This document shows positions 1-64,000 of a DNA stretch of 64,000 nt, piece after piece. Where the stretch lies: NCBI RefSeq assembly GCF_002259485.1, contig NZ_NPGA01000008.1, forward strand, positions 62,001 through 126,000. Direction: 5' to 3'. The position numbers and the translations under genes were made by a program. The DNA comes from Rhodococcus sp. 14-1411-2a. Its GTDB lineage: Bacteria > Actinomycetota > Actinomycetes > Mycobacteriales > Mycobacteriaceae. Within the stretch, counting starts at the first letter, position 1, and every line of letters starts with the position of its first letter. The notes beneath the pieces were generated by a model that saw only the letters and a program-made list of their open reading frames with translations, did no database searches and was not told where the DNA came from.

Positions 1-1433
1 ACGACGCGACCCGACGCGAAGTCACGGCGATCGCGGTCAGCATCGCCAACGAACCGTCGACGCCCATTGCGATCGCATCCGAAAACCCGACGTCACGTCT
101 GCAGCCGGAAACCGAGAAGATCCGTCAGGTCACGGGTGTCGATTTCATCGTCGTCATGGCCCCGGATCGCACCCGTTTCACGCACACCACCGTCGACCTG
201 ATCGGTAAACCGTTCAGCGGCAACATCGATCGCGCGCTACAAGGTGAGACGTTCACCGAGACCTACGTCGGGTCTCTCGGGCCGTCGATCCGTTCGGTCA
301 CCCCGGTCACAAATACAGAAGGTGAGATCGTCGGCCTCGTCTCGGCAGGAGTCACTCGCCAGAAGATCAGTGATCAGTTCTTCCAGGGCCTCCCGCTGAT
401 CATCGGAGTCGTGCTCGCTGCGTTCGTCGTCGCCGCAGCGGGATCGACGCTGCTCAGTCGCCGGCTTCGGCGTCAGACACTGGGGATGGCACCGGCGGAA
501 CTGCGCACGATGTACGAGCATCACGATGCCGTCCTGCACTCGATCGGTGAAGGCTTGTTGGTGTTCGGCCGCAGCGACGAGGCGGAGTTGGTCAACGACG
601 AGGCCCGACGCCTGCTCGATCTGCCGGAGGGCCCGGTCTCGCTCGCGTCGCTGCCGGAGTCGATGCAGCAGATGGACACCGGCATCGTGCGCGGTGAGTT
701 GCATCTGACGAAGGATCGGGTGCTCGTCGTCAATCAGGATCCGGTGATGTGGGAGGGCCGACGCCTGGGCAATGTGCTGACGATTCGCGATCAGACCGAA
801 TTGCGTTCGTTGATGGGTGAATTGGACTCGGTGCGCAGTTTTGCGGAGTCGCTGCGTTCACAGGCGCACGAGTCGGCGAACAGGCTGCACACCGTCATCA
901 CCATGGTCGAGCTCGGCCGGCCGCAGGAGGCCGTCGAGTTCGCCACCGCCGATCTCGAACTCTCGCAGACGCTGATCGACCGCCTGATGAACTCCGTCGG
1001 CGAGCCTGCACTCGCGGCGCTGCTGCTGGGCAAGGTCAGTCAAGCTGCCGAGCAGGGTGTGGAGCTCACCATCACCGACGACACGGCGATGGAGGACGAA
1101 GGAGTGCTGACGGCCCGCGAATTGGTCACGCTGGTAGGCAATCTGATAGACAATGCCATCGATGCCTCGAAAGAATCCGATCAGCCGTGGGTCGAAGTGA
1201 CCGTCCGTGACGCCGACGCCGAACTCGTCGTACGCGTTGCCGACAGTGGTCCCGGAATGCCGCCCGAGACGCTGAAAGCTGCTCTGCGGCGCGGCTACTC
1301 GACCAAGTCCGGCTCACGCGGTCTGGGGCTGGCGCTGGTGGCCCAGGTCATCAACCGCCATCGGGGCACTCTGACGTCGGAAGTGACGTACGGATCTGTC
1401 ATGGTTGCCACCATCCCGGGCTCGACATCGTGA
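1..1433 (+). CDS. CitA/DcuS-type sensor histidine kinase (5' end missing)
   Basis: The reading frame is open from the window edge (first full codon at base 3), so the N-terminus and first membrane helix lie outside. The visible 476 residues hold the end of an extracytoplasmic PAS-like sensor domain (VTGVDFIVV, typical of CitA/DcuS carboxylate sensors), one membrane helix (about bases 385-465), a cytoplasmic PAS domain, a histidine box AHESANRLH at about 870-890, and a HATPase domain with NLIDNAIDAS, DSGPGMPPE and GLGLAL. It should autophosphorylate in response to an external di- or tricarboxylate and pass phosphate to the regulator encoded next, which it overlaps by 4 bases. The ligand is inferred from family only. 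Its target genes are probably upstream of the window, because the downstream genes are convergent and unrelated. Confidence 0.93.
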   Translation, partial: DATRREVTAIAVSIANEPSTPIAIASENPTSRLQPETEKIRQVTGVDFIVVMAPDRTRFTHTTVDLIGKPFSGNIDRALQGETFTETYVGSLGPSIRSVTPVTNTEGEIVGLVSAGVTRQKISDQFFQGLPLIIGVVLAAFVVAAAGSTLLSRRLRRQTLGMAPAELRTMYEHHDAVLHSIGEGLLVFGRSDEAELVNDEARRLLDLPEGPVSLASLPESMQQMDTGIVRGELHLTKDRVLVVNQDPVMWEGRRLGNVLTIRDQTELRSLMGELDSVRSFAESLRSQAHESANRLHTVITMVELGRPQEAVEFATADLELSQTLIDRLMNSVGEPALAALLLGKVSQAAEQGVELTITDDTAMEDEGVLTARELVTLVGNLIDNAIDASKESDQPWVEVTVRDADAELVVRVADSGPGMPPETLKAALRRGYSTKSGSRGLGLALVAQVINRHRGTLTSEVTYGSVMVATIPGSTS

Positions 1434-2104
1434 TCCGGGTACTGATCGTCGACGACGAACCCTTGATCGCCGAGGCCCACAAGACGTACGTCGAGCGCAC
1501 CCCGGGCTTCGAGGTGGCCGGGGTGGTGCACACCGGCGCTTCGGCCATGCGCTTCGCCAGTACCGAGGCCGTCGATCTGGTGTTGCTCGACATCGGGCTG
1601 CCCGATGCGAGCGGCATCGACGTCGCGGCCGCGCTCGGTGGTCTGCGGCCGAGTCCCGACGTCATCGCCATCACCTCCGAGCGGGATCTGTCGGTGGTGC
1701 GTTCGGCGGTGGCACACGGCATCGTGCTGTATCTGCTCAAGCCGTTCACGTTCGCCGCGTTCCGCGACAAGCTCGAGCGCTATCGCGAATTCCATGCCGC
1801 GTTGCCTGCCGGCGAGAACGCGTCGAGTCAACGCGACATCGACCGCGCCATGGCACATCTACGAACAGCCGACGAACGCGTGTCGACGCCCAAAGGCATT
1901 GCTCCACAAACCATGGACGGCATCACCGCCAGCGTCAGAGAAGCCGCTGACGGACTCAACGCATCCGAGGCCGCCAAGGTCGTCGGAGTTTCCCGCGTGA
2001 CCGCGTGGCGGTACCTCGAGCGCCTCGCCGACGACGGCCTGGTCACCCGGCACACCGAATACGGCAGAGCCGGGCGACCGCAGGTCCGTTACGTGTGGCG
2101 TTAG
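1430..2104 (+). CDS. CitB/DcuR-family response regulator
   Basis: This 224-residue protein has an N-terminal receiver domain (LIVDDE acidic pocket, phosphoacceptor Asp54 in LLDIGLPD, conserved Lys in LKPF) and a C-terminal helix-turn-helix region (NASEAAKVVGVSRVTAWRYL) of the CitB/DcuR class. The start overlaps the kinase stop (GTGA), so the pair is translationally coupled. It is the cytoplasmic partner of the preceding kinase and should activate a carboxylate transporter or catabolic operon. A second, paralogous pair lies at 32196-34513. Confidence 0.93.
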   Translation: MIRVLIVDDEPLIAEAHKTYVERTPGFEVAGVVHTGASAMRFASTEAVDLVLLDIGLPDASGIDVAAALGGLRPSPDVIAITSERDLSVVRSAVAHGIVLYLLKPFTFAAFRDKLERYREFHAALPAGENASSQRDIDRAMAHLRTADERVSTPKGIAPQTMDGITASVREAADGLNASEAAKVVGVSRVTAWRYLERLADDGLVTRHTEYGRAGRPQVRYVWR

Positions 2105-2128
2105 AGCGGCTGGCGCCGCATGTGAGCG

Positions 2129-2154
2129 GAAACTCGTAGCAGGCTACGAGTTTC
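2129..2154. terminator. Bidirectional hairpin terminator between convergent genes
   Basis: GAAACTCGTAGC (2129-2140) and GCTACGAGTTTC (2143-2154) form a perfect 12-bp stem with a 2-base loop. It lies between the response regulator stop and the convergent oligopeptidase stop. T-rich ends are present on both strands. The same core recurs at 48188-48215. Confidence 0.75.
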
Positions 2155-4280
2155 TATGCACGTGCGCCGGAGGTGCTCACGATCCACGCGTACTCGAAGG
2201 CCGCTTCTTTCCATTTCTCGTATCGACCGCTGACTCCGCCGTGTCCGGCGCTCATTTCGGTCTTGAGCAGCAGGTCGGAGTCACCCGTCTTCGTTGCTCG
2301 CAGGGCGGCAACCCATTTCGCGGGCTCGACGTACAGAACGCGGGTGTCGTTGATGGACGTGATGGCCAGGATCGACGGGTAGTCCTTGGCCTCGACGTTC
2401 TCGTAGGGGCTGTACGACTTCATGTAGTCGTACACCTCCTTGCTGGCCAACGGGTTTCCCCATTCGTCCCATTCGATGACTGTCAGCGGCAGCGACGGAT
2501 CGAGGATGGAGGTGAGCGGATCGACGAACGGAACGTTGGCGAGAATGCCGTTGAACAGCTCCGGCGCGAGGTTGGCCACCGCCCCCATCAGCAATCCGCC
2601 CGCGCTGCCGCCGTCGGCGACGAGATGCTTCGGCGAGGTGCGTCCGGTGTCGATGAGATGCTGTGCCGCAGCGATGAAGTCGGTGAAGGTGTTCTTCTTC
2701 TTCAGCGTCTTGCCGTTGTCGTACCAGTGCCTGCCCATCTCACCGCCGCCGCGTACGTGGGCGACGACGAAGACGATGCCGCGGTCGAGCAGCGAGAGCC
2801 GGGCGACGGAGAACGACGGATCCATCGAGGCCTCGTACGATCCGTAGCCGTAGAGCAGCGTCGGCGCGGGGCCGTCGGGCACATCCTTGCGTGCGATGAC
2901 CGACAGCGGAATCTGCGTGCCGTCCGGCGCAGTGGCCCATTCGCGGTGCTGAACGTAGTCACCGGCATCGAACTTGCCCAGAACCGGCTGCGATTTACGA
3001 AGCAGCAGTTCACCACTCGCGATGTCGAGGTCGTAGACCTGGCCGGGGGTGATGAACGAGGTGTAGACCATCCGAAGCAACGGCTGATCCCATTCCGGGT
3101 TGGAGCCGGCTCCGACGGAGTACAGCTCCTCGTCGAATTCGAGCTCGCGGTACTCGCCGTATCCCTGATCGGTCAGCGGCCAGATCGCCATGCGGGTCAA
3201 GGCTTCTCGCCGGTAGGTGAAGATCAGGTGGCCGGCGAACGCGTCGATGTCCTCGACGCGGACGTCGTCGCGATGCGGAACGAGGATGCGCTGATCGAGT
3301 GGGTCCGAGACCGGAGCCTCGGCGAGCAGGAAGTTCTCGGCCTTCTCCCCCTCGGTGCCCCAACCGTTGACCGAGCCGTTGTGGGTGATGAGGAATCGAT
3401 CCTCACCGGCCACGACGGCATGTTCGATGCTGTATTCGACGCCGTCCGTGCGGGGCAGTACGACGCGGAACTCGCCCTCGGGATCGGTGGACTCCAGCAC
3501 GAGGCATTCGGAGGTGATCTTCGAGCCGACCCAGATCATCAGGTACTTCTCGCTGCGGGTGGAACCGAAGCCCACCCAGTAGCTTTCGTCGGGTTCGTGG
3601 AAGACCTTGACGTCCCCGGACTTGCCGAGGGTGTGTCGCCAGACGGTGTCGGGACGCCAGGATTCGTCGACCGTCAGGTAGAACACGTGCGTGGCGTCGG
3701 CAGTCCAGGTGGCCCCGGGCGCGACGTTCTCGATGGTGTCGGCGAGCAGCTCGCCGGTCTCCAGGTTCTTGAAGCGCAGCGTGTAACGCTCGTCGCCCTC
3801 GGTATCGGTCGAGTATGCCAGCAGCGTGCCGTCGAGGCTGATCGAGAACGCGCCGAGGGAGAAGAAGTCGTGACCCTCCGCTTCGACATTCGCGTCGAGC
3901 AGGACCTGCTCACCGGGAACGTCCACGTCGAACGACAGCGTGGGCGGGGTCCAGTCGTCGGGAGAGTCGACGGGGCAACGGCATTGGAGACCGTACGACT
4001 TCCCCTCGACGGTGCGCGAGTAGTACCACCACTGCCCCATGCGCGTCGGCACGGACAGATCGGTCTCCTGGGTCCGCGACTTGATCTCGTCGAAGATCTT
4101 GCCCCGCAACGATTCCAGGCCGGCGGTCTGCTGCTCGGTGTAGGCGTTCTCGGCTTCGAGGTAGGCGATCACCTCGGGATCTTCCTTGGCGCGCAACCAT
4201 TCGTAGTTGTCGATGAAGGTGTCGCCGTGATGGGTGCGCTCGAGTGGCACCTTCTTGGCAATGGGTGGGGTGATCGTCAT
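2154..4280 (-). CDS. ptrB: Oligopeptidase B (S9 prolyl-oligopeptidase family)
   Basis: This 708-residue cytoplasmic serine peptidase has an N-terminal beta-propeller and a C-terminal alpha/beta-hydrolase domain. The nucleophile is in GGSAGG (about Ser557), followed by the Asp of SINDTRV (about 643) and the His of SAGHGG (about 679), the S9A triad. Oligopeptidase B cleaves short peptides after basic residues. I chose the ATG at 4280, which overlaps the purC stop (ATGA); an in-frame ATG at 4292 would lie inside purC. It is probably co-transcribed with purC, although the two functions are unrelated. Confidence 0.93.
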
Positions 4281-5161
4281 GGCGTGACCCAATCGTCGAA
4301 GTTCAGGCCCGAGATGCGCTCGTAGGCCTCGATGTAGCGGCTGCGGGTTGCGGCGACGATGTCGTCCGGCAACGGAGGTGGCGGGGTGTCGGATGAGCGG
4401 TCCCAGCCGGATTCGCCCGTCAACCAGTCGCGGACGAACTGCTTGTCGAAGCTGGGCTGGACGCGACCTTCCTCGTACGAATCGGCAGGCCAGTAACGCG
4501 ACGAATCGGGAGTGAGAACTTCGTCGGCCAGGACGAGGTTGCCGTCGGCGTCGGTGCCGAACTCGAACTTGGTGTCCGCGAGAATGATTCCGCGTTCCAG
4601 AGCGAAGTTGGCTGCCCGCGTGTAGATCTCGATGGTGTCCTCGCGCAACTTGAACGCCAGCTCGGCTCCGACCAGGTCGACGACCTGCTCGAAGGTGATG
4701 TTCTCGTCGTGGTCACCGATCTCGGCCTTGGACGCGGGAGTGAAGATCGCTTGGTCGAGTTTGCTGGATTCGATCAATCCCGGCGGTAGCTGCACACCGC
4801 ACACCGCTCCGGTCGCGTTGTAGTCCGCCAACCCGGATCCGGTGAGATAGCCGCGGGCCACACACTCGACCGGCACCATGCTCAGCTTCTTCACCACCAG
4901 GGCACGGCCGAGCAGTTCGGCGGGGATGCGTTCGTCGAGCGGGTCACCGGCCAGGTGATTGACGCCGCCGAGTTCCTCGAAGAAGAACACGCTCATCGCC
5001 GTCAACACGCGTCCCTTGTCCGGAATCGGGGTGTCGAGGATGTGGTCGTAGGCCGAGATTCGGTCGCTCGCGACGAGCAACAGATGCGCGTCGTCGATCG
5101 TGTACAGATCGCGGACCTTGCCGCCGGCCAGATGCTCGTAGCTACTCAGTGATGGTCGCAC
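4277..5161 (-). CDS. purC: SAICAR synthetase (phosphoribosylaminoimidazole-succinocarboxamide synthase)
   Basis: PurC joins CAIR and aspartate with ATP in de novo purine synthesis. The protein shows the family N-terminus GGKVRDLY and the SDRISAYDH motif, and at 294 residues it is normal length. I prefer the GTG at 5161, which gives an N-terminus starting RPSLSSYEH, close to mycobacterial PurC. A GTG at 5173 would add four residues (298 in all). It overlaps ptrB by 4 bases at its 3' end and is divergent from the MFS gene at 5224. purB (19625-21043) and purD (25036-26286) lie nearby. Confidence 0.96.
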
Positions 5162-5223
5162 GATGTTCAACACTATCTGGGCCGGTGGCCGCGGGGGTGC
5201 CGGCAGGCATCAGACTGGTAGCC

Positions 5224-6636
5224 GTGGCAACGAACAACTCGACATCGGAAGTCGGATTCCGCTCCGAACGCGGGCCGATACTGATTGCGTTGATGCTCAG
5301 CACGTCGCTGGTAGCCCTGGACGCGACCATCATCGCCACGGCGGTGCTGTCCATCGTCGACGACCTGGGCGGCTTCACGCAGTTTCCGTGGCTGTTCTCC
5401 ATCTATCTTCTGGCACAGGCAGTATCGGTGCCGCTGTACGGAAAACTGGCCGACCTGTTCGGCCGCAAGAAGATCATGCTGTTCGGCATCGCGGTGTTTC
5501 TGCTCGGCTCGATACTCTGCGGCCTGGCCTGGAGCATGCCCGCCCTGATCGCCTTCCGAGCAGTTCAGGGTCTCGGCGCGGGTGCCGTGCAGCCCATGGG
5601 CATCACCATCGCCGGCGATATCTACACGCTGGCCGAGCGCGCCAAGGTGCAGGGCTACCTGGCCAGCGTATGGGCGATGTCCTCGGTGCTCGGGCCCGCG
5701 CTCGGCGGAATTTTCTCCGAATACCTGTCGTGGCGCTGGATCTTCTTCGTCAACATTCCGTTGTGCGCGCTGGCCGCGGGGATGCTGTGGCGCAAGTTCG
5801 ACGAGGGAGCCGTGGAACGCACCAGGCCCAAGATCGACTACCTCGGTGCCGTGCTGCTGACGGTGGGCGCAGCCCTGGTGCTGCTGGGACTGCTCGAGGG
5901 CGGACAGTCCTGGGCATGGAACTCCCCCGTCAGCATCGCCATCTTCGCCGCCGGAGTCTCCTTGCTCGCCGCTTTCGCAGTGGTTCAGACCAGGGTCGAG
6001 GAGCCGATCCTGCCGCTATGGGTGTTCACCCGTCGTGTCCTGGTGGTCAGCAGTTTCATCTCGCTGCTCGTCGGTGCGTTGATCCTCGGCCTGACGTCCT
6101 ACGTTCCGACGTTCGTGCAGGGCGTGCTCGGCACCGGCGCGATCGTCGCCGGCTTCGCGCTGTCGACCCTCACGCTCGGCTGGCCCATCGCGGCATCACT
6201 CTCCGGGCGGGTGTACCTCCGGTTCGGTTTCCGCACCACAGCACTGATCGGTGCCTCCATCGCGGTCGTCGGAGCGGCATTCGCCACCGGCCTCGGTGCC
6301 GGTTCACAGGTGTGGCAGGTGGGTGCGGTGTGCTTCGTCATAGGCCTCGGTATGGGCCTGATCGCCAGCCCCACCCTCATCGCCGCCCAGTCGAGCGTCG
6401 AATGGTCCGAGCGCGGCGTCGCCACCTCGACCAACATGTTCGCCCGCTCCATCGGCAGTGCAGTCGGGGTCGCGGTGTTCGGTGCCATCGTCAACTCACG
6501 CATCTCCGACGATCCGAGCCCCGAACAACTGTCCGACGCCATCCATCCGGTCTTTCTGGGTGTCCTGGCGGCGGCAGCGGTGATGGCCGTCGCGGCACTG
6601 TTCATGCCCAAACGTGCGAAGGAACCGACCCGATAG
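5224..6636 (+). CDS. MFS drug:H+ antiporter (DHA2-type)
   Basis: This hydrophobic protein of about 470 residues has many membrane helices, the MFS motif A GKLADLFGRKK after helix 2, and a DHA2/EmrB-like N-terminus (LDATIIATAVLSIVDDLGG). It should export a hydrophobic compound using the proton gradient. The GTG at 5224 (MATNNS) gives a normal short cytoplasmic N-terminus. An upstream in-frame start at 5149 would overlap the start of divergent purC. The stop is 3 bases from the convergent ABC ATPase stop. The substrate cannot be predicted. Confidence 0.88.
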   Translation: MATNNSTSEVGFRSERGPILIALMLSTSLVALDATIIATAVLSIVDDLGGFTQFPWLFSIYLLAQAVSVPLYGKLADLFGRKKIMLFGIAVFLLGSILCGLAWSMPALIAFRAVQGLGAGAVQPMGITIAGDIYTLAERAKVQGYLASVWAMSSVLGPALGGIFSEYLSWRWIFFVNIPLCALAAGMLWRKFDEGAVERTRPKIDYLGAVLLTVGAALVLLGLLEGGQSWAWNSPVSIAIFAAGVSLLAAFAVVQTRVEEPILPLWVFTRRVLVVSSFISLLVGALILGLTSYVPTFVQGVLGTGAIVAGFALSTLTLGWPIAASLSGRVYLRFGFRTTALIGASIAVVGAAFATGLGAGSQVWQVGAVCFVIGLGMGLIASPTLIAAQSSVEWSERGVATSTNMFARSIGSAVGVAVFGAIVNSRISDDPSPEQLSDAIHPVFLGVLAAAAVMAVAALFMPKRAKEPTR

Positions 6637-6639
6637 CTC

Positions 6640-7695
6640 TCAACTCACCTGACGCGGAAACCAGTGCACCGGAGACGTCACGGACACCTCGACGGCGGTA
6701 CCGGGGGCAAATCGGTCGGCGGTTCGGGCGATGGCCCGAAGCCGCAGCCCGGTGTCGTAGTGCCGCAGAGTGACCGAGGATTCGGGGCCGGTGAAGAACT
6801 CGTGTTCGACGAAAAATGCGCCGTCCTTGCGTTCCGAGACCACCAATTGCTCGGGCCTGAGCAACGCCTGCCCGTTTCCCGTTGCTCGGGTGGTGGACTC
6901 GAGACGGCCGAGGACGGTGTCGACGTGGCCACCCCGCGCTACGGCGTCGACGAAGTAGGCGTCGCCCACGAACCGCGCGACGGCGGGTGTGGCGGGCCGC
7001 TCGTAGACCTCCCGCGGTGTGTCGATCTGGGCGCAGCGACCACCCAGCAGCACGGCCACCCGATCGGCTGTTCCGAGTGCCTCGGCCCGGTCGTGGGTGA
7101 CGAGGATCGACGCGGTCTTGCTGGACTGCAACAACTCTCGAACGTCCTGTCGAATGGAGGTACGCAGCCCCGCGTCGAGCGCGGCGAACGGCTCGTCCAT
7201 CAACACCACCGACGGAGCCGGTGCCAGCGCACGCGCCAACGCGATGCGCTGCTGCTGACCGCCCGAGAGTTCGCTGGGCTTCACCCCACCGGAATCGGGT
7301 AGTCCGACGAGTTCGAGCATCTCGTCGACGCGTCGTGCGCGCTCGTCGCGACCGGACAGGTAGGGCCGCAGAAACCCTGCACGCAAACCGAATTCGATGT
7401 TCCTTCGTACCGTCAGGTGTGGAAACAGTCCACCTTCCTGTGGCATCAGGCCTATGCCCCGCTTCTCCGGTGGCACCTGAATCTGCCCCGCCACCGAGAT
7501 GTCCCGTCCGTCGGAGGTGATCCGGCCCGCGTCGATGCGGTGCAGTCCCGCGATCGATCGCAACAGGGTCGTCTTGCCGCAGCCGGAAGGGCCGAGGACG
7601 GCAAGCATTTCGCCGTCACCGAGGTCGAGATCGATACCGTGCAGCACCGCCGTACTGCCGTACGAGGCGACGAGACCGGAAATCACCATGCTCAT
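6640..7695 (-). CDS. Iron(III)/spermidine-type ABC importer ATPase (FbpC-like)
   Basis: This 351-residue ATPase has Walker A GPSGCGKTT (about residues 35-43), the signature LSGGQQQRIALARAL, Walker B VLMDEPFAALD and the switch histidine in VTHDRAEAL. A C-terminal TOBE-like regulatory region follows. It powers the permease encoded just upstream. The ATG at 7695 overlaps the permease stop (ATGA); longer in-frame starts would run into the permease gene. It is the last gene of the operon. The iron(III) assignment rests on the binding protein. Confidence 0.92.
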   Translation of the reverse strand: MSMVISGLVASYGSTAVLHGIDLDLGDGEMLAVLGPSGCGKTTLLRSIAGLHRIDAGRITSDGRDISVAGQIQVPPEKRGIGLMPQEGGLFPHLTVRRNIEFGLRAGFLRPYLSGRDERARRVDEMLELVGLPDSGGVKPSELSGGQQQRIALARALAPAPSVVLMDEPFAALDAGLRTSIRQDVRELLQSSKTASILVTHDRAEALGTADRVAVLLGGRCAQIDTPREVYERPATPAVARFVGDAYFVDAVARGGHVDTVLGRLESTTRATGNGQALLRPEQLVVSERKDGAFFVEHEFFTGPESSVTLRHYDTGLRLRAIARTADRFAPGTAVEVSVTSPVHWFPRQVS

Positions 7696-9260
7696 GGCAG
7701 TGCTACTCGCTTCCGCGTCGTGCGTCCCAACGCTCGTGTCAGAACGACCGTCGGGACCACCGAGATCAGGATCAGGGCCAGGGCGTAGGGAGCAGCCTCG
7801 CCGTATCGGAACGCCTCGGTGGTGGACCACAGCGTGGTCGCGAGCGTGTCTACTCCCCGCGGCCGCAGCATCAACGTCGCAGGCAGTTCCTTGGCGACGG
7901 TCAGAAAGACCAGAGCGGCCCCGGCGGCGATGCCGGGCGCGGCGATAGGGATCGTCACGCGAAGATCGGTACGCAGCCGGCCCGCGCCGAGGGTTCGTGA
8001 AACATCCTCGAGGACAACGGGAGTGGCGTCGACGACAGCTCTGGTGCTACCTACGGCCAACGGCAGGAACAGCACCACGTAGGCCAGTACCAGCAGAACG
8101 GCCGTCTGATAGAACGACGGCAGGAACCGGATTCCGAGAAAGACCGTTGCGAGTCCGACGGTGATTCCCGGCAGCCCGTGCGCGATGTAGGTGGACAGCT
8201 CGGCACCGCGAGCGGCGCTCGACGTGGATCGGGCCGCGAACAGCGCGACCGGCAACGCGAGCACGGCCACCACCACCGCGGCGGTCGCGGAGTACTGGAC
8301 GGTCTTGGCGGTGACGGCCAGCACGTCCACCCAGTCGACGGTGAAGCGCAGCGATCGACTCAGCCACCGCGCCAGGGCCAGAATCGGTACCAGCACCGAA
8401 ACACCGAGGGCAGCAACGACTACGGCCAGAGCAGGCACGCGCCACCGGCCCAGAACGACAGGCTCGGCCATCCGGTCGGTTCCCGATCCCACCCTCGCCG
8501 TGGCACCGCGTCGGGCACGCCGTTCGAGGAGCGTGAGCACCAACGCACCCACCACGAGGACCAGCCCGAGAACAGCGGCCGCGGTGCGATCGAGTCCCCC
8601 GCGGTACGCACTGTAGATACCGAGTGTGAACGCGTCGTATCGCATCAGAGCCACCGCTCCGAAATCACTGATGGTGTACAGCGCGACCAGCAGTGCGCCC
8701 GCTGCCGCGGCCGGAACGACGCGACGGCACTCGACGGTCAGCGCCGTGCGCACTGCGCCTCGACCGAGGGTTCGCGAGACCTCGGCCAACGAGGGGTCCG
8801 CGGTGGCGAACGCCGCGGACACCGGCAGCATCACCAGCGGGAAGCAGGACAACGTGAGCACGAGAGCTGCACCGGAAAAGCCTGCCAACGAGGGGAATTC
8901 GGCGATCCACAGGTACCCCGAGACGTAGGACGGGATGGCGAGTGGAGCTGCGAGGACCATGGCGAAGAAGCGTCGCCCCGGCAGATCGGTACGGACGGTC
9001 AGCCACGCCAGCAGCGTCCCGACCACGACCGACGCGAGGAGCACGGTGATCGTCAGTGTTGCCGTACGAATGGCGAGGTCGAGTGTGCGCTGCCGCAGGA
9101 GCAGTCGCAGCACCTTCTCGGTTCCGCCGTCGAACGCTCGAACGAACAGGTAGACCAGGGGTGTCAGCGTCAGCGCTCCCACGCACAACGCGGCCGTCCC
9201 GAGAACGGGACGACCGCCGAAGTGGTGCCGCCGAAGCGGCTGAAGTGCAGACGCGAGCAC
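7692..9260 (-). CDS. Iron(III) ABC importer permease, fused two-domain (FbpB-like)
   Basis: About 522 residues with roughly 12 membrane helices carry two binding-protein-dependent transport domains in tandem. Each has an EAA-like loop (EVSRTLGRGAVRTALTVE and EDVSRTLGAGRLRTDLRVT) that docks the ATPase. Fused permeases of this kind are typical of FbpB/ThiP systems. The GTG at 9260 lies 4 bases after the binding-protein stop. Longer in-frame starts up to 9509 would sit inside the binding-protein gene and encode low-complexity Ser/Arg/Pro sequence, so I rejected them. Confidence 0.92.
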   Translation of the reverse strand: MLASALQPLRRHHFGGRPVLGTAALCVGALTLTPLVYLFVRAFDGGTEKVLRLLLRQRTLDLAIRTATLTITVLLASVVVGTLLAWLTVRTDLPGRRFFAMVLAAPLAIPSYVSGYLWIAEFPSLAGFSGAALVLTLSCFPLVMLPVSAAFATADPSLAEVSRTLGRGAVRTALTVECRRVVPAAAAGALLVALYTISDFGAVALMRYDAFTLGIYSAYRGGLDRTAAAVLGLVLVVGALVLTLLERRARRGATARVGSGTDRMAEPVVLGRWRVPALAVVVAALGVSVLVPILALARWLSRSLRFTVDWVDVLAVTAKTVQYSATAAVVVAVLALPVALFAARSTSSAARGAELSTYIAHGLPGITVGLATVFLGIRFLPSFYQTAVLLVLAYVVLFLPLAVGSTRAVVDATPVVLEDVSRTLGAGRLRTDLRVTIPIAAPGIAAGAALVFLTVAKELPATLMLRPRGVDTLATTLWSTTEAFRYGEAAPYALALILISVVPTVVLTRALGRTTRKRVALP

Positions 9261-9264
9261 CCGA

Positions 9265-10308
9265 CTAGATGATTCCGACGTCGGTGAGGAGGGTCTGCGT
9301 GGCCTCGAGCGACGAGAGCTGACCGAGATCGAGATCGGTCGAGCCCAGCTCGGACAGCGGCGGCAGGTCGTAGTCCGAGGTGACTCCGTCGATGACGGGG
9401 TATTCGGCGGTCTCGTTCGCGAAGTACGTCTGCGATTCGGTCGAGAGCAACTCGCGCACGAAATCGAATGCGGCTTCCTGGTTGTCCGAGGCGGCCAGCA
9501 CACCGGCACCGGCGACGTTGATCAGCGCGCCGGGGTCACCGGGCTCGAAGTAGTGCAGCTCGACCGGGGCGTCGTCGCCGTTCTCTTCCTTGAAGGGGTA
9601 CCAGTAGTAGTGGTTGAGCAGGCCGGTGGCCACCTGTCCGTCGTTGACGGCGGTCAGCAGCGGGCCGTTGCCCTCGAAGGCGACGGGCTCGTTGGCGACG
9701 AATCCTTCGAGCCAGGTCCGAGCACCGTCCTCGCCGCGCTGCACGCGCAGGGCGGTGACGAAGGCCTGGAACGACGCGTTGGTCGGTGCGTAGCCGATCT
9801 GTCCGCGCCAGCGCGGGTCGAGCAGTCCGTCGATACCGGTGGGCAGGTCTGCGGCCTGCACCGAATCGGAGTTGTAGGCCAGCACGCGGGCTCGCGCCGA
9901 GGTGGCGACCCAGGTGCCGTCGGCACCGCGGTACTGCTCGGGAACGAGGGAGAGGATGTCCTCGGGCAGCGGCGCGAGAGCACCGGCCTCGTCGAGGGCA
10001 CCGAGTGCGCCTGCGTCCTGACCGTAGAAGACGTCGGCCGGGGTGGCGTCGCCTTCCTCGAGGATCTTGGCGGCCTGGGCGTTGGTGTTGCCCGAGTAGT
10101 CGACCTCGATACCGCCACCGATGCGCTCGATCAGTGGGTCGACGAGCTCTTCACCGCGGCCGGAGTACACCACGAGTGAGGACTCTGCGGTGGCGGACTC
10201 GGAGGTGGACGTGCCTTCGTCGGAGGAGCCTTCCGAGCTGCATGCGACGAGACCGAGGGCGAGGGTTGCGCTGAACGAGAGCAGCGCCAGACGGCGAACG
10301 GTGAACAC
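9265..10308 (-). CDS. Iron(III)-binding lipoprotein of ABC importer (FbpA-like)
   Basis: This 347-residue lipoprotein has a signal peptide with lipobox LVAC (lipidated Cys23), a Ser/Glu/Thr-rich linker, and a type-2 periplasmic-binding fold. The tyrosine cluster in LLNHYYWYPF matches the ferric-binding tyrosine pair of FbpA proteins. It is the first gene of a three-gene operon with permease and ATPase. A candidate iron box lies upstream at 10361-10379. Thiamine-type substrates are possible for the superfamily, but the tyrosines and iron box favour ferric iron. Confidence 0.9.
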   Translation of the reverse strand: MFTVRRLALLSFSATLALGLVACSSEGSSDEGTSTSESATAESSLVVYSGRGEELVDPLIERIGGGIEVDYSGNTNAQAAKILEEGDATPADVFYGQDAGALGALDEAGALAPLPEDILSLVPEQYRGADGTWVATSARARVLAYNSDSVQAADLPTGIDGLLDPRWRGQIGYAPTNASFQAFVTALRVQRGEDGARTWLEGFVANEPVAFEGNGPLLTAVNDGQVATGLLNHYYWYPFKEENGDDAPVELHYFEPGDPGALINVAGAGVLAASDNQEAAFDFVRELLSTESQTYFANETAEYPVIDGVTSDYDLPPLSELGSTDLDLGQLSSLEATQTLLTDVGII

Positions 10309-10360
10309 GGTTCTCCTGACGAAAACGGGTCATTCGGACAATTCGATGAAAGTACACCAC

Positions 10361-10379
10361 AAAGGTGAGGCTCAGCTAC
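10361..10379. promoter_or_regulatory. Candidate IdeR/DmdR iron box upstream of the ferric ABC operon
   Basis: AAAGGTGAGGCTCAGCTAC matches 13 of 19 positions of the actinobacterial iron box TTAGGTTAGGCTAACCTAA, including the GAGGCT core. It is 53-71 bases upstream of the binding-protein start, in the divergent promoter region shared with the FAD monooxygenase. It is weaker than the site at 17042. Confidence 0.45.
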
Positions 10380-10425
10380 TTTCCCTCCGGGATTGAACGG
10401 CCACAGGCCCGGGCACTCCCACTCC

Positions 10426-11625
10426 ATGACCTCTCGTGTACTCGTCACCGGCGCCAGCATCGCCGGCCCCACCGCGGCGTTCTGGCTGGACCGAGCCGGC
10501 TTCGAGGTCACCGTCCTCGAACGCTCGCCGCACCTGCGACTGGGCGGCCAGAACATCGACGTCCGCGGCTCCGGCCGCGAGGTGCTGCGACGCATGGGTC
10601 TGGACGCGACCCTCCTCGCGAACGGCACCACCGAGAAGGGCACCCGATTCGTCGACGACGCCGACGCCACCATCGCGGCCTTCCCGGCCGGCGACGGATC
10701 CCACGACGGCCCGACGGCGGAGTTGGAAATTCTGCGCGGCGAGTTCGCGCGGATTCTGGTCGAGTCCGCCGGTTCACGCACCGAGTATCGCTACGGCGAT
10801 CGCGTCGTCGGGGTGACTCAGAATGCTGCCGGCGTCGATGTCACCTTCGCAACGGGCACAGCGGAGAGGTTCGACCTCGTTCTCTTCGCCGATGGAATAC
10901 GTTCCAGCAGCAGAGAACTGGTGTTCGCCGGCGAGGCCGAGACCACCCCGGTCGGCTTGTACACCGCATACGGCGTACTGCCGAAGGGACCGAGCGACGA
11001 CGGCTGGTGGCGATGGTACAACGCCCCCGGATCCCGAGTGGCCAATCTACGACCGGACAACCTCGGCACGACGCGATTCAGCCTGTCCTGGGTGTCCGAC
11101 GACAGCGGCTACGAGGGCGCGTCCACCGAACGTGTGATCACCGCTCTGCGTTCGACGTTCGCCGACGTCGGTTGGGAAGTGCCCCGAATCCTGGACTCGC
11201 TGGGACCGGACTCGGAGCTGTACGTCGACTATCTGGCGCAGGTGAAGGCCCCGCGCTGGTCCGACGGCAGAATCGGCATGCTCGGCGATGCCGCATGGTG
11301 CGCAACGCCGTTGAGCGGCATGGGCACCACGTTGTCAGTCACCGGCGCGTACGTTCTCGCCGGCGAGCTCGCGCGGGCGAGCGATCATCGCGCCGGGTTC
11401 GAGGCCTTCGAGACGCGCATGCGTCCGTTCGTCGCTCAGGCTCAGAAACTCCCACCCGGCGTGCCTCGCGTCGCGCATCCGAAGACCTCGGTGGGAGTCG
11501 CCGCATTCCGCACCGCACTGCGGCTGGCCGGATCGAAGCCGGTACAGGCCGTGAGCAGCAAGTTCCTCGGTCCCGACGCGGCGACACTCGAGCTGCCGGA
11601 CTACGAGTTCGACAACGCAGGTTAG
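10426..11625 (+). CDS. FAD-dependent monooxygenase (PHBH/UbiH-like)
   Basis: This 399-residue flavoprotein has an N-terminal dinucleotide motif TGASIAGPTAAFW and a late FAD motif GDAAWCATPLSGMGTT (bases about 11284-11330), as in aromatic-ring hydroxylases and related group A flavin monooxygenases. The ATG at 10426 begins directly before the Rossmann strand; an in-frame TTG at 10393 is less likely. Its stop overlaps the convergent siderophore-interacting gene by 4 bases. The substrate cannot be told from sequence, and the iron neighbours may be coincidental. Confidence 0.88.
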   Translation: MTSRVLVTGASIAGPTAAFWLDRAGFEVTVLERSPHLRLGGQNIDVRGSGREVLRRMGLDATLLANGTTEKGTRFVDDADATIAAFPAGDGSHDGPTAELEILRGEFARILVESAGSRTEYRYGDRVVGVTQNAAGVDVTFATGTAERFDLVLFADGIRSSSRELVFAGEAETTPVGLYTAYGVLPKGPSDDGWWRWYNAPGSRVANLRPDNLGTTRFSLSWVSDDSGYEGASTERVITALRSTFADVGWEVPRILDSLGPDSELYVDYLAQVKAPRWSDGRIGMLGDAAWCATPLSGMGTTLSVTGAYVLAGELARASDHRAGFEAFETRMRPFVAQAQKLPPGVPRVAHPKTSVGVAAFRTALRLAGSKPVQAVSSKFLGPDAATLELPDYEFDNAG

Positions 11626-12515
11626 AGCCCCACCCGCTCGAGCAGCGCATCGAATGCCTCGCTGGCTTCCTGCTCGGAGCGGCCGGACTCGATGACGCCG
11701 TTGTACACCGCGAGCGCCTCCTCCTGGTATTGCTTGTATTTCTCGAGCCACTTCTCGGAGTCGGCGCGCCAGTACCCGATGATGTCGAAGTACGCGATGT
11801 CGTAGCCCAATTCCTTGCGGAAGTACTTGCGCACCCGACGCGAGGACGACGCCTCGCCGGCGAACCACACGTAACCGCGCCCCTCGGGCAGGGGGTACGC
11901 CAATGCCGCGTCGTCGAGAACGCTTGCGCTGTCGCCGTTTCCGGATCCGATGCGCCAGTCGAACGTGACGTCGGCCTTGGTCTCGAAGGATTGGATGTCG
12001 CCGCGTTCGAGAACCTCGACGATCGCGTGCGCACGCATTTCGGCGGGCAACTGCTCGACGAGTCGGCCGAGTGCGGGCAGCCCGGTCATGTCCGCGACCA
12101 ACAGCAGCCATTCGACGTCGGGGGGCGGTGAATACCAGGATCGCGGCCGGGTGAACAGCACCGTCTGCCCCGGGACGGCCTGCTGCGCCCAGGTGGATGC
12201 GACACCGCCCTCGTGGGCGAAGAAGTCGATGGTCAGCTCACCGCGCTCCGGATCGAGACGGCGGATGGTGTAGTTGCGCCCTTCGGGAGCGTCGTCGAGA
12301 CCGTGGAACCACCAGAACCCGTCGACCTCGGTCATCGGCGGCGGGATCGCCTCGCCTGCCCTGGGGAAATAGACTCCGACGCATTCGTCGGGCACACCGA
12401 GCGTGCGGTAGCCGGCAACGTGCTCGCCGCCGAACGTCACGCGCACCATGTGCACCGTGAGACGTTCCACTGCAACGACGTCGGCGTAGTAGTAACCACG
12501 CGGTTGTTCGTTCAT
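11622..12515 (-). CDS. Siderophore-interacting protein (SIP/ViuB-type ferric reductase)
   Basis: This 297-residue protein of the SIP family has an N-terminal FAD-binding barrel with RNYTIRRLD and a C-terminal SIP domain (LLLVADMTGLPALGRL, then YVWFAGEASSSRRVRKYFR). Members reduce imported ferric siderophores with NAD(P)H so that iron is released in the cytoplasm. An iron-box-like site lies about 80 bases upstream (12594-12612), and the siderophore uptake genes follow on the same strand. Confidence 0.93.
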   Translation of the reverse strand: MNEQPRGYYYADVVAVERLTVHMVRVTFGGEHVAGYRTLGVPDECVGVYFPRAGEAIPPPMTEVDGFWWFHGLDDAPEGRNYTIRRLDPERGELTIDFFAHEGGVASTWAQQAVPGQTVLFTRPRSWYSPPPDVEWLLLVADMTGLPALGRLVEQLPAEMRAHAIVEVLERGDIQSFETKADVTFDWRIGSGNGDSASVLDDAALAYPLPEGRGYVWFAGEASSSRRVRKYFRKELGYDIAYFDIIGYWRADSEKWLEKYKQYQEEALAVYNGVIESGRSEQEASEAFDALLERVGL

Positions 12516-12593
12516 CTTCGCCCTCGATACATATCTCGACGTGGCTCTCGAGAGAACCCGCAGGCCGACTCGGCAGCCATTCCTCCTCGATTC

Positions 12594-12612
12594 TAAACTA
12601 AGCCTTGCCTAG
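12594..12612. promoter_or_regulatory. Candidate IdeR/DmdR iron box upstream of the SIP gene
   Basis: On the minus strand CTAGGCAAGGCTTAGTTTA matches about 12 of 19 positions of the iron-box consensus. It overlaps the stop codon of the ABC ATPase gene and sits 79-97 bases before the SIP start. It would give the SIP gene its own iron-regulated promoter. Confidence 0.45.
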
Positions 12613-13404
12613 CCTGCGACCGCCCGCCTTGGGAATCACCAACGGTGTGTGCGATTCCGGGTCGTCGATGATGCGGCACGGCAGCCCGAAGACCGCCTCC
12701 ACCAGCTCGGCGGTGACGACGTCGGCGGGCGCACCCTCGGTGACCACTGCGCCGTCCTTCATCGCGATGATGTGGTCGGCGTACCGGCAGGCGTGATTGA
12801 GGTCGTGCAGCACTGCGACCAGAGTGCGACCGTTCTCGCAGTTCAGAGTGGCCAACAGGTCGAGAAGCTCGATCTGGTGGGCGATGTCGAGAAAGGTCGT
12901 CGGCTCGTCCAACAACAGCAGCGGCGTCTGCTGCGCGAGAACCATTGCCACCCAGACGCGTTGCTGCTGACCGCCGGACAGTTCGTCCACCGGACGAGCG
13001 GACAGTGACGTCACTCCGGTCGAGTTCATGGCCTCGATCACCGCGGCCTCGTCTTCGGTCGACCACTGTCGGATCAGCTTCTGATGCGGATAGCGGCCCC
13101 GCGCAACCAGATCGGCCACCGAAATGCCGTCGGGTGCGATGGAGGTCTGCGGAAGCAGGCCGAGGCGTCGGGCAACTTCTTTCGCCGGATACGACGAAAT
13201 CGCCTTCCCGTCCAGCAGAACGGTTCCACGAGAGGGCTTCAGCAGCCGCGAGAGTGCCCGCAGCAGAGTCGATTTACCGCAGGCGTTCGGTCCGACGATG
13301 ACGGTGAACTTGCCGTCGGGAATCTCGACGGTCAGGTTCTCGCTGACGACGCTCTTGTCGTATCCGACCGTGATGTCGTCGGTGTGCAACCGAGGCTTCG
13401 TCAC
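12598..13404 (-). CDS. Ferric-siderophore ABC transporter ATPase (FecE/FepC-type)
   Basis: This 268-residue ATPase has Walker A VGPNACGKST, the signature LSGGQQQRVWVAMVLAQ, Walker B LLLLDEPTTFLD and the switch histidine in VLHDLNHACRYAD, all diagnostic of the FecE/FepC iron-siderophore class. It drives import through the two FecCD permeases encoded upstream. The GTG at 13404 overlaps the permease stop (GTGA). It ends the operon that begins near 16925. Confidence 0.95.
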   Translation of the reverse strand: MTKPRLHTDDITVGYDKSVVSENLTVEIPDGKFTVIVGPNACGKSTLLRALSRLLKPSRGTVLLDGKAISSYPAKEVARRLGLLPQTSIAPDGISVADLVARGRYPHQKLIRQWSTEDEAAVIEAMNSTGVTSLSARPVDELSGGQQQRVWVAMVLAQQTPLLLLDEPTTFLDIAHQIELLDLLATLNCENGRTLVAVLHDLNHACRYADHIIAMKDGAVVTEGAPADVVTAELVEAVFGLPCRIIDDPESHTPLVIPKAGGRRLGKA

Positions 13405-14468
13405 TGCTTCCTGCCTTCCCGCGCCAGCAACCACACGAAGTATGCGCCGCCGACCGATACGGTCACCACACCCACCGGGAGCTGCGTGGGAGCGAAGACG
13501 CGCTGTGCAACAACGTCGCTGACGACCAGCAGCAGCGCTCCCATGCACGCGGCAGGCACCATCGCCACTGACGAGGTGCCGGTGAGGCGGCGCGCCAACT
13601 GCGGAGCGGCGAGCGCGATGAACGAGATGGGCCCCGCGGCCGCGGTGACCATCGCGATCAGCGCAACTCCGAGGAACACCAGCATCAGACGGGTCGGCTC
13701 GGCGCGCACACCGAGCGCCCTCGCCGCATCGTCCCCCATCTCCAACATCGGCAGCCGACGCGAGAGCACCGCCAGGCACGACGCGATGACGATCGACACT
13801 GCCAGTACCGGTCCCACCTGAGACCACCCCAGCCCGTTGAGGGTGCCCGCACCCCAGACTGCGGCCGCGATCGCGTCGTCCAGGTCAGCTCTGATCACGA
13901 GCCAGGTGTTGACCGAGGCCAGAACGGCGCTGACGGCGATCCCGACGATGATCAGCCGAAAGCCCTGCACCCCGCGCCGGTACGCGAGTAGGTAGACCAC
14001 CGCCGCCGTCGCGAGTCCGCCGACGAGCGCGCCCGCTCCGGTCCGGTAATAGCCACCACCGAGAGCGAGGATGACGACGAGCGCGCCGGTGTAGGAACCG
14101 GTGGCGAATCCGATGATGTCCGGGCTGCCCAACGGATTTCGCGTCAAGGATTGAAAGACCGCACCCGATACGCCGAGGGCGGACCCGAACAGGAAAGCCA
14201 GCGCCACTCGGGGAAACCGCCACTCCATCACCACGATCTCGGTGAGGCGTGGCGCGTCGCCGAACACCGCGGCGAGCACCTCGTTCGGCGGAATGTAGAA
14301 GTCGCCGGTACCGACCGCGACGACGGAGACCACCACCGTCACGAGCAGCAAGGCCGCGCAGACGCCGACCGTTCGAATGTCGATGCGGCCGTCCACTCGA
14401 TCCCGCACTCGCACGACCCGCAGCGTTCGGCCGAAATCGATGTCGCCGCCGCGTTGTTCACGGGTCAC
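13401..14468 (-). CDS. Ferric-siderophore ABC permease (FecCD family), second subunit
   Basis: This 355-residue integral membrane protein of the FecCD/BtuC family has the conserved segment VSGAVFQSLTRNPLGSPDIIG and about nine or ten helices. The cytoplasmic loop near ISFIALAAPQLARRLTG is the usual ATPase contact. The GTG start at 14468 overlaps the previous permease stop (GTGA). With the next permease it forms the heterodimeric channel. The charged N-terminus (about 30 residues) is longer than in enterobacterial FecD. Confidence 0.93.
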   Translation of the reverse strand: MTREQRGGDIDFGRTLRVVRVRDRVDGRIDIRTVGVCAALLLVTVVVSVVAVGTGDFYIPPNEVLAAVFGDAPRLTEIVVMEWRFPRVALAFLFGSALGVSGAVFQSLTRNPLGSPDIIGFATGSYTGALVVILALGGGYYRTGAGALVGGLATAAVVYLLAYRRGVQGFRLIIVGIAVSAVLASVNTWLVIRADLDDAIAAAVWGAGTLNGLGWSQVGPVLAVSIVIASCLAVLSRRLPMLEMGDDAARALGVRAEPTRLMLVFLGVALIAMVTAAAGPISFIALAAPQLARRLTGTSSVAMVPAACMGALLLVVSDVVAQRVFAPTQLPVGVVTVSVGGAYFVWLLAREGRKQ

Positions 14469-15538
14469 AGTCCGCTCGCCTTCTTCCGGCGAACCAGCAG
14501 GATCAGCACCGGTGCGCCGACGAACGCGGTCACGATGCCGACCTGCAATTCCCCCGGCCTGAGCACGACGCGTCCGACCACATCCGAAAGCAACAGCAAA
14601 CCCGGTGCCGCGACCACCGTGTAGACCAGAATCCATCGTTGGTCCGGTCCGACGAACCACCGCACCATGTGCGGAATCATCAGTCCCACGAATCCGATGG
14701 GCCCGGCCGCGGCCGTCGCGGCACCGGCGAGCAGGGTGACTGCGACGACGCCGATGATTCGCGTACGAATCACGTTCGCCCCCAAGGACTGTGCCAGATC
14801 GTCGCCGAGCGCGATCGCATTGAGAGGACGAGCGATCAGGGCGGACAGGAACACTCCGAGCGCGATGAACGGGGCGATTTCGGACGCGATGTCCATACCT
14901 CGACCGGCCAACGACCCGGCTCCCCAGAACCTCATCCTGTCGAACGCATCGGGATCGAGCAGCAGCATGCCCGAGGTGATGCCGCCCAGGACAGCTCCGA
15001 GCGCAATTCCGGACAGCGTCAACCGAATCGGAGTGGCTCCCGCTCGCCCCAGCGCCCCCAGCGCGTACACCGCGATCGTGGCGACCACCGCGCCGGCGAA
15101 CGCGAACCAGATGTAGGACCCGATGCCGGTGACCCCCAGCACGCCGACGGCGATCGCAACGAAGAACGCCGCCCCGGCGTTGACACCGAGAATTCCCGGG
15201 TCGGCCAGCGGATTTCGCGTCATAGCCTGAATCAGCGCACCAGCCACCCCGAGAGCGACTCCCACGAGCAACCCCAGAACGGTACGCGGAAGCCGCAGTT
15301 CACGAACGATCACCGATTCGGTGGATCCGTCGGCGAAGAACAGACCGTGCCACACCTCGCCGATCGGGATGTACTCGGTTCCCACCGAGATGCTCACCAG
15401 GCACAGCGCCGCCAGCACACCGGTGACGAAGAACAACCCCGCGGCCCGACGGGCATCGGTGCGAGCGAGACCACCGACTTCGGCCGGAACGCCTCGCTGT
15501 TCCGGCTCGTCGCCCACGCTCGCCCTCACCCGATTCAC
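14465..15538 (-). CDS. Ferric-siderophore ABC permease (FecCD family), first subunit
   Basis: This 357-residue FecCD-type permease has VAGALIQAMTRNPLADPGILGVNAG near the second third of the N-terminal half and FVGLMIPHMVRWFVGPDQRW toward the C-terminus, both family hallmarks. The GTG at 15538 overlaps the N-hydroxylase stop (GTGA), so uptake genes are translationally coupled to a siderophore biosynthetic gene. It should pair with the product of 13401-14468 and receive ligand from the lipoprotein encoded at 17169-18275. Confidence 0.93.
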   Translation of the reverse strand: MNRVRASVGDEPEQRGVPAEVGGLARTDARRAAGLFFVTGVLAALCLVSISVGTEYIPIGEVWHGLFFADGSTESVIVRELRLPRTVLGLLVGVALGVAGALIQAMTRNPLADPGILGVNAGAAFFVAIAVGVLGVTGIGSYIWFAFAGAVVATIAVYALGALGRAGATPIRLTLSGIALGAVLGGITSGMLLLDPDAFDRMRFWGAGSLAGRGMDIASEIAPFIALGVFLSALIARPLNAIALGDDLAQSLGANVIRTRIIGVVAVTLLAGAATAAAGPIGFVGLMIPHMVRWFVGPDQRWILVYTVVAAPGLLLLSDVVGRVVLRPGELQVGIVTAFVGAPVLILLVRRKKASGL

Positions 15539-16821
15539 ACCACCGATCGCACCCTCGCGCCCACAGCGGACTTCACGATCTCACCGCTGCGAACAGCGAT
15601 GTTGGACAGCAACGACGAGGTCAGACCATGCGTGTGCTCGGTGCCGCCCTGCAGATAGATCGAACCCGCACTCGGTTCACGCGTCACGAGTCGGTAGTCA
15701 CGCGTCACGCGAGGCCCACGGGAGTCGTATTCGACGTCGTCGAACAGCGGACCGAGGATCTCGGGTAGGTCGAGGGACGTGAAGCCTGTGGCATAGACGA
15801 CAGCGTCGCACAGTATGTCCTCGGCCAGCCCCGTCGGGCCGTGCTCGACGGACACACGAACGCCCGACGGCTCCTCGGTGGCTCCGATCAACCGGGACGC
15901 TCCGTGCACGAACAACCGGCGCTTCCCGCTGACTCGCTCGGAGTACTCGCGTGCGTACAACTCCTCGATCAACGGCAGGTCGACGGCGGAGTAGTTGGTT
16001 CCGCGGTGATAGTGCAGTAGTTGCTCGCGCAGTGTGTGCGACGACGAATAGAAGTCGTCGACGGCCGTCGGATCGAAGATGCGATTGGCGTAGGGGCTGT
16101 CGTCGGCCGGGCTGTATCCGTACTTGCGCAACACCGCGTGCACCGACGCGTCGCTGTACGTCGAGTGCAGGTAGTCCACCACCTCGGCGGCACTCTGCCC
16201 GGCACCGACGACGACGAAGGTGTGCTGCGTCCGCGACGGCAACCGATCGAGCTCGCCGAGAAGATCGTGGTTGTGGAACTGTCGCGCCGACGCCGTGACC
16301 CCGTCGGGCAGGGTGGCGGTCAGTCCTCCGGCGAGCACGATGTTACGTCCTCGCACGGTCCCGGTTCGCCGGCCCTCGGTGCGGACGCCGTAGCCGTCAC
16401 CGGTGTCGACGACGTCCAGCGCCCGGGTGCCGTAGTGCACGGTCGCGTCGACTTTGCTTGCGGCCCAAGTTAGGTAGTCGTGGAACTCGAGCCGACTCGG
16501 GAAGAACGTCTGCAGATTGATGAAGTGATTGAGCCGACCCTGTTCCGACAGATACGCCAGAAAGCTGTATTCACTGCTGGCATTGCGTTGGGTCGCCAGG
16601 TCTTTGAGGAACGAGATCTGCATGGACGTCCCTGGCAACAGCATGCCGGGGTGCCAGGCGAACTCGTCCTTGGATTCGACGAAGCAGGCCGTCAATCGCT
16701 CTGCCGGCGAGCACATTCGATTGTGCTCCTCGATCGCGATGGCCAGGCCCAGATTCGAGGGCCCGAAGCCGACCCCGACGATGTCGTAGGTGCCGTCGGA
16801 AAAATCGTTGTGCGAGGTCAT
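15535..16821 (-). CDS. L-ornithine N5- / L-lysine N6-monooxygenase (siderophore biosynthesis)
   Basis: This 428-residue flavin N-hydroxylase belongs to the IucD/PvdA/SidA family. It has the FAD motif GVGFGPSNLG (about 16-25), the segment FAWHPGMLLPG and SFLKDLAT, the NADPH motif VVGAGQSAAE, the substrate loop with SPYANRIFDP, and the C-terminal EHTHGLTSSLLSN. It makes the hydroxylamine used for hydroxamate groups. Ornithine versus lysine cannot be settled by eye. Its ATG overlaps the stop of a 35-codon upstream ORF. No synthetase (NRPS or NIS) lies in this window, so assembly must be encoded elsewhere. Confidence 0.93.
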   Translation of the reverse strand: MTSHNDFSDGTYDIVGVGFGPSNLGLAIAIEEHNRMCSPAERLTACFVESKDEFAWHPGMLLPGTSMQISFLKDLATQRNASSEYSFLAYLSEQGRLNHFINLQTFFPSRLEFHDYLTWAASKVDATVHYGTRALDVVDTGDGYGVRTEGRRTGTVRGRNIVLAGGLTATLPDGVTASARQFHNHDLLGELDRLPSRTQHTFVVVGAGQSAAEVVDYLHSTYSDASVHAVLRKYGYSPADDSPYANRIFDPTAVDDFYSSSHTLREQLLHYHRGTNYSAVDLPLIEELYAREYSERVSGKRRLFVHGASRLIGATEEPSGVRVSVEHGPTGLAEDILCDAVVYATGFTSLDLPEILGPLFDDVEYDSRGPRVTRDYRLVTREPSAGSIYLQGGTEHTHGLTSSLLSNIAVRSGEIVKSAVGARVRSVV

Positions 16822-16925
16822 CGACGGCTCGCCCCCGCGGTTCGATCGGCGGGGCCGGCGAGGTGCAGATCGGCATGAACGAGGCCTACACGGTGGATCG
16901 CTCCACCGAGCTCGGTGCGGTGCAT
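16818..16925 (-). CDS. Small upstream ORF (35 codons) coupled to the N-hydroxylase
   Basis: On the minus strand an AAGGAG Shine-Dalgarno (16933-16938) sits 7 bases before an ATG at 16925. The frame runs 35 codons and its TGA overlaps the N-hydroxylase ATG (ATGA). The peptide begins MHRTELGGAIHRVGLVHADL and is rich in His, Arg, Ala and Gly with no membrane segment. I do not recognise it. The N-hydroxylase itself has no comparable ribosome site, so this ORF may deliver ribosomes to it, as a leader or coupling peptide. The 347-base stretch 16822-17168 otherwise holds only the iron box and promoters. Confidence 0.6.
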   Translation of the reverse strand: MHRTELGGAIHRVGLVHADLHLAGPADRTAGASRR

Positions 16926-17041
16926 AGGGCGTCTCCTTCTACTTGCGGACGAGATTCGGGGTGACGCCGGCGAGGGTCCGTCGATGGCCGTCTCGGCAGT
17001 GCCCAGCGTCCTGGCTCGATGTCATGAGCAGCGCTACTTGC

Positions 17042-17060
17042 CTACCGTAGGCTAACCTAA
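17042..17060. promoter_or_regulatory. IdeR/DmdR iron box in the divergent siderophore promoter
   Basis: CTACCGTAGGCTAACCTAA matches 15 of 19 positions of the iron box TTAGGTTAGGCTAACCTAA, with a perfect right half. It lies between the N-hydroxylase/uptake operon (minus) and the siderophore-binding lipoprotein (plus). An iron-loaded IdeR/DmdR dimer here would repress both. Confidence 0.85.
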
Positions 17061-17168
17061 CATTTCCTGGTCTACAACGGCTCCGTCGTGCGCCGAGTGC
17101 GCCCGGACACGTGTGTGGCCCTCGATCTCGTCGGTTCACCGTCCATCATCGAACGCGAAAGTGAGCGC

Positions 17169-18275
17169 ATGTCTTCGACAAGAATCCGCACCATGGGGCG
17201 ATACACAACCGGCCCTCGCGCCCTCACTGGAGGTATCGCGGTGCTCGTGCTTCTCGTCGCTGCAGCGTGCAGCGGCGGCACCACCGACACCGAGGTCGTC
17301 GACCTGAACGCGAACCCCGCCGCGTGCGGCGAGAACGACCTCGTCGATGCAGTCGACCGAGCATCGGGACCGTTCACGTACACCGACGGTCGCGGACGCA
17401 CGATTTCGCTCGATGCTCAGCCGACGAGAATCATCGCCGACGAGGAATCGGCAGCAGCGCTGATGTCTTACGGCATCAGACCCATCGCCATCTGGTCGAC
17501 CACTCCGATGTCCACCAGCCCGATTCTGAGCTGCTCCGATCTCACGGGCATCCAATCGGTCGGCGAGAGCTGGGGGACATTCGATGTCGAGAAAGCCGCC
17601 AGCCTCGAACCGGATCTCGTCATCGGCGAGTACAACCCTCGATTCGGCCAGTTCGGCAAACTGACCACCACAGCCGACTCGTCCAAGGCCGACACGATCG
17701 ATCAGCTCGCCCCCACTCTGGGGGTCACCTTGGATACGACCTCGACGGCACAGACCATCGAGAACTACGCCGGACTCGCATCCTCGCTCGGCGTCGACCT
17801 CGACACGCCACAACTGGCCGACATCAAGGCCGAATTCGACGCCGCTGTCGCGAACTTCGAGAAGGTTGCCTCCGAGAGTCAGGACCTCACCAGCGTCGGC
17901 GTCTGGCCACTCGACGTCGCTTACGTCCTCGATCCGTCGGCAGACCCGGACTTCAGCGACTACCAACGGTGGGGCCTGAAGATGTACACCCCCGACGGCA
18001 CCGATGACGGGTACTGGAAGAAGGTGTCGTGGGAGAACGTGTCGACCGTCGACGCCGACGTCGCGTTCGTTTATCACGACGTCGCCAACGCCGCCGACGT
18101 GAAGCTCGCCGATATTCCGAGCCGCTACCCGGCCTTCGACACCATCGCTGCCGTCGACAAGCAGCAGATGGTGTTGTGGGACTACGGTGCCAACAAGAGC
18201 TACAGCCGCTACACGAACACAATCGACATCTATGCCGACGCGCTGTCCAAGGCGAAGAAGGTCACGCCCGAGTAA
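17169..18275 (+). CDS. Siderophore-binding lipoprotein of ABC importer (FecB/FepB-like)
   Basis: This protein of about 368 residues has a signal peptide and lipobox AAAC (Cys34), followed by a type-3 periplasmic-binding fold: TYTDGRGRTISLDAQPTRII, then DLVIGEYNPR, typical of FecB/FhuD domains. It should capture a ferric siderophore and hand it to the FecCD permeases encoded divergently. I chose ATG 17169; starts at 17088 (in the iron-box region) and 17193 are possible. A hairpin follows at 18295-18328. Confidence 0.9.
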   Translation: MSSTRIRTMGRYTTGPRALTGGIAVLVLLVAAACSGGTTDTEVVDLNANPAACGENDLVDAVDRASGPFTYTDGRGRTISLDAQPTRIIADEESAAALMSYGIRPIAIWSTTPMSTSPILSCSDLTGIQSVGESWGTFDVEKAASLEPDLVIGEYNPRFGQFGKLTTTADSSKADTIDQLAPTLGVTLDTTSTAQTIENYAGLASSLGVDLDTPQLADIKAEFDAAVANFEKVASESQDLTSVGVWPLDVAYVLDPSADPDFSDYQRWGLKMYTPDGTDDGYWKKVSWENVSTVDADVAFVYHDVANAADVKLADIPSRYPAFDTIAAVDKQQMVLWDYGANKSYSRYTNTIDIYADALSKAKKVTPE

Positions 18276-18294
18276 TTCGGCGGACCATGAGCCA

Positions 18295-18328
18295 CGGGGT
18301 CAACGGAAGGCATCTGCCGGTGGCCCCG
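18295..18328. terminator. Probable terminator hairpin after the siderophore-binding gene
   Basis: CGGGGTCAACGG (18295-18306) and CCGGTGGCCCCG (18317-18328) pair at 10 or more of 12 positions around a 10-base loop. It lies between convergent stops at 18275 and 18348. There is no clear T-tract. Confidence 0.45.
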
Positions 18329-18347
18329 AACTTCGTCGAGGCGGCCA

Positions 18348-18764
18348 TCACAGCGCGGCTGCGATCTCTCCGGCCTGCCGGTCCAGTTCCGATCGTTGCG
18401 GCGACGACGGCCGAGCCCGCAGGCCGAAGCCGTCCCCGATCATGCGTGGGATGACGTGCAGATGCACGTGGAAGATTTCCTGACCGGCGACCGTGCCGTC
18501 GGCGAGAAAGAAGTTGACGCCGGCGACACGCGAATTGCTGGCACGCACAGCGGCGGCCACCTTCTGCCCCACCACGAACAGGTGCGCGCCGATCTCCGGC
18601 GGCAACTCCGCCAGCGTCCGATACTGCTCCTTGGGCACCACCAACACATGTCCGCTGGTGAGCGGCCTGATGTCCATGAACGCAATCGCTGTCTCGTCCT
18701 CGTGGACGCGAGAAGCCTCGGCCGTCCCGGCAATGATCTCGGCGAAAATCGTGTAGGGGTTCAC
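18348..18764 (-). CDS. HIT-family nucleotide hydrolase/transferase
   Basis: This 138-residue protein has the histidine triad HVHLHVIPR near the C-terminus and the N-terminal NPYTIFAEIIAG seen in HIT/Hint proteins. HIT proteins hydrolyse nucleotide phosphoramidates or AP(n)A-type dinucleotides. It starts at a GTG (18764). It is convergent with the siderophore-binding gene and divergent from the HAD gene at 18833. A second HIT gene lies at 29763-30188. Confidence 0.93.
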   Translation of the reverse strand: MNPYTIFAEIIAGTAEASRVHEDETAIAFMDIRPLTSGHVLVVPKEQYRTLAELPPEIGAHLFVVGQKVAAAVRASNSRVAGVNFFLADGTVAGQEIFHVHLHVIPRMIGDGFGLRARPSSPQRSELDRQAGEIAAAL

Positions 18765-18832
18765 ACCTTCCGAGCGTAGGCGCTCGGGGCTCTGAAGCTG
18801 CGCGGCCCCGGCCCGGAGACTACTGTTTGCCG

Positions 18833-19624
18833 ATGAGCATCGGCGGGGTTCTCTTCGACATCGACGGCGTTCTCGTCACGTCGTGGCAGGCGGTGCCAGG
18901 GGCAGCAGAGACTCTGAAGTACCTGGACAGCAAGGACATTGCTCGCGCCTTCCTGACGAATACGACGTCCAAAACCCGTGGACAGATCGCTACGGCGCTG
19001 CGCGAGGTGGGACTCGACGTGCATTCGGACGAGATCGTCACGGCCGCGTCGCTCACCGCGGATCATCTGCGTGAGAACTATCCGGACGCGCGGGTGGTGC
19101 TGATCAACAACGGTGAGATCGCAGGCGACATGCCGGGAATCGAATTCGTCGACGAGACGTCCGAGGATCCCGATGTCGTCGTCGTCGGCGGGGCAGGCCC
19201 GGAGTTCACCCACGAGCGGCTCAGCCGCGTCTACGACTGGCTGTGCCGGGGCATTCCCGTCGTCGCGATGCACCGTTCGTTGATGTGGAGCACCGGAGCC
19301 GGACTGCGCATCGACACCGGCATGTACCTCGGCGGTATGGAACAGGCGTCGGGACACACCGCGAAGGCCATCGGCAAGCCCGCTCCGCTGGGATTCCGGA
19401 CGGCGTCCGAGCGGATGGGGGTCGACCCCGAAGACGTCGTCATGGTCGGCGACGACCTCGACAACGACGTCCTCGCCGCCCAGGTCGTCGGGATGACCGG
19501 CGTGCTCGTTCGCACCGGAAAGTTCCGTCAGGACGTGCTCGACCGACGCATCACCGACGAATTCGCGATGGAACCCGACCACGTGATCGACTCCGTGGCC
19601 GACCTCCCCGGTGTCCTCTCCTGA
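18833..19624 (+). CDS. HAD-superfamily subfamily IIA phosphatase
   Basis: This 263-residue cytoplasmic HAD hydrolase has the catalytic motif FDIDGVL (nucleophile Asp9, acid Asp11), motif II NTTSKT, the IIA-type cap, the lysine motif GKPAPLGF and motif IV VMVGDDLDNDV. It belongs with NagD/PGP/LHPP-like phosphatases; the substrate is unknown. The ATG at 18833 places the nucleophile motif at the usual position. It converges on purB with no gap. Confidence 0.92.
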   Translation: MSIGGVLFDIDGVLVTSWQAVPGAAETLKYLDSKDIARAFLTNTTSKTRGQIATALREVGLDVHSDEIVTAASLTADHLRENYPDARVVLINNGEIAGDMPGIEFVDETSEDPDVVVVGGAGPEFTHERLSRVYDWLCRGIPVVAMHRSLMWSTGAGLRIDTGMYLGGMEQASGHTAKAIGKPAPLGFRTASERMGVDPEDVVMVGDDLDNDVLAAQVVGMTGVLVRTGKFRQDVLDRRITDEFAMEPDHVIDSVADLPGVLS

Positions 19625-21043
19625 CTACAGAATCGGCGACGGGCTGTACGACGCCCCGGCGGGGAACTTCGCGATCAGACGCTCCACTGCCGAGACGACC
19701 GCACTGACCTGCGCGTCGGCGGCACCGACGAATGCCGTCTTGTCGGCCAGTGCCGCATCGAGGGCAACGCGGTCGAGTGGCAGCCGATCGTCGGCGGCCA
19801 ACCGGTCGAGCAGGTCCGGTTCCAGTCCCTGCTCACGCATCGCCAGCGCAACCGCGACGGCGTGCTCCTTGATCGCCTCGTGCGCCGTCTCGCGTCCGAC
19901 GCCTGCGCGCACGGCGGCCATGAGCACCTTGGTCGTCGCGAGGAACGGCAGGTAGCGGTCGAGTTCCTTGGCGATGACGGCCGGGTACGCACCGAATTCG
20001 TCGAGCACCGTCAGGAAGGTCTCGATGAGACCGTCGATGGCGAAGAAGGCGTCGGGCAGCGCGACGCGGCGCACCACGGAACAGAAGACGTCGCCCTCGT
20101 TCCACTGTGCACCGGCGAGCTCGGCGGCCATCGAGCCGTAGCCGCGCAGCACCACCTGCAGGCCGTTGACGCGCTCGCACGAGCGAGTGTTCATCTTGTG
20201 CGGCATTGCCGACGAGCCCACCTGGCCTGCCTGGAAGCCCTCGGTGACGAGTTCGTGGCCTGCCATCAGGCGCACGGTGTGCGCGAACGAGGACGGACCG
20301 GCACCCACCTGGACCAGTGCGGAGACGACCTCGTGGTCGAGTGAACGGGGATAGACCTGGCCGACGCTCGTCATCGTGTGCCGGAAACCGAGGTGATCGG
20401 CGACGATGCGCTCGAGCGCGACGATCTTGGCGGAGTCGCCGCCGAACAGGTCGAGCATGTCCTGCGAGGTACCCATCGGACCCTTGATGCCGCGCAGCGG
20501 GTAGCGCGCGATCAGCTCCTGCACCCGGGACAGGGCCAACAGCAGCTCGTCGGCGGCAGACGCGAAACGCTTGCCCAGAGTGGTCGCCTGAGCTGCGACA
20601 TTGTGACTGCGACCGGCCATGACCAGCGAGGAGTACTCGGCAGCACGCTCGGCCAGCCTCTTCGCGACGGCGACGCCGTGCGCGTGGACGTGCTCGAGTG
20701 AGCGCAGAATCTGCAGCTGCTCGACGTTCTCGGTGAGGTCGCGACTGGTGAGCCCCTTGTGGATGTGCTCGTGGCCGGCGAGGGCGTTGAACTCCTCGAT
20801 GCGGGCCTTGACGTCGTGCCGGGTGACGCGCTCACGCTCGGCGATCGACGCGAGATCCACCTGATCGACGACGGCTTCGTAGTCCGCGATGGCCGCGTTG
20901 GGGACGTCGACTCCGAGCGAGGACTGCGCGCGCAACACGGCGATCCACAGTTGGCGTTCGAGGGCGATCTTGTGCTCCGGCGACCACAGCTCCACCAGTT
21001 CGGGACTCGCGTAACGGGTGGCCAGGACATTCGGGATGCTCAC
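19625..21043 (-). CDS. purB: Adenylosuccinate lyase
   Basis: This 472-residue fumarase/aspartase-superfamily lyase carries the signature GSSAMPHKMNTRSCERV (bases about 20158-20210). PurB releases fumarate from SAICAR and adenylosuccinate, acting directly after PurC and in AMP synthesis. The start is GTG 21043 (SIPNVLATRYAS), as in mycobacterial PurB. In-frame extension upstream to 21610 would run across the divergent DsbA-like gene and is a shadow. Confidence 0.95.
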   Translation of the reverse strand: MSIPNVLATRYASPELVELWSPEHKIALERQLWIAVLRAQSSLGVDVPNAAIADYEAVVDQVDLASIAERERVTRHDVKARIEEFNALAGHEHIHKGLTSRDLTENVEQLQILRSLEHVHAHGVAVAKRLAERAAEYSSLVMAGRSHNVAAQATTLGKRFASAADELLLALSRVQELIARYPLRGIKGPMGTSQDMLDLFGGDSAKIVALERIVADHLGFRHTMTSVGQVYPRSLDHEVVSALVQVGAGPSSFAHTVRLMAGHELVTEGFQAGQVGSSAMPHKMNTRSCERVNGLQVVLRGYGSMAAELAGAQWNEGDVFCSVVRRVALPDAFFAIDGLIETFLTVLDEFGAYPAVIAKELDRYLPFLATTKVLMAAVRAGVGRETAHEAIKEHAVAVALAMREQGLEPDLLDRLAADDRLPLDRVALDAALADKTAFVGAADAQVSAVVSAVERLIAKFPAGASYSPSPIL

Positions 21044-21202
21044 GAGCGTCCAGCTTACGTGGCGCAGTGGTCGGTCTCGGAAGACGACTGCACTGTTTCG
21101 GAAAAGGACTCCAGTACCGGCCTCCCGCGATCCCTCTTCCTGGTGCCGGCGGCTTCGCCGCCGTGTGGAATAACCGACGCGCGCTCCGATGTTGGAGCCG
21201 TC

Positions 21203-21853
21203 GTGAGCCGAACAGTGAAGGTCGACATCTGGTCCGATATCGCGTGCCCGTGGTGCTTCGTCGGCAAGCGCCGTTTCGAGGCAGGCGCTGCGGAGTTCAC
21301 CGCAGGGGGCGGAACGCTCGAGGTGGAGTTCCACTCGTTCGAGCTGGCACCCGACACACCGGTCGACTTCGGTGGTAGCGAGGTCGATTTTCTCGTCTCT
21401 CACAAAGGTATGCCGGCCGCCCAGGTCACGCAGATGTTGGCGCAGATGACCGAGCTGGCCGCAGGCGAGGGGCTCGCGTACGACTTCGACGCCGTGCAGC
21501 ACACCAACACCGTCAAGGCGCACGAGCTCCTGCACTTCGCCAAGTCGAAGGGCAAGCAGGTGGAGATGAAGGAACGACTCCTGGCGGCCTATTTCGAGGA
21601 GGGCCGCCACGTCGGCCGCACCGAGGACCTCGCCGAACTGGCCGCGGAGGTCGGCCTCGACCGTGACGAGGCGGCCCGGGCACTGAAGTCCGAGGAGTTC
21701 CTGCCGGCAGTGCGCGCGGACAAGGAACAGGCCATCGCCTACGGGATCAGCGGTGTGCCGTTCTTCGTGATCGACGGACGGCTCGGTGTGTCCGGCGCGC
21801 AGGAACCGTCGGTGTTCGCCGACGTGCTGCAGAAGGCTGCTGCCGGCTCATGA
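21203..21853 (+). CDS. DsbA-family thiol oxidoreductase (FrnE-like)
   Basis: This 216-residue thioredoxin-fold protein has an N-terminal CPWC active site (residues 15-18) and a helical insertion, ending with GVPFFVIDGRLGVSGAQ, whose cis-proline loop is GVPFF. It has no signal peptide, so it is a cytoplasmic FrnE/2-hydroxychromene-carboxylate isomerase-like oxidoreductase. The start is GTG 21203. Its stop overlaps the ATG of a 35-codon Cys-containing ORF. The upstream gap holds a GGCGGC-TTC-GCCGCC hairpin (about 21148-21162). Confidence 0.92.
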   Translation: MSRTVKVDIWSDIACPWCFVGKRRFEAGAAEFTAGGGTLEVEFHSFELAPDTPVDFGGSEVDFLVSHKGMPAAQVTQMLAQMTELAAGEGLAYDFDAVQHTNTVKAHELLHFAKSKGKQVEMKERLLAAYFEEGRHVGRTEDLAELAAEVGLDRDEAARALKSEEFLPAVRADKEQAIAYGISGVPFFVIDGRLGVSGAQEPSVFADVLQKAAAGS

Positions 21854-21957
21854 GCGGTCCATTGGAGATGGTCGGCGACGACCACGGCCCCGTCTGCGAG
21901 GACGGTGTGTGCGAGGCGCCGCCGATCCGAGACGCAGAGTCCGGCGAGAACTACTAG
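21850..21957 (+). CDS. Small two-cysteine protein coupled to the DsbA-like gene
   Basis: A 35-codon frame starts at an ATG that overlaps the oxidoreductase stop (ATGA) and ends at TAG 21955-21957, just before the convergent TetR stop. The peptide is acidic and has two cysteines in VCEDGVCEAP (residues 15-24). It has no membrane segment. I do not recognise a family. The overlap, the fit in the gap and the cysteine pair next to a thiol oxidoreductase suggest a real gene, perhaps a redox partner or metal-binding peptide. Confidence 0.55.
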   Translation: MSGPLEMVGDDHGPVCEDGVCEAPPIRDAESGENY

Positions 21958-21960
21958 CAG

Positions 21961-22599
21961 TCAGTCGGCCGGCACCTGTTCCGCCGGTGCCACTATGTCG
22001 ATGACGGCCAAGAGCATGCTTCGGGCCATGTGGCGCGGGTCGGGGTCCACTTCGCTGAGCGCACCCACGACGGCCCCGTCTACCACTGCCACGAGTCGTC
22101 GTAGCTGCTCTTCCTGCACGGTTCGGCCCGATCTGCGCAGCACGTCGGTGAGCAGGTCGTCGATCTGGGCGCGCAGCCGCAGCTGCACTTCTCGTAGTTC
22201 GGGATGCCGGGCCGAGGCGATGAAGCGTTCGTATCGCGCGATCAGCTGCTCGTGGCCGTCCTGCGGCCCGATCAGCAGGTCGACGATGAGGTCGACCGTC
22301 GACTCCATCTCGTTCGAGCACTTGCCCTCGTCCTCGATGCGGCCGCGCATGACGTCGATCTCACGGGTTCCGACGACGTCGACCGCCGCGGCCACCAGGT
22401 CCCCGAGAGACTCGAAATAGTAGGTGGTCGACGCAAGAGGAAGCCCGGCTCGCGCGGCCACCGATCGGTGTCGCACCGCGTCGAAGCCGCCCTCGACGAG
22501 AAGGTCCGCGGCCGCAGACGCCAGTGCCTGCCGGCGGCGCACTCCCTTCGGAGTCGCACCCGACACCTTGTGCTGCGACTCGGTCGGACCTGCGGACAT
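21961..22599 (-). CDS. TetR-family transcriptional regulator
   Basis: This 212-residue protein has an N-terminal TetR helix-turn-helix (RRQALASAAADLLVEGG, then VAARAGLPLASTTYYFESLGDL) and a helical ligand-binding domain. The ATG at 22599 is preceded by a short gap to the divergent threonine aldolase gene (22649), which it may control. Its ligand is unknown. It is convergent with the small two-cysteine ORF. Confidence 0.92.
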   Translation of the reverse strand: MSAGPTESQHKVSGATPKGVRRRQALASAAADLLVEGGFDAVRHRSVAARAGLPLASTTYYFESLGDLVAAAVDVVGTREIDVMRGRIEDEGKCSNEMESTVDLIVDLLIGPQDGHEQLIARYERFIASARHPELREVQLRLRAQIDDLLTDVLRRSGRTVQEEQLRRLVAVVDGAVVGALSEVDPDPRHMARSMLLAVIDIVAPAEQVPAD

Positions 22600-22648
22600 T
22601 CAAGTTATCGTGCCAGCTCGAGGCCGTTCGTCGGACTGCTTTCGCGCT

Positions 22649-23680
22649 ATGGAATTGTCGTTGCTCGTGGCACATCGAACGATCGACCTTCGCTCCGACA
22701 CCATCACCCGACCCGATTCGGTCATGCGAAAAGCCATGGCCGACGCCGAAGTGGGCGACGACGTCCTCGATCACGATCCGACGATGGCAGCGCTGGAAGA
22801 AGCGGTGGCAGGTCTGCTCGGGTTCGAGTCGGCACTGTGGGTGCCGTCGGGTTCGATGGGCAACATCATCGCGCTGATGCTGCATCTACAACGCGGCGAT
22901 CGCTTTCTGGCCCCCGAGCATGCGCACGTGCTGGGGTCCGAGCTCGGTACTGCCGCATGGCTGGCAGGCGGGATGCCCGACGCCCTCCCCCACGACGGTG
23001 GCCCCGGCCGCCCTCTCGCGTCGACGGTGCGTGCGAAAGCGGGCGGTACAGGACCGTATTTCGCACTACGGACGACACTGCTTTCGCTCGAGAACACGCA
23101 CAACTTCGCCGGCGGTACTGTGTTCGGCCCGGACGAATGGGCGGAACTCGTTGCCGCCGGCCGTGATTGCGGACTGAAGGTCCATCTGGACGGCGCGCGA
23201 CTGTGGAATGCCGCTGTCGCCCTCGATGTTCCGATCGCGTCGCTCGCTGCCGGTGCCGACACGGTGCAGGTGTGCCTGAGCAAAGGCCTCGGCGCACCGG
23301 TCGGCTCGATGCTCGTCTCGGACTCCGCACGTATCCACGAGGCGCGACGCGTCCGAAAGATGTTGGGCGGCGGCGTCCGTCAGGGTGGAGTGTTGGCCGC
23401 CGCCGGGCTCGTCGCATTGGGTCGAATCGGTGATTTGGCCCAGGATCACGTCAACGCGGCGACACTCGCCCGCGGGCTTCGGGATCGGAACTGGGACGTC
23501 GCCGAGCCCGAGACCAACATCGTGCTCGCCACTGTTCCCGATCCCGTACAGACGGTCGCAGAGCTGGCCGAGCTGGGGATCGCTGCGGTGACCGTCGCCG
23601 GCAAGGTGCGCTTCGTGACCCACCGCGACGTCGCCGCCGCCGACATCTCCGAGGTACTGGAGCGGCTGCGCCGCACGTGA
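22649..23680 (+). CDS. Low-specificity threonine aldolase (PLP enzyme)
   Basis: This 343-residue fold-type I PLP enzyme has the N-terminal TIDLRSDTITRP typical of threonine aldolases, GDDVLDHDPT, and a PLP lysine in LSKGLGAPVGS (Lys212). It cleaves threonine or allo-threonine to glycine and acetaldehyde. I chose ATG 22649; a GTG at 22667 is an alternative that trims six residues. It is divergent from TetR and convergent with the aminotransferase across a hairpin. Confidence 0.92.
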   Translation: MELSLLVAHRTIDLRSDTITRPDSVMRKAMADAEVGDDVLDHDPTMAALEEAVAGLLGFESALWVPSGSMGNIIALMLHLQRGDRFLAPEHAHVLGSELGTAAWLAGGMPDALPHDGGPGRPLASTVRAKAGGTGPYFALRTTLLSLENTHNFAGGTVFGPDEWAELVAAGRDCGLKVHLDGARLWNAAVALDVPIASLAAGADTVQVCLSKGLGAPVGSMLVSDSARIHEARRVRKMLGGGVRQGGVLAAAGLVALGRIGDLAQDHVNAATLARGLRDRNWDVAEPETNIVLATVPDPVQTVAELAELGIAAVTVAGKVRFVTHRDVAAADISEVLERLRRT

Positions 23681-23716
23681 GCAGAACTTCGTAGTGGGGG
23701 TCGAAGTTTCGCTCAC
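23677..23716. terminator. Bidirectional hairpin terminator (GTGAGC-flanked)
   Basis: An outer GTGAGC/GCTCAC pair (23677-23682, 23711-23716) and an inner AACTTCG/CGAAGTT pair (23685-23691, 23702-23708) form one interrupted hairpin. It overlaps the ends of the convergent aldolase and aminotransferase genes. The flank and position resemble the hairpins at 2129 and 48188. Confidence 0.6.
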
Positions 23717-24861
23717 ATGCGACGAAGTCGCTCCAACGCCTCTTCGACATCGGCGGTCGTCCCGGCGAACGAGAATCGCACCGTGTGATTGCCACGCACG
23801 GTGTCGAAGTCGACCCCGGGTGCCAACGCGACACCGATCTCGGCCAGCACTCGGGCGCACCAACTCCGCGAATTCTCGGTCAGGTGCGCAATGTCGGCGT
23901 ACACGTAGAAGGCACCGTCGGCCGGTGCGAGATCGGTGATGCCCAGGGCCGGCAAACCGTCGAGCAGTATTCGGCGATTGACGGCGTAGCGTTCGACGTG
24001 TGAATCCAGCTCGACGCGCGACTCCTCGGTGAACGCCGCGATGGCCGCCACCTGAGAGATCGCCGGTGGGCACACCGTCATGTTCGACGCCAATCGTTCG
24101 ACGGCCCTGCGCAATCGGGTCGGCAGCAGCATCCAACCGAGTCGCCACCCGGTCATCGAGAAGTACTTCGACACCGATCCGATGGCGACCGATTCTTTCG
24201 ATGTCTCCCATGCGCTCGACGTATGCGCATTGCCGTAGGAAATGCCGTGGTAGATCTCGTCCGAGATCAGCAGGGTTCCGTGCTCGTCGCACCAGCGCGC
24301 GATGGCGGCGAGTTCGTCCGCGTCGATGATCGTGCCGGTGGGGTTGGCGGGGCTCGCGATGATCAGACCCGCGGGCGGCTCGGGCAGCTCCTCGAGCATC
24401 GCGACGGTCGGCTGGAATCGCGTGCTTTCCAGGCAATCGAGCTCGACGACGCGGCAGCCCAACGCCGCCAACGTGTTTCGATACGCCGGGTAGCCGGGCC
24501 TCGCCATCACGACGGTATCCCCCGCGTCGAACGCTGCGAGGAACAGCAACGTGAACGCGCCCGACGAGCCGGTGGTGATCACCACGTCCGCGGCGTCGAC
24601 GGTGATGCCGTACCGCGCGCTGTGGTGCTCGGCGATAGCGCGACGCAGCGGCAGAATCCCCAGCGTCTCGGTGTACCCCAGCAGATGCGAATCCAGAGCC
24701 TCGCGGGTAGCGCGCAACACCGGCTCGGGCGCTCGGGTGGAGGGCTGACCTGCAGCAAGAGAGAGCACGTCGCCGTGAGTGCGCGCCCGCTCGGCCGCCG
24801 CGGCGAACACATCCATCACATGGAACGGCTCGACCTTCGATCGCTGCGATTCGTTGTGCAT
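23713..24861 (-). CDS. PLP-dependent aminotransferase class I/II
   Basis: This 382-residue fold-type I aminotransferase has AGQPSTRAPEPV near the N-terminus, SPANPTGTIID (PLP/substrate asparagine region), and the PLP lysine in SVSKYFSMTGWRLGW. It transfers amino groups between an amino acid and a 2-oxoacid; the substrate is undetermined. I chose the ATG at 24861 (MHNESQRSK). Upstream in-frame sequence to 25026 runs through a palindromic repeat and is not protein-like. Confidence 0.92.
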   Translation of the reverse strand: MHNESQRSKVEPFHVMDVFAAAAERARTHGDVLSLAAGQPSTRAPEPVLRATREALDSHLLGYTETLGILPLRRAIAEHHSARYGITVDAADVVITTGSSGAFTLLFLAAFDAGDTVVMARPGYPAYRNTLAALGCRVVELDCLESTRFQPTVAMLEELPEPPAGLIIASPANPTGTIIDADELAAIARWCDEHGTLLISDEIYHGISYGNAHTSSAWETSKESVAIGSVSKYFSMTGWRLGWMLLPTRLRRAVERLASNMTVCPPAISQVAAIAAFTEESRVELDSHVERYAVNRRILLDGLPALGITDLAPADGAFYVYADIAHLTENSRSWCARVLAEIGVALAPGVDFDTVRGNHTVRFSFAGTTADVEEALERLRRM

Positions 24862-24908
24862 TGTTTCGACCCTACTGATCCCGACTCGCTCGGTACCTCC
24901 GACCTTTG

Positions 24909-24997
24909 CAAACGCGCGCGCGTTCGCCAAGTGCGCGCAAGATCGACTGGCAACGTCCGGCAATTCTGCGCGCGTCTCACGAACGCGCGCGCGTTTG
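24909..24997. repeat. 89-base GC-alternating palindromic intergenic element, copy A
   Basis: An 18-base arm at 24909-24926 and its perfect reverse complement at 24980-24997 each contain the self-palindrome AACGCGCGCGCGTT. Inner arms TGCGCGCAAGATCG (24932-24945) and CAATTCTGCGCGCG (24961-24974) also pair roughly. It fills the gap between purD and the aminotransferase start. A related copy is at 52560-52647. Confidence 0.8.
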
Positions 24998-25035
24998 CTG
25001 GAACACGCCGGCCGACGCCGGCCCACTCACCGCAC

Positions 25036-26286
25036 CTACAGCGTGATTCGACCCTCCACCGCAGCCAGGCCGATGTCCGTACGAAAGTGGCTGCCCGGCA
25101 GTCGGATTCCCGCAATGCGTGAGTAGGCGTCGTCTCGGGCGGCGGTGAGGTCGAATCCGGTGCCGACCACGCTGAGCACGCGTCCACCCGCGGAGACGAC
25201 CGCGCCGTCCTTCACCGCGGTGCCGGCATGCAGCACGCCTTCGCCCTCGGAGCCGAGGATTTCGTCACCGGTGCGTGGTCGACCGGGGTAGTTCTCGGCG
25301 GCGATGACGACGGTGACGGCCGCGCCGTCCTTCCAGCGCAGCGGAGAAAGTGATGCAAGCGTGCCGGTCGCCGTCGCGTTCAACACTTCTCCGAGAGGTG
25401 AGTCGAGCAGCGCGAGCACCGCCTGGGTCTCGGGATCGCCGAAGCGGCAGTTGAATTCGACGACCGCCGGGCCGTCGGCACCCATGGCAAGACCCGCGTA
25501 CAGCAGACCGGAGAACGGCACACCGCGCTCGACCATCTCGGCGGCAACGGGTTTCACCACATCCCGGACGATTTCCTCGACGGCACCCTCGGGCAGCCAC
25601 GGCAGCGGGGTGTACGCACCCATGCCGCCGGTGTTGGGTCCTGTGTCTCCGTCGCCGACGCGTTTGTGGTCCTGCGCGGGCAGCAGCGGCACCACGGTCT
25701 CGCCGTCGACGAGGCAGAAGAGGGAGACCTCGGGTCCGTCGAGGAACGATTCGAGCAGTACCGGGTGACCGTTCTCGAGGAGCTCCGCTGCGTGATCGCG
25801 AGCGATGAGGCGATCGGTGGTGACGACGACACCCTTGCCTGCGGCCAAGCCGTCGTCCTTGACCACCCAATGGGGGCCGAAACGGTCGAGGGCTGCGTCG
25901 AGCAGGGCGGGCGAGTCGACGATTTCGCTGTGCGCGGTCCGCACACCGGCCGCTGCCATCACGTCCTTGGCGAAGGCCTTGGACCCTTCGATGCGCGCAG
26001 CCTCCGCGGAGGGGCCGAACGCAGCGATGCCGGCCTGACGGAGGGCGTCGGCCACGCCGAGGACCAGCGGAACCTCCGGTCCGATGACGACCAGATCGGC
26101 TTCGACCTTCTTCGCCAGCGCAGTCACCGCCTCACCGGAGGCGACGTCGACCGCGTGTTGCTCGGCGAGCTTCGCGGTGCCTGCGTTGCCGGGAGCCACG
26201 AAGAGCTTCTCGACCGACGGATCGGCCTTCAACGCAAGGAGGAGGGCGTGCTCACGAGCACCGGAACCTATGACTAGTACGCGCAC
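25036..26286 (-). CDS. purD: Phosphoribosylamine-glycine ligase (GAR synthetase)
   Basis: This 416-residue ATP-grasp enzyme has the N-terminal [14 protein letters not shown], the ATP-grasp segment [16 protein letters not shown] and [11 protein letters not shown], all PurD hallmarks. It couples phosphoribosylamine and glycine in the second step of purine synthesis. The start is GTG 26286. The spacing to the aminotransferase contains the palindromic element, and a terminator lies upstream of its start. Confidence 0.96.
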
Positions 26287-26312
26287 AGTGCATCAGACTA
26301 TCTGCTCGACGC

Positions 26313-26350
26313 GAAAGCGCCCCGCACCTGTCACGGCGCGGGGCTCTTTC
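26313..26350. terminator. Intrinsic terminator between the GT39 gene and purD
   Basis: GAAAG-C-GCCCCGC (26313-26325) pairs with GCGGGGC-T-CTTTC (26338-26350) around a 12-base loop. It lies just past the stop of the minus-strand GT39 gene and before the purD start, so it separates the two units. Confidence 0.75.
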
Positions 26351-26364
26351 GTGGTGGTTCGGTG

Positions 26365-28395
26365 TTACTGCGTGAGGTCGTAGAACGTCACGTTGTCGAC
26401 CGTGGTCGCGGTGAAGTTCTCGGTGACCCAGGCAGAGATTTCTGCCGAGGTCCCCGACTCCATGCCCGGCATGCCGCCGCTCCCGATGAAGTAGTGGATC
26501 TCTCCGTCGGCGACGTACTGCTGGAATTGCGCGAGGGTCGGCGAGGGATCGGTGCCGTTGAATCCACCGACCGGCATGACGGGATCCTCGGTGGCCAGTT
26601 GGTAACCCGCAGCGGTGTTGGCTCCGATGGCCGCTGCCACCCAGGTGTACGAGTCGGCGTCCTGCTCGAGCATCTCGGTGATGGCCGCAGTCGGTGCACT
26701 GCCTTCGAGCAGACCACCCATACCGCCGCCCATACCCCGACCCGTCCCGCCCATCTCGGCCCCGCCGGCAGCCCCGGCCTGACCCGGGAAACCCGCAGGC
26801 GGTTGCATTCCGGCAGGTATCTGGACCCCGGCCGGCAACTGCATCCCGCCCGGACCGCCTCGGCCTTCGCCCATACCGCCGAATCCGCGCATGCCGGTGT
26901 TGGGACCGGCCGAGACGATGGCTCCGGTATGCGGGGTGCCGATGGTGTCGACCGCATAGGCGGTCGGTCCGGCGAGTCCGGCGAACATCACCGCCAGGAT
27001 CGACGCCGCAGCCAGCCTGCCGCGAGTCAGTGCCGGGATCAGCAGCGCGACGATCGCCACGATTCCGACGACGAGAATCGCCCACTTCAGCCACGGCACG
27101 AAACTCTCACTGCGACCGAGCAACACCCACGCCATCACGACGGTCGACGCCACCGCGACGGCCATCGCGATCCGTACCCAGTACGTCTCGCGTCGACGCC
27201 ACAGCACCACACTGCCGATGCCGACGAGAGCAGCGACGGCGGGCGAGAGCGCAACGGTGTAGTACGAGTGGAAGATTCCGGCCATGAAGCTGAACGTCAG
27301 ACCGGTGACCAGCAACCACGATCCCCAGACGATCAGCGAAGCTCGTTGCACGTCTGCCCGAGGGGCTTTGCCGCGCAACACGAGTCCGACGACGAACAGG
27401 ATCAACGCAGCCGGGATCAGCCAGGCGATCTGGCCACCCTGGGAGGAGTCGAACATGCGAAGGATGCCGGTCTCGCCCCAGATGCCACCGGGCATCCCAC
27501 CCGCCATGCCCCCGGCCGCGTCGCCGCCTATACCGCCGCGGCCGGGGGTGACACTTCCGGTCTCGTCGCCACTGAGGCGACCGAATCCGTTGTACCCGAG
27601 CGTGAGTTCGAGGATCGAGTTGTTCTGCGAGCCACCGACCCACGGCCGTGAGGACGCCGGCCAGAATTCCACGATCAGAATCCACCATCCGGCCGAGACG
27701 ATCATCGCGCCCAGCGCGCCGAACAGCTGCCACAGCCGGGTGAGGAACTTCGGCGGCCCGGCGATCAGATAGGTCAGAGCCAGCGGCGGTACGACGAGCA
27801 TGACCTGGAGTTGCTTGGTGAGGAAGCCGAATCCGACGAACATACCGGTGATCAACAGCCACTTGGTCTTTCCGGTCTCGACGCCTCGCAGCAGCGCCCA
27901 CACCGAGGCGATCATCAGCAGCACCAGCAACGCGTCGGGATTGTTGAACCGGAACATCAGTGCGGCAACCGGAGTCACGGCAAGTACCAGGCCTGCGAGC
28001 AGACCGGCCGCGCCACCGAATCGACGCTTGACGGTGGCGCGCAGCAGTGCCACGGAGGCGACGCCGAGAAGAGCCTGGGGTACGAGCATCGCCCAGGTGT
28101 TGAGTCCGAAGATGCGTACCGACAACGACATCAGCCACAGCGACATCGGGGGCTTGTCGACGGTGATCGAGTTGGCGGCGTCGGAGGATCCGAAGAAGAA
28201 GGCCTTCCACGACACCGAACCTGCCTGTATCGCGGCGGAATAGAAGGAGTTGGCCCAGCCCGACGCGCCGAGTCCCCAGATGTAGGCAACGCCGGTTCCG
28301 AAGAGCAGAGCCACCAGCCCGATCAATTCCCAGCGCGGGGAGGTCGCCGGTGCAGAATCGGCAGCCGCGGAGGGCCGCTCCATCGTCGTCGTCAC
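26365..28395 (-). CDS. GT39/ArnT-like membrane glycosyltransferase with Gly/Met-rich inserts
   Basis: This 676-residue polytopic membrane protein of the GT-C fold has the ArnT/PMT-like motif VDKPPMSLWLM in the first large extracytoplasmic loop (about residue 80), multiple helices to about residue 480, and a soluble extracytoplasmic C-terminus. It should transfer a sugar from a polyprenyl-phosphate donor outside the membrane. Two segments are rich in Gly, Met and Pro (about 285-312 and 498-565), unlike typical ArnT. The GTG start overlaps the GT2 stop (GTGA), so the GT2 protein probably supplies its lipid-linked sugar. The acceptor is unknown. Confidence 0.88.
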   Translation of the reverse strand: MTTTMERPSAAADSAPATSPRWELIGLVALLFGTGVAYIWGLGASGWANSFYSAAIQAGSVSWKAFFFGSSDAANSITVDKPPMSLWLMSLSVRIFGLNTWAMLVPQALLGVASVALLRATVKRRFGGAAGLLAGLVLAVTPVAALMFRFNNPDALLVLLMIASVWALLRGVETGKTKWLLITGMFVGFGFLTKQLQVMLVVPPLALTYLIAGPPKFLTRLWQLFGALGAMIVSAGWWILIVEFWPASSRPWVGGSQNNSILELTLGYNGFGRLSGDETGSVTPGRGGIGGDAAGGMAGGMPGGIWGETGILRMFDSSQGGQIAWLIPAALILFVVGLVLRGKAPRADVQRASLIVWGSWLLVTGLTFSFMAGIFHSYYTVALSPAVAALVGIGSVVLWRRRETYWVRIAMAVAVASTVVMAWVLLGRSESFVPWLKWAILVVGIVAIVALLIPALTRGRLAAASILAVMFAGLAGPTAYAVDTIGTPHTGAIVSAGPNTGMRGFGGMGEGRGGPGGMQLPAGVQIPAGMQPPAGFPGQAGAAGGAEMGGTGRGMGGGMGGLLEGSAPTAAITEMLEQDADSYTWVAAAIGANTAAGYQLATEDPVMPVGGFNGTDPSPTLAQFQQYVADGEIHYFIGSGGMPGMESGTSAEISAWVTENFTATTVDNVTFYDLTQ

Positions 28396-29648
28396 AGGCT
28401 CTTCTCCGAATTCGCGGACTCCGAGCCTGCGTCCAGTGAGCTACGAAAGACCCACCGCAGGGCGACGAATCGGCACACCGTGGCAACGAGATTGGCGACG
28501 ATGAGGACGGCGAGTTCGACGTGCCGGGACACATCGGGAACCCAGGCGTGCAGCACGGCGAGCGATCCACTGGTGACGAGAAGAGCGAAGCCGAAGATCG
28601 CCAGCCCCTGCAGTTGGTGTTTGCCTGCACCGTCGGGCCCCCGGACGCCGAAGGTGAAGGCACGGTTGGCCGCGGTGTTGAGCACAGCGGTGATCAACAG
28701 CCCGAAGAAGTTCGCGGCCTGCGCGCCGATGAGAGAATGCAGCATCAGGTACAGCAGTGCGTAGGCGATGGTGCTGGCGATGCCGATGATGCCGAATCGC
28801 ACCATCTGACTGATCATTCCGTGCGGTACTCCGGGCACGAGCGGCTCCCGTCCCAGGCTTCGGCGAAGTTCGGCGACCGGCAGTACACCGGTGGCGAGGG
28901 CACGCCCGACGCGCCAGCAGCCCTGCAGGTCCTTGACGGCGGTGTCGACGATGTTGACGCTGCTGTTCGGGTCGTCGACCCAGTCCACGGGCACCTCGTG
29001 GATACGCAGGCCGACTTTCTCTGCGATGACGAGCAATTCGGTGTCGAAGAACCACCCGGTGTCTTCGACGAGCGGCAACAGCTGTCGGGCGACGTCGGTA
29101 CGCATGGCCTTGAAACCGCACTGCGCATCGGAGAAGCGGGCGCGCAGCGAGGTACGCAGAATGAAATTGTAACTGCGCGAGATGAATTCACGTTTCGCAC
29201 CGCGGACCACTCGGGACGATCGGTTGAGCCGCGAGCCGATGGCGAGGTCCGAGTGACCGGACATCAACGGTGCGATCAGCGGCATCAGCGCATTGAGATC
29301 GGTGGACAGATCGACGTCCATGTAGGCCACCACATCGGCGTCCGACCCCAGCCACACTGCTTTGAGTGCCCGGCCCCGCCCTTTCTCGTCCAGATGGTGA
29401 ACCTGGACTCCGTCGATCTCGTCGGCGAGTCGACGTGCGACAGCGAGTGTTCCGTCGGTACTGGCATTGTCGGCGATCGTGATCGAGGACCGGAACGGGA
29501 TTCGGTCCTCCAGATGCTCGTGAAGACGACGAATGCACTGTTCGAGATCGGCCTCTTCGTTGTATACCGGAATGACCACCTCTAGCGTGGCCGTGGCGTT
29601 CGAGCCGGGCCGCGGGCCTGCTGCTCGTGCGAGGGAATTCGTTGTCAT
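28392..29648 (-). CDS. GT2 glycosyltransferase fused to a GtrA-like membrane domain
   Basis: This 418-residue protein has an N-terminal GT-A domain of the dolichyl/polyprenyl-phosphate sugar synthase type ([25 protein letters not shown] with the DxD, then CGFKAMRTD) and a C-terminal GtrA domain with about four helices (from [19 protein letters not shown]). It would make a polyprenyl-phosphate sugar and may help flip it. The ATG at 29648 is chosen over upstream frames in the promoter region. It forms a two-gene operon with the GT39 gene. Confidence 0.92.
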
Positions 29649-29762
29649 GACGACAACGATCGGGCCCGGACCTTGAATCGCCCTGCGACCGACCTGGCAA
29701 TTACCTGGGAGCCACGACCACTGGTACGGCCCCGGTCGAGTCGGGTAGGGCATCCTGTTCCC

Positions 29763-30188
29763 ATGGCTTCCATTTTCAGCAAGATCATCGCCGGTGAGAT
29801 TCCGGGGCGTTTCGTGTGGCAGGACGACGACGTGGTTGCGTTTCTGACGATCGCGCCGCTCACGCAGGGCCACACGTTGGTGGTTCCGCGCGAGGAGATC
29901 GACCAGTGGCAGGACGTCGACGGTGCCGCGTTCGCCAAGATCACTGCCGTCGCGCAGATCATCGGTCAGGCCGTACGGACCGCGTTCGATGCTCCCCGCG
30001 CCGGTCTGCTGATCGCAGGACTCGAAGTACCGCACCTGCACCTGCACGTGTTTCCGGCCTACGACATGGGCAACTTCGACATCTCCGGTGCCGACCCGAA
30101 TCCGTCGGCGGAGTCGCAGGACGAGGCCGCAGCCAAGCTCCGAGCAGCGCTACGCCAGCTCGGCCACGAGGCTCACGTCCCGAACTGA
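29763..30188 (+). CDS. HIT-family protein (Hint-like)
   Basis: This 141-residue protein starts [21 protein letters not shown] and carries the triad HLHLHVFP (about residues 96-103), both Hint/HIT hallmarks. It should hydrolyse nucleotide phosphoramidates or dinucleotides. The ATG at 29763 gives the standard Hint N-terminus. It is divergent from the GT2 gene and convergent with HxlR at 30199. Confidence 0.94.
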
Positions 30189-30198
30189 CGCATCTCGC

Positions 30199-30723
30199 TC
30201 AACGCAGCGGCGTCAGCAGCCGTCGACGCGTCCGAAGCTGCATCGAGACCTCGTCCGATCGAGTGTCGGGGTCGTAGCCCGGGCCGATGTCGGTGTCGAT
30301 GTCGTGCGGTCCCGGCGCGAGCCCGCATTCGGGGCACATTCCCAGTGGCCCGAGGTCGGTTCCGCAGTCCGCGTGGAGGAATCGTCGACGCTTCCCCGCG
30401 GGTTTCGCGGTCTGTTCCTCACCCCAATAGCTCAGGGCGAACACCGCGGGCCACAGCCCTTCGAGGGCGGCGGTCGGGATGTAGTTCTCGCGCCCGCCCG
30501 CCGATGAGCGAGCGTGTCGTTCGAGTAGCCCGGCGTCGACCAGCGCGCCGAGTCGTTGCGCGAGGACGGCTTTGGAGATGTCGAGGTGGGCCTGGAAATC
30601 ACCGAAGCGTCGGACGCCGAAGAAGCAGTCGCGCACGATGAGCAAGGTCCATCGCTCACCGACGAGTTCGAGGGCACGGGCCAGGGAGCAGTCCTGGCGG
30701 GCGTAGTCGATTCCGAGTGCCAT
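30199..30723 (-). CDS. HxlR-family regulator with a cysteine-containing C-terminal tail
   Basis: This 174-residue protein has an HxlR winged-helix domain in the first 100 residues (CSLARALELVGERWTLLIV, FGDFQAHLDISKAVLAQRL). After it comes a tail with HADCG and CPECG that looks like a small zinc ribbon or redox site, followed by an acidic segment. HxlR proteins often sense electrophiles or oxidants through cysteine. It is divergent from the MFS gene at 30798 and is its likely regulator. Confidence 0.9.
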   Translation of the reverse strand: MALGIDYARQDCSLARALELVGERWTLLIVRDCFFGVRRFGDFQAHLDISKAVLAQRLGALVDAGLLERHARSSAGGRENYIPTAALEGLWPAVFALSYWGEEQTAKPAGKRRRFLHADCGTDLGPLGMCPECGLAPGPHDIDTDIGPGYDPDTRSDEVSMQLRTRRRLLTPLR

Positions 30724-30797
30724 GGGGCTATAGTACAGTCTGTTGACCGAACCAAGTTGGGCGTTTACAGTTCGATCACCAGACCACAAGGACGACG

Positions 30798-32213
30798 ATG
30801 ACCGATACTGCACCCTCGCCCACCGGCACCTCCAACAGCGCCCGTGCGCTCGCAATCGCAGCGCTCGGCACCCTGCTGACCCTGATGGCGTTCACCGCAC
30901 CGCTCGCGACCATCAACAGCACCGCAGCCGATCTGATGTCCGACGCCGCAGGACGCACCTGGATTCTCAGCTCCATGAGCATCGGCCTCGCCGCGGCGTT
31001 GCTCACCACCGGTACGGTCGCCGACGACTTCGGACGTCGCCGCACGTTCGCACTCGGCGCTGTGGTCCTGGCCGTCGGCGCAATCGTCTGCGCGCTCGCC
31101 CCCAACACGCTGATCTTCGTTCTCGCCCGCATTCTGCAGGGCCTCGGCGGCGCAGCCGTCGTCGCGTCGAGCCTGGGCATCATCGCCCACACCCACGCGG
31201 CCGGTCCGGTGCGCGCGAAGGCCAGCGGGGTCTGGGGTGCGAGCGTGGGCGCAGGCATCGCTCTCGGCCCTCTGCTCGCCGCCGTACTGGATCGCTCGGC
31301 GAGTTGGCGTACGGCCTACGTGGTGCTCGCGATCGCCACGCTCGCACTCGCCGTCGCCGCGCATGTGCTCGTCGAAGAATCCAGGTCCGACGCCCCCCGC
31401 GGCCTCGATCCGGTCGGCGCGTTGCTGTTGGCGACGGGCATCGCCGCGTTGCTGGCCGCCTTGGTCGAGGGCAGGCAGGGCTGGACAGCCATGGCCCCGA
31501 TCATCTTGTTCGTGCTGGCCGCCCTGTTGCTGGGCGCGTTCATGGTCCTCGAATTGCGCAGTGCCGCTGCGATGCTCGATCTCACCCTCTTCCGACACCC
31601 ACCGTTTCTGGCCGCCACCGTCGCCGCGCTGGCCACCGGCGGCGGCATCATCGCCCTGATGTCGTACATGCCCGGATTCCTCGGAACCGTACTGGGAATC
31701 GACGCGCTCGGTGCCGCCCTGCTGCTGTTCGGTTGGTCGGCCACGTCCGTGGTCACCGCCTTACTGGCCCGCAGGCTGCCTGCGTCGCTGAGCGGTCGAA
31801 CGCAACTCGCCGTCGGGCTGGTGGGCGTCGCGATCGGCATGCTGATGCTGACGGGGTTGTCCGAGAACGCATCCTGGCCACGGTTGCTTCCCGGCCTGCT
31901 CGTGGCCGGAGTCGCCAGCGGCGTACTCAACGCTGCGCTCGGCCGCGAGGCGGTGGCCAGCGTTCCCGCCGGACGAGGCGGCATGGGCAGCGGCGCCAAC
32001 AACACTGCGCGCTACGTCGGGTCCGCTATCGGGGTCACCGTCGTTGCGGTGGTTGCCGTTCCGGCAGGGAGTGGAGCCGGCGGAATGACCCAAGCGATCA
32101 GCCAGAACGACGCCGGCGGACTGGTGCAGGGCTGGAACACCGCAGCTTTGGTCACCGCTGCGATATCGGTTCTCGGGGCCGTGGTGGTGTCGTTCTCACG
32201 CACCCGGCGGTAG
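30798..32213 (+). CDS. MFS exporter (DHA2-type)
   Basis: This 471-residue membrane protein has about 14 hydrophobic segments, motif A-like GTVADDFGRRRTFALG after helix 2, and a motif-C-like GASVGAGIALGPLLAAVL in helix 5 (antiporter signature). It should export a toxic compound using protons. AAGGA lies just before the ATG. It is divergent from HxlR, a common regulator-efflux arrangement. Its 3' end overlaps the convergent response regulator by 18 bases. Confidence 0.9.
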   Translation: MTDTAPSPTGTSNSARALAIAALGTLLTLMAFTAPLATINSTAADLMSDAAGRTWILSSMSIGLAAALLTTGTVADDFGRRRTFALGAVVLAVGAIVCALAPNTLIFVLARILQGLGGAAVVASSLGIIAHTHAAGPVRAKASGVWGASVGAGIALGPLLAAVLDRSASWRTAYVVLAIATLALAVAAHVLVEESRSDAPRGLDPVGALLLATGIAALLAALVEGRQGWTAMAPIILFVLAALLLGAFMVLELRSAAAMLDLTLFRHPPFLAATVAALATGGGIIALMSYMPGFLGTVLGIDALGAALLLFGWSATSVVTALLARRLPASLSGRTQLAVGLVGVAIGMLMLTGLSENASWPRLLPGLLVAGVASGVLNAALGREAVASVPAGRGGMGSGANNTARYVGSAIGVTVVAVVAVPAGSGAGGMTQAISQNDAGGLVQGWNTAALVTAAISVLGAVVVSFSRTRR

Positions 32214-32852
32214 CGAGTATTCCTGCTCCGGCCTCCCGGTCGATCCGTATCGCAGCTGCATGCGCAACCGGCCCTTGGACACCAAGGTTGCCAGATAACG
32301 CTGCGCTGTCGCGCGTGAAATGCCGATGGCTGCAGCAACTTCGCCCGCCGACATCGGGTCGGCCGTCGTGCGCACCGCATCGAGCACCAGGTCACGGGTC
32401 ACGGACTGCGAGGACGGCAGCGGCGCGGCCGCGCGCGGGCGCAGCGCGTCGAGTCCGCCGTCGATGTCGGCCTGGGTCAGCTCCTCCGAACGGTCCAGAG
32501 CAGTCCGGTACGTCAGATACCCGGTAAGGCGGTCGATCAACGCCGATCGCGGAAACGGCTTGATCAGATATGTCCAGGCACCCGCGGTCATGGCCGCGCG
32601 CACCGTCTGTTGATCGGCTGCTGCCGAGAGCACCACTGCGTCGCAGGCGAGTTCGCGCACCAGGTCGATTCCCGATCCGTCGGGCAGATAGACGTCGACC
32701 AGCGCCAGATCGAACGACTGCGACGACGCCAACTCCCGAGCCTGAGCGACACTCGTCGCGACTGCGGCGACCTCGTAGTTGTCGAGTGAATTCACCAGTG
32801 CCGCATGCAGATCCGCAACCCGGAAATCGTCGTCCACGACCAGCACTCTCAT
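32196..32852 (-). CDS. CitB/DcuR-family response regulator
   Basis: This 218-residue protein has a receiver domain (LVVDDDF, phosphoacceptor Asp53 in LVDVYLPDGSG, Lys in LIKPF) and a C-terminal helix-turn-helix (SAGEVAAAIGISRATAQRYL). Its ATG overlaps the sensor kinase stop. With that kinase it should activate the divergent CitMHS operon. It is paralogous to the regulator at 1430-2104. Confidence 0.94.
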   Translation of the reverse strand: MRVLVVDDDFRVADLHAALVNSLDNYEVAAVATSVAQARELASSQSFDLALVDVYLPDGSGIDLVRELACDAVVLSAAADQQTVRAAMTAGAWTYLIKPFPRSALIDRLTGYLTYRTALDRSEELTQADIDGGLDALRPRAAAPLPSSQSVTRDLVLDAVRTTADPMSAGEVAAAIGISRATAQRYLATLVSKGRLRMQLRYGSTGRPEQEYSLPPGA

Positions 32853-34513
32853 TGCGAGACCTCATCTGCCTGTAGCGCATCCGGTATCGACGCGATGAAC
32901 ACCGCGCCTCCTCGTTCGTTCTCCTCGGTGATCTGCCCACCGGCATCGGCCAGCGTCACGTCGCCACCGCGGGTGCGCGCGATCTGCCGACTCAGCGCCA
33001 GGCCCACTCCCCGACCGCCCGGCGATTCTTCGGTCGACTTGGTCGAGACCCCCTCGACGAACACCTGCTCGGGTGCCAGGTCCACCCCGTCACCGGAATC
33101 GAGAACCACGATGTGCAACGTCGAACCGTCCTGTACCAGTTCCACTTCCACCTCGGCCGGCCGCCTCACTCCCAGCCTGGCAGCATCGATCGCATTGTCG
33201 ACGAGATTGCCCAGCACCGTGGTCACGTCGACGGGGACGGCCACTTCGCCGCCGACCCAGGTGTTCTCCCCCAACACCAACCGCACTCCGCTCTCCCGCG
33301 CATGCGCGGCCTTCGCCGTCAGAAACGACCGCAGATAGGCGTCGGACACGGCGTCGATACCCTCGATGGATTCCGATCTCGGTCCGACACCGAGGATCTC
33401 GTCGATGTACTGCGACGCCCGATCCGGATGACCCTCGTGCAGCAGTCCACTGACCAGATGCATCCGATTCGCGAACTCGTGACGCTGCGCGCGCAGCACA
33501 GCGGACATCGACTGCACCGCGTCGAGCTGACGCGTCAGCGTCTCCACGTCGGTTCGGTCGCGCACGGTCAGCACCGTACCCAGATCACGATTGTCGCGCA
33601 GCACTTTTCGGGCGGCCGCAATGACCACGACCTCGTTCACGGCCGCGAGAACCGGCTCGGACGTCGGCGATTCGATGACCTCGAGCAGCCTCGGGGTCAG
33701 ACCGATGTCCTCGATGCGCATCCCCGGTCTACCGTCGATCGAGAGCAGGGTGCGCGCCTCGTCGTTGACGACCGTGACGACTCCGTCGGGGTCGATGGCG
33801 ACGACACCCTCACCGATTCCGTGCAACACCGCTTCTTGTTCCCGCACCAGCTCGGCGAGCTCCTCCGGCTCGAGCCCCAGAGTCAGCCGTTTCCATCTGC
33901 GCGCCAACAGAGTCGAGCCGATCAGCCCGAGCAGCAGTACGGCACCGGTCACCAACGCGCCGTTGATCAGATCTTTCACCAACTCGGTGCGCACGGCCGT
34001 CGTGGAGATGCCCACGCTCACTTCACCGATCACCACGTCGGTCGAACCGAGCGCCAGTACAGGCACTTTCGCGCGTACGGAGTCGCCGAGGGTGCCGCGC
34101 TCCTGCTCGACCACCTCGTTGCCCGCCAGCGCCCCCGAGGGATCGGTACTCACCCGCTGACCCAGAACTGTCGGATCGGGATGCGCCAACCGCAGACCCC
34201 GATCGTCGGTGATGACGACGAACAGTGCGTCGGTGCGCATTCGGGCACCCTCGGCCGCACGCTGCAGCGCTCCGCCTGCCAACACTCCCGCAGGCGCGGC
34301 GTCGGTGCCTGCGGTGTCCACGGCAGAGAACTGCTCGACGAGCGAACGCACCTCCGGGTCCGACGCCACCGTCCGCGCAACGGCCAGCGCACGTTCGCCG
34401 TATTCCTCGCTCGCCTGGCTGCCACTGCTGATGGCGAAGACCCCGAACGCCACCGCCAGAGCTACCGCCACCAGCGCTGCCTGCAACAACAGCACCTGAG
34501 TCCTCAATCGCAC
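32849..34513 (-). CDS. CitA/DcuS-type sensor histidine kinase
   Basis: This 554-residue kinase has a membrane helix near residues 8-29, an extracytoplasmic PAS-like sensor (about 35-175), a second helix (about 183-204), a cytoplasmic PAS domain (about 225-320), the histidine box RHEFANRMH with His345, and a HATPase domain with NLVDNAIDAARLG and GVGLAL. CitA/DcuS sensors bind citrate or C4-dicarboxylates outside. The divergent CitMHS transporter gene makes citrate the likeliest ligand. It is complete, unlike the paralogue at the left edge. Confidence 0.94.
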   Translation of the reverse strand: MRLRTQVLLLQAALVAVALAVAFGVFAISSGSQASEEYGERALAVARTVASDPEVRSLVEQFSAVDTAGTDAAPAGVLAGGALQRAAEGARMRTDALFVVITDDRGLRLAHPDPTVLGQRVSTDPSGALAGNEVVEQERGTLGDSVRAKVPVLALGSTDVVIGEVSVGISTTAVRTELVKDLINGALVTGAVLLLGLIGSTLLARRWKRLTLGLEPEELAELVREQEAVLHGIGEGVVAIDPDGVVTVVNDEARTLLSIDGRPGMRIEDIGLTPRLLEVIESPTSEPVLAAVNEVVVIAAARKVLRDNRDLGTVLTVRDRTDVETLTRQLDAVQSMSAVLRAQRHEFANRMHLVSGLLHEGHPDRASQYIDEILGVGPRSESIEGIDAVSDAYLRSFLTAKAAHARESGVRLVLGENTWVGGEVAVPVDVTTVLGNLVDNAIDAARLGVRRPAEVEVELVQDGSTLHIVVLDSGDGVDLAPEQVFVEGVSTKSTEESPGGRGVGLALSRQIARTRGGDVTLADAGGQITEENERGGAVFIASIPDALQADEVSQ

Positions 34514-34681
34514 CCACCCAGGCTATGCGCCGAGCGGGCTCGAGCACAATGCGCAAAAGGCTCTTTTCGTTGCTTGCGCGGGTAGTGCGCACAACAGCGA
34601 ACATGTGATGCCGGTTACGTAACTTCAGTCACACAACCGGTCCGACCGGACCCACCTCACACATTCGAGAAGGAGTGCACG

Positions 34682-36067
34682 ATGTTGGTGATACTCGGCT
34701 TCCTCATGGTAGCCGCCTTCATGTTCTTGATCCTGACCAAGAGAGCCACGCCCGTCGTCGCACTCACCCTCGTACCCGTCATCTTCGGTCTGCTGGCCGG
34801 CGCCGGACTCGGCATCGGTGACATGATCACCGACGGCATCAAGTCCCTGGCCCCCACTGCAGCCCTGCTGTTCTTCGCCATCATCTTCTTCGGAATCATG
34901 ATCGACGTCGGACTGTTCGACCCGCTGGTGCGCGGCATCCTGCGCCTCGTGCGAAACGACCCGATGAAACTCGTTGTCGGAACAGCCATTCTGGCCATGG
35001 TCGTCTCGCTCGACGGTGACGGCTCCACCACGTTCATCATCGTCACGTCCGCGCTGCTGCCGCTGTACCTCAAACTCGGTGTCAGCCCGGTCATTCTGAC
35101 CGTCGTCGCCGGTCTCGCCAACGGCACGATGAACATCATCCCGTGGGGCGGCCCGACGGTGCGCGCCGCATCCGCTCTCGGCATCTCCCCGTCCGACGTC
35201 TTCGTTCCGATGGTCCCTTCGATGATCGTCGGCCTGATCATCGTGCTGCTCTTCGCCGTGCATCTGGGCATCATGGAGCGTCGCCGCATCGGCAAGTTGA
35301 TCTACGAACCCGAACTGGTGGCCTCCGGTGGCGGCGGCAGTATCCGTAAGGGCGGCAAGGGAACCGGCGGATCAGGCACCGGCGGATCGGACGACTCCGG
35401 TGAATCGGGTCAGTTCTTCGACGGCCTGGACCCCAATCGCGACACGCTGCGCCCGAAGTTGCTGTGGTTCAACGCTGCTCTGACGGTCATCCTGCTTGTC
35501 ATCCTCGTCATGGACATCCTGCCCATCCCGGTGCTGTTCATGATCGCTGCCTCGATCGCTCTGACGGTCAACTTCCCCAAGGTCAAGGAACAGGGCGACG
35601 CGATCGCACGGCACTCGTCCTCCATCGTCTCCGTGGTCGCCATGGTGCTCGCCGCAGCAATTCTCACCGGCGTCTTCCAGGGCACCGGCATGGTCGAGGC
35701 CATGGCCGAGTGGCTGCTCAACGTCATCCCGGCGGGCATGGGCCCGTACCTGGCCGTCATCACCGGCATCCTGAGCATCCCGCTGACGTTCTTCATGACC
35801 AACGACGCCTTCTACTTCGGCATCCTCCCGGTGTTGACCGAGACTGCGAGCAAGTACGGCATCGACCCCGTCGAGATGGCCCGTGCGTCGATCACCGGTC
35901 AGCCCGTCCACCTGCAGAGCCCGCTGGTTCCGGCCATCCTGCTGCTGGTCACCCTCGCCGGAGTGTCGCTGGCCGATCACCACAAGAAGGTGCTGTGGCG
36001 AGCTGTGGTCGTCTCCCTCGCGATGCTGGCCGTCGGCATCCTCCTCGGCCAGATCCCGTTCGGCTGA
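34682..36067 (+). CDS. CitMHS-family citrate/metal-citrate transporter
   Basis: This 461-residue integral membrane protein has about 11-12 helices (first: VILGFLMVAAFMFLILTKR), the conserved DGDGSTTFII segment (about residues 113-122) and NIIPWGGPT (about 150), as in CitM/CitH. A Gly/Ser/Asp-rich loop at about 215-245 divides the two halves. CitMHS carriers import citrate with a divalent cation and protons. It is the first gene of an operon with a Usp and an AbrB-type permease. The divergent CitA/CitB pair should activate it. AGAAGGAG precedes the ATG. Confidence 0.93.
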   Translation: MLVILGFLMVAAFMFLILTKRATPVVALTLVPVIFGLLAGAGLGIGDMITDGIKSLAPTAALLFFAIIFFGIMIDVGLFDPLVRGILRLVRNDPMKLVVGTAILAMVVSLDGDGSTTFIIVTSALLPLYLKLGVSPVILTVVAGLANGTMNIIPWGGPTVRAASALGISPSDVFVPMVPSMIVGLIIVLLFAVHLGIMERRRIGKLIYEPELVASGGGGSIRKGGKGTGGSGTGGSDDSGESGQFFDGLDPNRDTLRPKLLWFNAALTVILLVILVMDILPIPVLFMIAASIALTVNFPKVKEQGDAIARHSSSIVSVVAMVLAAAILTGVFQGTGMVEAMAEWLLNVIPAGMGPYLAVITGILSIPLTFFMTNDAFYFGILPVLTETASKYGIDPVEMARASITGQPVHLQSPLVPAILLLVTLAGVSLADHHKKVLWRAVVVSLAMLAVGILLGQIPFG

Positions 36068-36100
36068 TCCCCCACCCCACTCGTCGTAGGAGAAACTGTC

Positions 36101-36511
36101 ATGACCGTTGGCGTACTGCACAACAATTCACCCGAGGGCCGCGCAGCACTGGCGGCCGCAGTGCGAGAAGCCCGCATTCGAGAGACGGACCTCGTCGTCC
36201 TGCACGCACTCTCCGGATCGGCCGAGCCCTCCGCCGAGGCGGCCGAGACGCAGGCAGTGTCCGCGTCGGTGGAGACCGCTCTGGCCGATATCGATCACGC
36301 CGACGCCGTCTCCTGGACCGTGGCGGTGGGCCGGCCCGATCCCGATGCCGTCAACACCCTGCTGACCTTGGTCGAAGAGCAGAAGTCCGAGATCCTGGTG
36401 GTCGGCTCCCGACACCGCTCGGCGGTCGGAAAGTTTCTGATGGGACAGACCATTCAGCGTCTGCTCCTCGAGATTCCGGTCCCGGTTCTTCTGGTCAAGT
36501 CCGGAGCGTGA
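36101..36511 (+). CDS. Universal stress protein (UspA-like, short)
   Basis: This 136-residue single Usp domain has the C-terminal ATP-binding motif VVGSRHRSAVGKFLMGQTIQRLL, so it is probably an ATP-binding type. It begins TVGVLHNNSPEGRAALAAA, without the usual acidic residue early in strand 1. It lies between the citrate transporter and the AbrB permease, overlapping the latter by 4 bases (GTGA). It is closely similar to the Usp at 63034-63426, which also adjoins a tricarboxylate transporter gene. GGAGAAACTGTC precedes the ATG. Confidence 0.92.
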   Translation: MTVGVLHNNSPEGRAALAAAVREARIRETDLVVLHALSGSAEPSAEAAETQAVSASVETALADIDHADAVSWTVAVGRPDPDAVNTLLTLVEEQKSEILVVGSRHRSAVGKFLMGQTIQRLLLEIPVPVLLVKSGA

Positions 36512-37629
36512 GTGCTCCGAAACGGATGAGACGAATACTGGGGAACAGCCTCCGATGGATCGGCCTCGCGGCCGTATCCGTCGGGGGCTGGGCCCTTTTC
36601 GCGGCCCTGGGCCTGACGGCACCGTCGTTGTTCGCGGCCCTCGTCGTCGCCGTGGTGTTCGCTCTGACCGGCCTCGGCCCGGCTGCGGTACCGCGCCCGG
36701 CGTCGATGGCAGCGCAGGGCACGCTGGCCGTCACCATCGGCCTCATGCTCGACACCGACACTCTCGGCGCGTTGGGCGAGAACTGGATTCCCGCCGTTCT
36801 CGTCGGTGCCGGGACGCTGGTCGTCAGCGCCGGTTGCGGCGCACTGCTCGCCCTGCATCGCGATGTCGACCCCGTCACCGGAGCACTGTCCCTGATCGCC
36901 GGTGGCGCAACGGGTCTGGTGTCCATCGCCCGAGAACTCGGCGGGGACGAGCGAATCGTGGCCGTGGTGCAATACCTGCGCGTCGCGCTCGTGGTGGTCA
37001 CCATGCCGCTGATCGTCACCTTCGCCTTCCACACCGACACCGGCGGCGGAGCAGGCGCGGACGATACGGCGACGACGCCCTGGTACATCGGCACGGCCTT
37101 TCTGATCGCCGCCGTCATCGCCGGAATCGTTCTGGCGCGGCTCATCCGACTGCCCGCGCCGGCGACACTCGGACCGCTGATCGTCGCCGGTGCCTGCGAA
37201 CTGCTCGGATGGCCCGTCGACATCTCGGTGCCCACGGTGCTGCTGCCGGTGGCGTTCATCGTCATCGGATGGCAAGCGGGGCTCGCCTTCACCGTGTCGA
37301 GCCTGCGGGCCATCGGTCGTATCTTCCCGTGGGCCGCGCTGCTGGTGCTCTCGATCGGGTTGGTGTGCGCGCTGTTCGGCTGGGCGCTGTCTGCGATCAC
37401 CGGGGTCAGCATGCTCACCGGGTACCTCGCGACCACACCCGGCGGCCTGGCCGCCGTGCTCGCCGTGTCTGCGACCACGGGGTCGGATGTCACCTTCGTC
37501 GCGTGTGTTCAGGTGATCCGACTGGTGTCGATGCTCGTGGCCGCGCCACTCGCCGCAGCCGCGTACACGAAACTGGCCGAGCGCAAGAAAGCCAGGACGG
37601 CGAGCGAATCAACCGTCGGCGCGGGGTAA
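36508..37629 (+). CDS. AbrB-type membrane protein (two AbrB duplication domains)
   Basis: This 373-residue polytopic protein has two repeated halves (GTLAVTIGLMLDTDTLG in the first, FIVIGWQAGLAFTVSSLRAIG in the second), the AbrB-dup/putative ammonia monooxygenase family of membrane proteins. Despite the name it is not the AbrB transition-state regulator. GTG 36508 overlaps the Usp stop; ATG 36526 is an alternative. Its place in the citrate operon suggests a transport or regulatory role linked to tricarboxylate use. The 3' end overlaps convergent phoR by 21 bases. Confidence 0.88.
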   Translation: MSAPKRMRRILGNSLRWIGLAAVSVGGWALFAALGLTAPSLFAALVVAVVFALTGLGPAAVPRPASMAAQGTLAVTIGLMLDTDTLGALGENWIPAVLVGAGTLVVSAGCGALLALHRDVDPVTGALSLIAGGATGLVSIARELGGDERIVAVVQYLRVALVVVTMPLIVTFAFHTDTGGGAGADDTATTPWYIGTAFLIAAVIAGIVLARLIRLPAPATLGPLIVAGACELLGWPVDISVPTVLLPVAFIVIGWQAGLAFTVSSLRAIGRIFPWAALLVLSIGLVCALFGWALSAITGVSMLTGYLATTPGGLAAVLAVSATTGSDVTFVACVQVIRLVSMLVAAPLAAAAYTKLAERKKARTASESTVGAG

Positions 37630-39024
37630 TTCGACCCGGAAGGTCGCACCCTGACCGGGGGCACTCTGCACCCGAACGGTGCCGTTGTGCGCCGCCACCA
37701 AGGCCGCGACGATCGAGAGCCCGAGCCCGCTGCCGCCGCTCTCGCGCGTCCGGGAGGAGTCGGCTCGATAGAAGCGCTCGAACACGTGCGCCGCCTCTTC
37801 CTCGCCCAGCCCGGGGCCGGTGTCCTGGACTTCGAGCAGTACCGAGGACTGGGTGGTCCCGACGCAGACGGTGATCGACGCCGATTCGGGTGTGTGCCGC
37901 ACCGCGTTTCCGACGAGGTTCGCCAGTACCTGGCGCAACCGAGCGTCGTCGCCGCTGACCTCGGGTATTCCCGGCCCTGCCAACACTTTCAGCGAGATGT
38001 CCCGCACGGGTGAGACCGCCTTGGCGTCGTGCACGGCATCGGCGGCGATGGTCAGTAGGTCGACGCGACGCATGTCGAGCGGGCGTTGCGCGTCGAGTCG
38101 CGCGAGCATCAGCAGGTCTTCGACGAGCAGGCCCATCCGCGCCGATTCGCCCTCGATACGCGTCATCAGCAACGAGATGTCGCTCATCGCGCCCTGCCGA
38201 TACAACTCGGCGAATCCGCGGATCGTCGTCAGCGGGGTACGCAGTTCGTGGCTGGCGTCGGCGACGAAGCGGCGCATCCGATCCTCGGACGCACGAGCCG
38301 CCTCCTCCGAGGCCGCAGTTGCCGCGAATGCCCGCTGAATCTGCGAAAGCATTCCGTTGAGGGCCAACGACAATCGGCCCACCTCGGTCTTCTCACTCCA
38401 CTCGGGAACCCGTCGATGCAGATCTCCGGCAGCGATGGCCGCGGCCGTCGTCTCCACTTCACGCAACGGTCGCAGACTGCGTCGCACCACGAAGTAGGCG
38501 ATCACGGCCAGGGCCAGCAACACGGCGGCGCCGATGTAGAACTGCAGCACCACGAGCCGGCTGACGGTCTGTTGGTTGGCGCTGAGCGACATGCCCACGG
38601 TGGTGGAACCCTCGCTGTTGGTCACCGTGATCACCCGCCACTCCTTCGACGGGTCGCCCTCGGAACCGACGGTCTTCGGAGTTGCCGACGGCGCACCGGA
38701 CAGGTCCGGAACACTCTCGGCCACATCGTTGATCGGGCCCCGGACGGTACCGTCGTTGGCCACGGACCGAACGAAGAAGTTCGTCGGCGGGCGGTTCGGG
38801 TTGGGTTCGTCGATCGGAAAGGGCGGGCGTTCGCCACCCGGTTTCGCCCATCCCTGGGACGCTTCGACCAGTTGACTGTCCAGGCGACGCATCAGGGACG
38901 ACTCGAGCGAGGACGTCACCGCCACCCCGGACGCCAGCAGGCCCAGCCCGACCAGGAGCAGCAACGCCGCGACCAAGGTGAAACGCAGCGGCAGGCTCCG
39001 AATCCGACCTCGAACGGCCGTCAC
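37609..39024 (-). CDS. phoR: Sensor histidine kinase PhoR
   Basis: This 471-residue EnvZ-type kinase has a helix near residues 15-36, a Pro-rich extracytoplasmic domain (about 37-157), a second helix (about 160-180), HAMP (about 181-235), the H-box ASHELRTPLTTIRG with His259, and a HATPase domain with NLVGNAVRHTP, DTGPGLGEEE and GSGLGLSIV. In mycobacteria PhoPR controls envelope lipids and pH/stress responses. The GTG start overlaps the phoP stop (GTGA). The stimulus is unknown. Confidence 0.88.
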   Translation of the reverse strand: MTAVRGRIRSLPLRFTLVAALLLLVGLGLLASGVAVTSSLESSLMRRLDSQLVEASQGWAKPGGERPPFPIDEPNPNRPPTNFFVRSVANDGTVRGPINDVAESVPDLSGAPSATPKTVGSEGDPSKEWRVITVTNSEGSTTVGMSLSANQQTVSRLVVLQFYIGAAVLLALAVIAYFVVRRSLRPLREVETTAAAIAAGDLHRRVPEWSEKTEVGRLSLALNGMLSQIQRAFAATAASEEAARASEDRMRRFVADASHELRTPLTTIRGFAELYRQGAMSDISLLMTRIEGESARMGLLVEDLLMLARLDAQRPLDMRRVDLLTIAADAVHDAKAVSPVRDISLKVLAGPGIPEVSGDDARLRQVLANLVGNAVRHTPESASITVCVGTTQSSVLLEVQDTGPGLGEEEAAHVFERFYRADSSRTRESGGSGLGLSIVAALVAAHNGTVRVQSAPGQGATFRVELPRADG

Positions 39025-39728
39025 CGTGGCTGGCGCATGACGTAGCCGACGCCTCGCAGTGTGTGAATCAAGCGAGTGTCTCCGGTATCGACCTTGCGAC
39101 GTAGATACGACACATACGACTCCACCACTCCCACTTCACCACCGAAGTCGTAGTGCCACACGTGATCGAGGATTCGCGGCTTGCTCAGCACGGTTCCCGC
39201 GTTCACCATGAAGTACCGCAGCAGCGTGAACTCGGTGGGCGAGAGCGAGATCGGCTCACCTGCCTTCCACACCTCGTGGGTGTCGTCGTCGAGTTCGATG
39301 TCCGCGAACGCAACTCGCGACGGCTGCGCGTCCTCGCTCTTGCCGGACCGGCGCAGGATCACTCGGAGTCGGGCCACCACTTCCTCGAGCGAGAACGGCT
39401 TGGTGACGTAGTCGTCCGCACCGAGGGTCAGCCCGGTCACCTTGTCTTCCACCGAGTCACGCGCGGTCAGGAACAGGGCAGGCGCATCGATTCCGTCGGC
39501 CCGCAGTCGACGCAGCAGACCGAACCCGTCCATGCCGGGCATCATCACGTCGAGAATGAGAGCCTCGGGCCTGAAGTTGCGCGCCTTGTCGAGAGCCTCG
39601 GGACCGGACGACGCAGTCGCCACCTCGAATCCCTGGTACCTCAGGCTGACCGACAGCAGTTCGACGATGGTCGGTTCGTCGTCGACGATCAGGACTCTGG
39701 CCTCGGGTGTCTCGCTCACGGTGTCCAT
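39021..39728 (-). CDS. phoP: OmpR-family response regulator PhoP
   Basis: This 235-residue regulator has a receiver domain (phosphoacceptor Asp60 in LILDVMMPGMDGFG; LTARDS; DYVTKPFSLEEVVAR) and an OmpR winged helix (LSPTEFTLLRYF, then VESYVSYLRRK and HTLRGVGYV). From memory it matches M. tuberculosis PhoP along almost its whole length, much closer than to MprA or TrcR. ATG 39728 is chosen. Upstream, 36-53 bases from the start, is a perfect PhoP-type direct repeat (39764-39781), so autoregulation is likely. Confidence 0.92.
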   Translation of the reverse strand: MDTVSETPEARVLIVDDEPTIVELLSVSLRYQGFEVATASSGPEALDKARNFRPEALILDVMMPGMDGFGLLRRLRADGIDAPALFLTARDSVEDKVTGLTLGADDYVTKPFSLEEVVARLRVILRRSGKSEDAQPSRVAFADIELDDDTHEVWKAGEPISLSPTEFTLLRYFMVNAGTVLSKPRILDHVWHYDFGGEVGVVESYVSYLRRKVDTGDTRLIHTLRGVGYVMRQPR

Positions 39729-39763
39729 CTTCGCGCGAGATGCTGCTCGTTCGCTGGACTCTC

Positions 39764-39781
39764 GCTGTGAGGTTGCTGTGA
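39764..39781 (-). promoter_or_regulatory. PhoP box (7-4-7 direct repeat)
   Basis: Plus strand GCTGTGA-N4-GCTGTGA reads TCACAGC-N4-TCACAGC on the phoP strand, identical to the mycobacterial PhoP consensus as I recall it. It lies in the divergent region between phoP and the YraQ-family permease gene. Confidence 0.8.
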
Positions 39782-39845
39782 GCCACCCACAACGAAGTTG
39801 CCGCGAGCCACCGACAACGAGGTTGCCGCGAGCCACCGACGACAC
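39771..39845. repeat. Three tandem 25-base repeats in the phoP/permease divergent region
   Basis: Units at 39771-39795, 39796-39820 and 39821-39845 share the pattern GTTGCYGYGAGCCACC followed by CACAACGA or a close variant. Unit 1 contains the right PhoP half-site GCTGTGA, and units 2 and 3 have GCCGCGA at the same place. Confidence 0.85.
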
Positions 39846-39863
39846 AGCCCAGCCACAGGGGGC

Positions 39864-40880
39864 ATGATGGCAGCGATGCTCGACGCGAAGACCGACGGCC
39901 GAATCAGGACTCGGTCTCCCGTGTCATCCATGCACGTATTCGCAACTCTGCTCGTATTGGGCATCGTCTTCGGTGCCGATATCGCGCGATGGGTCGACTC
40001 GTCCCCTGCGCTGAAGACCGGCGCGACGGTGTTCACCGGGATCTTCGTGCAGGCGACGCCGTTCCTGGTGCTCGGAGTACTCGTCAGTGGAAGTATCGCC
40101 GCGTTCGTCTCGCCGTCGGTGCTGCGACGAGTGGTCCCGAAGAACCAAACGGCTGCCGTCGGAGTGACGGGACTGGCCGGAATGGCGCTGCCCGGTTGTG
40201 AGTGCGGTGCCGTTCCCGTCTCGCGTCGGCTGATGGATCAGGGTGTTCCGGCATCGGCCGCCCTCGCGTTCCTGCTGTCGGCGCCGGCGATCAACCCGGT
40301 CGTCCTGGTCTCGACCGCGGTGGCTTTTCCCGGCGAACCCGGCATGGTTCTCGCGCGGTTCCTCGGCTCGCTCGCCACTGCACTGGTGATGGGTTGGCTG
40401 TGGACTCGATTCGGCAAGGCGGAGTGGATCACCGCGCGGCTGGCCGCTCGCGGACACGATCACGACCGCTCGAAGTGGGAGACGTTCCGCGAGTCGGCGC
40501 GTGCTGACCTGCTTCAGGCCGGGGCATTTCTCGTGTTCGGTGCCGCGGCCGCCGCCCTGCTGCATCTGGTGATTCCGGACTGGGTGTTCGCCCATCTCGC
40601 CGGGCAGTTGCTGCTGTCGATCCTGGTGATGGCCGTACTCGCGGTGATTCTGGCGCTGTGTTCGGAGGCCGATGCGTTCGTTGCCGCCAGCATGTCGATG
40701 CTGCCGCTGCTTCCGCGGTTGGTCTTCCTGGTGGTCGGACCTGCCGTCGACGTGAAGCTGATGGCGATGCAGGCGGGCAGTTTCGGACGCGGGTTCGTCG
40801 CACGTTTCGCCCCGCTGACGTTCGTCGTCGCGATCGTGTGTGCCTCGGTGTGCGGCTACCTCGTTCTGGGAGCGCGATGA
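39864..40880 (+). CDS. YraQ/UPF0718-family permease
   Basis: This 338-residue membrane protein has about eight helices. It carries the family's conserved cysteine motif LPGCECGAVPVSRRL in the first half and ALCSEADAFVAAS in the second (the two symmetric halves of DUF318/YraQ permeases). A His/Asp cluster (RGHDHDRSK) lies in the central loop. CAGGGGG precedes the ATG at 39864; ATGs at 39867 and 39876 are alternatives. It overlaps the TIGR03943-type gene by 4 bases. The substrate is unknown; metal or metal-complex transport has been suggested for the family. Confidence 0.9.
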   Translation: MMAAMLDAKTDGRIRTRSPVSSMHVFATLLVLGIVFGADIARWVDSSPALKTGATVFTGIFVQATPFLVLGVLVSGSIAAFVSPSVLRRVVPKNQTAAVGVTGLAGMALPGCECGAVPVSRRLMDQGVPASAALAFLLSAPAINPVVLVSTAVAFPGEPGMVLARFLGSLATALVMGWLWTRFGKAEWITARLAARGHDHDRSKWETFRESARADLLQAGAFLVFGAAAAALLHLVIPDWVFAHLAGQLLLSILVMAVLAVILALCSEADAFVAASMSMLPLLPRLVFLVVGPAVDVKLMAMQAGSFGRGFVARFAPLTFVVAIVCASVCGYLVLGAR

Positions 40881-41614
40881 AGCGCGAGGTGCAGAACCTT
40901 CTGCTGTTTCTCCTCGGCGGAGCCATGGTCAAGATCTCGTTGGACGGCAGCTTTGTGCGATACGTCAAACCGTCGCTGCATCCGTATCTGCTGACTGCCG
41001 GCGTGTTGATCGTGCTCCTGGCGGCCGCGTCGATCGTGGCCGACATCCGCCGCGGTGGGCCGGCCGACGACGGGCACGATCATGATTCGCGTCCGTACTG
41101 GCTGCTGTTGGTCCCGCTCGCGGTCATCCTGTTCGTCGCACCGCCCGCGCTGGGTGTCTCCGCGGTCGGCGATCGATCCGTCACCTCGGCGGCCGATCGT
41201 CAGCGGACAGCGTTTCCACCCCTCCCGGACGAGCGTGCGCCCGAGGTTCCGTTGCTCGATGTCGTACAACGCGCGGTCAGGGACACCGAAGGCAGCCTCG
41301 ACGGACGGGAGATTCGCGTCACCGGATTCGCCGTCGGCACCTCGAACGGAGGCTCGCCGCGCGCCGACGGCACGACGGACGGCATCGATCTCGCTCGCAT
41401 TCTGATCATCTGCTGCGCGGCCGACGCCAGGTCCGTTCGCATCCACCTCGACGCAGGTAGCGCGTCTCTCGACGACATTTCGGACGGCACCTGGCTGCGG
41501 TTATCGGGGACCGTCGACGCGGCCACAGCGACGGAGGACACCGCGTTCACACCCACGATGACCGTCTCGACGGTCGAGCGAATCGACGCGCCCGCGAACA
41601 CGTACGCGTACTGA
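40877..41614 (+). CDS. TIGR03943-family membrane subunit paired with YraQ permease
   Basis: This 245-residue protein has two N-terminal helices (LLLFLLGGAMVKISL, LLTAGVLIVLLAAASIVA), a short loop DDGHDHDSR, a third helix, and a long extracytoplasmic domain with a cysteine pair (LIICCAADARSVRI). Families of this type occur next to YraQ permeases and are thought to form a two-part system. Its ATG overlaps the permease stop (ATGA). The function is unproven. Confidence 0.88.
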   Translation: MKREVQNLLLFLLGGAMVKISLDGSFVRYVKPSLHPYLLTAGVLIVLLAAASIVADIRRGGPADDGHDHDSRPYWLLLVPLAVILFVAPPALGVSAVGDRSVTSAADRQRTAFPPLPDERAPEVPLLDVVQRAVRDTEGSLDGREIRVTGFAVGTSNGGSPRADGTTDGIDLARILIICCAADARSVRIHLDAGSASLDDISDGTWLRLSGTVDAATATEDTAFTPTMTVSTVERIDAPANTYAY

Positions 41615-41647
41615 CCACCCGAAAGCCATGGCCACTATCGACCAGAA

Positions 41648-41665
41648 TTGGTACGATCGTACAAG
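41648..41665. promoter_or_regulatory. Palindromic operator-like site upstream of the guanidine riboswitch
   Basis: TTGGTACGATCGTACAAG contains the perfect 12-base palindrome GTACGATCGTAC and is nearly symmetric over 18 bases. It lies 13 bases upstream of the riboswitch. The form suits a TetR-type dimer, but no regulator gene is adjacent. Confidence 0.45.
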
Positions 41666-41678
41666 TCACTTCCGACAA

Positions 41679-41719
41679 TCGGACGAGCGCACCGTACCCG
41701 AACAGCGACAAGACGGTGC
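41679..41719 (+). promoter_or_regulatory. Guanidine-III (mini-ykkC-III) riboswitch
   Basis: The segment begins TCGGACGAGC and contains ACCGTACCCGA then CGACAAGACGGTGC. This follows the guanidine-III consensus as known from Thermobifida. The stem GCACCGT (41689-41695) pairs with ACGGTGC (41713-41719), and the pseudoknot TCGG (41679-41682) pairs with CCGA (41698-41701). The ribosome site AAGGAG starts directly after the 3' stem, so ligand binding can control translation of the exporter. Confidence 0.93.
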
Positions 41720-41733
41720 AAGGAGTGATTTTC

Positions 41734-42048
41734 GTGGCTTGGCTCATTCTCGTCGTCTCCGGCGTTCTCGAAGCGATCTGGGCGACCGCGCTCGGTAAGT
41801 CCGAGGGCTTCACCAAACTCGGACCGTCCGTCGTCTTCGGAGTCGCAGTGGTTCTCAGCATGATCGGTCTCGCGGTCGCGATGCGGTCGTTGCCCACCGG
41901 TACCGCCTACGCCGTCTGGGTGGGAATCGGTGCCACCCTCACCGTCGCGTACGCCATGATCACCGGCGAAGAAGCTGCGTCACTGCTCAAGGTGGCGCTT
42001 CTGGTCGGCATCGTCGGATGCGTCGTGGGACTGAAGGTTCTTCACTGA
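41734..42048 (+). CDS. gdx: Guanidinium exporter Gdx (SugE-type SMR protein)
   Basis: This protein of about 104 residues has four membrane helices and the SMR core with the essential glutamate (Glu13) in SGVLEAIWATALGKSEGFTKL, followed by AYAVWVGIGA. The Trp after Glu and the GFT motif mark the SugE/Gdx branch rather than the broad EmrE branch. It exchanges guanidinium for protons. The start is GTG 41734, about 9 bases after AAGGAG; an in-frame start at 41716 lies inside the riboswitch. The riboswitch independently supports guanidinium as substrate. Confidence 0.95.
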   Translation: MAWLILVVSGVLEAIWATALGKSEGFTKLGPSVVFGVAVVLSMIGLAVAMRSLPTGTAYAVWVGIGATLTVAYAMITGEEAASLLKVALLVGIVGCVVGLKVLH

Positions 42049-42080
42049 TTTTCCGAGCTACGAGCAGTTACAGTAAAACG

Positions 42081-42884
42081 ATGAATTGGGTGTCAGCGAT
42101 CACACTGCCCGCGCGCGCCGGAATTGCCATCGCCGAGCAGGCGATCGGCGTCGCGGAGGTCGCGTTGGCCACCACCAGGATGGCCTTGGCCACCGGTGCA
42201 TCCGGCACCGCAGGTGTCGCCTCGCTCGCCAATCCACGCGGCGGCACCATGCAACTGCTCGCCCAGCTCGGCCAACTCACCTCCGACGACCGCGCCCTGG
42301 GCAACGCACTCAAGGAAGGCGGACCCTTGGACCGCCTTCTCGCCCAGGGCGGCGTCGTCGACCGCCTCACCTCCGAGGACGGCACCCTCGAGCGGTTGCT
42401 CTCCCCGGGTGGCCCGGTAGAGCGAATTCTCGCTCCGGGCGGACCCTTGGACCGGCTGCTCGCCGAGGACGGACCGCTCGAACGACTGCTCGCCGAAGGC
42501 GGTCTGCTCGACCGCATCACCGCCACCAACGGACCGCTCGAACGACTGACGGCCAAGGACGGCCCGCTCGAGGTGCTCACGCGTCAGGACGGCCTGATCG
42601 AGCGTGCCATCGCCGAGGAGGGCATCCTCGAAACTCTGCTCGCCGAGGACGGTGCCATCGAGCGACTGACAGCCAAGGGCGGACCGCTCGATCAGCTGGT
42701 CAAGCTGTCGGAGACACTGACGTCGGTGGCCCCGAACATCGAGCGGATGAGCATCTCGATCGACATCCTGCAGGATTCCGTGGAGATCCTCTCGGCTGCG
42801 GTCCACCCACTGGGCGAGCTGGTCGGCCGACTCCCGAGTCGCTGGCTCAAGAGCGGGAAACAGTCGGTTCACGAGTTGCACTGA
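42081..42884 (+). CDS. Protein with 13 tandem decapeptide repeats, function unknown
   Basis: This 267-residue protein has three parts. Residues 1-80 are Ala-rich and amphipathic (SAITLPARAGIAIAEQ). Residues 81-210 are 13 exact 10-residue repeats in register with consensus G-P-L-[DE]-R-L-[LT]-[AS]-x-[DG], for example GPLDRLLAED and GPLERLLAEG. Residues 211-267 form a predicted helical, coiled-coil-like tail (LSETLTSVAPNIERMSISID) ending in a basic stretch. There is no signal peptide or clear membrane span. I do not recognise a family. It stands alone between gdx and the sugar operon, with its own gap on each side. Confidence 0.85.
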   Translation: MNWVSAITLPARAGIAIAEQAIGVAEVALATTRMALATGASGTAGVASLANPRGGTMQLLAQLGQLTSDDRALGNALKEGGPLDRLLAQGGVVDRLTSEDGTLERLLSPGGPVERILAPGGPLDRLLAEDGPLERLLAEGGLLDRITATNGPLERLTAKDGPLEVLTRQDGLIERAIAEEGILETLLAEDGAIERLTAKGGPLDQLVKLSETLTSVAPNIERMSISIDILQDSVEILSAAVHPLGELVGRLPSRWLKSGKQSVHELH

Positions 42885-42940
42885 CGCCCCGGCCCCTCCG
42901 GCGAAGATTCTCGACTCTCGGGGCTGCGGCGTCGACTCGT

Positions 42941-42954
42941 TGTTAGCGCTCACA
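42941..42954. promoter_or_regulatory. LacI-type operator O1
   Basis: TGTTAGCGCTCACA is a near-palindrome with the central GCGC typical of LacI-family sites. A second copy lies 56 bases downstream. Both precede the monosaccharide ABC operon, whose last neighbour encodes a LacI-family regulator. Confidence 0.75.
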
Positions 42955-42983
42955 CTGGTGAGCGGGGGTACGGAAAATAAACT

Positions 42984-43010
42984 TTGACAATGCCGATGTT
43001 ATCGCTCACA
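42984..43010 (+). promoter_or_regulatory. Sugar operon promoter -35 element and LacI-type operator O2
   Basis: TTGACA (42984-42989) is a consensus -35 element. The operator TGTTATCGCTCACA (42997-43010) covers the spacer and -10 region, so a bound repressor would block RNA polymerase. The -10 sequence itself is not obvious. Confidence 0.7.
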
Positions 43011-43094
43011 CTTTCGTCTTGATGTGATGTGCGGCACAGACGAGGCCGCTCTCCACCAACTTCGAGATCTGATTTCACCGAGCAGGGAGAAACG

Positions 43095-44231
43095 ATGAAG
43101 TTTCGACATCTACCCATGGCCGCGGCCGCGGTGGCACTGGCCATCACGGTCACCGCATGCGGATCGAGCACCAAGACGGCGGACGTCCAGCCGGCCGACG
43201 GCGGAAGCACGGCGGGCGCGCTGATCGGCGTGACGATGCCGACCAAGTCCTCGGCTCGATGGATCGCCGACGGCGACAATCTCAAGAGCGCGCTCGAAGG
43301 ACAGGGCTACAAGGTCGATCTGCAGTACGCGGAGAACGATATTCCCACCCAGGTGAATCAGATCGAGAACCAGATCACCCAGGGCGCAAAGCTTCTCATC
43401 GTGGCTTCGGTGGACGGCACCGCGATCACCACCCAGTTGCAGGAAGCCAAGGACAACGGCATCGGCGTCATCGCGTACGACCGCCTCATCCGCAACTCTC
43501 CCAACGTCGACTACTACGCGACGTTCGACAACTACAAGGTCGGCGTCGACCAGGCCACGTCTCTGCTCGTCGGCCTCGGATTGAAGAACGAGGACGGCAC
43601 CGACAAGGCCGACGCCCCAGCGGGTCCGTTGAACATCGAGGTCTTCGCCGGTTCTCCCGACGACAACAACGCCACGTTCTTCTTCGACGGCGCGATGGAG
43701 ACTCTGCAGCCGTACTTGGACGACGGAACACTGAAGATCGGCAGCGGCGAATCCGACTTCGAGACGGCCGCAACACTGCGCTGGGATCCGGCGACCGCGC
43801 AGAAGCGCATGGAGGATCTGCTCACCAAGACGTACTCCTCGGGCCAGAAGGTTCAAGGCGTGCTCTCGCCGTACGACGGACTGTCGATCGGAATCCTCTC
43901 CGCGCTCAAGAGCAACGGCTACGGCACAGCAGGGCAGCCCTACCCGATCGTCACCGGTCAGGATGCCGAGGTGCCGTCGGTGAAGTCGATCATCGCCGAC
44001 GAGCAGTACTCCACGATCTACAAGGACACCCGGCAACTGGCCGAGGTCACGATCGCGATGGCTCAATCCATGCTCGACGGTCAGACGCCCGAGACGAACA
44101 ACACGACGGACTACGACAACGGCGAGAAGGTCGTTCCGGCGTACCTGCTGCAGCCCGAGATCGTCAACAAGGGCAACTACGAGCAGCTGCTGGTCGAAGG
44201 CGGCTACTACACCGAGGATCAGTTGAAGTGA
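43095..44231 (+). CDS. Monosaccharide-binding lipoprotein (ChvE/XylF-like)
   Basis: This 378-residue lipoprotein has a signal peptide with lipobox VTAC (Cys22) and a type-1 periplasmic-binding fold: [40 protein letters not shown] and [12 protein letters not shown], as in ChvE-type multiple-sugar binding proteins. It probably binds an aldose such as xylose, glucose, galactose or arabinose. AGGGAGA precedes the ATG. It is the first gene of an SBP-ATPase-permease operon controlled by two LacI-type operators. Confidence 0.94.
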
Positions 44232-45778
44232 GTTCGGAGATGACGAGCCCGATCTTGGAGATGCGCGGCATCACCAAGACGTTTCCCGGCGTGAAGGCGC
44301 TGCAGGATGTCACTCTCTCGGTCAATCGCGGCGAGATCCACGCGATCTGCGGTGAGAACGGCGCCGGAAAGTCGACGCTCATGAAGGTGCTGTCGGGTGT
44401 GTATCCACACGACACATTCGACGGCGAGATCGTGTTCGACGGTCGCGCCTGCGAGTTCTCCGACATCCGGAGCAGCGAGGCCGAGGGCATCGTCATCATC
44501 CATCAGGAACTCGCGCTGAGTCCGTACCTGTCCATCGCCGAGAACATCTTTCTCGGCAACGAGCGGTCCAGGCGCGGGTTCATCGACTGGAACCGAACCA
44601 ATTCCGAGGCCGCAGCCCTACTGAATCGGGTAGGGCTGCGGGAGAACCCGGTCACCGTGGTCAACGATCTCGGGGTCGGCAAGCAGCAACTCGTCGAGAT
44701 CGCCAAGGCGTTGTCCAAGGACGTCACGCTGCTGATTCTCGACGAACCGACTGCAGCACTGAACGATTCGGACTCGGCTCACCTGCTCGACCTGCTTCGC
44801 GGTCTGCGAGACGAGGGAATCACGTGCGTGATCATCTCGCACAAGCTCAACGAGATCGCGGCCGTCGCCGACCGCACCACGATCATTCGTGACGGCCGAA
44901 CCATCGAGACGTTGGACATGCGCAGCCCCGAGGTCACCGAGGATCGCATCATCTCGCTGATGGTCGGCCGCGATCTCGAGCACCGGTTCCCACCACACGA
45001 ATCCACTGTGGGAGAGGAAGTTCTGCGTATCGAGGACTGGACCGTGCACAGCCCGACCCAGCACGGCCGAACCGTCGTCGACGGAGCGAATCTGACGCTG
45101 CGCCGGGGTGAGATCGTCGGCCTGGCCGGGCTGATGGGTGCCGGACGCACCGAATTGGCCATGAGTGTCTTCGGACGCAGTTACGGCATCGACATCTCGG
45201 GGCGACTGTACAAGTACGGCAAGGAAATACACGTCAAATCCGTCAGCGACGCCATCCATCACGGAATCGCCTACGCCACCGAGGACCGAAAGCGCTACGG
45301 CCTCAACCTGATCGACGACATCAAACGCAACATCTCCACTGCGGCACTCGACAAACTGGTGACCGGTGGCTTCGTCGACGACAACCAGGAATACAAGGTG
45401 GCCGAGGGCTTCCGGAAGAGCATGAACATCAAGGCACCGAACGTCTCTGCCGTCGTCGGCAAGCTCTCCGGCGGCAATCAGCAGAAAGTCGTGCTGAGCA
45501 AGTGGATCTTCAGCGATCCCGACGTGCTCATCCTCGACGAACCGACGCGAGGAATCGACGTCGGCGCGAAGTTCGAAATCTATTCGATCATCAACGATCT
45601 CGCCGACGCAGGCAAGGCAATTCTGGTGATCTCCTCCGAGCTACCGGAACTGCTCGGACTGTGCGACCGGATCTACGCGCTGTCCGCAGGCCGGATCACC
45701 GGTGAGGTGACTCGCGAGGACGCGACACAGGAATCCCTCATGCACCTCATGACCCGTGGAACAGGAGTACTTCGATGA
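44228..45778 (+). CDS. Monosaccharide ABC transporter ATPase, tandem domains (GguA/XylG-like)
   Basis: This 516-residue protein has two ABC domains. The first has Walker [10 protein letters not shown] and [11 protein letters not shown]. The second has a degenerate Walker A (LMGAGRTEL), the signature [15 protein letters not shown] and Walker [15 protein letters not shown], as is usual for sugar importers of the RbsA/XylG/MmsA group. The GTG at 44228 overlaps the binding-protein stop and has GAGGA 9 bases upstream. An ATG at 44240 is the alternative start. It energises the permease encoded next. Confidence 0.94.
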
Positions 45779-47106
45779 ACCAGCTGTCGACCGTACGGGG
45801 GCTGCTCACGCGAAACCTCCGCCAGAGCGGGATCTTCATCGCGTTCGCGTTGATCATCCTGCTGTTCACCGTTCTCACCGGCGGCCAACTGCTGGTCCCG
45901 CAGAACATCAGCAACATGGTGGTCCAGAACTCGTACATCCTCATCCTGGCCATCGGCATGGTCGTGATCATCATCGCGGGCCACATCGACCTGTCCGTCG
46001 GATCGGTTGTCGCGGCGACCGGAGCGATCTCGGGTGTGCTGATGGTTCAGCAGAACGTGCCGTGGCCTCTTGCGGTGCTCATCACGCTGATCATCGGCGG
46101 TCTGATCGGAGCCTGGCAGGGCTATTGGGTTGCGTACTTCGGCATTCCGGCATTCATCGTGACCCTGGCCGGCATGCTCATCTTCCGCGCGGTCACCCTC
46201 ATCGTTCTCGGTAACCAGGGCATCGGACCGTTCCCCGGACCCGTACGTACTCTCTCCAACGGCTTCCTCCCCGGCTTCCTGGGCAACGTGGGACTCGGGC
46301 CGCTCGGGGGTGCGGACATCTTCACCCTGCTCGTCGCGATCCTCGCTGTTGCCGGAATCGTGTTCACGCAGTGGCGTTCTCGGACTGGTCGGCAGAAGTA
46401 CGGGCAGGCCGTTGACGCGATGCCCCTGTTCCTGCTCAAGATGGTTCTGGCCGGCGGTCTGGTTCTCGCCGTCGCCGTCCAGCTGGCGCGCTTCAAGAAC
46501 CTGCCGTACGTGCTGATCCTTCTCGCCGTACTGGTGATGGGCTATTCGACGCTGGCAGGCCGGACGGTGTTCGGTCGGCACGTGTACGCCATCGGCGGAA
46601 ACATCCACGCCGCATCGCTGTCCGGCATCAAGGTCAAGCCGGTCACCTTCTGGATCTTCGTGAACATGGGCGTACTGTCCGCCCTCGCCGGAATCATCTT
46701 CGCCGGCCGCCTCAATCAGGCGGGCCCCACCGCAGGCAACGGCTTCGAGCTCGACGCGATCGCGGCGGCATTCATCGGCGGTGCAGCAGTGCAGGGCGGC
46801 GTCGGCCGCATCGTCGGCGCGCTCACCGGTGGACTCATCATCGCCGTGATCAACAGCGGAATGTCGCTCATCGGTTCGCCCAGCGAACGCGTTCAGCTGG
46901 TCAAGGGCCTGGTACTCCTCGCCGCAGTGGCATTCGACATCTGGACCAAGCGCCGAGCAGCGAGCGGTAAGGGCAACAAGGGCGACAAAGCTGCGCCTCC
47001 GAGCAGCTATCTGGGAGTGCCTGTGCCGGCCGAGATGTTCTCCGGTGCCGAGCCAGGCAAGCCTGCGCCCACCACGACCGGTTCCGCGGTGACAACACCC
47101 ACGTAA
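45775..47106 (+). CDS. Monosaccharide ABC transporter permease (GguB/XylH-like)
   Basis: This 443-residue polytopic membrane protein of the BPD_transp_2 family has [21 protein letters not shown] in the first half and [19 protein letters not shown] with [22 protein letters not shown] in the second. It forms the sugar channel as a dimer. A soluble, Lys- then Thr/Pro-rich C-terminal tail (about 45 residues) is unusually long. The ATG overlaps the ATPase stop (ATGA). Confidence 0.94.
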
Positions 47107-47178
47107 TCCACACAGTCGCGGGCACCACCGGCCCGGGCATGCTGTGATTGTCTTCGATCACGAAGGGAGGCTCGGAAG

Positions 47179-48189
47179 ATGACACCCACTCGCGGACCCG
47201 CCATGACCGATGTCGCCCGTCTCGCAGGCGTGTCCCATCAGACCGTCTCCCGCGTCATCAACGGTCATCCCAACGTGACCGAAGCGACGAGAACCAAAGT
47301 GCATCAGGCGATCTCGGAACTCGGCTATCGACCGAACACTGCTGCTCGCGCTCTGGTCACCGGCCGCAGCAAGACCATCGGAATCGTGGGGACCGGAAAC
47401 GCTCTCTACGGTCCGGTGTCGACGCTGTACAGCGTCGAGTACGCAGCCCGTCACGCCGGCTACTCCGTGGTGGTCGGCGTCCCCACCTCGTTCGACGAGG
47501 CAGCCATCATCACCTGTGTGCGCCGGTTGCAGAAGCAGGGTGTCGACGGCGTCGTCGTCATCGCGCCTCTGCGCACCGACGGTGGAGATATCGCCGATCT
47601 GGCCGGGGAACTCCCACTCGTCGCCGTGGAGGGTTCGCCTGCCGGTGATCTGGCCGTCGTCTCGGTGGACCAGATCGCCGGAGCCAGGGCCGCAACCAGT
47701 CACCTGCTCTCGCTCGGACACAGCGCCGTGTGGCACGTTGCCGGACCGCTGGGCTGGTACGAGGCCGGCGACCGCGTCACCGGATGGCGGATGGCCCACG
47801 AGGAAGCAGGCATCGAACCGCCGCCCACCCTCAGCGGCGATTGGACTGCGAAATCAGGGTTCCGGGCCGGCAGCGAACTGGCCGTCGACGCCGACGTCAC
47901 CGCAGTGTTCGCAGGCAACGACTCCATGGCACTCGGGGTGCTCCGCGCGCTGAACGTCCACGGAAAGCGAGTACCGCAGGACGTCAGCGTCGTCGGCTTC
48001 GACGATGTTCCCGACGCCGAATTCTTCTCACCGCCCCTGACCACCATCCGCCAAGAATTCACCGACGTCGGCGTACGAAGCGTCGAAATTCTGCTCGACC
48101 AGATCGACACCGGAAACCGAAGCACCAGGCGTTCGAGCATCGAACCGACCCTGGTGATCCGATCCAGCACCGGCACCCCACGTGCATGA
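47179..48189 (+). CDS. LacI-family transcriptional repressor
   Basis: This 336-residue regulator has an N-terminal HTH and hinge (MTDVARLAGVSHQTVSRVIN, then RPNTAARAL) and a periplasmic-binding-like sugar domain ending with VSVVGFDDVPDAEFFSPPLT. GGGAGG lies 8 bases before the ATG. Its sugar ligand probably matches the preceding ABC importer, and the operators at 42941 and 42997 are its likely sites. The stop is inside a bidirectional terminator hairpin. Confidence 0.94.
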   Translation: MTPTRGPAMTDVARLAGVSHQTVSRVINGHPNVTEATRTKVHQAISELGYRPNTAARALVTGRSKTIGIVGTGNALYGPVSTLYSVEYAARHAGYSVVVGVPTSFDEAAIITCVRRLQKQGVDGVVVIAPLRTDGGDIADLAGELPLVAVEGSPAGDLAVVSVDQIAGARAATSHLLSLGHSAVWHVAGPLGWYEAGDRVTGWRMAHEEAGIEPPPTLSGDWTAKSGFRAGSELAVDADVTAVFAGNDSMALGVLRALNVHGKRVPQDVSVVGFDDVPDAEFFSPPLTTIRQEFTDVGVRSVEILLDQIDTGNRSTRRSSIEPTLVIRSSTGTPRA

Positions 48190-48215
48190 AAACTCGTAGC
48201 CTGCTACGAGTTTTC
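48188..48215. terminator. Bidirectional hairpin terminator, same family as 2129-2154
   Basis: GAAAACTCGTAGC (48188-48200) and GCTACGAGTTTTC (48203-48215) form a perfect 13-bp stem with a 2-base loop. It overlaps the LacI stop and the end of the convergent PucR gene. On the minus strand its core and flanks nearly repeat those at 2122-2163. Confidence 0.8.
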
Positions 48216-49841
48216 GCTCACTTGGGTCGTTCCGCGGGCTCCACTCCTGCTCACGTGCGGCGGAGCCGCTCCAATGCGCAGTTGGATCTCGACGAGTAGA
48301 CGTGCGTCGGAATCGGTGAGATCGAGGTCCAGGATCTGCTCGACGCGGCGAATGCGGTAGCGCAGGGTGTTCGGGTGAATGTGCAATCGCTCGGCGGCAG
48401 CCCGAACGTCGCCGAAGCACGCAAGGTACGTCTCTAGACTCTCGCGCATTCTGGAGTCATTGGTGGCGTCGTATCGGTCGAGGGCGGCGAGGCGCGGGTC
48501 TCGCAGCTGTTCGTGATTGGTGATCAGTTCCAGGATTTCGCCCAGCAACACCGAGGTTCTCGACTCCTCCAGCGTCGTGACCCGCACCTCGCCGGTGGTG
48601 CCGTCGAGAACTCGGTCGACCTCGAACCTGGCCACGGCCACGCCCTCGAGATCGGCGATCGGGGCTGCGACCGCAGCGCGCAACGCCATCGAGGTACGCG
48701 TCTCGATCCGTCCGACGGCGTCGGCGGTCCACGCCGCAATCCCCGTGCCCGACGCCACCCCGGGAAACAGCGCGTAGATTCTCTCACCGATGGTGGTGAC
48801 CAACGAGTCTCGTCGAAAAGCGCTGGCGTGCAGTCGAACAGACGGTGCCAGGGCGCTGATCTCGAAGTCTCCGCAGGCCGCGAATCCGACGACCGCCGCG
48901 GAACCCGAGGTGGGTATCGACAGCGCAGACGCCAGCGACGGGATATCGACACCGCCACCCCTTGCCCCGAGCAGGCGCTGAATCTGCAGGGCCTCGTTGG
49001 TCGGGGCGTTAGCGATGCGGGTGATCAGTCGGGCCGCGACAGCGGAGGCACCGCGCAGTACCGCGTCGGCGTCCGAGGCGAGCGGGAGGGAACCCTGCTG
49101 CACCCAGATCGTCCCGAGAGTCGTCGGGCTGCCGGTCATGCGACGAATCCCGACTGCGAGGCGTCGACGAATCTCCAGTTCGGTATCGGCCGGCACGTCG
49201 ATCACGTCGTCGGTACGGCGGAGTCGATCGAACACGCCACGCTCGTGCAGCCTGCGCAGATAGTCGGCCGGTCCTTCGCGTCCGAGAATCGACAGGGTTC
49301 GCAGTTCGTCGGCCGCGTCGTCGGATGCCGAGTAGGCCAACACGTGTGAGCGCTCGTCCTCGATGCTCACCATGCCCTTCGTCAGCGACGCCACCGTCTG
49401 CGCGAGTTCGTAGAGGTCGGTGTCGGCTCCGAACAGTCCGTCGTCGGGGCTCTGGGCCCGGGCCTGATCGAGAACTCCGCGCATCATCGACAGCAACAGC
49501 TCCCACCGTGTCTGCTGGTGCACTGCGACCAATGCGATACCGGTCTCCCTGGCACCGTGGGACAGCGCGGTCGAGGCGGCGACTTTGGTCAGCACCGCGA
49601 GTGGTCGGTCTGCGACCGGACGCAACGCGAGATCGTCGAACCACCGGATCACATCGGCCTCGGTCACGCCCACCAGCAGCGTCAGATCGGAGGATGCTCC
49701 CGGAGGTAGCCGCAGGTCGTCGGCATCGAGCAGCGCGACGGACTCGACGGCCATGTCCGTTCCGGCGGGCGCGAGGACGAGTTCGACGACGGCGCTGTGC
49801 AGCGAGGTCAGCATCGAACGCAGCGACACCGTATTGGCCAT
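48204..49841 (-). CDS. PucR-family regulator of proline catabolism (probable)
   Basis: This 545-residue regulator has an N-terminal sensor region, a central GGDEF-like/CdaR domain and a C-terminal PucR helix-turn-helix (YLACFGDVRAAAERLHIHPNTLRYRIRRVEQIL). It lies divergent to pruA-putB with a 99-base gap, so it probably activates them in response to proline; PucR regulators do this in related actinobacteria. The last 15 or so residues (RSGARGTTQVSENS) are encoded by a repeated hairpin element rather than by family sequence. The C-terminal tail may therefore have been replaced. Confidence 0.9.
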   Translation of the reverse strand: MANTVSLRSMLTSLHSAVVELVLAPAGTDMAVESVALLDADDLRLPPGASSDLTLLVGVTEADVIRWFDDLALRPVADRPLAVLTKVAASTALSHGARETGIALVAVHQQTRWELLLSMMRGVLDQARAQSPDDGLFGADTDLYELAQTVASLTKGMVSIEDERSHVLAYSASDDAADELRTLSILGREGPADYLRRLHERGVFDRLRRTDDVIDVPADTELEIRRRLAVGIRRMTGSPTTLGTIWVQQGSLPLASDADAVLRGASAVAARLITRIANAPTNEALQIQRLLGARGGGVDIPSLASALSIPTSGSAAVVGFAACGDFEISALAPSVRLHASAFRRDSLVTTIGERIYALFPGVASGTGIAAWTADAVGRIETRTSMALRAAVAAPIADLEGVAVARFEVDRVLDGTTGEVRVTTLEESRTSVLLGEILELITNHEQLRDPRLAALDRYDATNDSRMRESLETYLACFGDVRAAAERLHIHPNTLRYRIRRVEQILDLDLTDSDARLLVEIQLRIGAAPPHVSRSGARGTTQVSENS

Positions 49842-49940
49842 GCGGACAAGTAGAACATGAATTCTTTGGCCGATGAGCTGATTGAACGCGGTGCGGATCG
49901 GACTTCAATGAGCAGCACACACCGAAGCCGAGGAGCAGCC

Positions 49941-51586
<1,646 letters not shown>

Positions 51587-51590
<4 letters not shown>

Positions 51591-52531
51591 CCACTCTGCT
51601 GAGCAATCCGCTGCGGCCGGCGCTGCTGGCGGCGGCGCGTTCACCGAAACTGCAGGCGACGGTGACGCGGCTGCGCGCCACCCGATCACTCGTCGACCGA
51701 TTCGTCGCGGGTGAATCCGAGCCCGCGGCCGTCGGCGCGGTCGATACCCTGCTGGCGTCGGGCCGGTTCGTCTCGGTGGACTACCTCGGTGAGGACACCA
51801 CCGACCGAGTCCAGGCGAAAGCAACCGTGGACGCGTATCTGTCACTGATACAACGCTTTTCGACGCGAAGAGCCGATGCGACAGCGCTGGAGATCTCACT
51901 CAAGCTGTCCGCGCTCGGCCAGGGAATCGACCGAACCCTGGCGCTGGAGAACGCACGGACGATCTGCACTGCTGCCACGGCGGCCGGCGTGTGGGTGACG
52001 GTCGATGCCGAGGACCACACGACCACCGATTCGACCCTGTCGATCGTCCGCGAACTGCGCGTGGACTTTCCGGATCTGGGTACGGTGCTGCAGGCGTATC
52101 TGCGACGCACCGAGGCCGACTGCCGGGACCTGTCCGGACCGAGATCTCGGATCCGCCTGTGTAAGGGTGCGTACAACGAACCGTCGTCGGTGGCGTTTCA
52201 GAGTGCACGCGAGGTGTCCGACTCGTACCTGAGGTGCCTGCAGGTTTTGATGAACGGTCGCGGCTACCCGATGGTGGCCTCACACGATCCGGAGATGATC
52301 GACGCGGCGGAGCAGTTCGCGGCGTCCGCGGGCAGGTCGTCCGAGGAGTTCGAGTTCCAGATGCTGTACGGCATCCGCGATCCCGAGCAGCGCCGACTCG
52401 TCGATGCCGGGCGGCACGTTCGCGTGTACGTGCCCTACGGGTCGCAGTGGTACGGCTACTTCATGCGCAGACTGGCCGAGCGTCCGGCGAACCTGATGTT
52501 CTTCGCGCGATCGGTGCTCTCGCGTACATAG
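51587..52531 (+). CDS. putB: Proline dehydrogenase (monofunctional)
   Basis: This 314-residue FAD enzyme has a TIM-barrel PRODH domain with RIRLCKGAYNEP, the ASHDPEMID segment and FQMLYGIRDPEQRR, followed by YVPYGSQWYGYFMRRLAERPAN, the substrate-binding C-terminal helix. It oxidises proline to pyrroline-5-carboxylate and donates electrons to the membrane quinone pool. It overlaps pruA by 4 bases. A palindromic repeat follows its stop. Confidence 0.95.
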
Positions 52532-52559
52532 CGGGTGCACTCGACAACTCGCTCACCGC

Positions 52560-52647
52560 ACAAGCGCGCGCGTTTGCCGGCTGCGCGCAGAATCGCGAGG
52601 TTTCCGAGGCGATTTCGCGCGCATTCGACGAATGCGCGCGCATTTGT
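52560..52647. repeat. GC-alternating palindromic intergenic element, copy B
   Basis: An outer arm with CAAGCGCGCGCGTTTG (52561-52576) opposes AATGCGCGCGCATTTGT (52631-52647). Inner arms CTGCGCGCAGAATCGC (52581-52596) and GCGATTTCGCGCGC (52610-52623) pair. Length, arm order and motif spacing match the element at 24909-24997. It lies in the 196-base gap after putB, which otherwise shows no gene. Confidence 0.75.
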
Positions 52648-52727
52648 CCACCACCGAAGTCGGCCGCCCTCTCGCCTCGGCGTTCCAGCGTGGATTAGGT
52701 CGTGCGACATCGGGGCATCCCGACGTC

Positions 52728-52916
52728 ATGGCAAATTACAGAGTTATCGATCCGCAGGGAACCGTCGTCGAGACCAAGGAAATCTCCAGTTCGGAGGACG
52801 CACACGCCTGGTTCAAGGACAGCAAGTCGGACAACGAGGAATTGGGATGGCGACTCGAGGTCGAGCACGACGGCGAGTGGGCCTTCTTCAGCGCCTCGGA
52901 GGGAACCGAGGACTAG
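52728..52916 (+). CDS. Small acidic protein of 62 residues, function unknown
   Basis: The frame starts ANYRVIDPQGTVVETKEISS and continues as an acidic, aromatic-containing globular sequence (AHAWFKDSKSDNEELGWRLE, ending FFSASEGTED). It has no signal peptide or membrane helix. The composition is protein-like, with predicted strands around GTVVETKEI and WRLEVEHDGEWAFF. I do not recognise a named family. ATG 52728 is chosen because upstream in-frame codons run into the palindromic repeat. It is convergent with the STAS gene. Confidence 0.7.
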   Translation: MANYRVIDPQGTVVETKEISSSEDAHAWFKDSKSDNEELGWRLEVEHDGEWAFFSASEGTED

Positions 52917-53035
52917 TTCTCCTGGCCTGCAACAACTTCGGACGACCCTGTACACCGGCTACGCCATACTGCAGGGTCGTTCGTTCGTTCGGGGACAGAC
53001 AACTCGGGGGACCGACGACTCGAGAACGACGAACA

Positions 53036-53064
53036 GTGGGCAGCCCCGTACTGGAGCTGCCCAC
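53036..53064. terminator. Hairpin terminator between the small acidic protein and STAS genes
   Basis: GTGGGCAGC (53036-53044) and GCTGCCCAC (53056-53064) form a perfect 9-bp stem with an 11-base loop in the gap between convergent stops at 52916 and 53094. There is no strong T-tract. Confidence 0.6.
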
Positions 53065-53093
53065 CTCTTGTCGCGGCGATGATCGCCGGAGTA

Positions 53094-53495
53094 TTACCGG
53101 TCGTTCGAGGGACGAGCCGTCGGAATCGTGGACTCGAGGTCGGCGACCTGGATCAGACGTGAGACCGAGCGTCCTGCGACGATCGACCATGATGCGCCGA
53201 TGCCGGCCGTGTAGTCACGGACTGCATCGAAAACTGTGAGACCTGCGATGCCGAAGAATTCGACATTGGACAGATCGAGGGTGACATGCCTTTTGCTGGA
53301 CACGCGGCTGCAGACGAAATCGGAGAACATCGGCGCGCTGCGCATGTCGATGTCGCCGTGGACGGCGACGACGAGTGAGCCGTCGGGGCCGTCGTGCGCG
53401 GTGAAGATTGCTCCGGTTGCTGCGACGGACACGGACTTCTCCGCGACAGTCACCGGGGTGGTTCGAACTTTGTTGCCTGAAGATTCAACACTCAT
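53094..53495 (-). CDS. STAS-domain protein (anti-sigma factor antagonist-like)
   Basis: This protein of about 133 residues has one STAS domain (SLVVAVHGDIDMRSAPMFSDF, VTLDLSNVEFFGIAGLTVFDA). Such proteins bind anti-sigma kinases. At the position of the phosphorylated serine in SpoIIAA-type proteins (DSSGL) this one reads GIAGL, so normal phospho-switching is unlikely. ATG 53495 is chosen; ATG 53507 is an alternative and neither has a strong ribosome site. No kinase or sigma factor gene is adjacent. The 216 bases up to the MarR gene show no other gene. Confidence 0.88.
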   Translation of the reverse strand: MSVESSGNKVRTTPVTVAEKSVSVAATGAIFTAHDGPDGSLVVAVHGDIDMRSAPMFSDFVCSRVSSKRHVTLDLSNVEFFGIAGLTVFDAVRDYTAGIGASWSIVAGRSVSRLIQVADLESTIPTARPSNDR

Positions 53496-53711
53496 GGCAG
53501 ATCCCATCGATCGGTCGAACTGAGGGGGAAACCGATTGACGCAGCGGGAGCAGAATTTTAGCCTGACCCGGACGCCGACTTCGCTGCGTTTCCCCGTGAC
53601 CGGCTGTTAGCTCAACCGTGGCCAACCCTACGGCACTGGCACGCTCGGAGTCCAGCATCGGCCCGAACAGGCCACCCACCAGCGGTTCGAACATCGCGCC
53701 GGGCGCGGCCC

Positions 53712-54191
53712 CTACGCGCGACGACTGTTTCCCAGGTCCGCGTGATGTTCTCGCATAGCGCCGATCAGCGCTTCGAACACCCGATGCGCGGCGGCGAGAT
53801 CGCCATCGGGGAGATCCGCCAATGCGGCGCTCGTCCGCTTACCGAGGGGGCCGAAGAACCCGCGAGCGACCTCCATCCCGTGCTCGTCGTACCGCAGAAT
53901 GACCTTGCGTCGATCGGACGCGTCGGATTCGCGGCGGATGTGCCCGGAGGTGATCATGCGCTCTACGAGGTAGGTCATCGCCGCCGAGGACAGACCGAGC
54001 ATCGTGCCCAGTTCCCCCGCCGTCAGCGGCGCACCCTCGACATCGGCGACCATGACGTGCAACAGAGCCCGAAAGTCATTGGGCCGCAGGCTGTGTAGAG
54101 CGCCGAACACTTGGCCGATCTGTTCGGAGACCGACGACAGCGCTCGTAGATCCGCGGAAATCGCGGATTCGAGGTGGTTTCGGTCGGCCAT
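53712..54191 (-). CDS. MarR-family transcriptional regulator
   Basis: This 159-residue MarR winged-helix protein has LTAGELGTMLGLSSAAMTYLVERMITSGHIRRESDASDRRKV, the recognition helix and wing with the DxRxxx motif. It is divergent from the MMPL gene, with a palindromic operator between them, and probably represses the MMPL-lipocalin operon. Ligand unknown. Confidence 0.93.
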   Translation of the reverse strand: MADRNHLESAISADLRALSSVSEQIGQVFGALHSLRPNDFRALLHVMVADVEGAPLTAGELGTMLGLSSAAMTYLVERMITSGHIRRESDASDRRKVILRYDEHGMEVARGFFGPLGKRTSAALADLPDGDLAAAHRVFEALIGAMREHHADLGNSRRA

Positions 54192-54249
54192 GTCGGTGGC
54201 AACTCCTTCGCTGCGGTCACCGTCAGACTACTGCCCGCAAGAGATTCAG

Positions 54250-54268
54250 TTGCTTAATATCTAAGTAA
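54250..54268. promoter_or_regulatory. MarR-type operator between the MarR and MMPL genes
   Basis: TTGCTTAATATCTAAGTAA is an imperfect 19-base palindrome with TT-CTTA half-sites. It is A/T-rich in a very GC-rich setting and lies 17 bases before the MMPL GTG start. MarR dimers bind sites of this size. Confidence 0.7.
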
Positions 54269-54284
54269 ATGAGATTGTTTCTTC

Positions 54285-56399
54285 GTGGACAGCACTCGAA
54301 CCGAGAACAAGACCGTCTGGGACCGCGTCGCGGTCGCGGCCACCGGGCGTAGATCCGGGGCGCTGGCGGCAGCGATCTTCATCCTCGCCGTGGCCGTGAT
54401 GGGGTTGGTCGGCAGCAACGATTCCGCCGACCAGTCGCCGAATTCGTTGCCGACGTCGGCCGAGTCCTACCAGGTCGACGAACTTCTCGCCGAATTCCCG
54501 GATTCCGACTCCGCACCGGTGATCCTGGTTCTGAGCCGGGCCGACGGCGGCGACCTGACAGCCGCCGACATCGAGGGCGCAGCTGCCGCACAGAGCAGGC
54601 TGCTCGCCGTCGATCGCTCGGTGCCGGACGAGCCCGGCCCGCCCCCGATCGTCGCACCCGACGGCAAAGCTGCGATCGCGCTGGTCCAGGTCGATTCCGA
54701 GTTGTCGGGCTTCACGCTCAACGAACTGATCACCGAGCTGCGATCCGCGGCCGGCGACGGCCTCTCTCCCGATCTGATCGCCCAGGTCACCGGCGGACCC
54801 GCTTTCGGTGCCGACATAGCGAACTCGTTCTCCGGAGCCAACTTCACGCTTCTGGCCGTCACCGCGCTCGTGGTGGCCGTCCTCCTCATCGTCACCTACC
54901 GATCACCCATCCTGTGGTTGGTGCCGTTGGCCGTCATCGGTTTCGCCGACCGATTCGCCACCACCGTCGGTACCGCGCTGGCCCAGGCCACCGGGCTCTC
55001 CTTCGACGGTTCGACCTCGGGAATCACCAGTGTGCTGGTGTTCGGCGCAGGCACGAACTACGCACTGCTGCTCATCTCTCGATACCGCGAGGAACTGCGT
55101 CGCGAGTCCGATCATCGCCTCGCCCTGCACCGCGCCGTTCGCCAGGCCGGGCCCGCCATCCTCGCCAGCAACGCAACCGTCGTACTGGCCCTGCTGACCT
55201 TGCTCCTCGCGATGCTGCCGAGCACCCGCAGCCTCGGGGCGCTGGCCGCGGCCGGTCTCGTCGTCGCAGCAGTGTTCGTCCTGTTCGTACTGCCGCCTCT
55301 ACTGAAACTGTGCGGCCCGAAGCTGTTCTGGCCCTTCGTTCCCAAGGAGTCGGACCGTGACACCACCACGGAGGGCGTCTGGCATTCGATCGCCGCGGGA
55401 GTTGCCCGACGCCCCGTGGCCACCGCCTCGATCACGATCGTCGCACTGCTGGCCTGCTGCGCCGCACTGTTCGGGACTCAGATCGGACTCTCGCAAACCG
55501 AGCAGTTCCGTGTCACCGCCGAGTCCGTCGAAGGCTTCGACACCCTCTCCCAGCACTTCCCGGCCGGATCGGCCGATCCGATGACGGTCCTCGCTCCCAC
55601 CGCCGACATCGATGCAGTCATCAGCACCGCCGAGGGCATCGACGGAGTCGTCTCGGTCGATCGCGTCGCAGATTCCGACACCGGACTCACCCGCCTGTCG
55701 GTCGTCACCGACGCGGCCCCCGCATCCGACGAGTCGTTCGCCGTCGTCGAGGACCTCCGCGCCGCACTCACCGGTGTGGACCGCGCACTGGTAGGCGGCA
55801 GCGACGCCAAGGCACTCGACACCACCGACGCAGCGGCCCGCGATCGCCTCGTGGTCATTCCCGCTATTCTCGCGGTCGTGCTCGCCGTGCTCCTTGTTCT
55901 GTTGCGCGCCCTGGTCGCGCCCCTGATCCTGGTCGCGACAACGGTATTGAGCGCAGTGGCCGCGATCGGGATCGGCAGCTGGGTGAGCCTGCACGTCTTC
56001 GGATTCCCCGCCCTCGACGACAACACTCCGCTGTTCGCGTTCCTGTTCCTGGTCGCGCTCGGCGTGGACTACACCATCTTCCTCGTCACTCGTACCCGGG
56101 AGGAGACGCCCCAGCACGGCACCAGATCTGCCATCGTGCGGGCGGTCTCGGCCACCGGAGGTGTCATCACGAGCGCGGGAATCGTTCTGGCAGCCGTGTT
56201 CTGCGTGCTCGGCGTGCTACCGCTGATCACCCTGACCCAACTCGGAATCATCGTCGGACTCGGTATTCTGCTCGATACCTTCGTGGTACGCACAGTCGTG
56301 ATTCCCGCCCTGTTCACCCTCATCGGCCCGGGGATCTGGTGGCCGAACAGGATCGACTCGAACAAGAACACATCCGCAACCCAAGGAGCGAACATATGA
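54285..56399 (+). CDS. MMPL-family RND transporter
   Basis: This 704-residue protein is an MmpL/ActII-3-type RND exporter. It has an N-terminal helix (LAAAIFILAVAVMGLVG), a large extracytoplasmic domain, a block of five to six helices, a second extracytoplasmic domain, and a second block with LFAFLFLVALGVDYTIFLVTRTREE, the family's conserved proton-relay Asp-Tyr pair. Such proteins export lipids or siderophores across the membrane in mycolata. The start is GTG 54285, just after the MarR operator. It overlaps the lipocalin gene (ATGA). Confidence 0.92.
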   Translation: MDSTRTENKTVWDRVAVAATGRRSGALAAAIFILAVAVMGLVGSNDSADQSPNSLPTSAESYQVDELLAEFPDSDSAPVILVLSRADGGDLTAADIEGAAAAQSRLLAVDRSVPDEPGPPPIVAPDGKAAIALVQVDSELSGFTLNELITELRSAAGDGLSPDLIAQVTGGPAFGADIANSFSGANFTLLAVTALVVAVLLIVTYRSPILWLVPLAVIGFADRFATTVGTALAQATGLSFDGSTSGITSVLVFGAGTNYALLLISRYREELRRESDHRLALHRAVRQAGPAILASNATVVLALLTLLLAMLPSTRSLGALAAAGLVVAAVFVLFVLPPLLKLCGPKLFWPFVPKESDRDTTTEGVWHSIAAGVARRPVATASITIVALLACCAALFGTQIGLSQTEQFRVTAESVEGFDTLSQHFPAGSADPMTVLAPTADIDAVISTAEGIDGVVSVDRVADSDTGLTRLSVVTDAAPASDESFAVVEDLRAALTGVDRALVGGSDAKALDTTDAAARDRLVVIPAILAVVLAVLLVLLRALVAPLILVATTVLSAVAAIGIGSWVSLHVFGFPALDDNTPLFAFLFLVALGVDYTIFLVTRTREETPQHGTRSAIVRAVSATGGVITSAGIVLAAVFCVLGVLPLITLTQLGIIVGLGILLDTFVVRTVVIPALFTLIGPGIWWPNRIDSNKNTSATQGANI

Positions 56400-57025
56400 A
56401 GATCCGCAACGCATTCGGCCGCACCGCACTCGTCGGTGCCCTGGCCGCAGGCGCACTGCTGACCGCGGCCCCCGCTCAGGCGCAGCCGGTCGGACCACTG
56501 GGATCGGTCGGACTCGAGCCGCTGGCTCCGATCCCGTCACTCGATGTCGAGCGCTACCTGGGCACCTGGAACCAGGTGGCCGCGGTGCCGCAGCCGTTCA
56601 ACCTGATCTGCGCCCGCGACACCCAGGCGAACTATCAGTTGATCGACGAAGCCAACATTCGCGTCGAGAACACCTGCACCACCTGGACGGGCCAGGAAAA
56701 CCGCATCGTCGGTAACGCACGAGTCAACGACACTGTCACCAATGCCCAACTGCACGTGAGCTTTCCGGGCGTTCCCACGCAGGAGAGCCAGGAAGGACCG
56801 ACCAACTACATCGTCGCCTACATCGCCGACGACTACTCGTGGGCGTTCGTCGGAAGCCCAACCCGCACGTCCGGATTCGTGCTCAAGCGCACGCCCGACG
56901 TCAGCGTCGAGCAGTTCCGCGAGATCCGCGGCGTCGTCGAATCGCTGGGTTACGACTCGAACTTCATCACCACGACACCCACCCCGGGCGGCGCGACGAC
57001 CATTCAGCAGCTCTCGACGGTGTAA
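56396..57025 (+). CDS. Secreted lipocalin (Blc-like)
   Basis: This 209-residue protein has a Sec signal peptide with likely cleavage after AQA (about residue 29), then a lipocalin domain starting with the GxW motif in YLGTWNQVAAVPQPFNLIC (Gly56, Trp58) and two conserved cysteines. Bacterial lipocalins bind fatty acids or lysophospholipids. Its ATG overlaps the MMPL stop, so it is made with the exporter and may accept its lipid outside the membrane. Confidence 0.9.
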   Translation: MKIRNAFGRTALVGALAAGALLTAAPAQAQPVGPLGSVGLEPLAPIPSLDVERYLGTWNQVAAVPQPFNLICARDTQANYQLIDEANIRVENTCTTWTGQENRIVGNARVNDTVTNAQLHVSFPGVPTQESQEGPTNYIVAYIADDYSWAFVGSPTRTSGFVLKRTPDVSVEQFREIRGVVESLGYDSNFITTTPTPGGATTIQQLSTV

Positions 57026-57033
57026 TGCCTGCG

Positions 57034-57113
57034 GCAGTGGTGCGGCTCCGTTTCCGGGTCGTTTCGCGGGCTCCACTCCCGCGTGCCCCAGGGGCACTCG
57101 ACCGCACCACTGC
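57034..57113. terminator. Nested hairpins between the lipocalin and FKBP genes
   Basis: GCAGTGGTGCGG (57034-57045) and CCGCACCACTGC (57102-57113) form a perfect 12-bp outer stem. Inside are GCGGG/CCCGC (57066-57070, 57078-57082) and GTGCCCC-A-GGGGCAC (57083-57097). It spans almost the whole convergent gap. Bases 57056-57081 nearly repeat 48224-48249. Confidence 0.6.
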
Positions 57114-57115
57114 GG

Positions 57116-57724
57116 CTACGCCGCGCTGAGGATCGAGATCGCGAAGATCAAGCTGTCGCCCGGCTCGATTCCGGCCGCCGGATTGCCGCTCGCGTATCCG
57201 TCGGCCGAGGTGACCGCAACGGCGACGGTCGAGCCGACGGTCTGTCCGGCGATGGCCTTCTGGAAGCCTGCGACAACTCCGTCCAGCGGGAATTCGACCG
57301 GCGCGCCCCGCTCGAAGCTGCTGTCGAACGTTTCCCCGGTGCGTCCGTTGACGCCCATGTAGCAGACGGACACCTCGGCGTCGGCTGCAACGACCGGTCC
57401 GTCCCCCGCCATCAGCGTTTCGACCTGTGTCTCGCCGACGGCGAACGGTGTGTCGACGGTGACCGCGGGCGCGGCCGTGTCGGTGGATCCGACGACGGCC
57501 ATGCTGCCGGAGTCCCCGTCCAGCGTCCATTCCGGAATGGCTGCCGCGTCGGGTGCCGCCGTGGGGCAGGTGCTCGAGGTGGCCGGGGCACCGGCGTCCG
57601 ACGACGCGGAGGACGTGGAGGGTGCCGGGGACGAGGTGTCCTCGTCCGAGCTGCATGCGCCCGTCAGCAGGACGAGCGAGACGGAGGCGGCCAGGAACAT
57701 GGTGCGGGTGTAGGAGTTTTTCAC
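57116..57724 (-). CDS. FKBP-type peptidyl-prolyl isomerase lipoprotein
   Basis: This 202-residue protein has a signal peptide with lipobox TGAC (Cys24), a Ser/Ala/Pro-rich linker and a C-terminal FKBP domain (VCYMGVNGRTGETFDSSFERG, PLDGVVAGFQKAIAGQTVGS). It should assist folding of exported proteins at the cell surface. It starts at GTG 57724, with ATG 57700 as alternative. In-frame sequence upstream to 58681 is a shadow of the adjacent reductase gene. Confidence 0.92.
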   Translation of the reverse strand: MKNSYTRTMFLAASVSLVLLTGACSSDEDTSSPAPSTSSASSDAGAPATSSTCPTAAPDAAAIPEWTLDGDSGSMAVVGSTDTAAPAVTVDTPFAVGETQVETLMAGDGPVVAADAEVSVCYMGVNGRTGETFDSSFERGAPVEFPLDGVVAGFQKAIAGQTVGSTVAVAVTSADGYASGNPAAGIEPGDSLIFAISILSAA

Positions 57725-57759
57725 CGCGCCCACGCTACAAGTACCGCCCCCGATGTCCG

Positions 57760-58614
57760 TCACACTGCGGCGCGGAGTACTTCTGCGACCGGGGTGGACG
57801 CTCGACCGATCAGGGCCTGCAGGTCTCCGGAATCGGTGTCGAGCTCGCCGCGGGCGATCCCGGCATCCGCGCTGGCCAGCATGGTTGCCACGAAGTCGGG
57901 CAGTCCTGCGCCCTGGAGAATCGCGGCGTACTCGGACTCGGAGACGTCCTTGTAGGCGATCGGCTTGCCGGAGAGTTCGCCGATGACGGCCGCGAGCTCG
58001 GCGTAGGTGAGGCGTTCGTCGCCGCCGAGCTCGTAGATCTTTCCGCCTTGATCGTCGAGTGTCAGCACGGCAGCGGCCGCGGCGGCGAAGTCGACGCGAG
58101 ACGCGGCGGCGAGCTTGCCGTTGCCTGCCGCGCCGAGGAGCACTCCGCTCTCGACGGTCTGGGCGAGCGAACCGAGGTAGTTCTCCCAGTACCAGCCGTT
58201 GCGCAGGAATACCGCGGGGATGCCGGACGCGGCGAGGCGTTCCTCGGTCGCCTTGTGCTCGGGCGCGAGGCTCACTCCCGAAGTGTCTGCGGCCAGCAGG
58301 CTGGTGTAGGCGATCAGGCCCACTCCGGCAGCCTCCGCTGCCTCGATCACGTTGGTGTGCTGCGCAATTCGCTGACCCACCTCCGAGCCCGAGACGAGCA
58401 GAAGCTTGTCGACGCCGGCGAGAGCCGCCGTCATCGCGGCGGAATCGGAGTAATTGGCGACCCGAACCACGACGCCGCGTTCGGCCAGCGGAGAGGCCTT
58501 GTCCGCGTTTCGGACGACCGCCACGATGTCGGCGGGTGCGACACCACGCTCGATGAGTGCGTCGACGACGAGTCCGCCGAGATTGCCCGTTGCTCCTGTT
58601 ACCGCTGTGGTCAT
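57760..58614 (-). CDS. NAD(P)-binding reductase (NmrA/QorB-like atypical SDR)
   Basis: This 284-residue protein has an N-terminal Rossmann motif TGATGNLGGLVVDAL, NADP-binding features of the QorB/NmrA group and no classical YxxxK catalytic pair in the usual place. QorB-like members reduce quinones with NADPH. It is divergent from an HxlR regulator at 58728, the classic QorB/HxlR-type arrangement for electrophile or quinone stress. Confidence 0.92.
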   Translation of the reverse strand: MTTAVTGATGNLGGLVVDALIERGVAPADIVAVVRNADKASPLAERGVVVRVANYSDSAAMTAALAGVDKLLLVSGSEVGQRIAQHTNVIEAAEAAGVGLIAYTSLLAADTSGVSLAPEHKATEERLAASGIPAVFLRNGWYWENYLGSLAQTVESGVLLGAAGNGKLAAASRVDFAAAAAAVLTLDDQGGKIYELGGDERLTYAELAAVIGELSGKPIAYKDVSESEYAAILQGAGLPDFVATMLASADAGIARGELDTDSGDLQALIGRASTPVAEVLRAAV

Positions 58615-58656
58615 GATCGAACTCCTGAAGTCGAGGTGTCGAGTACACCCTCACTA

Positions 58657-58702
58657 TGCACTTACTTTTCGTGCAGTGCAAGCTTTCCAGTCATTACTGA
58701 CT
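58657..58702. promoter_or_regulatory. Inverted repeats in the reductase/HxlR divergent promoter
   Basis: TGCAC (58657-58661) and GTGCA (58671-58675) are separated by 9 bases. AGTCA (58689-58693) and TGACT (58698-58702) are separated by 4. Either could be the HxlR site; both lie between the divergent starts at 58614 and 58728. Confidence 0.5.
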
Positions 58703-58727
58703 CTTTGATATGCGCTAGCATGGCGAT

Positions 58728-59102
58728 ATGTCCGAGCCCGCAGAATCTCTCGAAGCGTCCGTCTTCGCGCGTGACTGTGCGTCGAGGCAGACATTGCAGA
58801 ACGCCACCAGCAGGTGGGGCGTGCTCGCCCTCGCCGCACTCACCGAGGGCGACTATCGATTCAACGCGTTGCGTCGACGCGTCGACGGCGTCAGCGAACG
58901 CATGCTCTCGCAGACCCTCCAGACCCTCGAGCGGGACGGCCTCGTGGTCCGCACCGTCCTCGAGACCATTCCGCCGAAGGTGGAGTACAGCCTCACCCCG
59001 CTGGGACGCGACGTCGGTACCCGATTGAGCGATCTCATCGAACTGATCGAAGGCAACATGCCTGCCGTCCTCGAGTCACGCGCCGAACACGACGCCCGCT
59101 GA
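58728..59102 (+). CDS. HxlR-family transcriptional regulator
   Basis: This 124-residue winged-helix protein has an N-terminal cysteine (ARDCASRQTL) at the position used for redox sensing in HypR/QorR-type HxlR proteins, then VLALAALTEGDYRFNALRRR and SERMLSQTLQTLERDGLV. It probably controls the divergent NAD(P)-reductase gene through oxidation of that cysteine (inference). Confidence 0.92.
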   Translation: MSEPAESLEASVFARDCASRQTLQNATSRWGVLALAALTEGDYRFNALRRRVDGVSERMLSQTLQTLERDGLVVRTVLETIPPKVEYSLTPLGRDVGTRLSDLIELIEGNMPAVLESRAEHDAR

Positions 59103-59112
59103 TCGGCTGGGT

Positions 59113-59463
59113 TCAGGCGGGCGGCGTCACCAGGCACCACTCGTTGCCCTCGGGATCGAGCAGCACCTGGAAGGTTCCCGCCGCGTCGGAGTGTCGGTCG
59201 CCGAGCACCCTCGCACCCAGGGCGACGGCCGACCCGACGGCACGGTCGATATCCGGTACGGCGACGTCGAGGTGCAGCCGGTTCTTACCCGCTTTGCCCT
59301 CCGGGACTCGCTGAAACGCCAGCCGAGTGAACCCGGGGACGTCAACGAAGTGCCATGCGGCGTCACGCACCATCGGCTCTCCGCCGAGTATCGCGGCCCA
59401 GAATTGCGCCAGCGATGCCGGGTCCGTGCAGTCGAAAACGACCTCGTCGATGCGTCCGATCAC
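59113..59463 (-). CDS. VOC-family (glyoxalase/bleomycin-resistance fold) protein
   Basis: This 116-residue VOC protein starts GRIDEVVFDCTDPASLAQFWAAILGGE and ends with DPEGNEWCLV, the two-module beta-alpha-beta-beta-beta fold with metal-site-like positions. It has no assigned substrate. It converges on the HxlR gene, with 10 bases between stops. The 208 bases from 59464 to 59671 carry the promoter and a GGGGAGG ribosome site for the next gene, and I see no gene there. Confidence 0.88.
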   Translation of the reverse strand: MIGRIDEVVFDCTDPASLAQFWAAILGGEPMVRDAAWHFVDVPGFTRLAFQRVPEGKAGKNRLHLDVAVPDIDRAVGSAVALGARVLGDRHSDAAGTFQVLLDPEGNEWCLVTPPA

Positions 59464-59671
59464 GGTCCGATCCTAGAGGCCACGCATACCCACCAGCGCG
59501 TTATTTCAGCGTGATACTACCGAGACGTTTCCGTGATGATGCCGAACCCGTGCCGCGTTCGGACCCGTCGAGACTCGACTCCAGGGCGTGCGGGCCCTGC
59601 GCACCATCGGCCCGACGACCGACACGCTCGGCACACCGGTGCCGACGCACTGATCTGGGGAGGCATTCACC

Positions 59672-60151
59672 ATGTTCCACACCAAGAGGATTGTCGGCGG
59701 GGCGGCAGCATTCGGATTCGCGTGTGCATTCGCGGCACTGGTACCCGGGACTGCATCCGCAGCACCGGTCGCCTGCACCACCGCACCCGGAGGGGCCGAT
59801 GTCGCTGCGCTCGTCGGAGGATCGCAGTGCGACAGCTCCGCAGACGTCGCGAGTGCGGCGGCCGGTCTCGGCCTCGAAGGCTGGGGTTCGGCCGAGGCGA
59901 TGAACAACGCAGCCGCCCTTGCACTCGGACTGAACGGTGGAACTGCAGTGAGCAACGGCAGTTTCGGTGGCGCGCCTGCAGCGATCGCCTTCGGCCCCGG
60001 TGCTGTCGCACAGAACACGGCAGCCGGTCTCGGGCTCTCCATCGCGGTGGCAGCACCGGGCTCCACTATCACCCTCACCCCGAACGGCGCGGTGTGCAAC
60101 GGTGCCGGAATCGCGGGCAGCTTCACCACCCTGCAGGGCTGCATCGGCTGA
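59672..60151 (+). CDS. Secreted Ala/Gly-rich protein with four cysteines, function unknown
   Basis: This 159-residue protein has a Sec signal peptide ending near TASAAP (about residue 30). The mature part is rich in Ala, Gly and Asn and has four cysteines (in VACTTAP, SQCDSS, AVCNGAG and QGCIG), which could form two disulfides. GGGGAGG lies upstream of the ATG. I do not recognise a characterised family; similar short secreted Ala/Gly-rich proteins are common in mycolata. Confidence 0.82.
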   Translation: MFHTKRIVGGAAAFGFACAFAALVPGTASAAPVACTTAPGGADVAALVGGSQCDSSADVASAAAGLGLEGWGSAEAMNNAAALALGLNGGTAVSNGSFGGAPAAIAFGPGAVAQNTAAGLGLSIAVAAPGSTITLTPNGAVCNGAGIAGSFTTLQGCIG

Positions 60152-60296
60152 CGTGCGCCACGGGGGGGTGCGAGTGGGCGATATGGATGTCACCGAAGGC
60201 TGTGTGATCTACAGTCTCAGTGACCGGCAGTCTCGGTCACCCACAATCTCGGAACGCGAGTCGGAAACGGCACGCTGAACAAGGAGTTCGACGGCA

Positions 60297-60392
60297 ATGA
60301 TGTCCTACCTGCTCTACGACGTTCTGCTCCCCCAACTCGGCCACGACGTCGCGTCGTACTGGGCACACCTGCTGGTTGTCGCCCCGATCTGA
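60297..60392 (+). CDS. 31-residue hydrophobic peptide, function unknown
   Basis: The frame begins ATG-ATG at 60297/60300, with AAGGAG at 60281-60286 ten bases upstream, and ends TGA at 60390-60392. The peptide reads MMSYLLYDVLLPQLGHDV and then a hydrophobic stretch ending WAHLLVVAPI, enough for one short membrane helix. A strong terminator follows at 60417. It occupies the only ORF-like part of the 325-base gap 60152-60476. The rest holds a GTGACC/GGTCAC hairpin (about 60211-60232) and presumed promoter sequence. Confidence 0.5.
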   Translation: MMSYLLYDVLLPQLGHDVASYWAHLLVVAPI

Positions 60393-60416
60393 GTTCTTTC
60401 TACCTTCCACGACGAA

Positions 60417-60455
60417 GACATCCCCGCTCGGCCGTCTCGGCCGGGCGGGGATGTC
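60417..60455. terminator. Strong hairpin terminator
   Basis: GACATCCCCGC (60417-60427) and GCGGGGATGTC (60445-60455) form a perfect 11-bp stem. Inside, CGGCC and GGCCG (about 60429-60443) pair again. It lies between the small peptide ORF and the convergent CNNM-type gene and can serve both. Confidence 0.8.
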
Positions 60456-60476
60456 TCGTTCGAAACCGGAATCGAA

Positions 60477-61496
60477 TCAGACCGGCTGGGGCAACAGTCG
60501 GGTCAACACATCAGACAGGGTCACGACGCCGACGCTGCGAGCCGGATCGTCCGCCGCCGCCGAACCGTCGACCACCAGTGCCAGGTGATGCCGGGTCTCG
60601 CGCATCGACTGCAGGGCAACGTACACCGGCGTCGTCGCCTCGAGCGTGTATGCCGGACGCGTGATCTCGGCGAGGGTCTGCGGAGCGGTCAACGTGTCGC
60701 GCACGTGCACCACGCCCTTGACCACGTCCGCGTCGCTGACCAGGATCCGCAGATGTCCCGAGCGACGTGAGGCCTCGCGCACGTCGTCGATCGTCGCTGT
60801 GGACGGTACCGACGTGGGCTTGCCGAACTGACGCACCAGGTCACCGACGGTCAATTCCTGCAGTTCCAGCGCACTCGAGATCTGCGCCTGATAGCTGGCA
60901 TCGAGGGCACCGACGTTCACCGAATGCTCCACCAGCTGCCGAAGGTCGTCCGCGTTCTGGCCCGTACCCACGGTGTCGGCCGGTTCGACGCCGACCCGCC
61001 GCAGGCACCAGTTCGCCATGTTGTTCAGTGCCGTCAGCACCGGACGGGTGAGAAACATGAACGCGCGCATAGGGATTGCGAGCATCGTCGCGGACTTCTC
61101 CGGATGGGCGATGGCCCAGGACTTCGGAGCCATCTCACCGACCACCAGGTGCAGGAAGGTGACGATGATCAGCGCGAGCACGAAACCGAGGACGTCGGCG
61201 AACCAGTACGGCAGGCCGCCGCTCTCGAACAGGGGCGTGAGCCAGTAGTGCACGGCCGGCTTCGTCGTCGCACCGAGACCGAGGGTGCAGACGGTGATGC
61301 CGAGCTGGGAGCCGGCGAGCAGAACCGTCAGCTCGGACGAGCTGCGCAGCGCCGCACGAGCGGAGCGTGAATTGGGTGCCGCGTCTTCGAGCCGATGCCG
61401 CTTGGCGGCCAACAGCGCGAACTCGACGGCCACGAAGAAGGCACTGGCAGCGATGAGTCCGATCGTGACGGCCAGGAAAATCCAGATGTTGCTCAT
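60477..61496 (-). CDS. CNNM/hemolysin-C-family membrane protein (DUF21 plus CBS)
   Basis: This 339-residue protein has a DUF21/CNNM domain with about four helices (WIFLAVTIGLIAASAFFVAVEFALL, and LALIIVTFLHLVVGEMAPKSWA) and a CBS pair (from about residue 205 to the end). It lacks the CorC_HlyC domain that its neighbour has. CNNM/CorC proteins are linked to Mg2+ or Co2+ efflux or homeostasis. The ATG overlaps the neighbour's stop (ATGA), suggesting a heteromeric pair. Confidence 0.92.
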   Translation of the reverse strand: MSNIWIFLAVTIGLIAASAFFVAVEFALLAAKRHRLEDAAPNSRSARAALRSSSELTVLLAGSQLGITVCTLGLGATTKPAVHYWLTPLFESGGLPYWFADVLGFVLALIIVTFLHLVVGEMAPKSWAIAHPEKSATMLAIPMRAFMFLTRPVLTALNNMANWCLRRVGVEPADTVGTGQNADDLRQLVEHSVNVGALDASYQAQISSALELQELTVGDLVRQFGKPTSVPSTATIDDVREASRRSGHLRILVSDADVVKGVVHVRDTLTAPQTLAEITRPAYTLEATTPVYVALQSMRETRHHLALVVDGSAAADDPARSVGVVTLSDVLTRLLPQPV

Positions 61497-62896
61497 CGGT
61501 GCACACTTTCCTTCGACTCGGCCGACTCGTCGTCGTGTTCGGGGTCACGCTCGCCGAGCGTCAGAGTCAGCAGGGACGGGACGTGGCTGTCGATCTCCTC
61601 GATCTCGAGGATGACGAAACGAACGGGACTCTCCTCGTCGTTCGCCAGATCGGCGTTGTCCGGTGGTAGGTCCACTTCGATCCGTTCCCCGACATCGGGG
61701 AGAGATCCGTTGTGCGCGATGGCGAAACCGGCAATGGTCTCGTAGTCGCCCTCGGGCAGATCGATGCCGATGGCGCGTTCGACCTCGTCGACGTGCACCT
61801 CACCGGCCATGGTCCAGCTGCCGTCGTCGGCACTGACCGGGCTCGGATCGGACAGGTCATCGTCGTGCTCGTCGGCGATCTCGCCGACCAGCTCCTCGGC
61901 CAGGTCCTCGATCGTGATGACGCCGGTCAGACCACCGTATTCGTCGATCACACAAGCCAATTGGTTCTTGGTCGAGCGCAACTCGCGCATCGCGTCGGGC
62001 AGGGTCTGGATCTCCGGGAGAATCAGCGCGTCACGCGTGAGCTCGGAGATCGGTGTGGAACCCGGCACTGTTGCGGACAGGACGTCCGTGAGATGGACGA
62101 CGCCGACGATACCGTCGTCCTCGTCGAGCACCGGATACCTCGAGTGCTCCTGCCCCATCAGGGCAGCGACCTCGCTGAGGGTGTCGGTGTCTCGGACCGT
62201 CGCCGATCGCGAGCGCGGGATCATCGCGTGTTCGACTGTGCGAGTGGGGAAGTCGAGGATTCGATCGAGCAGCGTCGACAATTCGTCGGGCAGATCGCCG
62301 GTTTCGCGGGAATCCGAGACGATGTGCTCGAGGTCGCGCAGGCTCGCCGAGTGCTCCACGTCGTGGACCGGCTCGATCTTGAGAGCCTTGAGCAACAGGT
62401 TCGACGACTGGTCGAAGATGGTGATCAACCACCCGAAGAGCTTGAGGTAGATGGTCGTCGACAGCGAGAGCCATCGAGCCACCGGCTCGGGGCGGGCGAT
62501 GGCGAAGTTCTTCGGGAACAGTTCACCGAAGAGCATCTGCACGAACGTCGCGAACGTGATGGCCAGAACGGCACCGAGGCCGACACCGACGGCCGTCGGA
62601 ACTCCGACGCCGCCCAGTATCGCGCCGAAGGACTGACCGATCAGCGGTTCGGCGACGTAGCCGACCAGCAGGCCGGTGACCGTGATGCCCAGCTGCGCAC
62701 CGGACAGCATGAACGACGTGCGCTTGGTGACGGTCAGGGTACGAGCGGCGACGGCGTCACCGGCCTCGGCACGCGCCTTGAGCCGGGACCGGTCGACGGT
62801 CATGTACGCGAATTCCTGGGCTACGAAGTAGCCGGTCGCGACGGTGATGAGGAAAACGACGAGCAGGCCGAGCAGAAGAGTGAGCAGAACGCTCAT
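61493..62896 (-). CDS. CNNM/CorC-type membrane protein with CBS and CorC_HlyC domains
   Basis: This 467-residue protein has an N-terminal DUF21 domain (VLLTLLLGLLVVFLITVATGYF, MLFGELFPKNFAIA), two CBS domains (about 215-335), and a C-terminal CorC_HlyC domain (WTMAGEVHVDEVERAIGIDLPEGDYETIAGF), followed by an acidic tail. It probably handles divalent cations at the membrane. ATG 62896 (SVLLTLLL) is preferred to the upstream in-frame start at 62917. It is the first gene of a two-gene operon. Confidence 0.93.
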   Translation of the reverse strand: MSVLLTLLLGLLVVFLITVATGYFVAQEFAYMTVDRSRLKARAEAGDAVAARTLTVTKRTSFMLSGAQLGITVTGLLVGYVAEPLIGQSFGAILGGVGVPTAVGVGLGAVLAITFATFVQMLFGELFPKNFAIARPEPVARWLSLSTTIYLKLFGWLITIFDQSSNLLLKALKIEPVHDVEHSASLRDLEHIVSDSRETGDLPDELSTLLDRILDFPTRTVEHAMIPRSRSATVRDTDTLSEVAALMGQEHSRYPVLDEDDGIVGVVHLTDVLSATVPGSTPISELTRDALILPEIQTLPDAMRELRSTKNQLACVIDEYGGLTGVITIEDLAEELVGEIADEHDDDLSDPSPVSADDGSWTMAGEVHVDEVERAIGIDLPEGDYETIAGFAIAHNGSLPDVGERIEVDLPPDNADLANDEESPVRFVILEIEEIDSHVPSLLTLTLGERDPEHDDESAESKESVHR

Positions 62897-63033
62897 TCGC
62901 CGGACACCGCCTCGCACGTAGTAGCTGTGGTGCGGGGGGCCGTGTCCGGCCCGGGTTTATCGCTGTCCATGATTCCTCAGGGTCGTAATGGGTGAAGTTT
63001 GTCCGATACTACCGGGTCGAAGTCGGTGTCGGG

Positions 63034-63426
63034 TCACGGCGCCTTCACGACCAGGACGGGAACCGGGCAGTCCAGCAGCACTCGCTGCACGGTGCTGCCC
63101 ATCAGGAACTTGCCCACCGCGGAGCGACGCTTGGAGCCGATGACGACCATGCCCGCACCGACGTCTGCGACGAGATCGACCAGCGCGCCGGCCGGGTCGC
63201 CCCCGTCGGGCTCGACGCGCACGGTGGTGGCAGTTCCGGGAAGGGTTTTCTCCACCTCGGCCTGCGCTGCCGCGCGGTCCTCTGCCGAGACGGAATCGCG
63301 GTCCACCACGGACAACACGATCAGCTCGGCCTGACGCAGCTCGGCCTCGGCGGCACCGCGGCGCAACGCTTCCTGCCCCTCCGGTGTGTTGCTCATCGCT
63401 ACTGCCACTGCGCTCGCTACCGACAC
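63034..63426 (-). CDS. Universal stress protein (UspA-like, short)
   Basis: This 130-residue Usp has the nucleotide motif VVIGSKRRSAVGKFLMGSTVQRVLL, almost the same as in the Usp at 36101-36511. Its N-terminus (SVASAVAVAMSNTPEGQEALRRG) is also similar. The GTG at 63426 with GGGAGA upstream is preferred; longer in-frame starts to 63567 lie in the promoter region of the divergent TctC gene. It may modulate that transporter, by analogy with TeaD, a Usp tied to a TRAP transporter. Confidence 0.9.
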   Translation of the reverse strand: MSVASAVAVAMSNTPEGQEALRRGAAEAELRQAELIVLSVVDRDSVSAEDRAAAQAEVEKTLPGTATTVRVEPDGGDPAGALVDLVADVGAGMVVIGSKRRSAVGKFLMGSTVQRVLLDCPVPVLVVKAP

Positions 63427-63548
63427 GTTCTCTCCCGTTGCTCGTTGCTCGTCTTCACCGAGGATCACCCTCGGGGATTTGTGAACTGGACTAATCAGAC
63501 AAACTGTATCTAACCTGACGCTGTGACACCCCACACGAAAGGTCTCTG

Positions 63549-64000
63549 ATGGCGATATCGCCCACACTGCTACGAACGGCCGGAGCCTTGGTGGTGGTGG
63601 GAGCAGTCACCGTTGCCGGAATCGACGCCGCTCGCAGTGCCAGCGGCTCCGACGCCCGAGCCAAATTGACACTGATCGCACCGGCCGCCGCGGGCGGAGG
63701 CTGGGATCTGGTCGCCCGCGAATCGCAACAGGCGCTACGTAGCGACGGCATCGTCAACAACGCTCAGGTCGTCAATGTCCCCGGTGCCGGCGGCACAATC
63801 GGCCTGAGCCAACTCGACAACCTCAGCGGTCAGCCCACCACCGTCATGATCACCGGAACCGTCATGCTCGGCGGCATCGCGATCAACAACTCCGAGACCA
63901 CCCTGGCCGACACCGTCCCGATCGCCAAGCTCGCCGAGGACTTCGAGGTCTTCGTGGTGCCCAAGGATTCACCCATCCAGAATCTCGAGGACATGATCGA
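63549..64000 (+). CDS. TctC/Bug-type tricarboxylate-binding protein (3' end missing)
   Basis: The frame is open from ATG 63549 to the window edge (about 150 residues visible). It has a hydrophobic signal segment (LRTAGALVVVGAVTVAGIDA), then LTLIAPAAAGGGWDLVARES and VNVPGAGGTIGLSQL, the strand and loops that define TctC/Bug solute receptors. It should bind citrate or a related carboxylate outside and feed a TctAB permease, presumably encoded next outside the window. There is no lipobox cysteine in the visible signal segment. Confidence 0.9.
   Translation, partial: MAISPTLLRTAGALVVVGAVTVAGIDAARSASGSDARAKLTLIAPAAAGGGWDLVARESQQALRSDGIVNNAQVVNVPGAGGTIGLSQLDNLSGQPTTVMITGTVMLGGIAINNSETTLADTVPIAKLAEDFEVFVVPKDSPIQNLEDMI

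Follow-up and report, generated by a model that had tools for sequence, protein, structure and literature searches.

Introduction

In alpha-solenoid proteins built of TPR, HEAT or ARM repeats, each unit spans about 30-45 residues and contributes two or three helices. The Rhodococcus protein described here is predicted to share with them stacked helices, a buried hydrophobic ladder and a length set by the number of units, but its unit has ten residues and a single predicted helix, and it gave no Pfam match and no PDB fold match to TPR, HEAT, ARM or PUM. The gene lies in a stretch of 64,000 nucleotides of Rhodococcus sp. 14-1411-2a DNA, which was analysed whole and is called the window throughout.

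By position, and by the length we take it to have, the putative counterpart in Mycobacterium tuberculosis is Rv0756c, a conserved protein of unknown function encoded divergently from phoP. Relative to phoP, Rv0756c sits where M. uberis and Mycobacterium MAGs have their copies, whereas in the window ArsP, DUF1980 and SMR genes come between phoP and the repeat gene. In the available sections of the papers that name it, Rv0756c adjoins phoP (PMC4038636, PMC8912993), an M. bovis strain carries an IS6110 site at Rv0756c:phoP (PMC8912993) and Rv0756c is among the differentially expressed unknowns of resistant isolates (PMC3552959); PMC9637126 names it too. Those sections of PMC4038636, PMC8912993 and PMC3552959 state nothing on its function. 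Literature searches with the repeat strings GPLDRLL, GPLERLL, GGLVDRLT and GPLERLTA, or for decapeptide or ten-residue repeats, found no report; those on M. smegmatis and other homologues, through presumed locus tags, found nothing further, and none described localisation or a mutant phenotype of the family.

A decapeptide-repeat gene with fifteen in-register units

The repeat gene (P0001; 42081..42884, + strand, stop included) translates to 267 amino acids and a stop and is single-copy in its genome, where the sole other match had an E value of 2. The protein begins with an Ala-rich N-terminal region (residues 1-60; 42081..42260), in which a helix was predicted at residues 3-40 with low confidence (block pLDDT 42-57). 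Two degenerate in-register units, recognised by unit profile and alignment, follow at residues 61-80 (42261..42320), then thirteen decapeptide units at residues 81-210 (42321..42710), and finally a C-terminal region (residues 211-267; 42711..42881) with a predicted helix at 202-250, another at 253-258 and an amphipathic basic stretch at its end, all on the + strand. The original prediction had described the thirteen units as gapless, with the consensus G-P-L-[DE]-R-L-[LT]-[AS]-x-[DG] and a DNA period of 30 bases; the translation agrees, with zero insertions or deletions, and Tandem Repeats Finder returned 30-bp periods at 42318-42502 and 42462-42571. Within residues 61-215, identity at lags of 10, 20, 30 and 40 residues was 0.42, 0.42, 0.46 and 0.43, compared with a top value over all lags of 0.24 among 2,000 residue shuffles. 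A unit profile trained on the family recognised fifteen units in register, beginning at residue 61 with the degenerate pair (61-80), of which the second holds a widely shared R-[AP]-L-G motif. The protein is acidic (pI 4.8), and the array carries a net charge of -11, which is also the median of 54 members.

Compared with 11 relatives, the array differed at third positions in 0.45-0.58 of codons and at second positions in 0.05-0.14 when read in the + frame, and this predominance of third codon positions shows + to be the coding strand. An antisense ORF (42093-42953, - strand, 286 amino acids) spans the whole repeat gene and also has a ten-residue period, but the same third-position changes show the + strand to be the coding one. 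A longer reading frame of 288 amino acids is open from an alternative start at 42018; we favour the one at 42081, whose M1 is invariant in a 53-row alignment, the rows of which had been trimmed beforehand to the start codon nearest to the equivalent of 42081. A promoter and terminator scan gave no predictions.

The unit is conserved across the family and under selection

A position-weight profile was used to survey 79 members, no two alike over their last 150 residues, and yielded 1,092 units. Each member had 8-21 units, and since 966 of the 1,013 successive spacings were exactly 10, the array changes length in whole units. The consensus across the family was G-[P/L/A/V]-[L/V/I]-[D/E]-[R/Q]-[L/A/I]-[L/T]-A-[E/P]-[G/D]. 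Over all 1,092 units the hydrophobic fraction was 1.00 at position 3 and 0.99 at position 6, while acidic residues made up 0.84 of position 4, basic ones 0.74 of position 5 and Gly 0.87 of position 1. Homologues lacking the ten-residue period, which would have spoken against the original prediction, were absent from the 79 profiled members, all of which had been found with a repeat-containing query; the lack of repeat-free members is partly built in, because that query itself carried repeats.

Purifying selection acts on the array, for which comparisons with the 11 relatives gave dN of 0.11-0.22 (0.114-0.224) and dS of 0.84-1.37; in 10 of these 11 comparisons dN was lower in the array than in the N-terminal region. 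We considered the array as a recently slipping VNTR and rejected this for close relatives, as units match best at their own position: among seven close relatives, same-position unit identity was 0.83-0.85 against 0.40-0.42 elsewhere, and 13-15 of 15 units matched best in their own place. For the distant members L072, L065, L064 and L094, same-position identity was 0.36-0.40, no better than elsewhere.

Matches (E<=0.001) were found in at least 150 of the 201 sampled genomes of the window's GTDB family, covering 25 of its 31 genera, with at most the best 12 candidates scored per genome. The 53-member profile (A1) matched at least 35 of 296 genomes of the class sample, among the best 8 or fewer candidates of each, these being 23 of the window's own family, 8 of family f28 and 4 of family f15, the last matching by the C-terminal region only. 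In the phylum sample at least 5 of 198 genomes matched (at most the best 12 candidates each), all from the window's own family. Genus g22 of that family gave no match even at E<=1 in three genomes with all candidates scored. Named relatives belong to Rhodococcus, Rhodococcoides and Mycobacterium, and several actinomycete MAGs also carry the gene; the M. uberis copy (L061) was 33% identical to the window protein across residues 2-252 (E 1e-29 among the candidates; phmmer E 3.8e-33). A plasmid search matched 8 records, none spanning 80% of the query; two Tsukamurella tyrosinosolvens plasmid records are among the relatives, one copy being annotated as a hypothetical protein. A phage search gave no match.

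The protein ends and stand-alone C-terminal relatives

The N-terminal helix is hydrophobic but has little amphipathicity, muH not exceeding 0.23 in windows that begin at residues 1-22, and in L079 and L086, which are paralogue-type members, a basic stretch takes the place of the Ala-rich helix. Residues 243-260 form an amphipathic, basic stretch (muH 0.53, charge +3), and a net positive charge at the end of the C-terminal region was seen in no more than 36 of 54 members. The C-terminal region is coiled-coil-like, its best PDB profile match being a designed coiled coil (E 8.6e-6) with no single stretch passing. Two sub-threshold C-terminal hits (L141, L143) fell in proteins that we take to be MCE-like; this link was put down to coiled-coil noise, and the window protein had no Pfam match to an MCE domain.

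Some proteins share the C-terminal region alone and are without a decapeptide array. Stand-alone proteins of family f15 matched the family profile in its C-terminal part, with E values between 3e-9 and 2.8e-7, and a reverse search with them found the repeat gene in the window's genome (E 8.9e-6). Two are of 131 amino acids (L130, L131) and two lie in longer ORFs (L129, L132), sharing the C-terminal region but having no decapeptide array. Small proteins with the ending A/SPLQG-x-x-ERLGRLVDRLP-x-R were seen in L130 (3589-3984), L131 (1674-2069), L132, L129 and L140 (1126-1878), and such array-less proteins would form a helix-hairpin family of actinobacteria that is so far unnamed.

The repeat gene lies near a divergent phoP in many loci

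In the window, a gene for an SMR (small multidrug resistance) protein (41716..42048, + strand; Pfam PF00893, E 5.1e-19) ends 32 bp upstream of the repeat gene. Before it lie an ArsP_1-type permease (ORF 39798-40880, + strand; PF03773, E 2.5e-47) and a DUF1980 protein (ORF 40658-41614, + strand; PF21537, E 1.2e-10), for both of which (39798..41614) the starts are mechanical and the true starts further in. On the - strand lie a response regulator gene of phoP type (39021..39845, a mechanical ORF with a likely ATG start near 39728), which we call phoP from its presumed similarity to mycobacterial PhoP, and a phoR-type sensor kinase gene (37609..39024, from the ORF list and locus comparison). The divergent phoP is 2.3 kb from the repeat gene.

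A census covered 64 copies flanked by 3.9 kb or more on both sides, with phoP called at 65% identity or more and the broken phoP of M. uberis included. The phoP gene lay within 4 kb in 40 of the 64 loci and was divergent every time, the proportion by group being 1/1 for the window, 25/27 for named contigs, 12/27 for representatives picked across genera and 2/9 for further loci. In mycobacterial-type loci the distance was 131-231 bp (L055, L059, L060, L061, L081, L087, L135, L136), whereas in rhodococcal loci the SMR gene intervenes, as it does between phoP and the repeat gene of the window, which additionally has the ArsP_1 and DUF1980 genes. Because the mycobacterial and rhodococcal branches of the tree both have the adjacency, it is probably ancestral. 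Some copies away from phoP lie near genes for an HhH-GPD protein and a secretory lipase, and a copy in family f28 lies near a gene that we take to be rpsA. In L063 the family is present twice in one genome, as diverged copies (7150-7923 and 11552-12313) separated by about 3.6 kb, the first of them beside phoP. In M. uberis (L061, 3660-5810) phoP matches as three fragments, each in a different frame, and phoR as four, so both are broken; the ORF of the repeat gene there (5986-6708) stays open, with a degenerate array.

A PhoP box (TCACAGC-AACC-TCACAGC; 39764..39781, - strand) matched at 14 of 14 positions, a score reached by 0 of 200 shuffles, against a consensus that we assume and that was checked for the M. 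tuberculosis motif only as a bipartite direct repeat. Across 62 loci, the PhoP-box-like site before phoP matched at 13 or more of 14 positions in 30 (0 of 200 shuffles each), at 11-12 in 26 and at 10 or fewer in 6. A 25-bp tandem repeat of 2.9 copies (39769-39840) overlaps the box of the window, each copy holding an intact or degenerate second half-site, as if the PhoP operator had been duplicated there.

Predicted structure of the array

AlphaFold2 was run on the window protein with alignment A1 of 53 homologues (model 1) and on a 20-unit relative, L066, with alignment A2 of 20 rows (model 2), most of which have 51% identity or less to the L066 array. Model 1 has twelve separate six-residue helices, from 82-87 to 192-197, and one at 72-77, joined by four-residue turns, with the last unit merging into the long helix 202-250; block pLDDT was 79-89 over residues 81-210 and 42-52 over the N-terminal 50 residues, with a pTM of 0.28. 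In the L066 model, 16 of the 20 units form a six-residue helix; of the other four, one has a shorter helix, two run together into one and the final unit continues into the C-terminal helix. Confidence fell to 53-62 in mid-array, and pTM was 0.30. As pTM was only 0.28 and 0.30, the overall shape of a rod is not predicted.

A structure search for a known fold, with Foldseek against the PDB, returned 0 chains at E<=10 for either model, which is weak evidence from models of such low pTM, and model 1 against a viral library reached at best E 3.8. AlphaFold2 may return confident but unreal solenoids, mainly beta, for perfect repeats of random sequence, according to the available part of PMC11795689. 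Because AlphaFold2 solenoids of repeats can be unreal, we treat the solenoid of the array as a prediction, which is backed by the sequence chemistry of the unit. Of the elongated helical-solenoid scaffold first proposed, the solenoid was recovered in the predictions for two members; a tie to envelope, lipid body or nucleoid, also suggested, is conjectural. The nearby divergent phoP, the array-less C-terminal relatives and the mycobacterial counterpart come in addition to that proposal. The models would place the protein among repeat-protein solenoids, with a unit not described before.

A proposed function and its alternatives

We propose, with a probability of roughly 0.4, that the protein is a cytoplasmic, membrane-peripheral helical rod that would serve, on the inner side of the cell membrane, as a rigid spacer or scaffold. 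In each unit, positions 2-7 would form a short helix and positions 8-10 and 1 a turn rich in Gly, with the Leu, Val or Ile at positions 3, 6 and often 7 packed inside and the Asp/Glu-Arg pair (positions 4-5) on the outer face. Units so stacked would give a thin rod with a length set by unit number, and the N-terminal helix and the coiled-coil-like C-terminal helix, with its basic amphipathic end, may attach this rod to the membrane or to a partner. A protein forming such rods would probably be oligomeric. The phoP neighbour makes a role in envelope state plausible, and from it we infer a possible link to the envelope state governed by PhoPR. The rod reading draws on the unit chemistry, the change of length in whole units, the helices predicted in both models, the coiled-coil-like C-terminal region with its basic end, the purifying selection on the array and the nearby divergent phoP. 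Counting against it are the low pTM, the mid-array drop in confidence and the fused units of the L066 model, the unreal solenoids that AlphaFold2 can return, an N-terminal helix of little amphipathicity and low pLDDT, and a C-terminal end that is net positive in part of the members only.

A different and unlikely reading makes the protein an accessory of PhoPR, either sensing or tuning the membrane state that PhoR reads or being a PhoP target needed for the envelope response. In its favour, 40 of the 64 loci have a divergent phoP no more than 4 kb away; further support comes from the boxes of 13/14 or better before phoP in 30 of 62 loci and, in the available part of PMC4038636, a PhoP ChIP peak of M. 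tuberculosis assigned to Rv0756c/phoP and lying between the two; however, the same source gives a change of only -1.24 fold in Rv0756c RNA, wild type versus phoP mutant. That published value and the copies away from phoP disfavour a simple PhoP target. The box moreover faces phoP, with three genes between it and the repeat gene in the window, 24 of the 64 loci have no phoP within 4 kb and 6 of the 62 have no good box (10/14 or lower), and in M. uberis the repeat ORF is open beside broken phoP and phoR, though with its array degenerate.

A phasin- or perilipin-like coat protein of lipid droplets or storage granules would account for the Ala-rich N-terminal helix and the basic amphipathic C-terminal end, and many of the host actinomycetes store lipid, but we regard it as quite unlikely given an N-terminus that is only weakly amphipathic and three genomes of genus g22, in the same family, without a match at E<=1. 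No Pfam match to phasin- or perilipin-like proteins was found, and Rv0756c is not among the ten M. abscessus droplet candidates, of 228 proteins, tabulated in the available part of PMC11980559. That the array is a flexible, largely disordered low-complexity linker, with the mini-helix solenoid an AlphaFold2 artefact, would fit the low pTM of both models, the lack of a fold match and the published warning on repeats (PMC11795689, available part); a strict ten-residue register with hydrophobic positions 3 and 6 at 0.99-1.00, and a dN that in 10 of 11 comparisons is lower for the array than for the N-terminal region, would be unusual for such a linker, which makes it rather improbable. Binding to DNA or the nucleoid draws on the basic C-terminal end of some members only and, with a pI of 4.8 and an array charge of -11, is highly improbable.

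If the membrane-peripheral rod is the right reading, most sampled genomes of the mycobacterium-rhodococcus family would hold, beside phoP, which ranks among the best studied regulators of actinobacteria, a protein with a repeat fold lacking a solved relative. Its short regular repeat would offer a test case for repeat structure prediction and a simple module for the design of rods, and, through its position, the gene would allow a direct genetic test for an unrecognised partner of PhoPR. A bolder form of this proposal, which we hold to be doubtful, would make the protein the natural alpha-solenoid with the shortest unit, of a fold class without a solved representative, serving as a length-tunable, membrane-attached ruler functionally tied to PhoPR in mycobacteria and rhodococci.

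Weak matches and other repeat proteins

The suggestion that no characterised family has this unit held in our searches, in which the repeats matched none in Pfam, NCBIfam, PHROGs or PDB sequences; in PHROGs, where the best E was 0.06, no family claims the window protein. Pfam BAT reached E 5.3e-4 and 20.3 bits against a cut-off of 25.8 and touched 5 of 53 members; Pfam Zn_ribbon_Com was below its cut-off for the window protein and touched 9 of 53; NCBIfam AAC(3)-II touched 14 of 53 (best E 6.9e-5), the window protein scoring 14.1 bits against a cut-off of 480, and a weak PDB match to an AAC(3) (7lao, E 0.28) covered the same region, residues 50-96. We took all three to be chance or compositional matches. 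Ten being two times five, pentapeptide repeats were also considered, and one weak tblastn hit fell on a Priestia pentapeptide gene; they were rejected, as the hit lies antisense to that gene, Pfam gave no match, identity at lag 5 was 0.07 and the model is helical and not of beta coils.

A Sulfitobacter protein (WP_243268105.1) has a ten-residue D-G-L-V-G-G-L-L-G-D/E repeat with Gly and hydrophobic residues at matching places, but it is of 1,046 amino acids, lies next to TolC and a type I secretion permease, and no shared N- or C-terminal region was found; judged on sequence, the likeness is probably convergent. Its locus is on the Sulfitobacter plasmid pDSM110093_b (L138, 4128-7268) and encodes many ten-residue Gly/Leu repeats.
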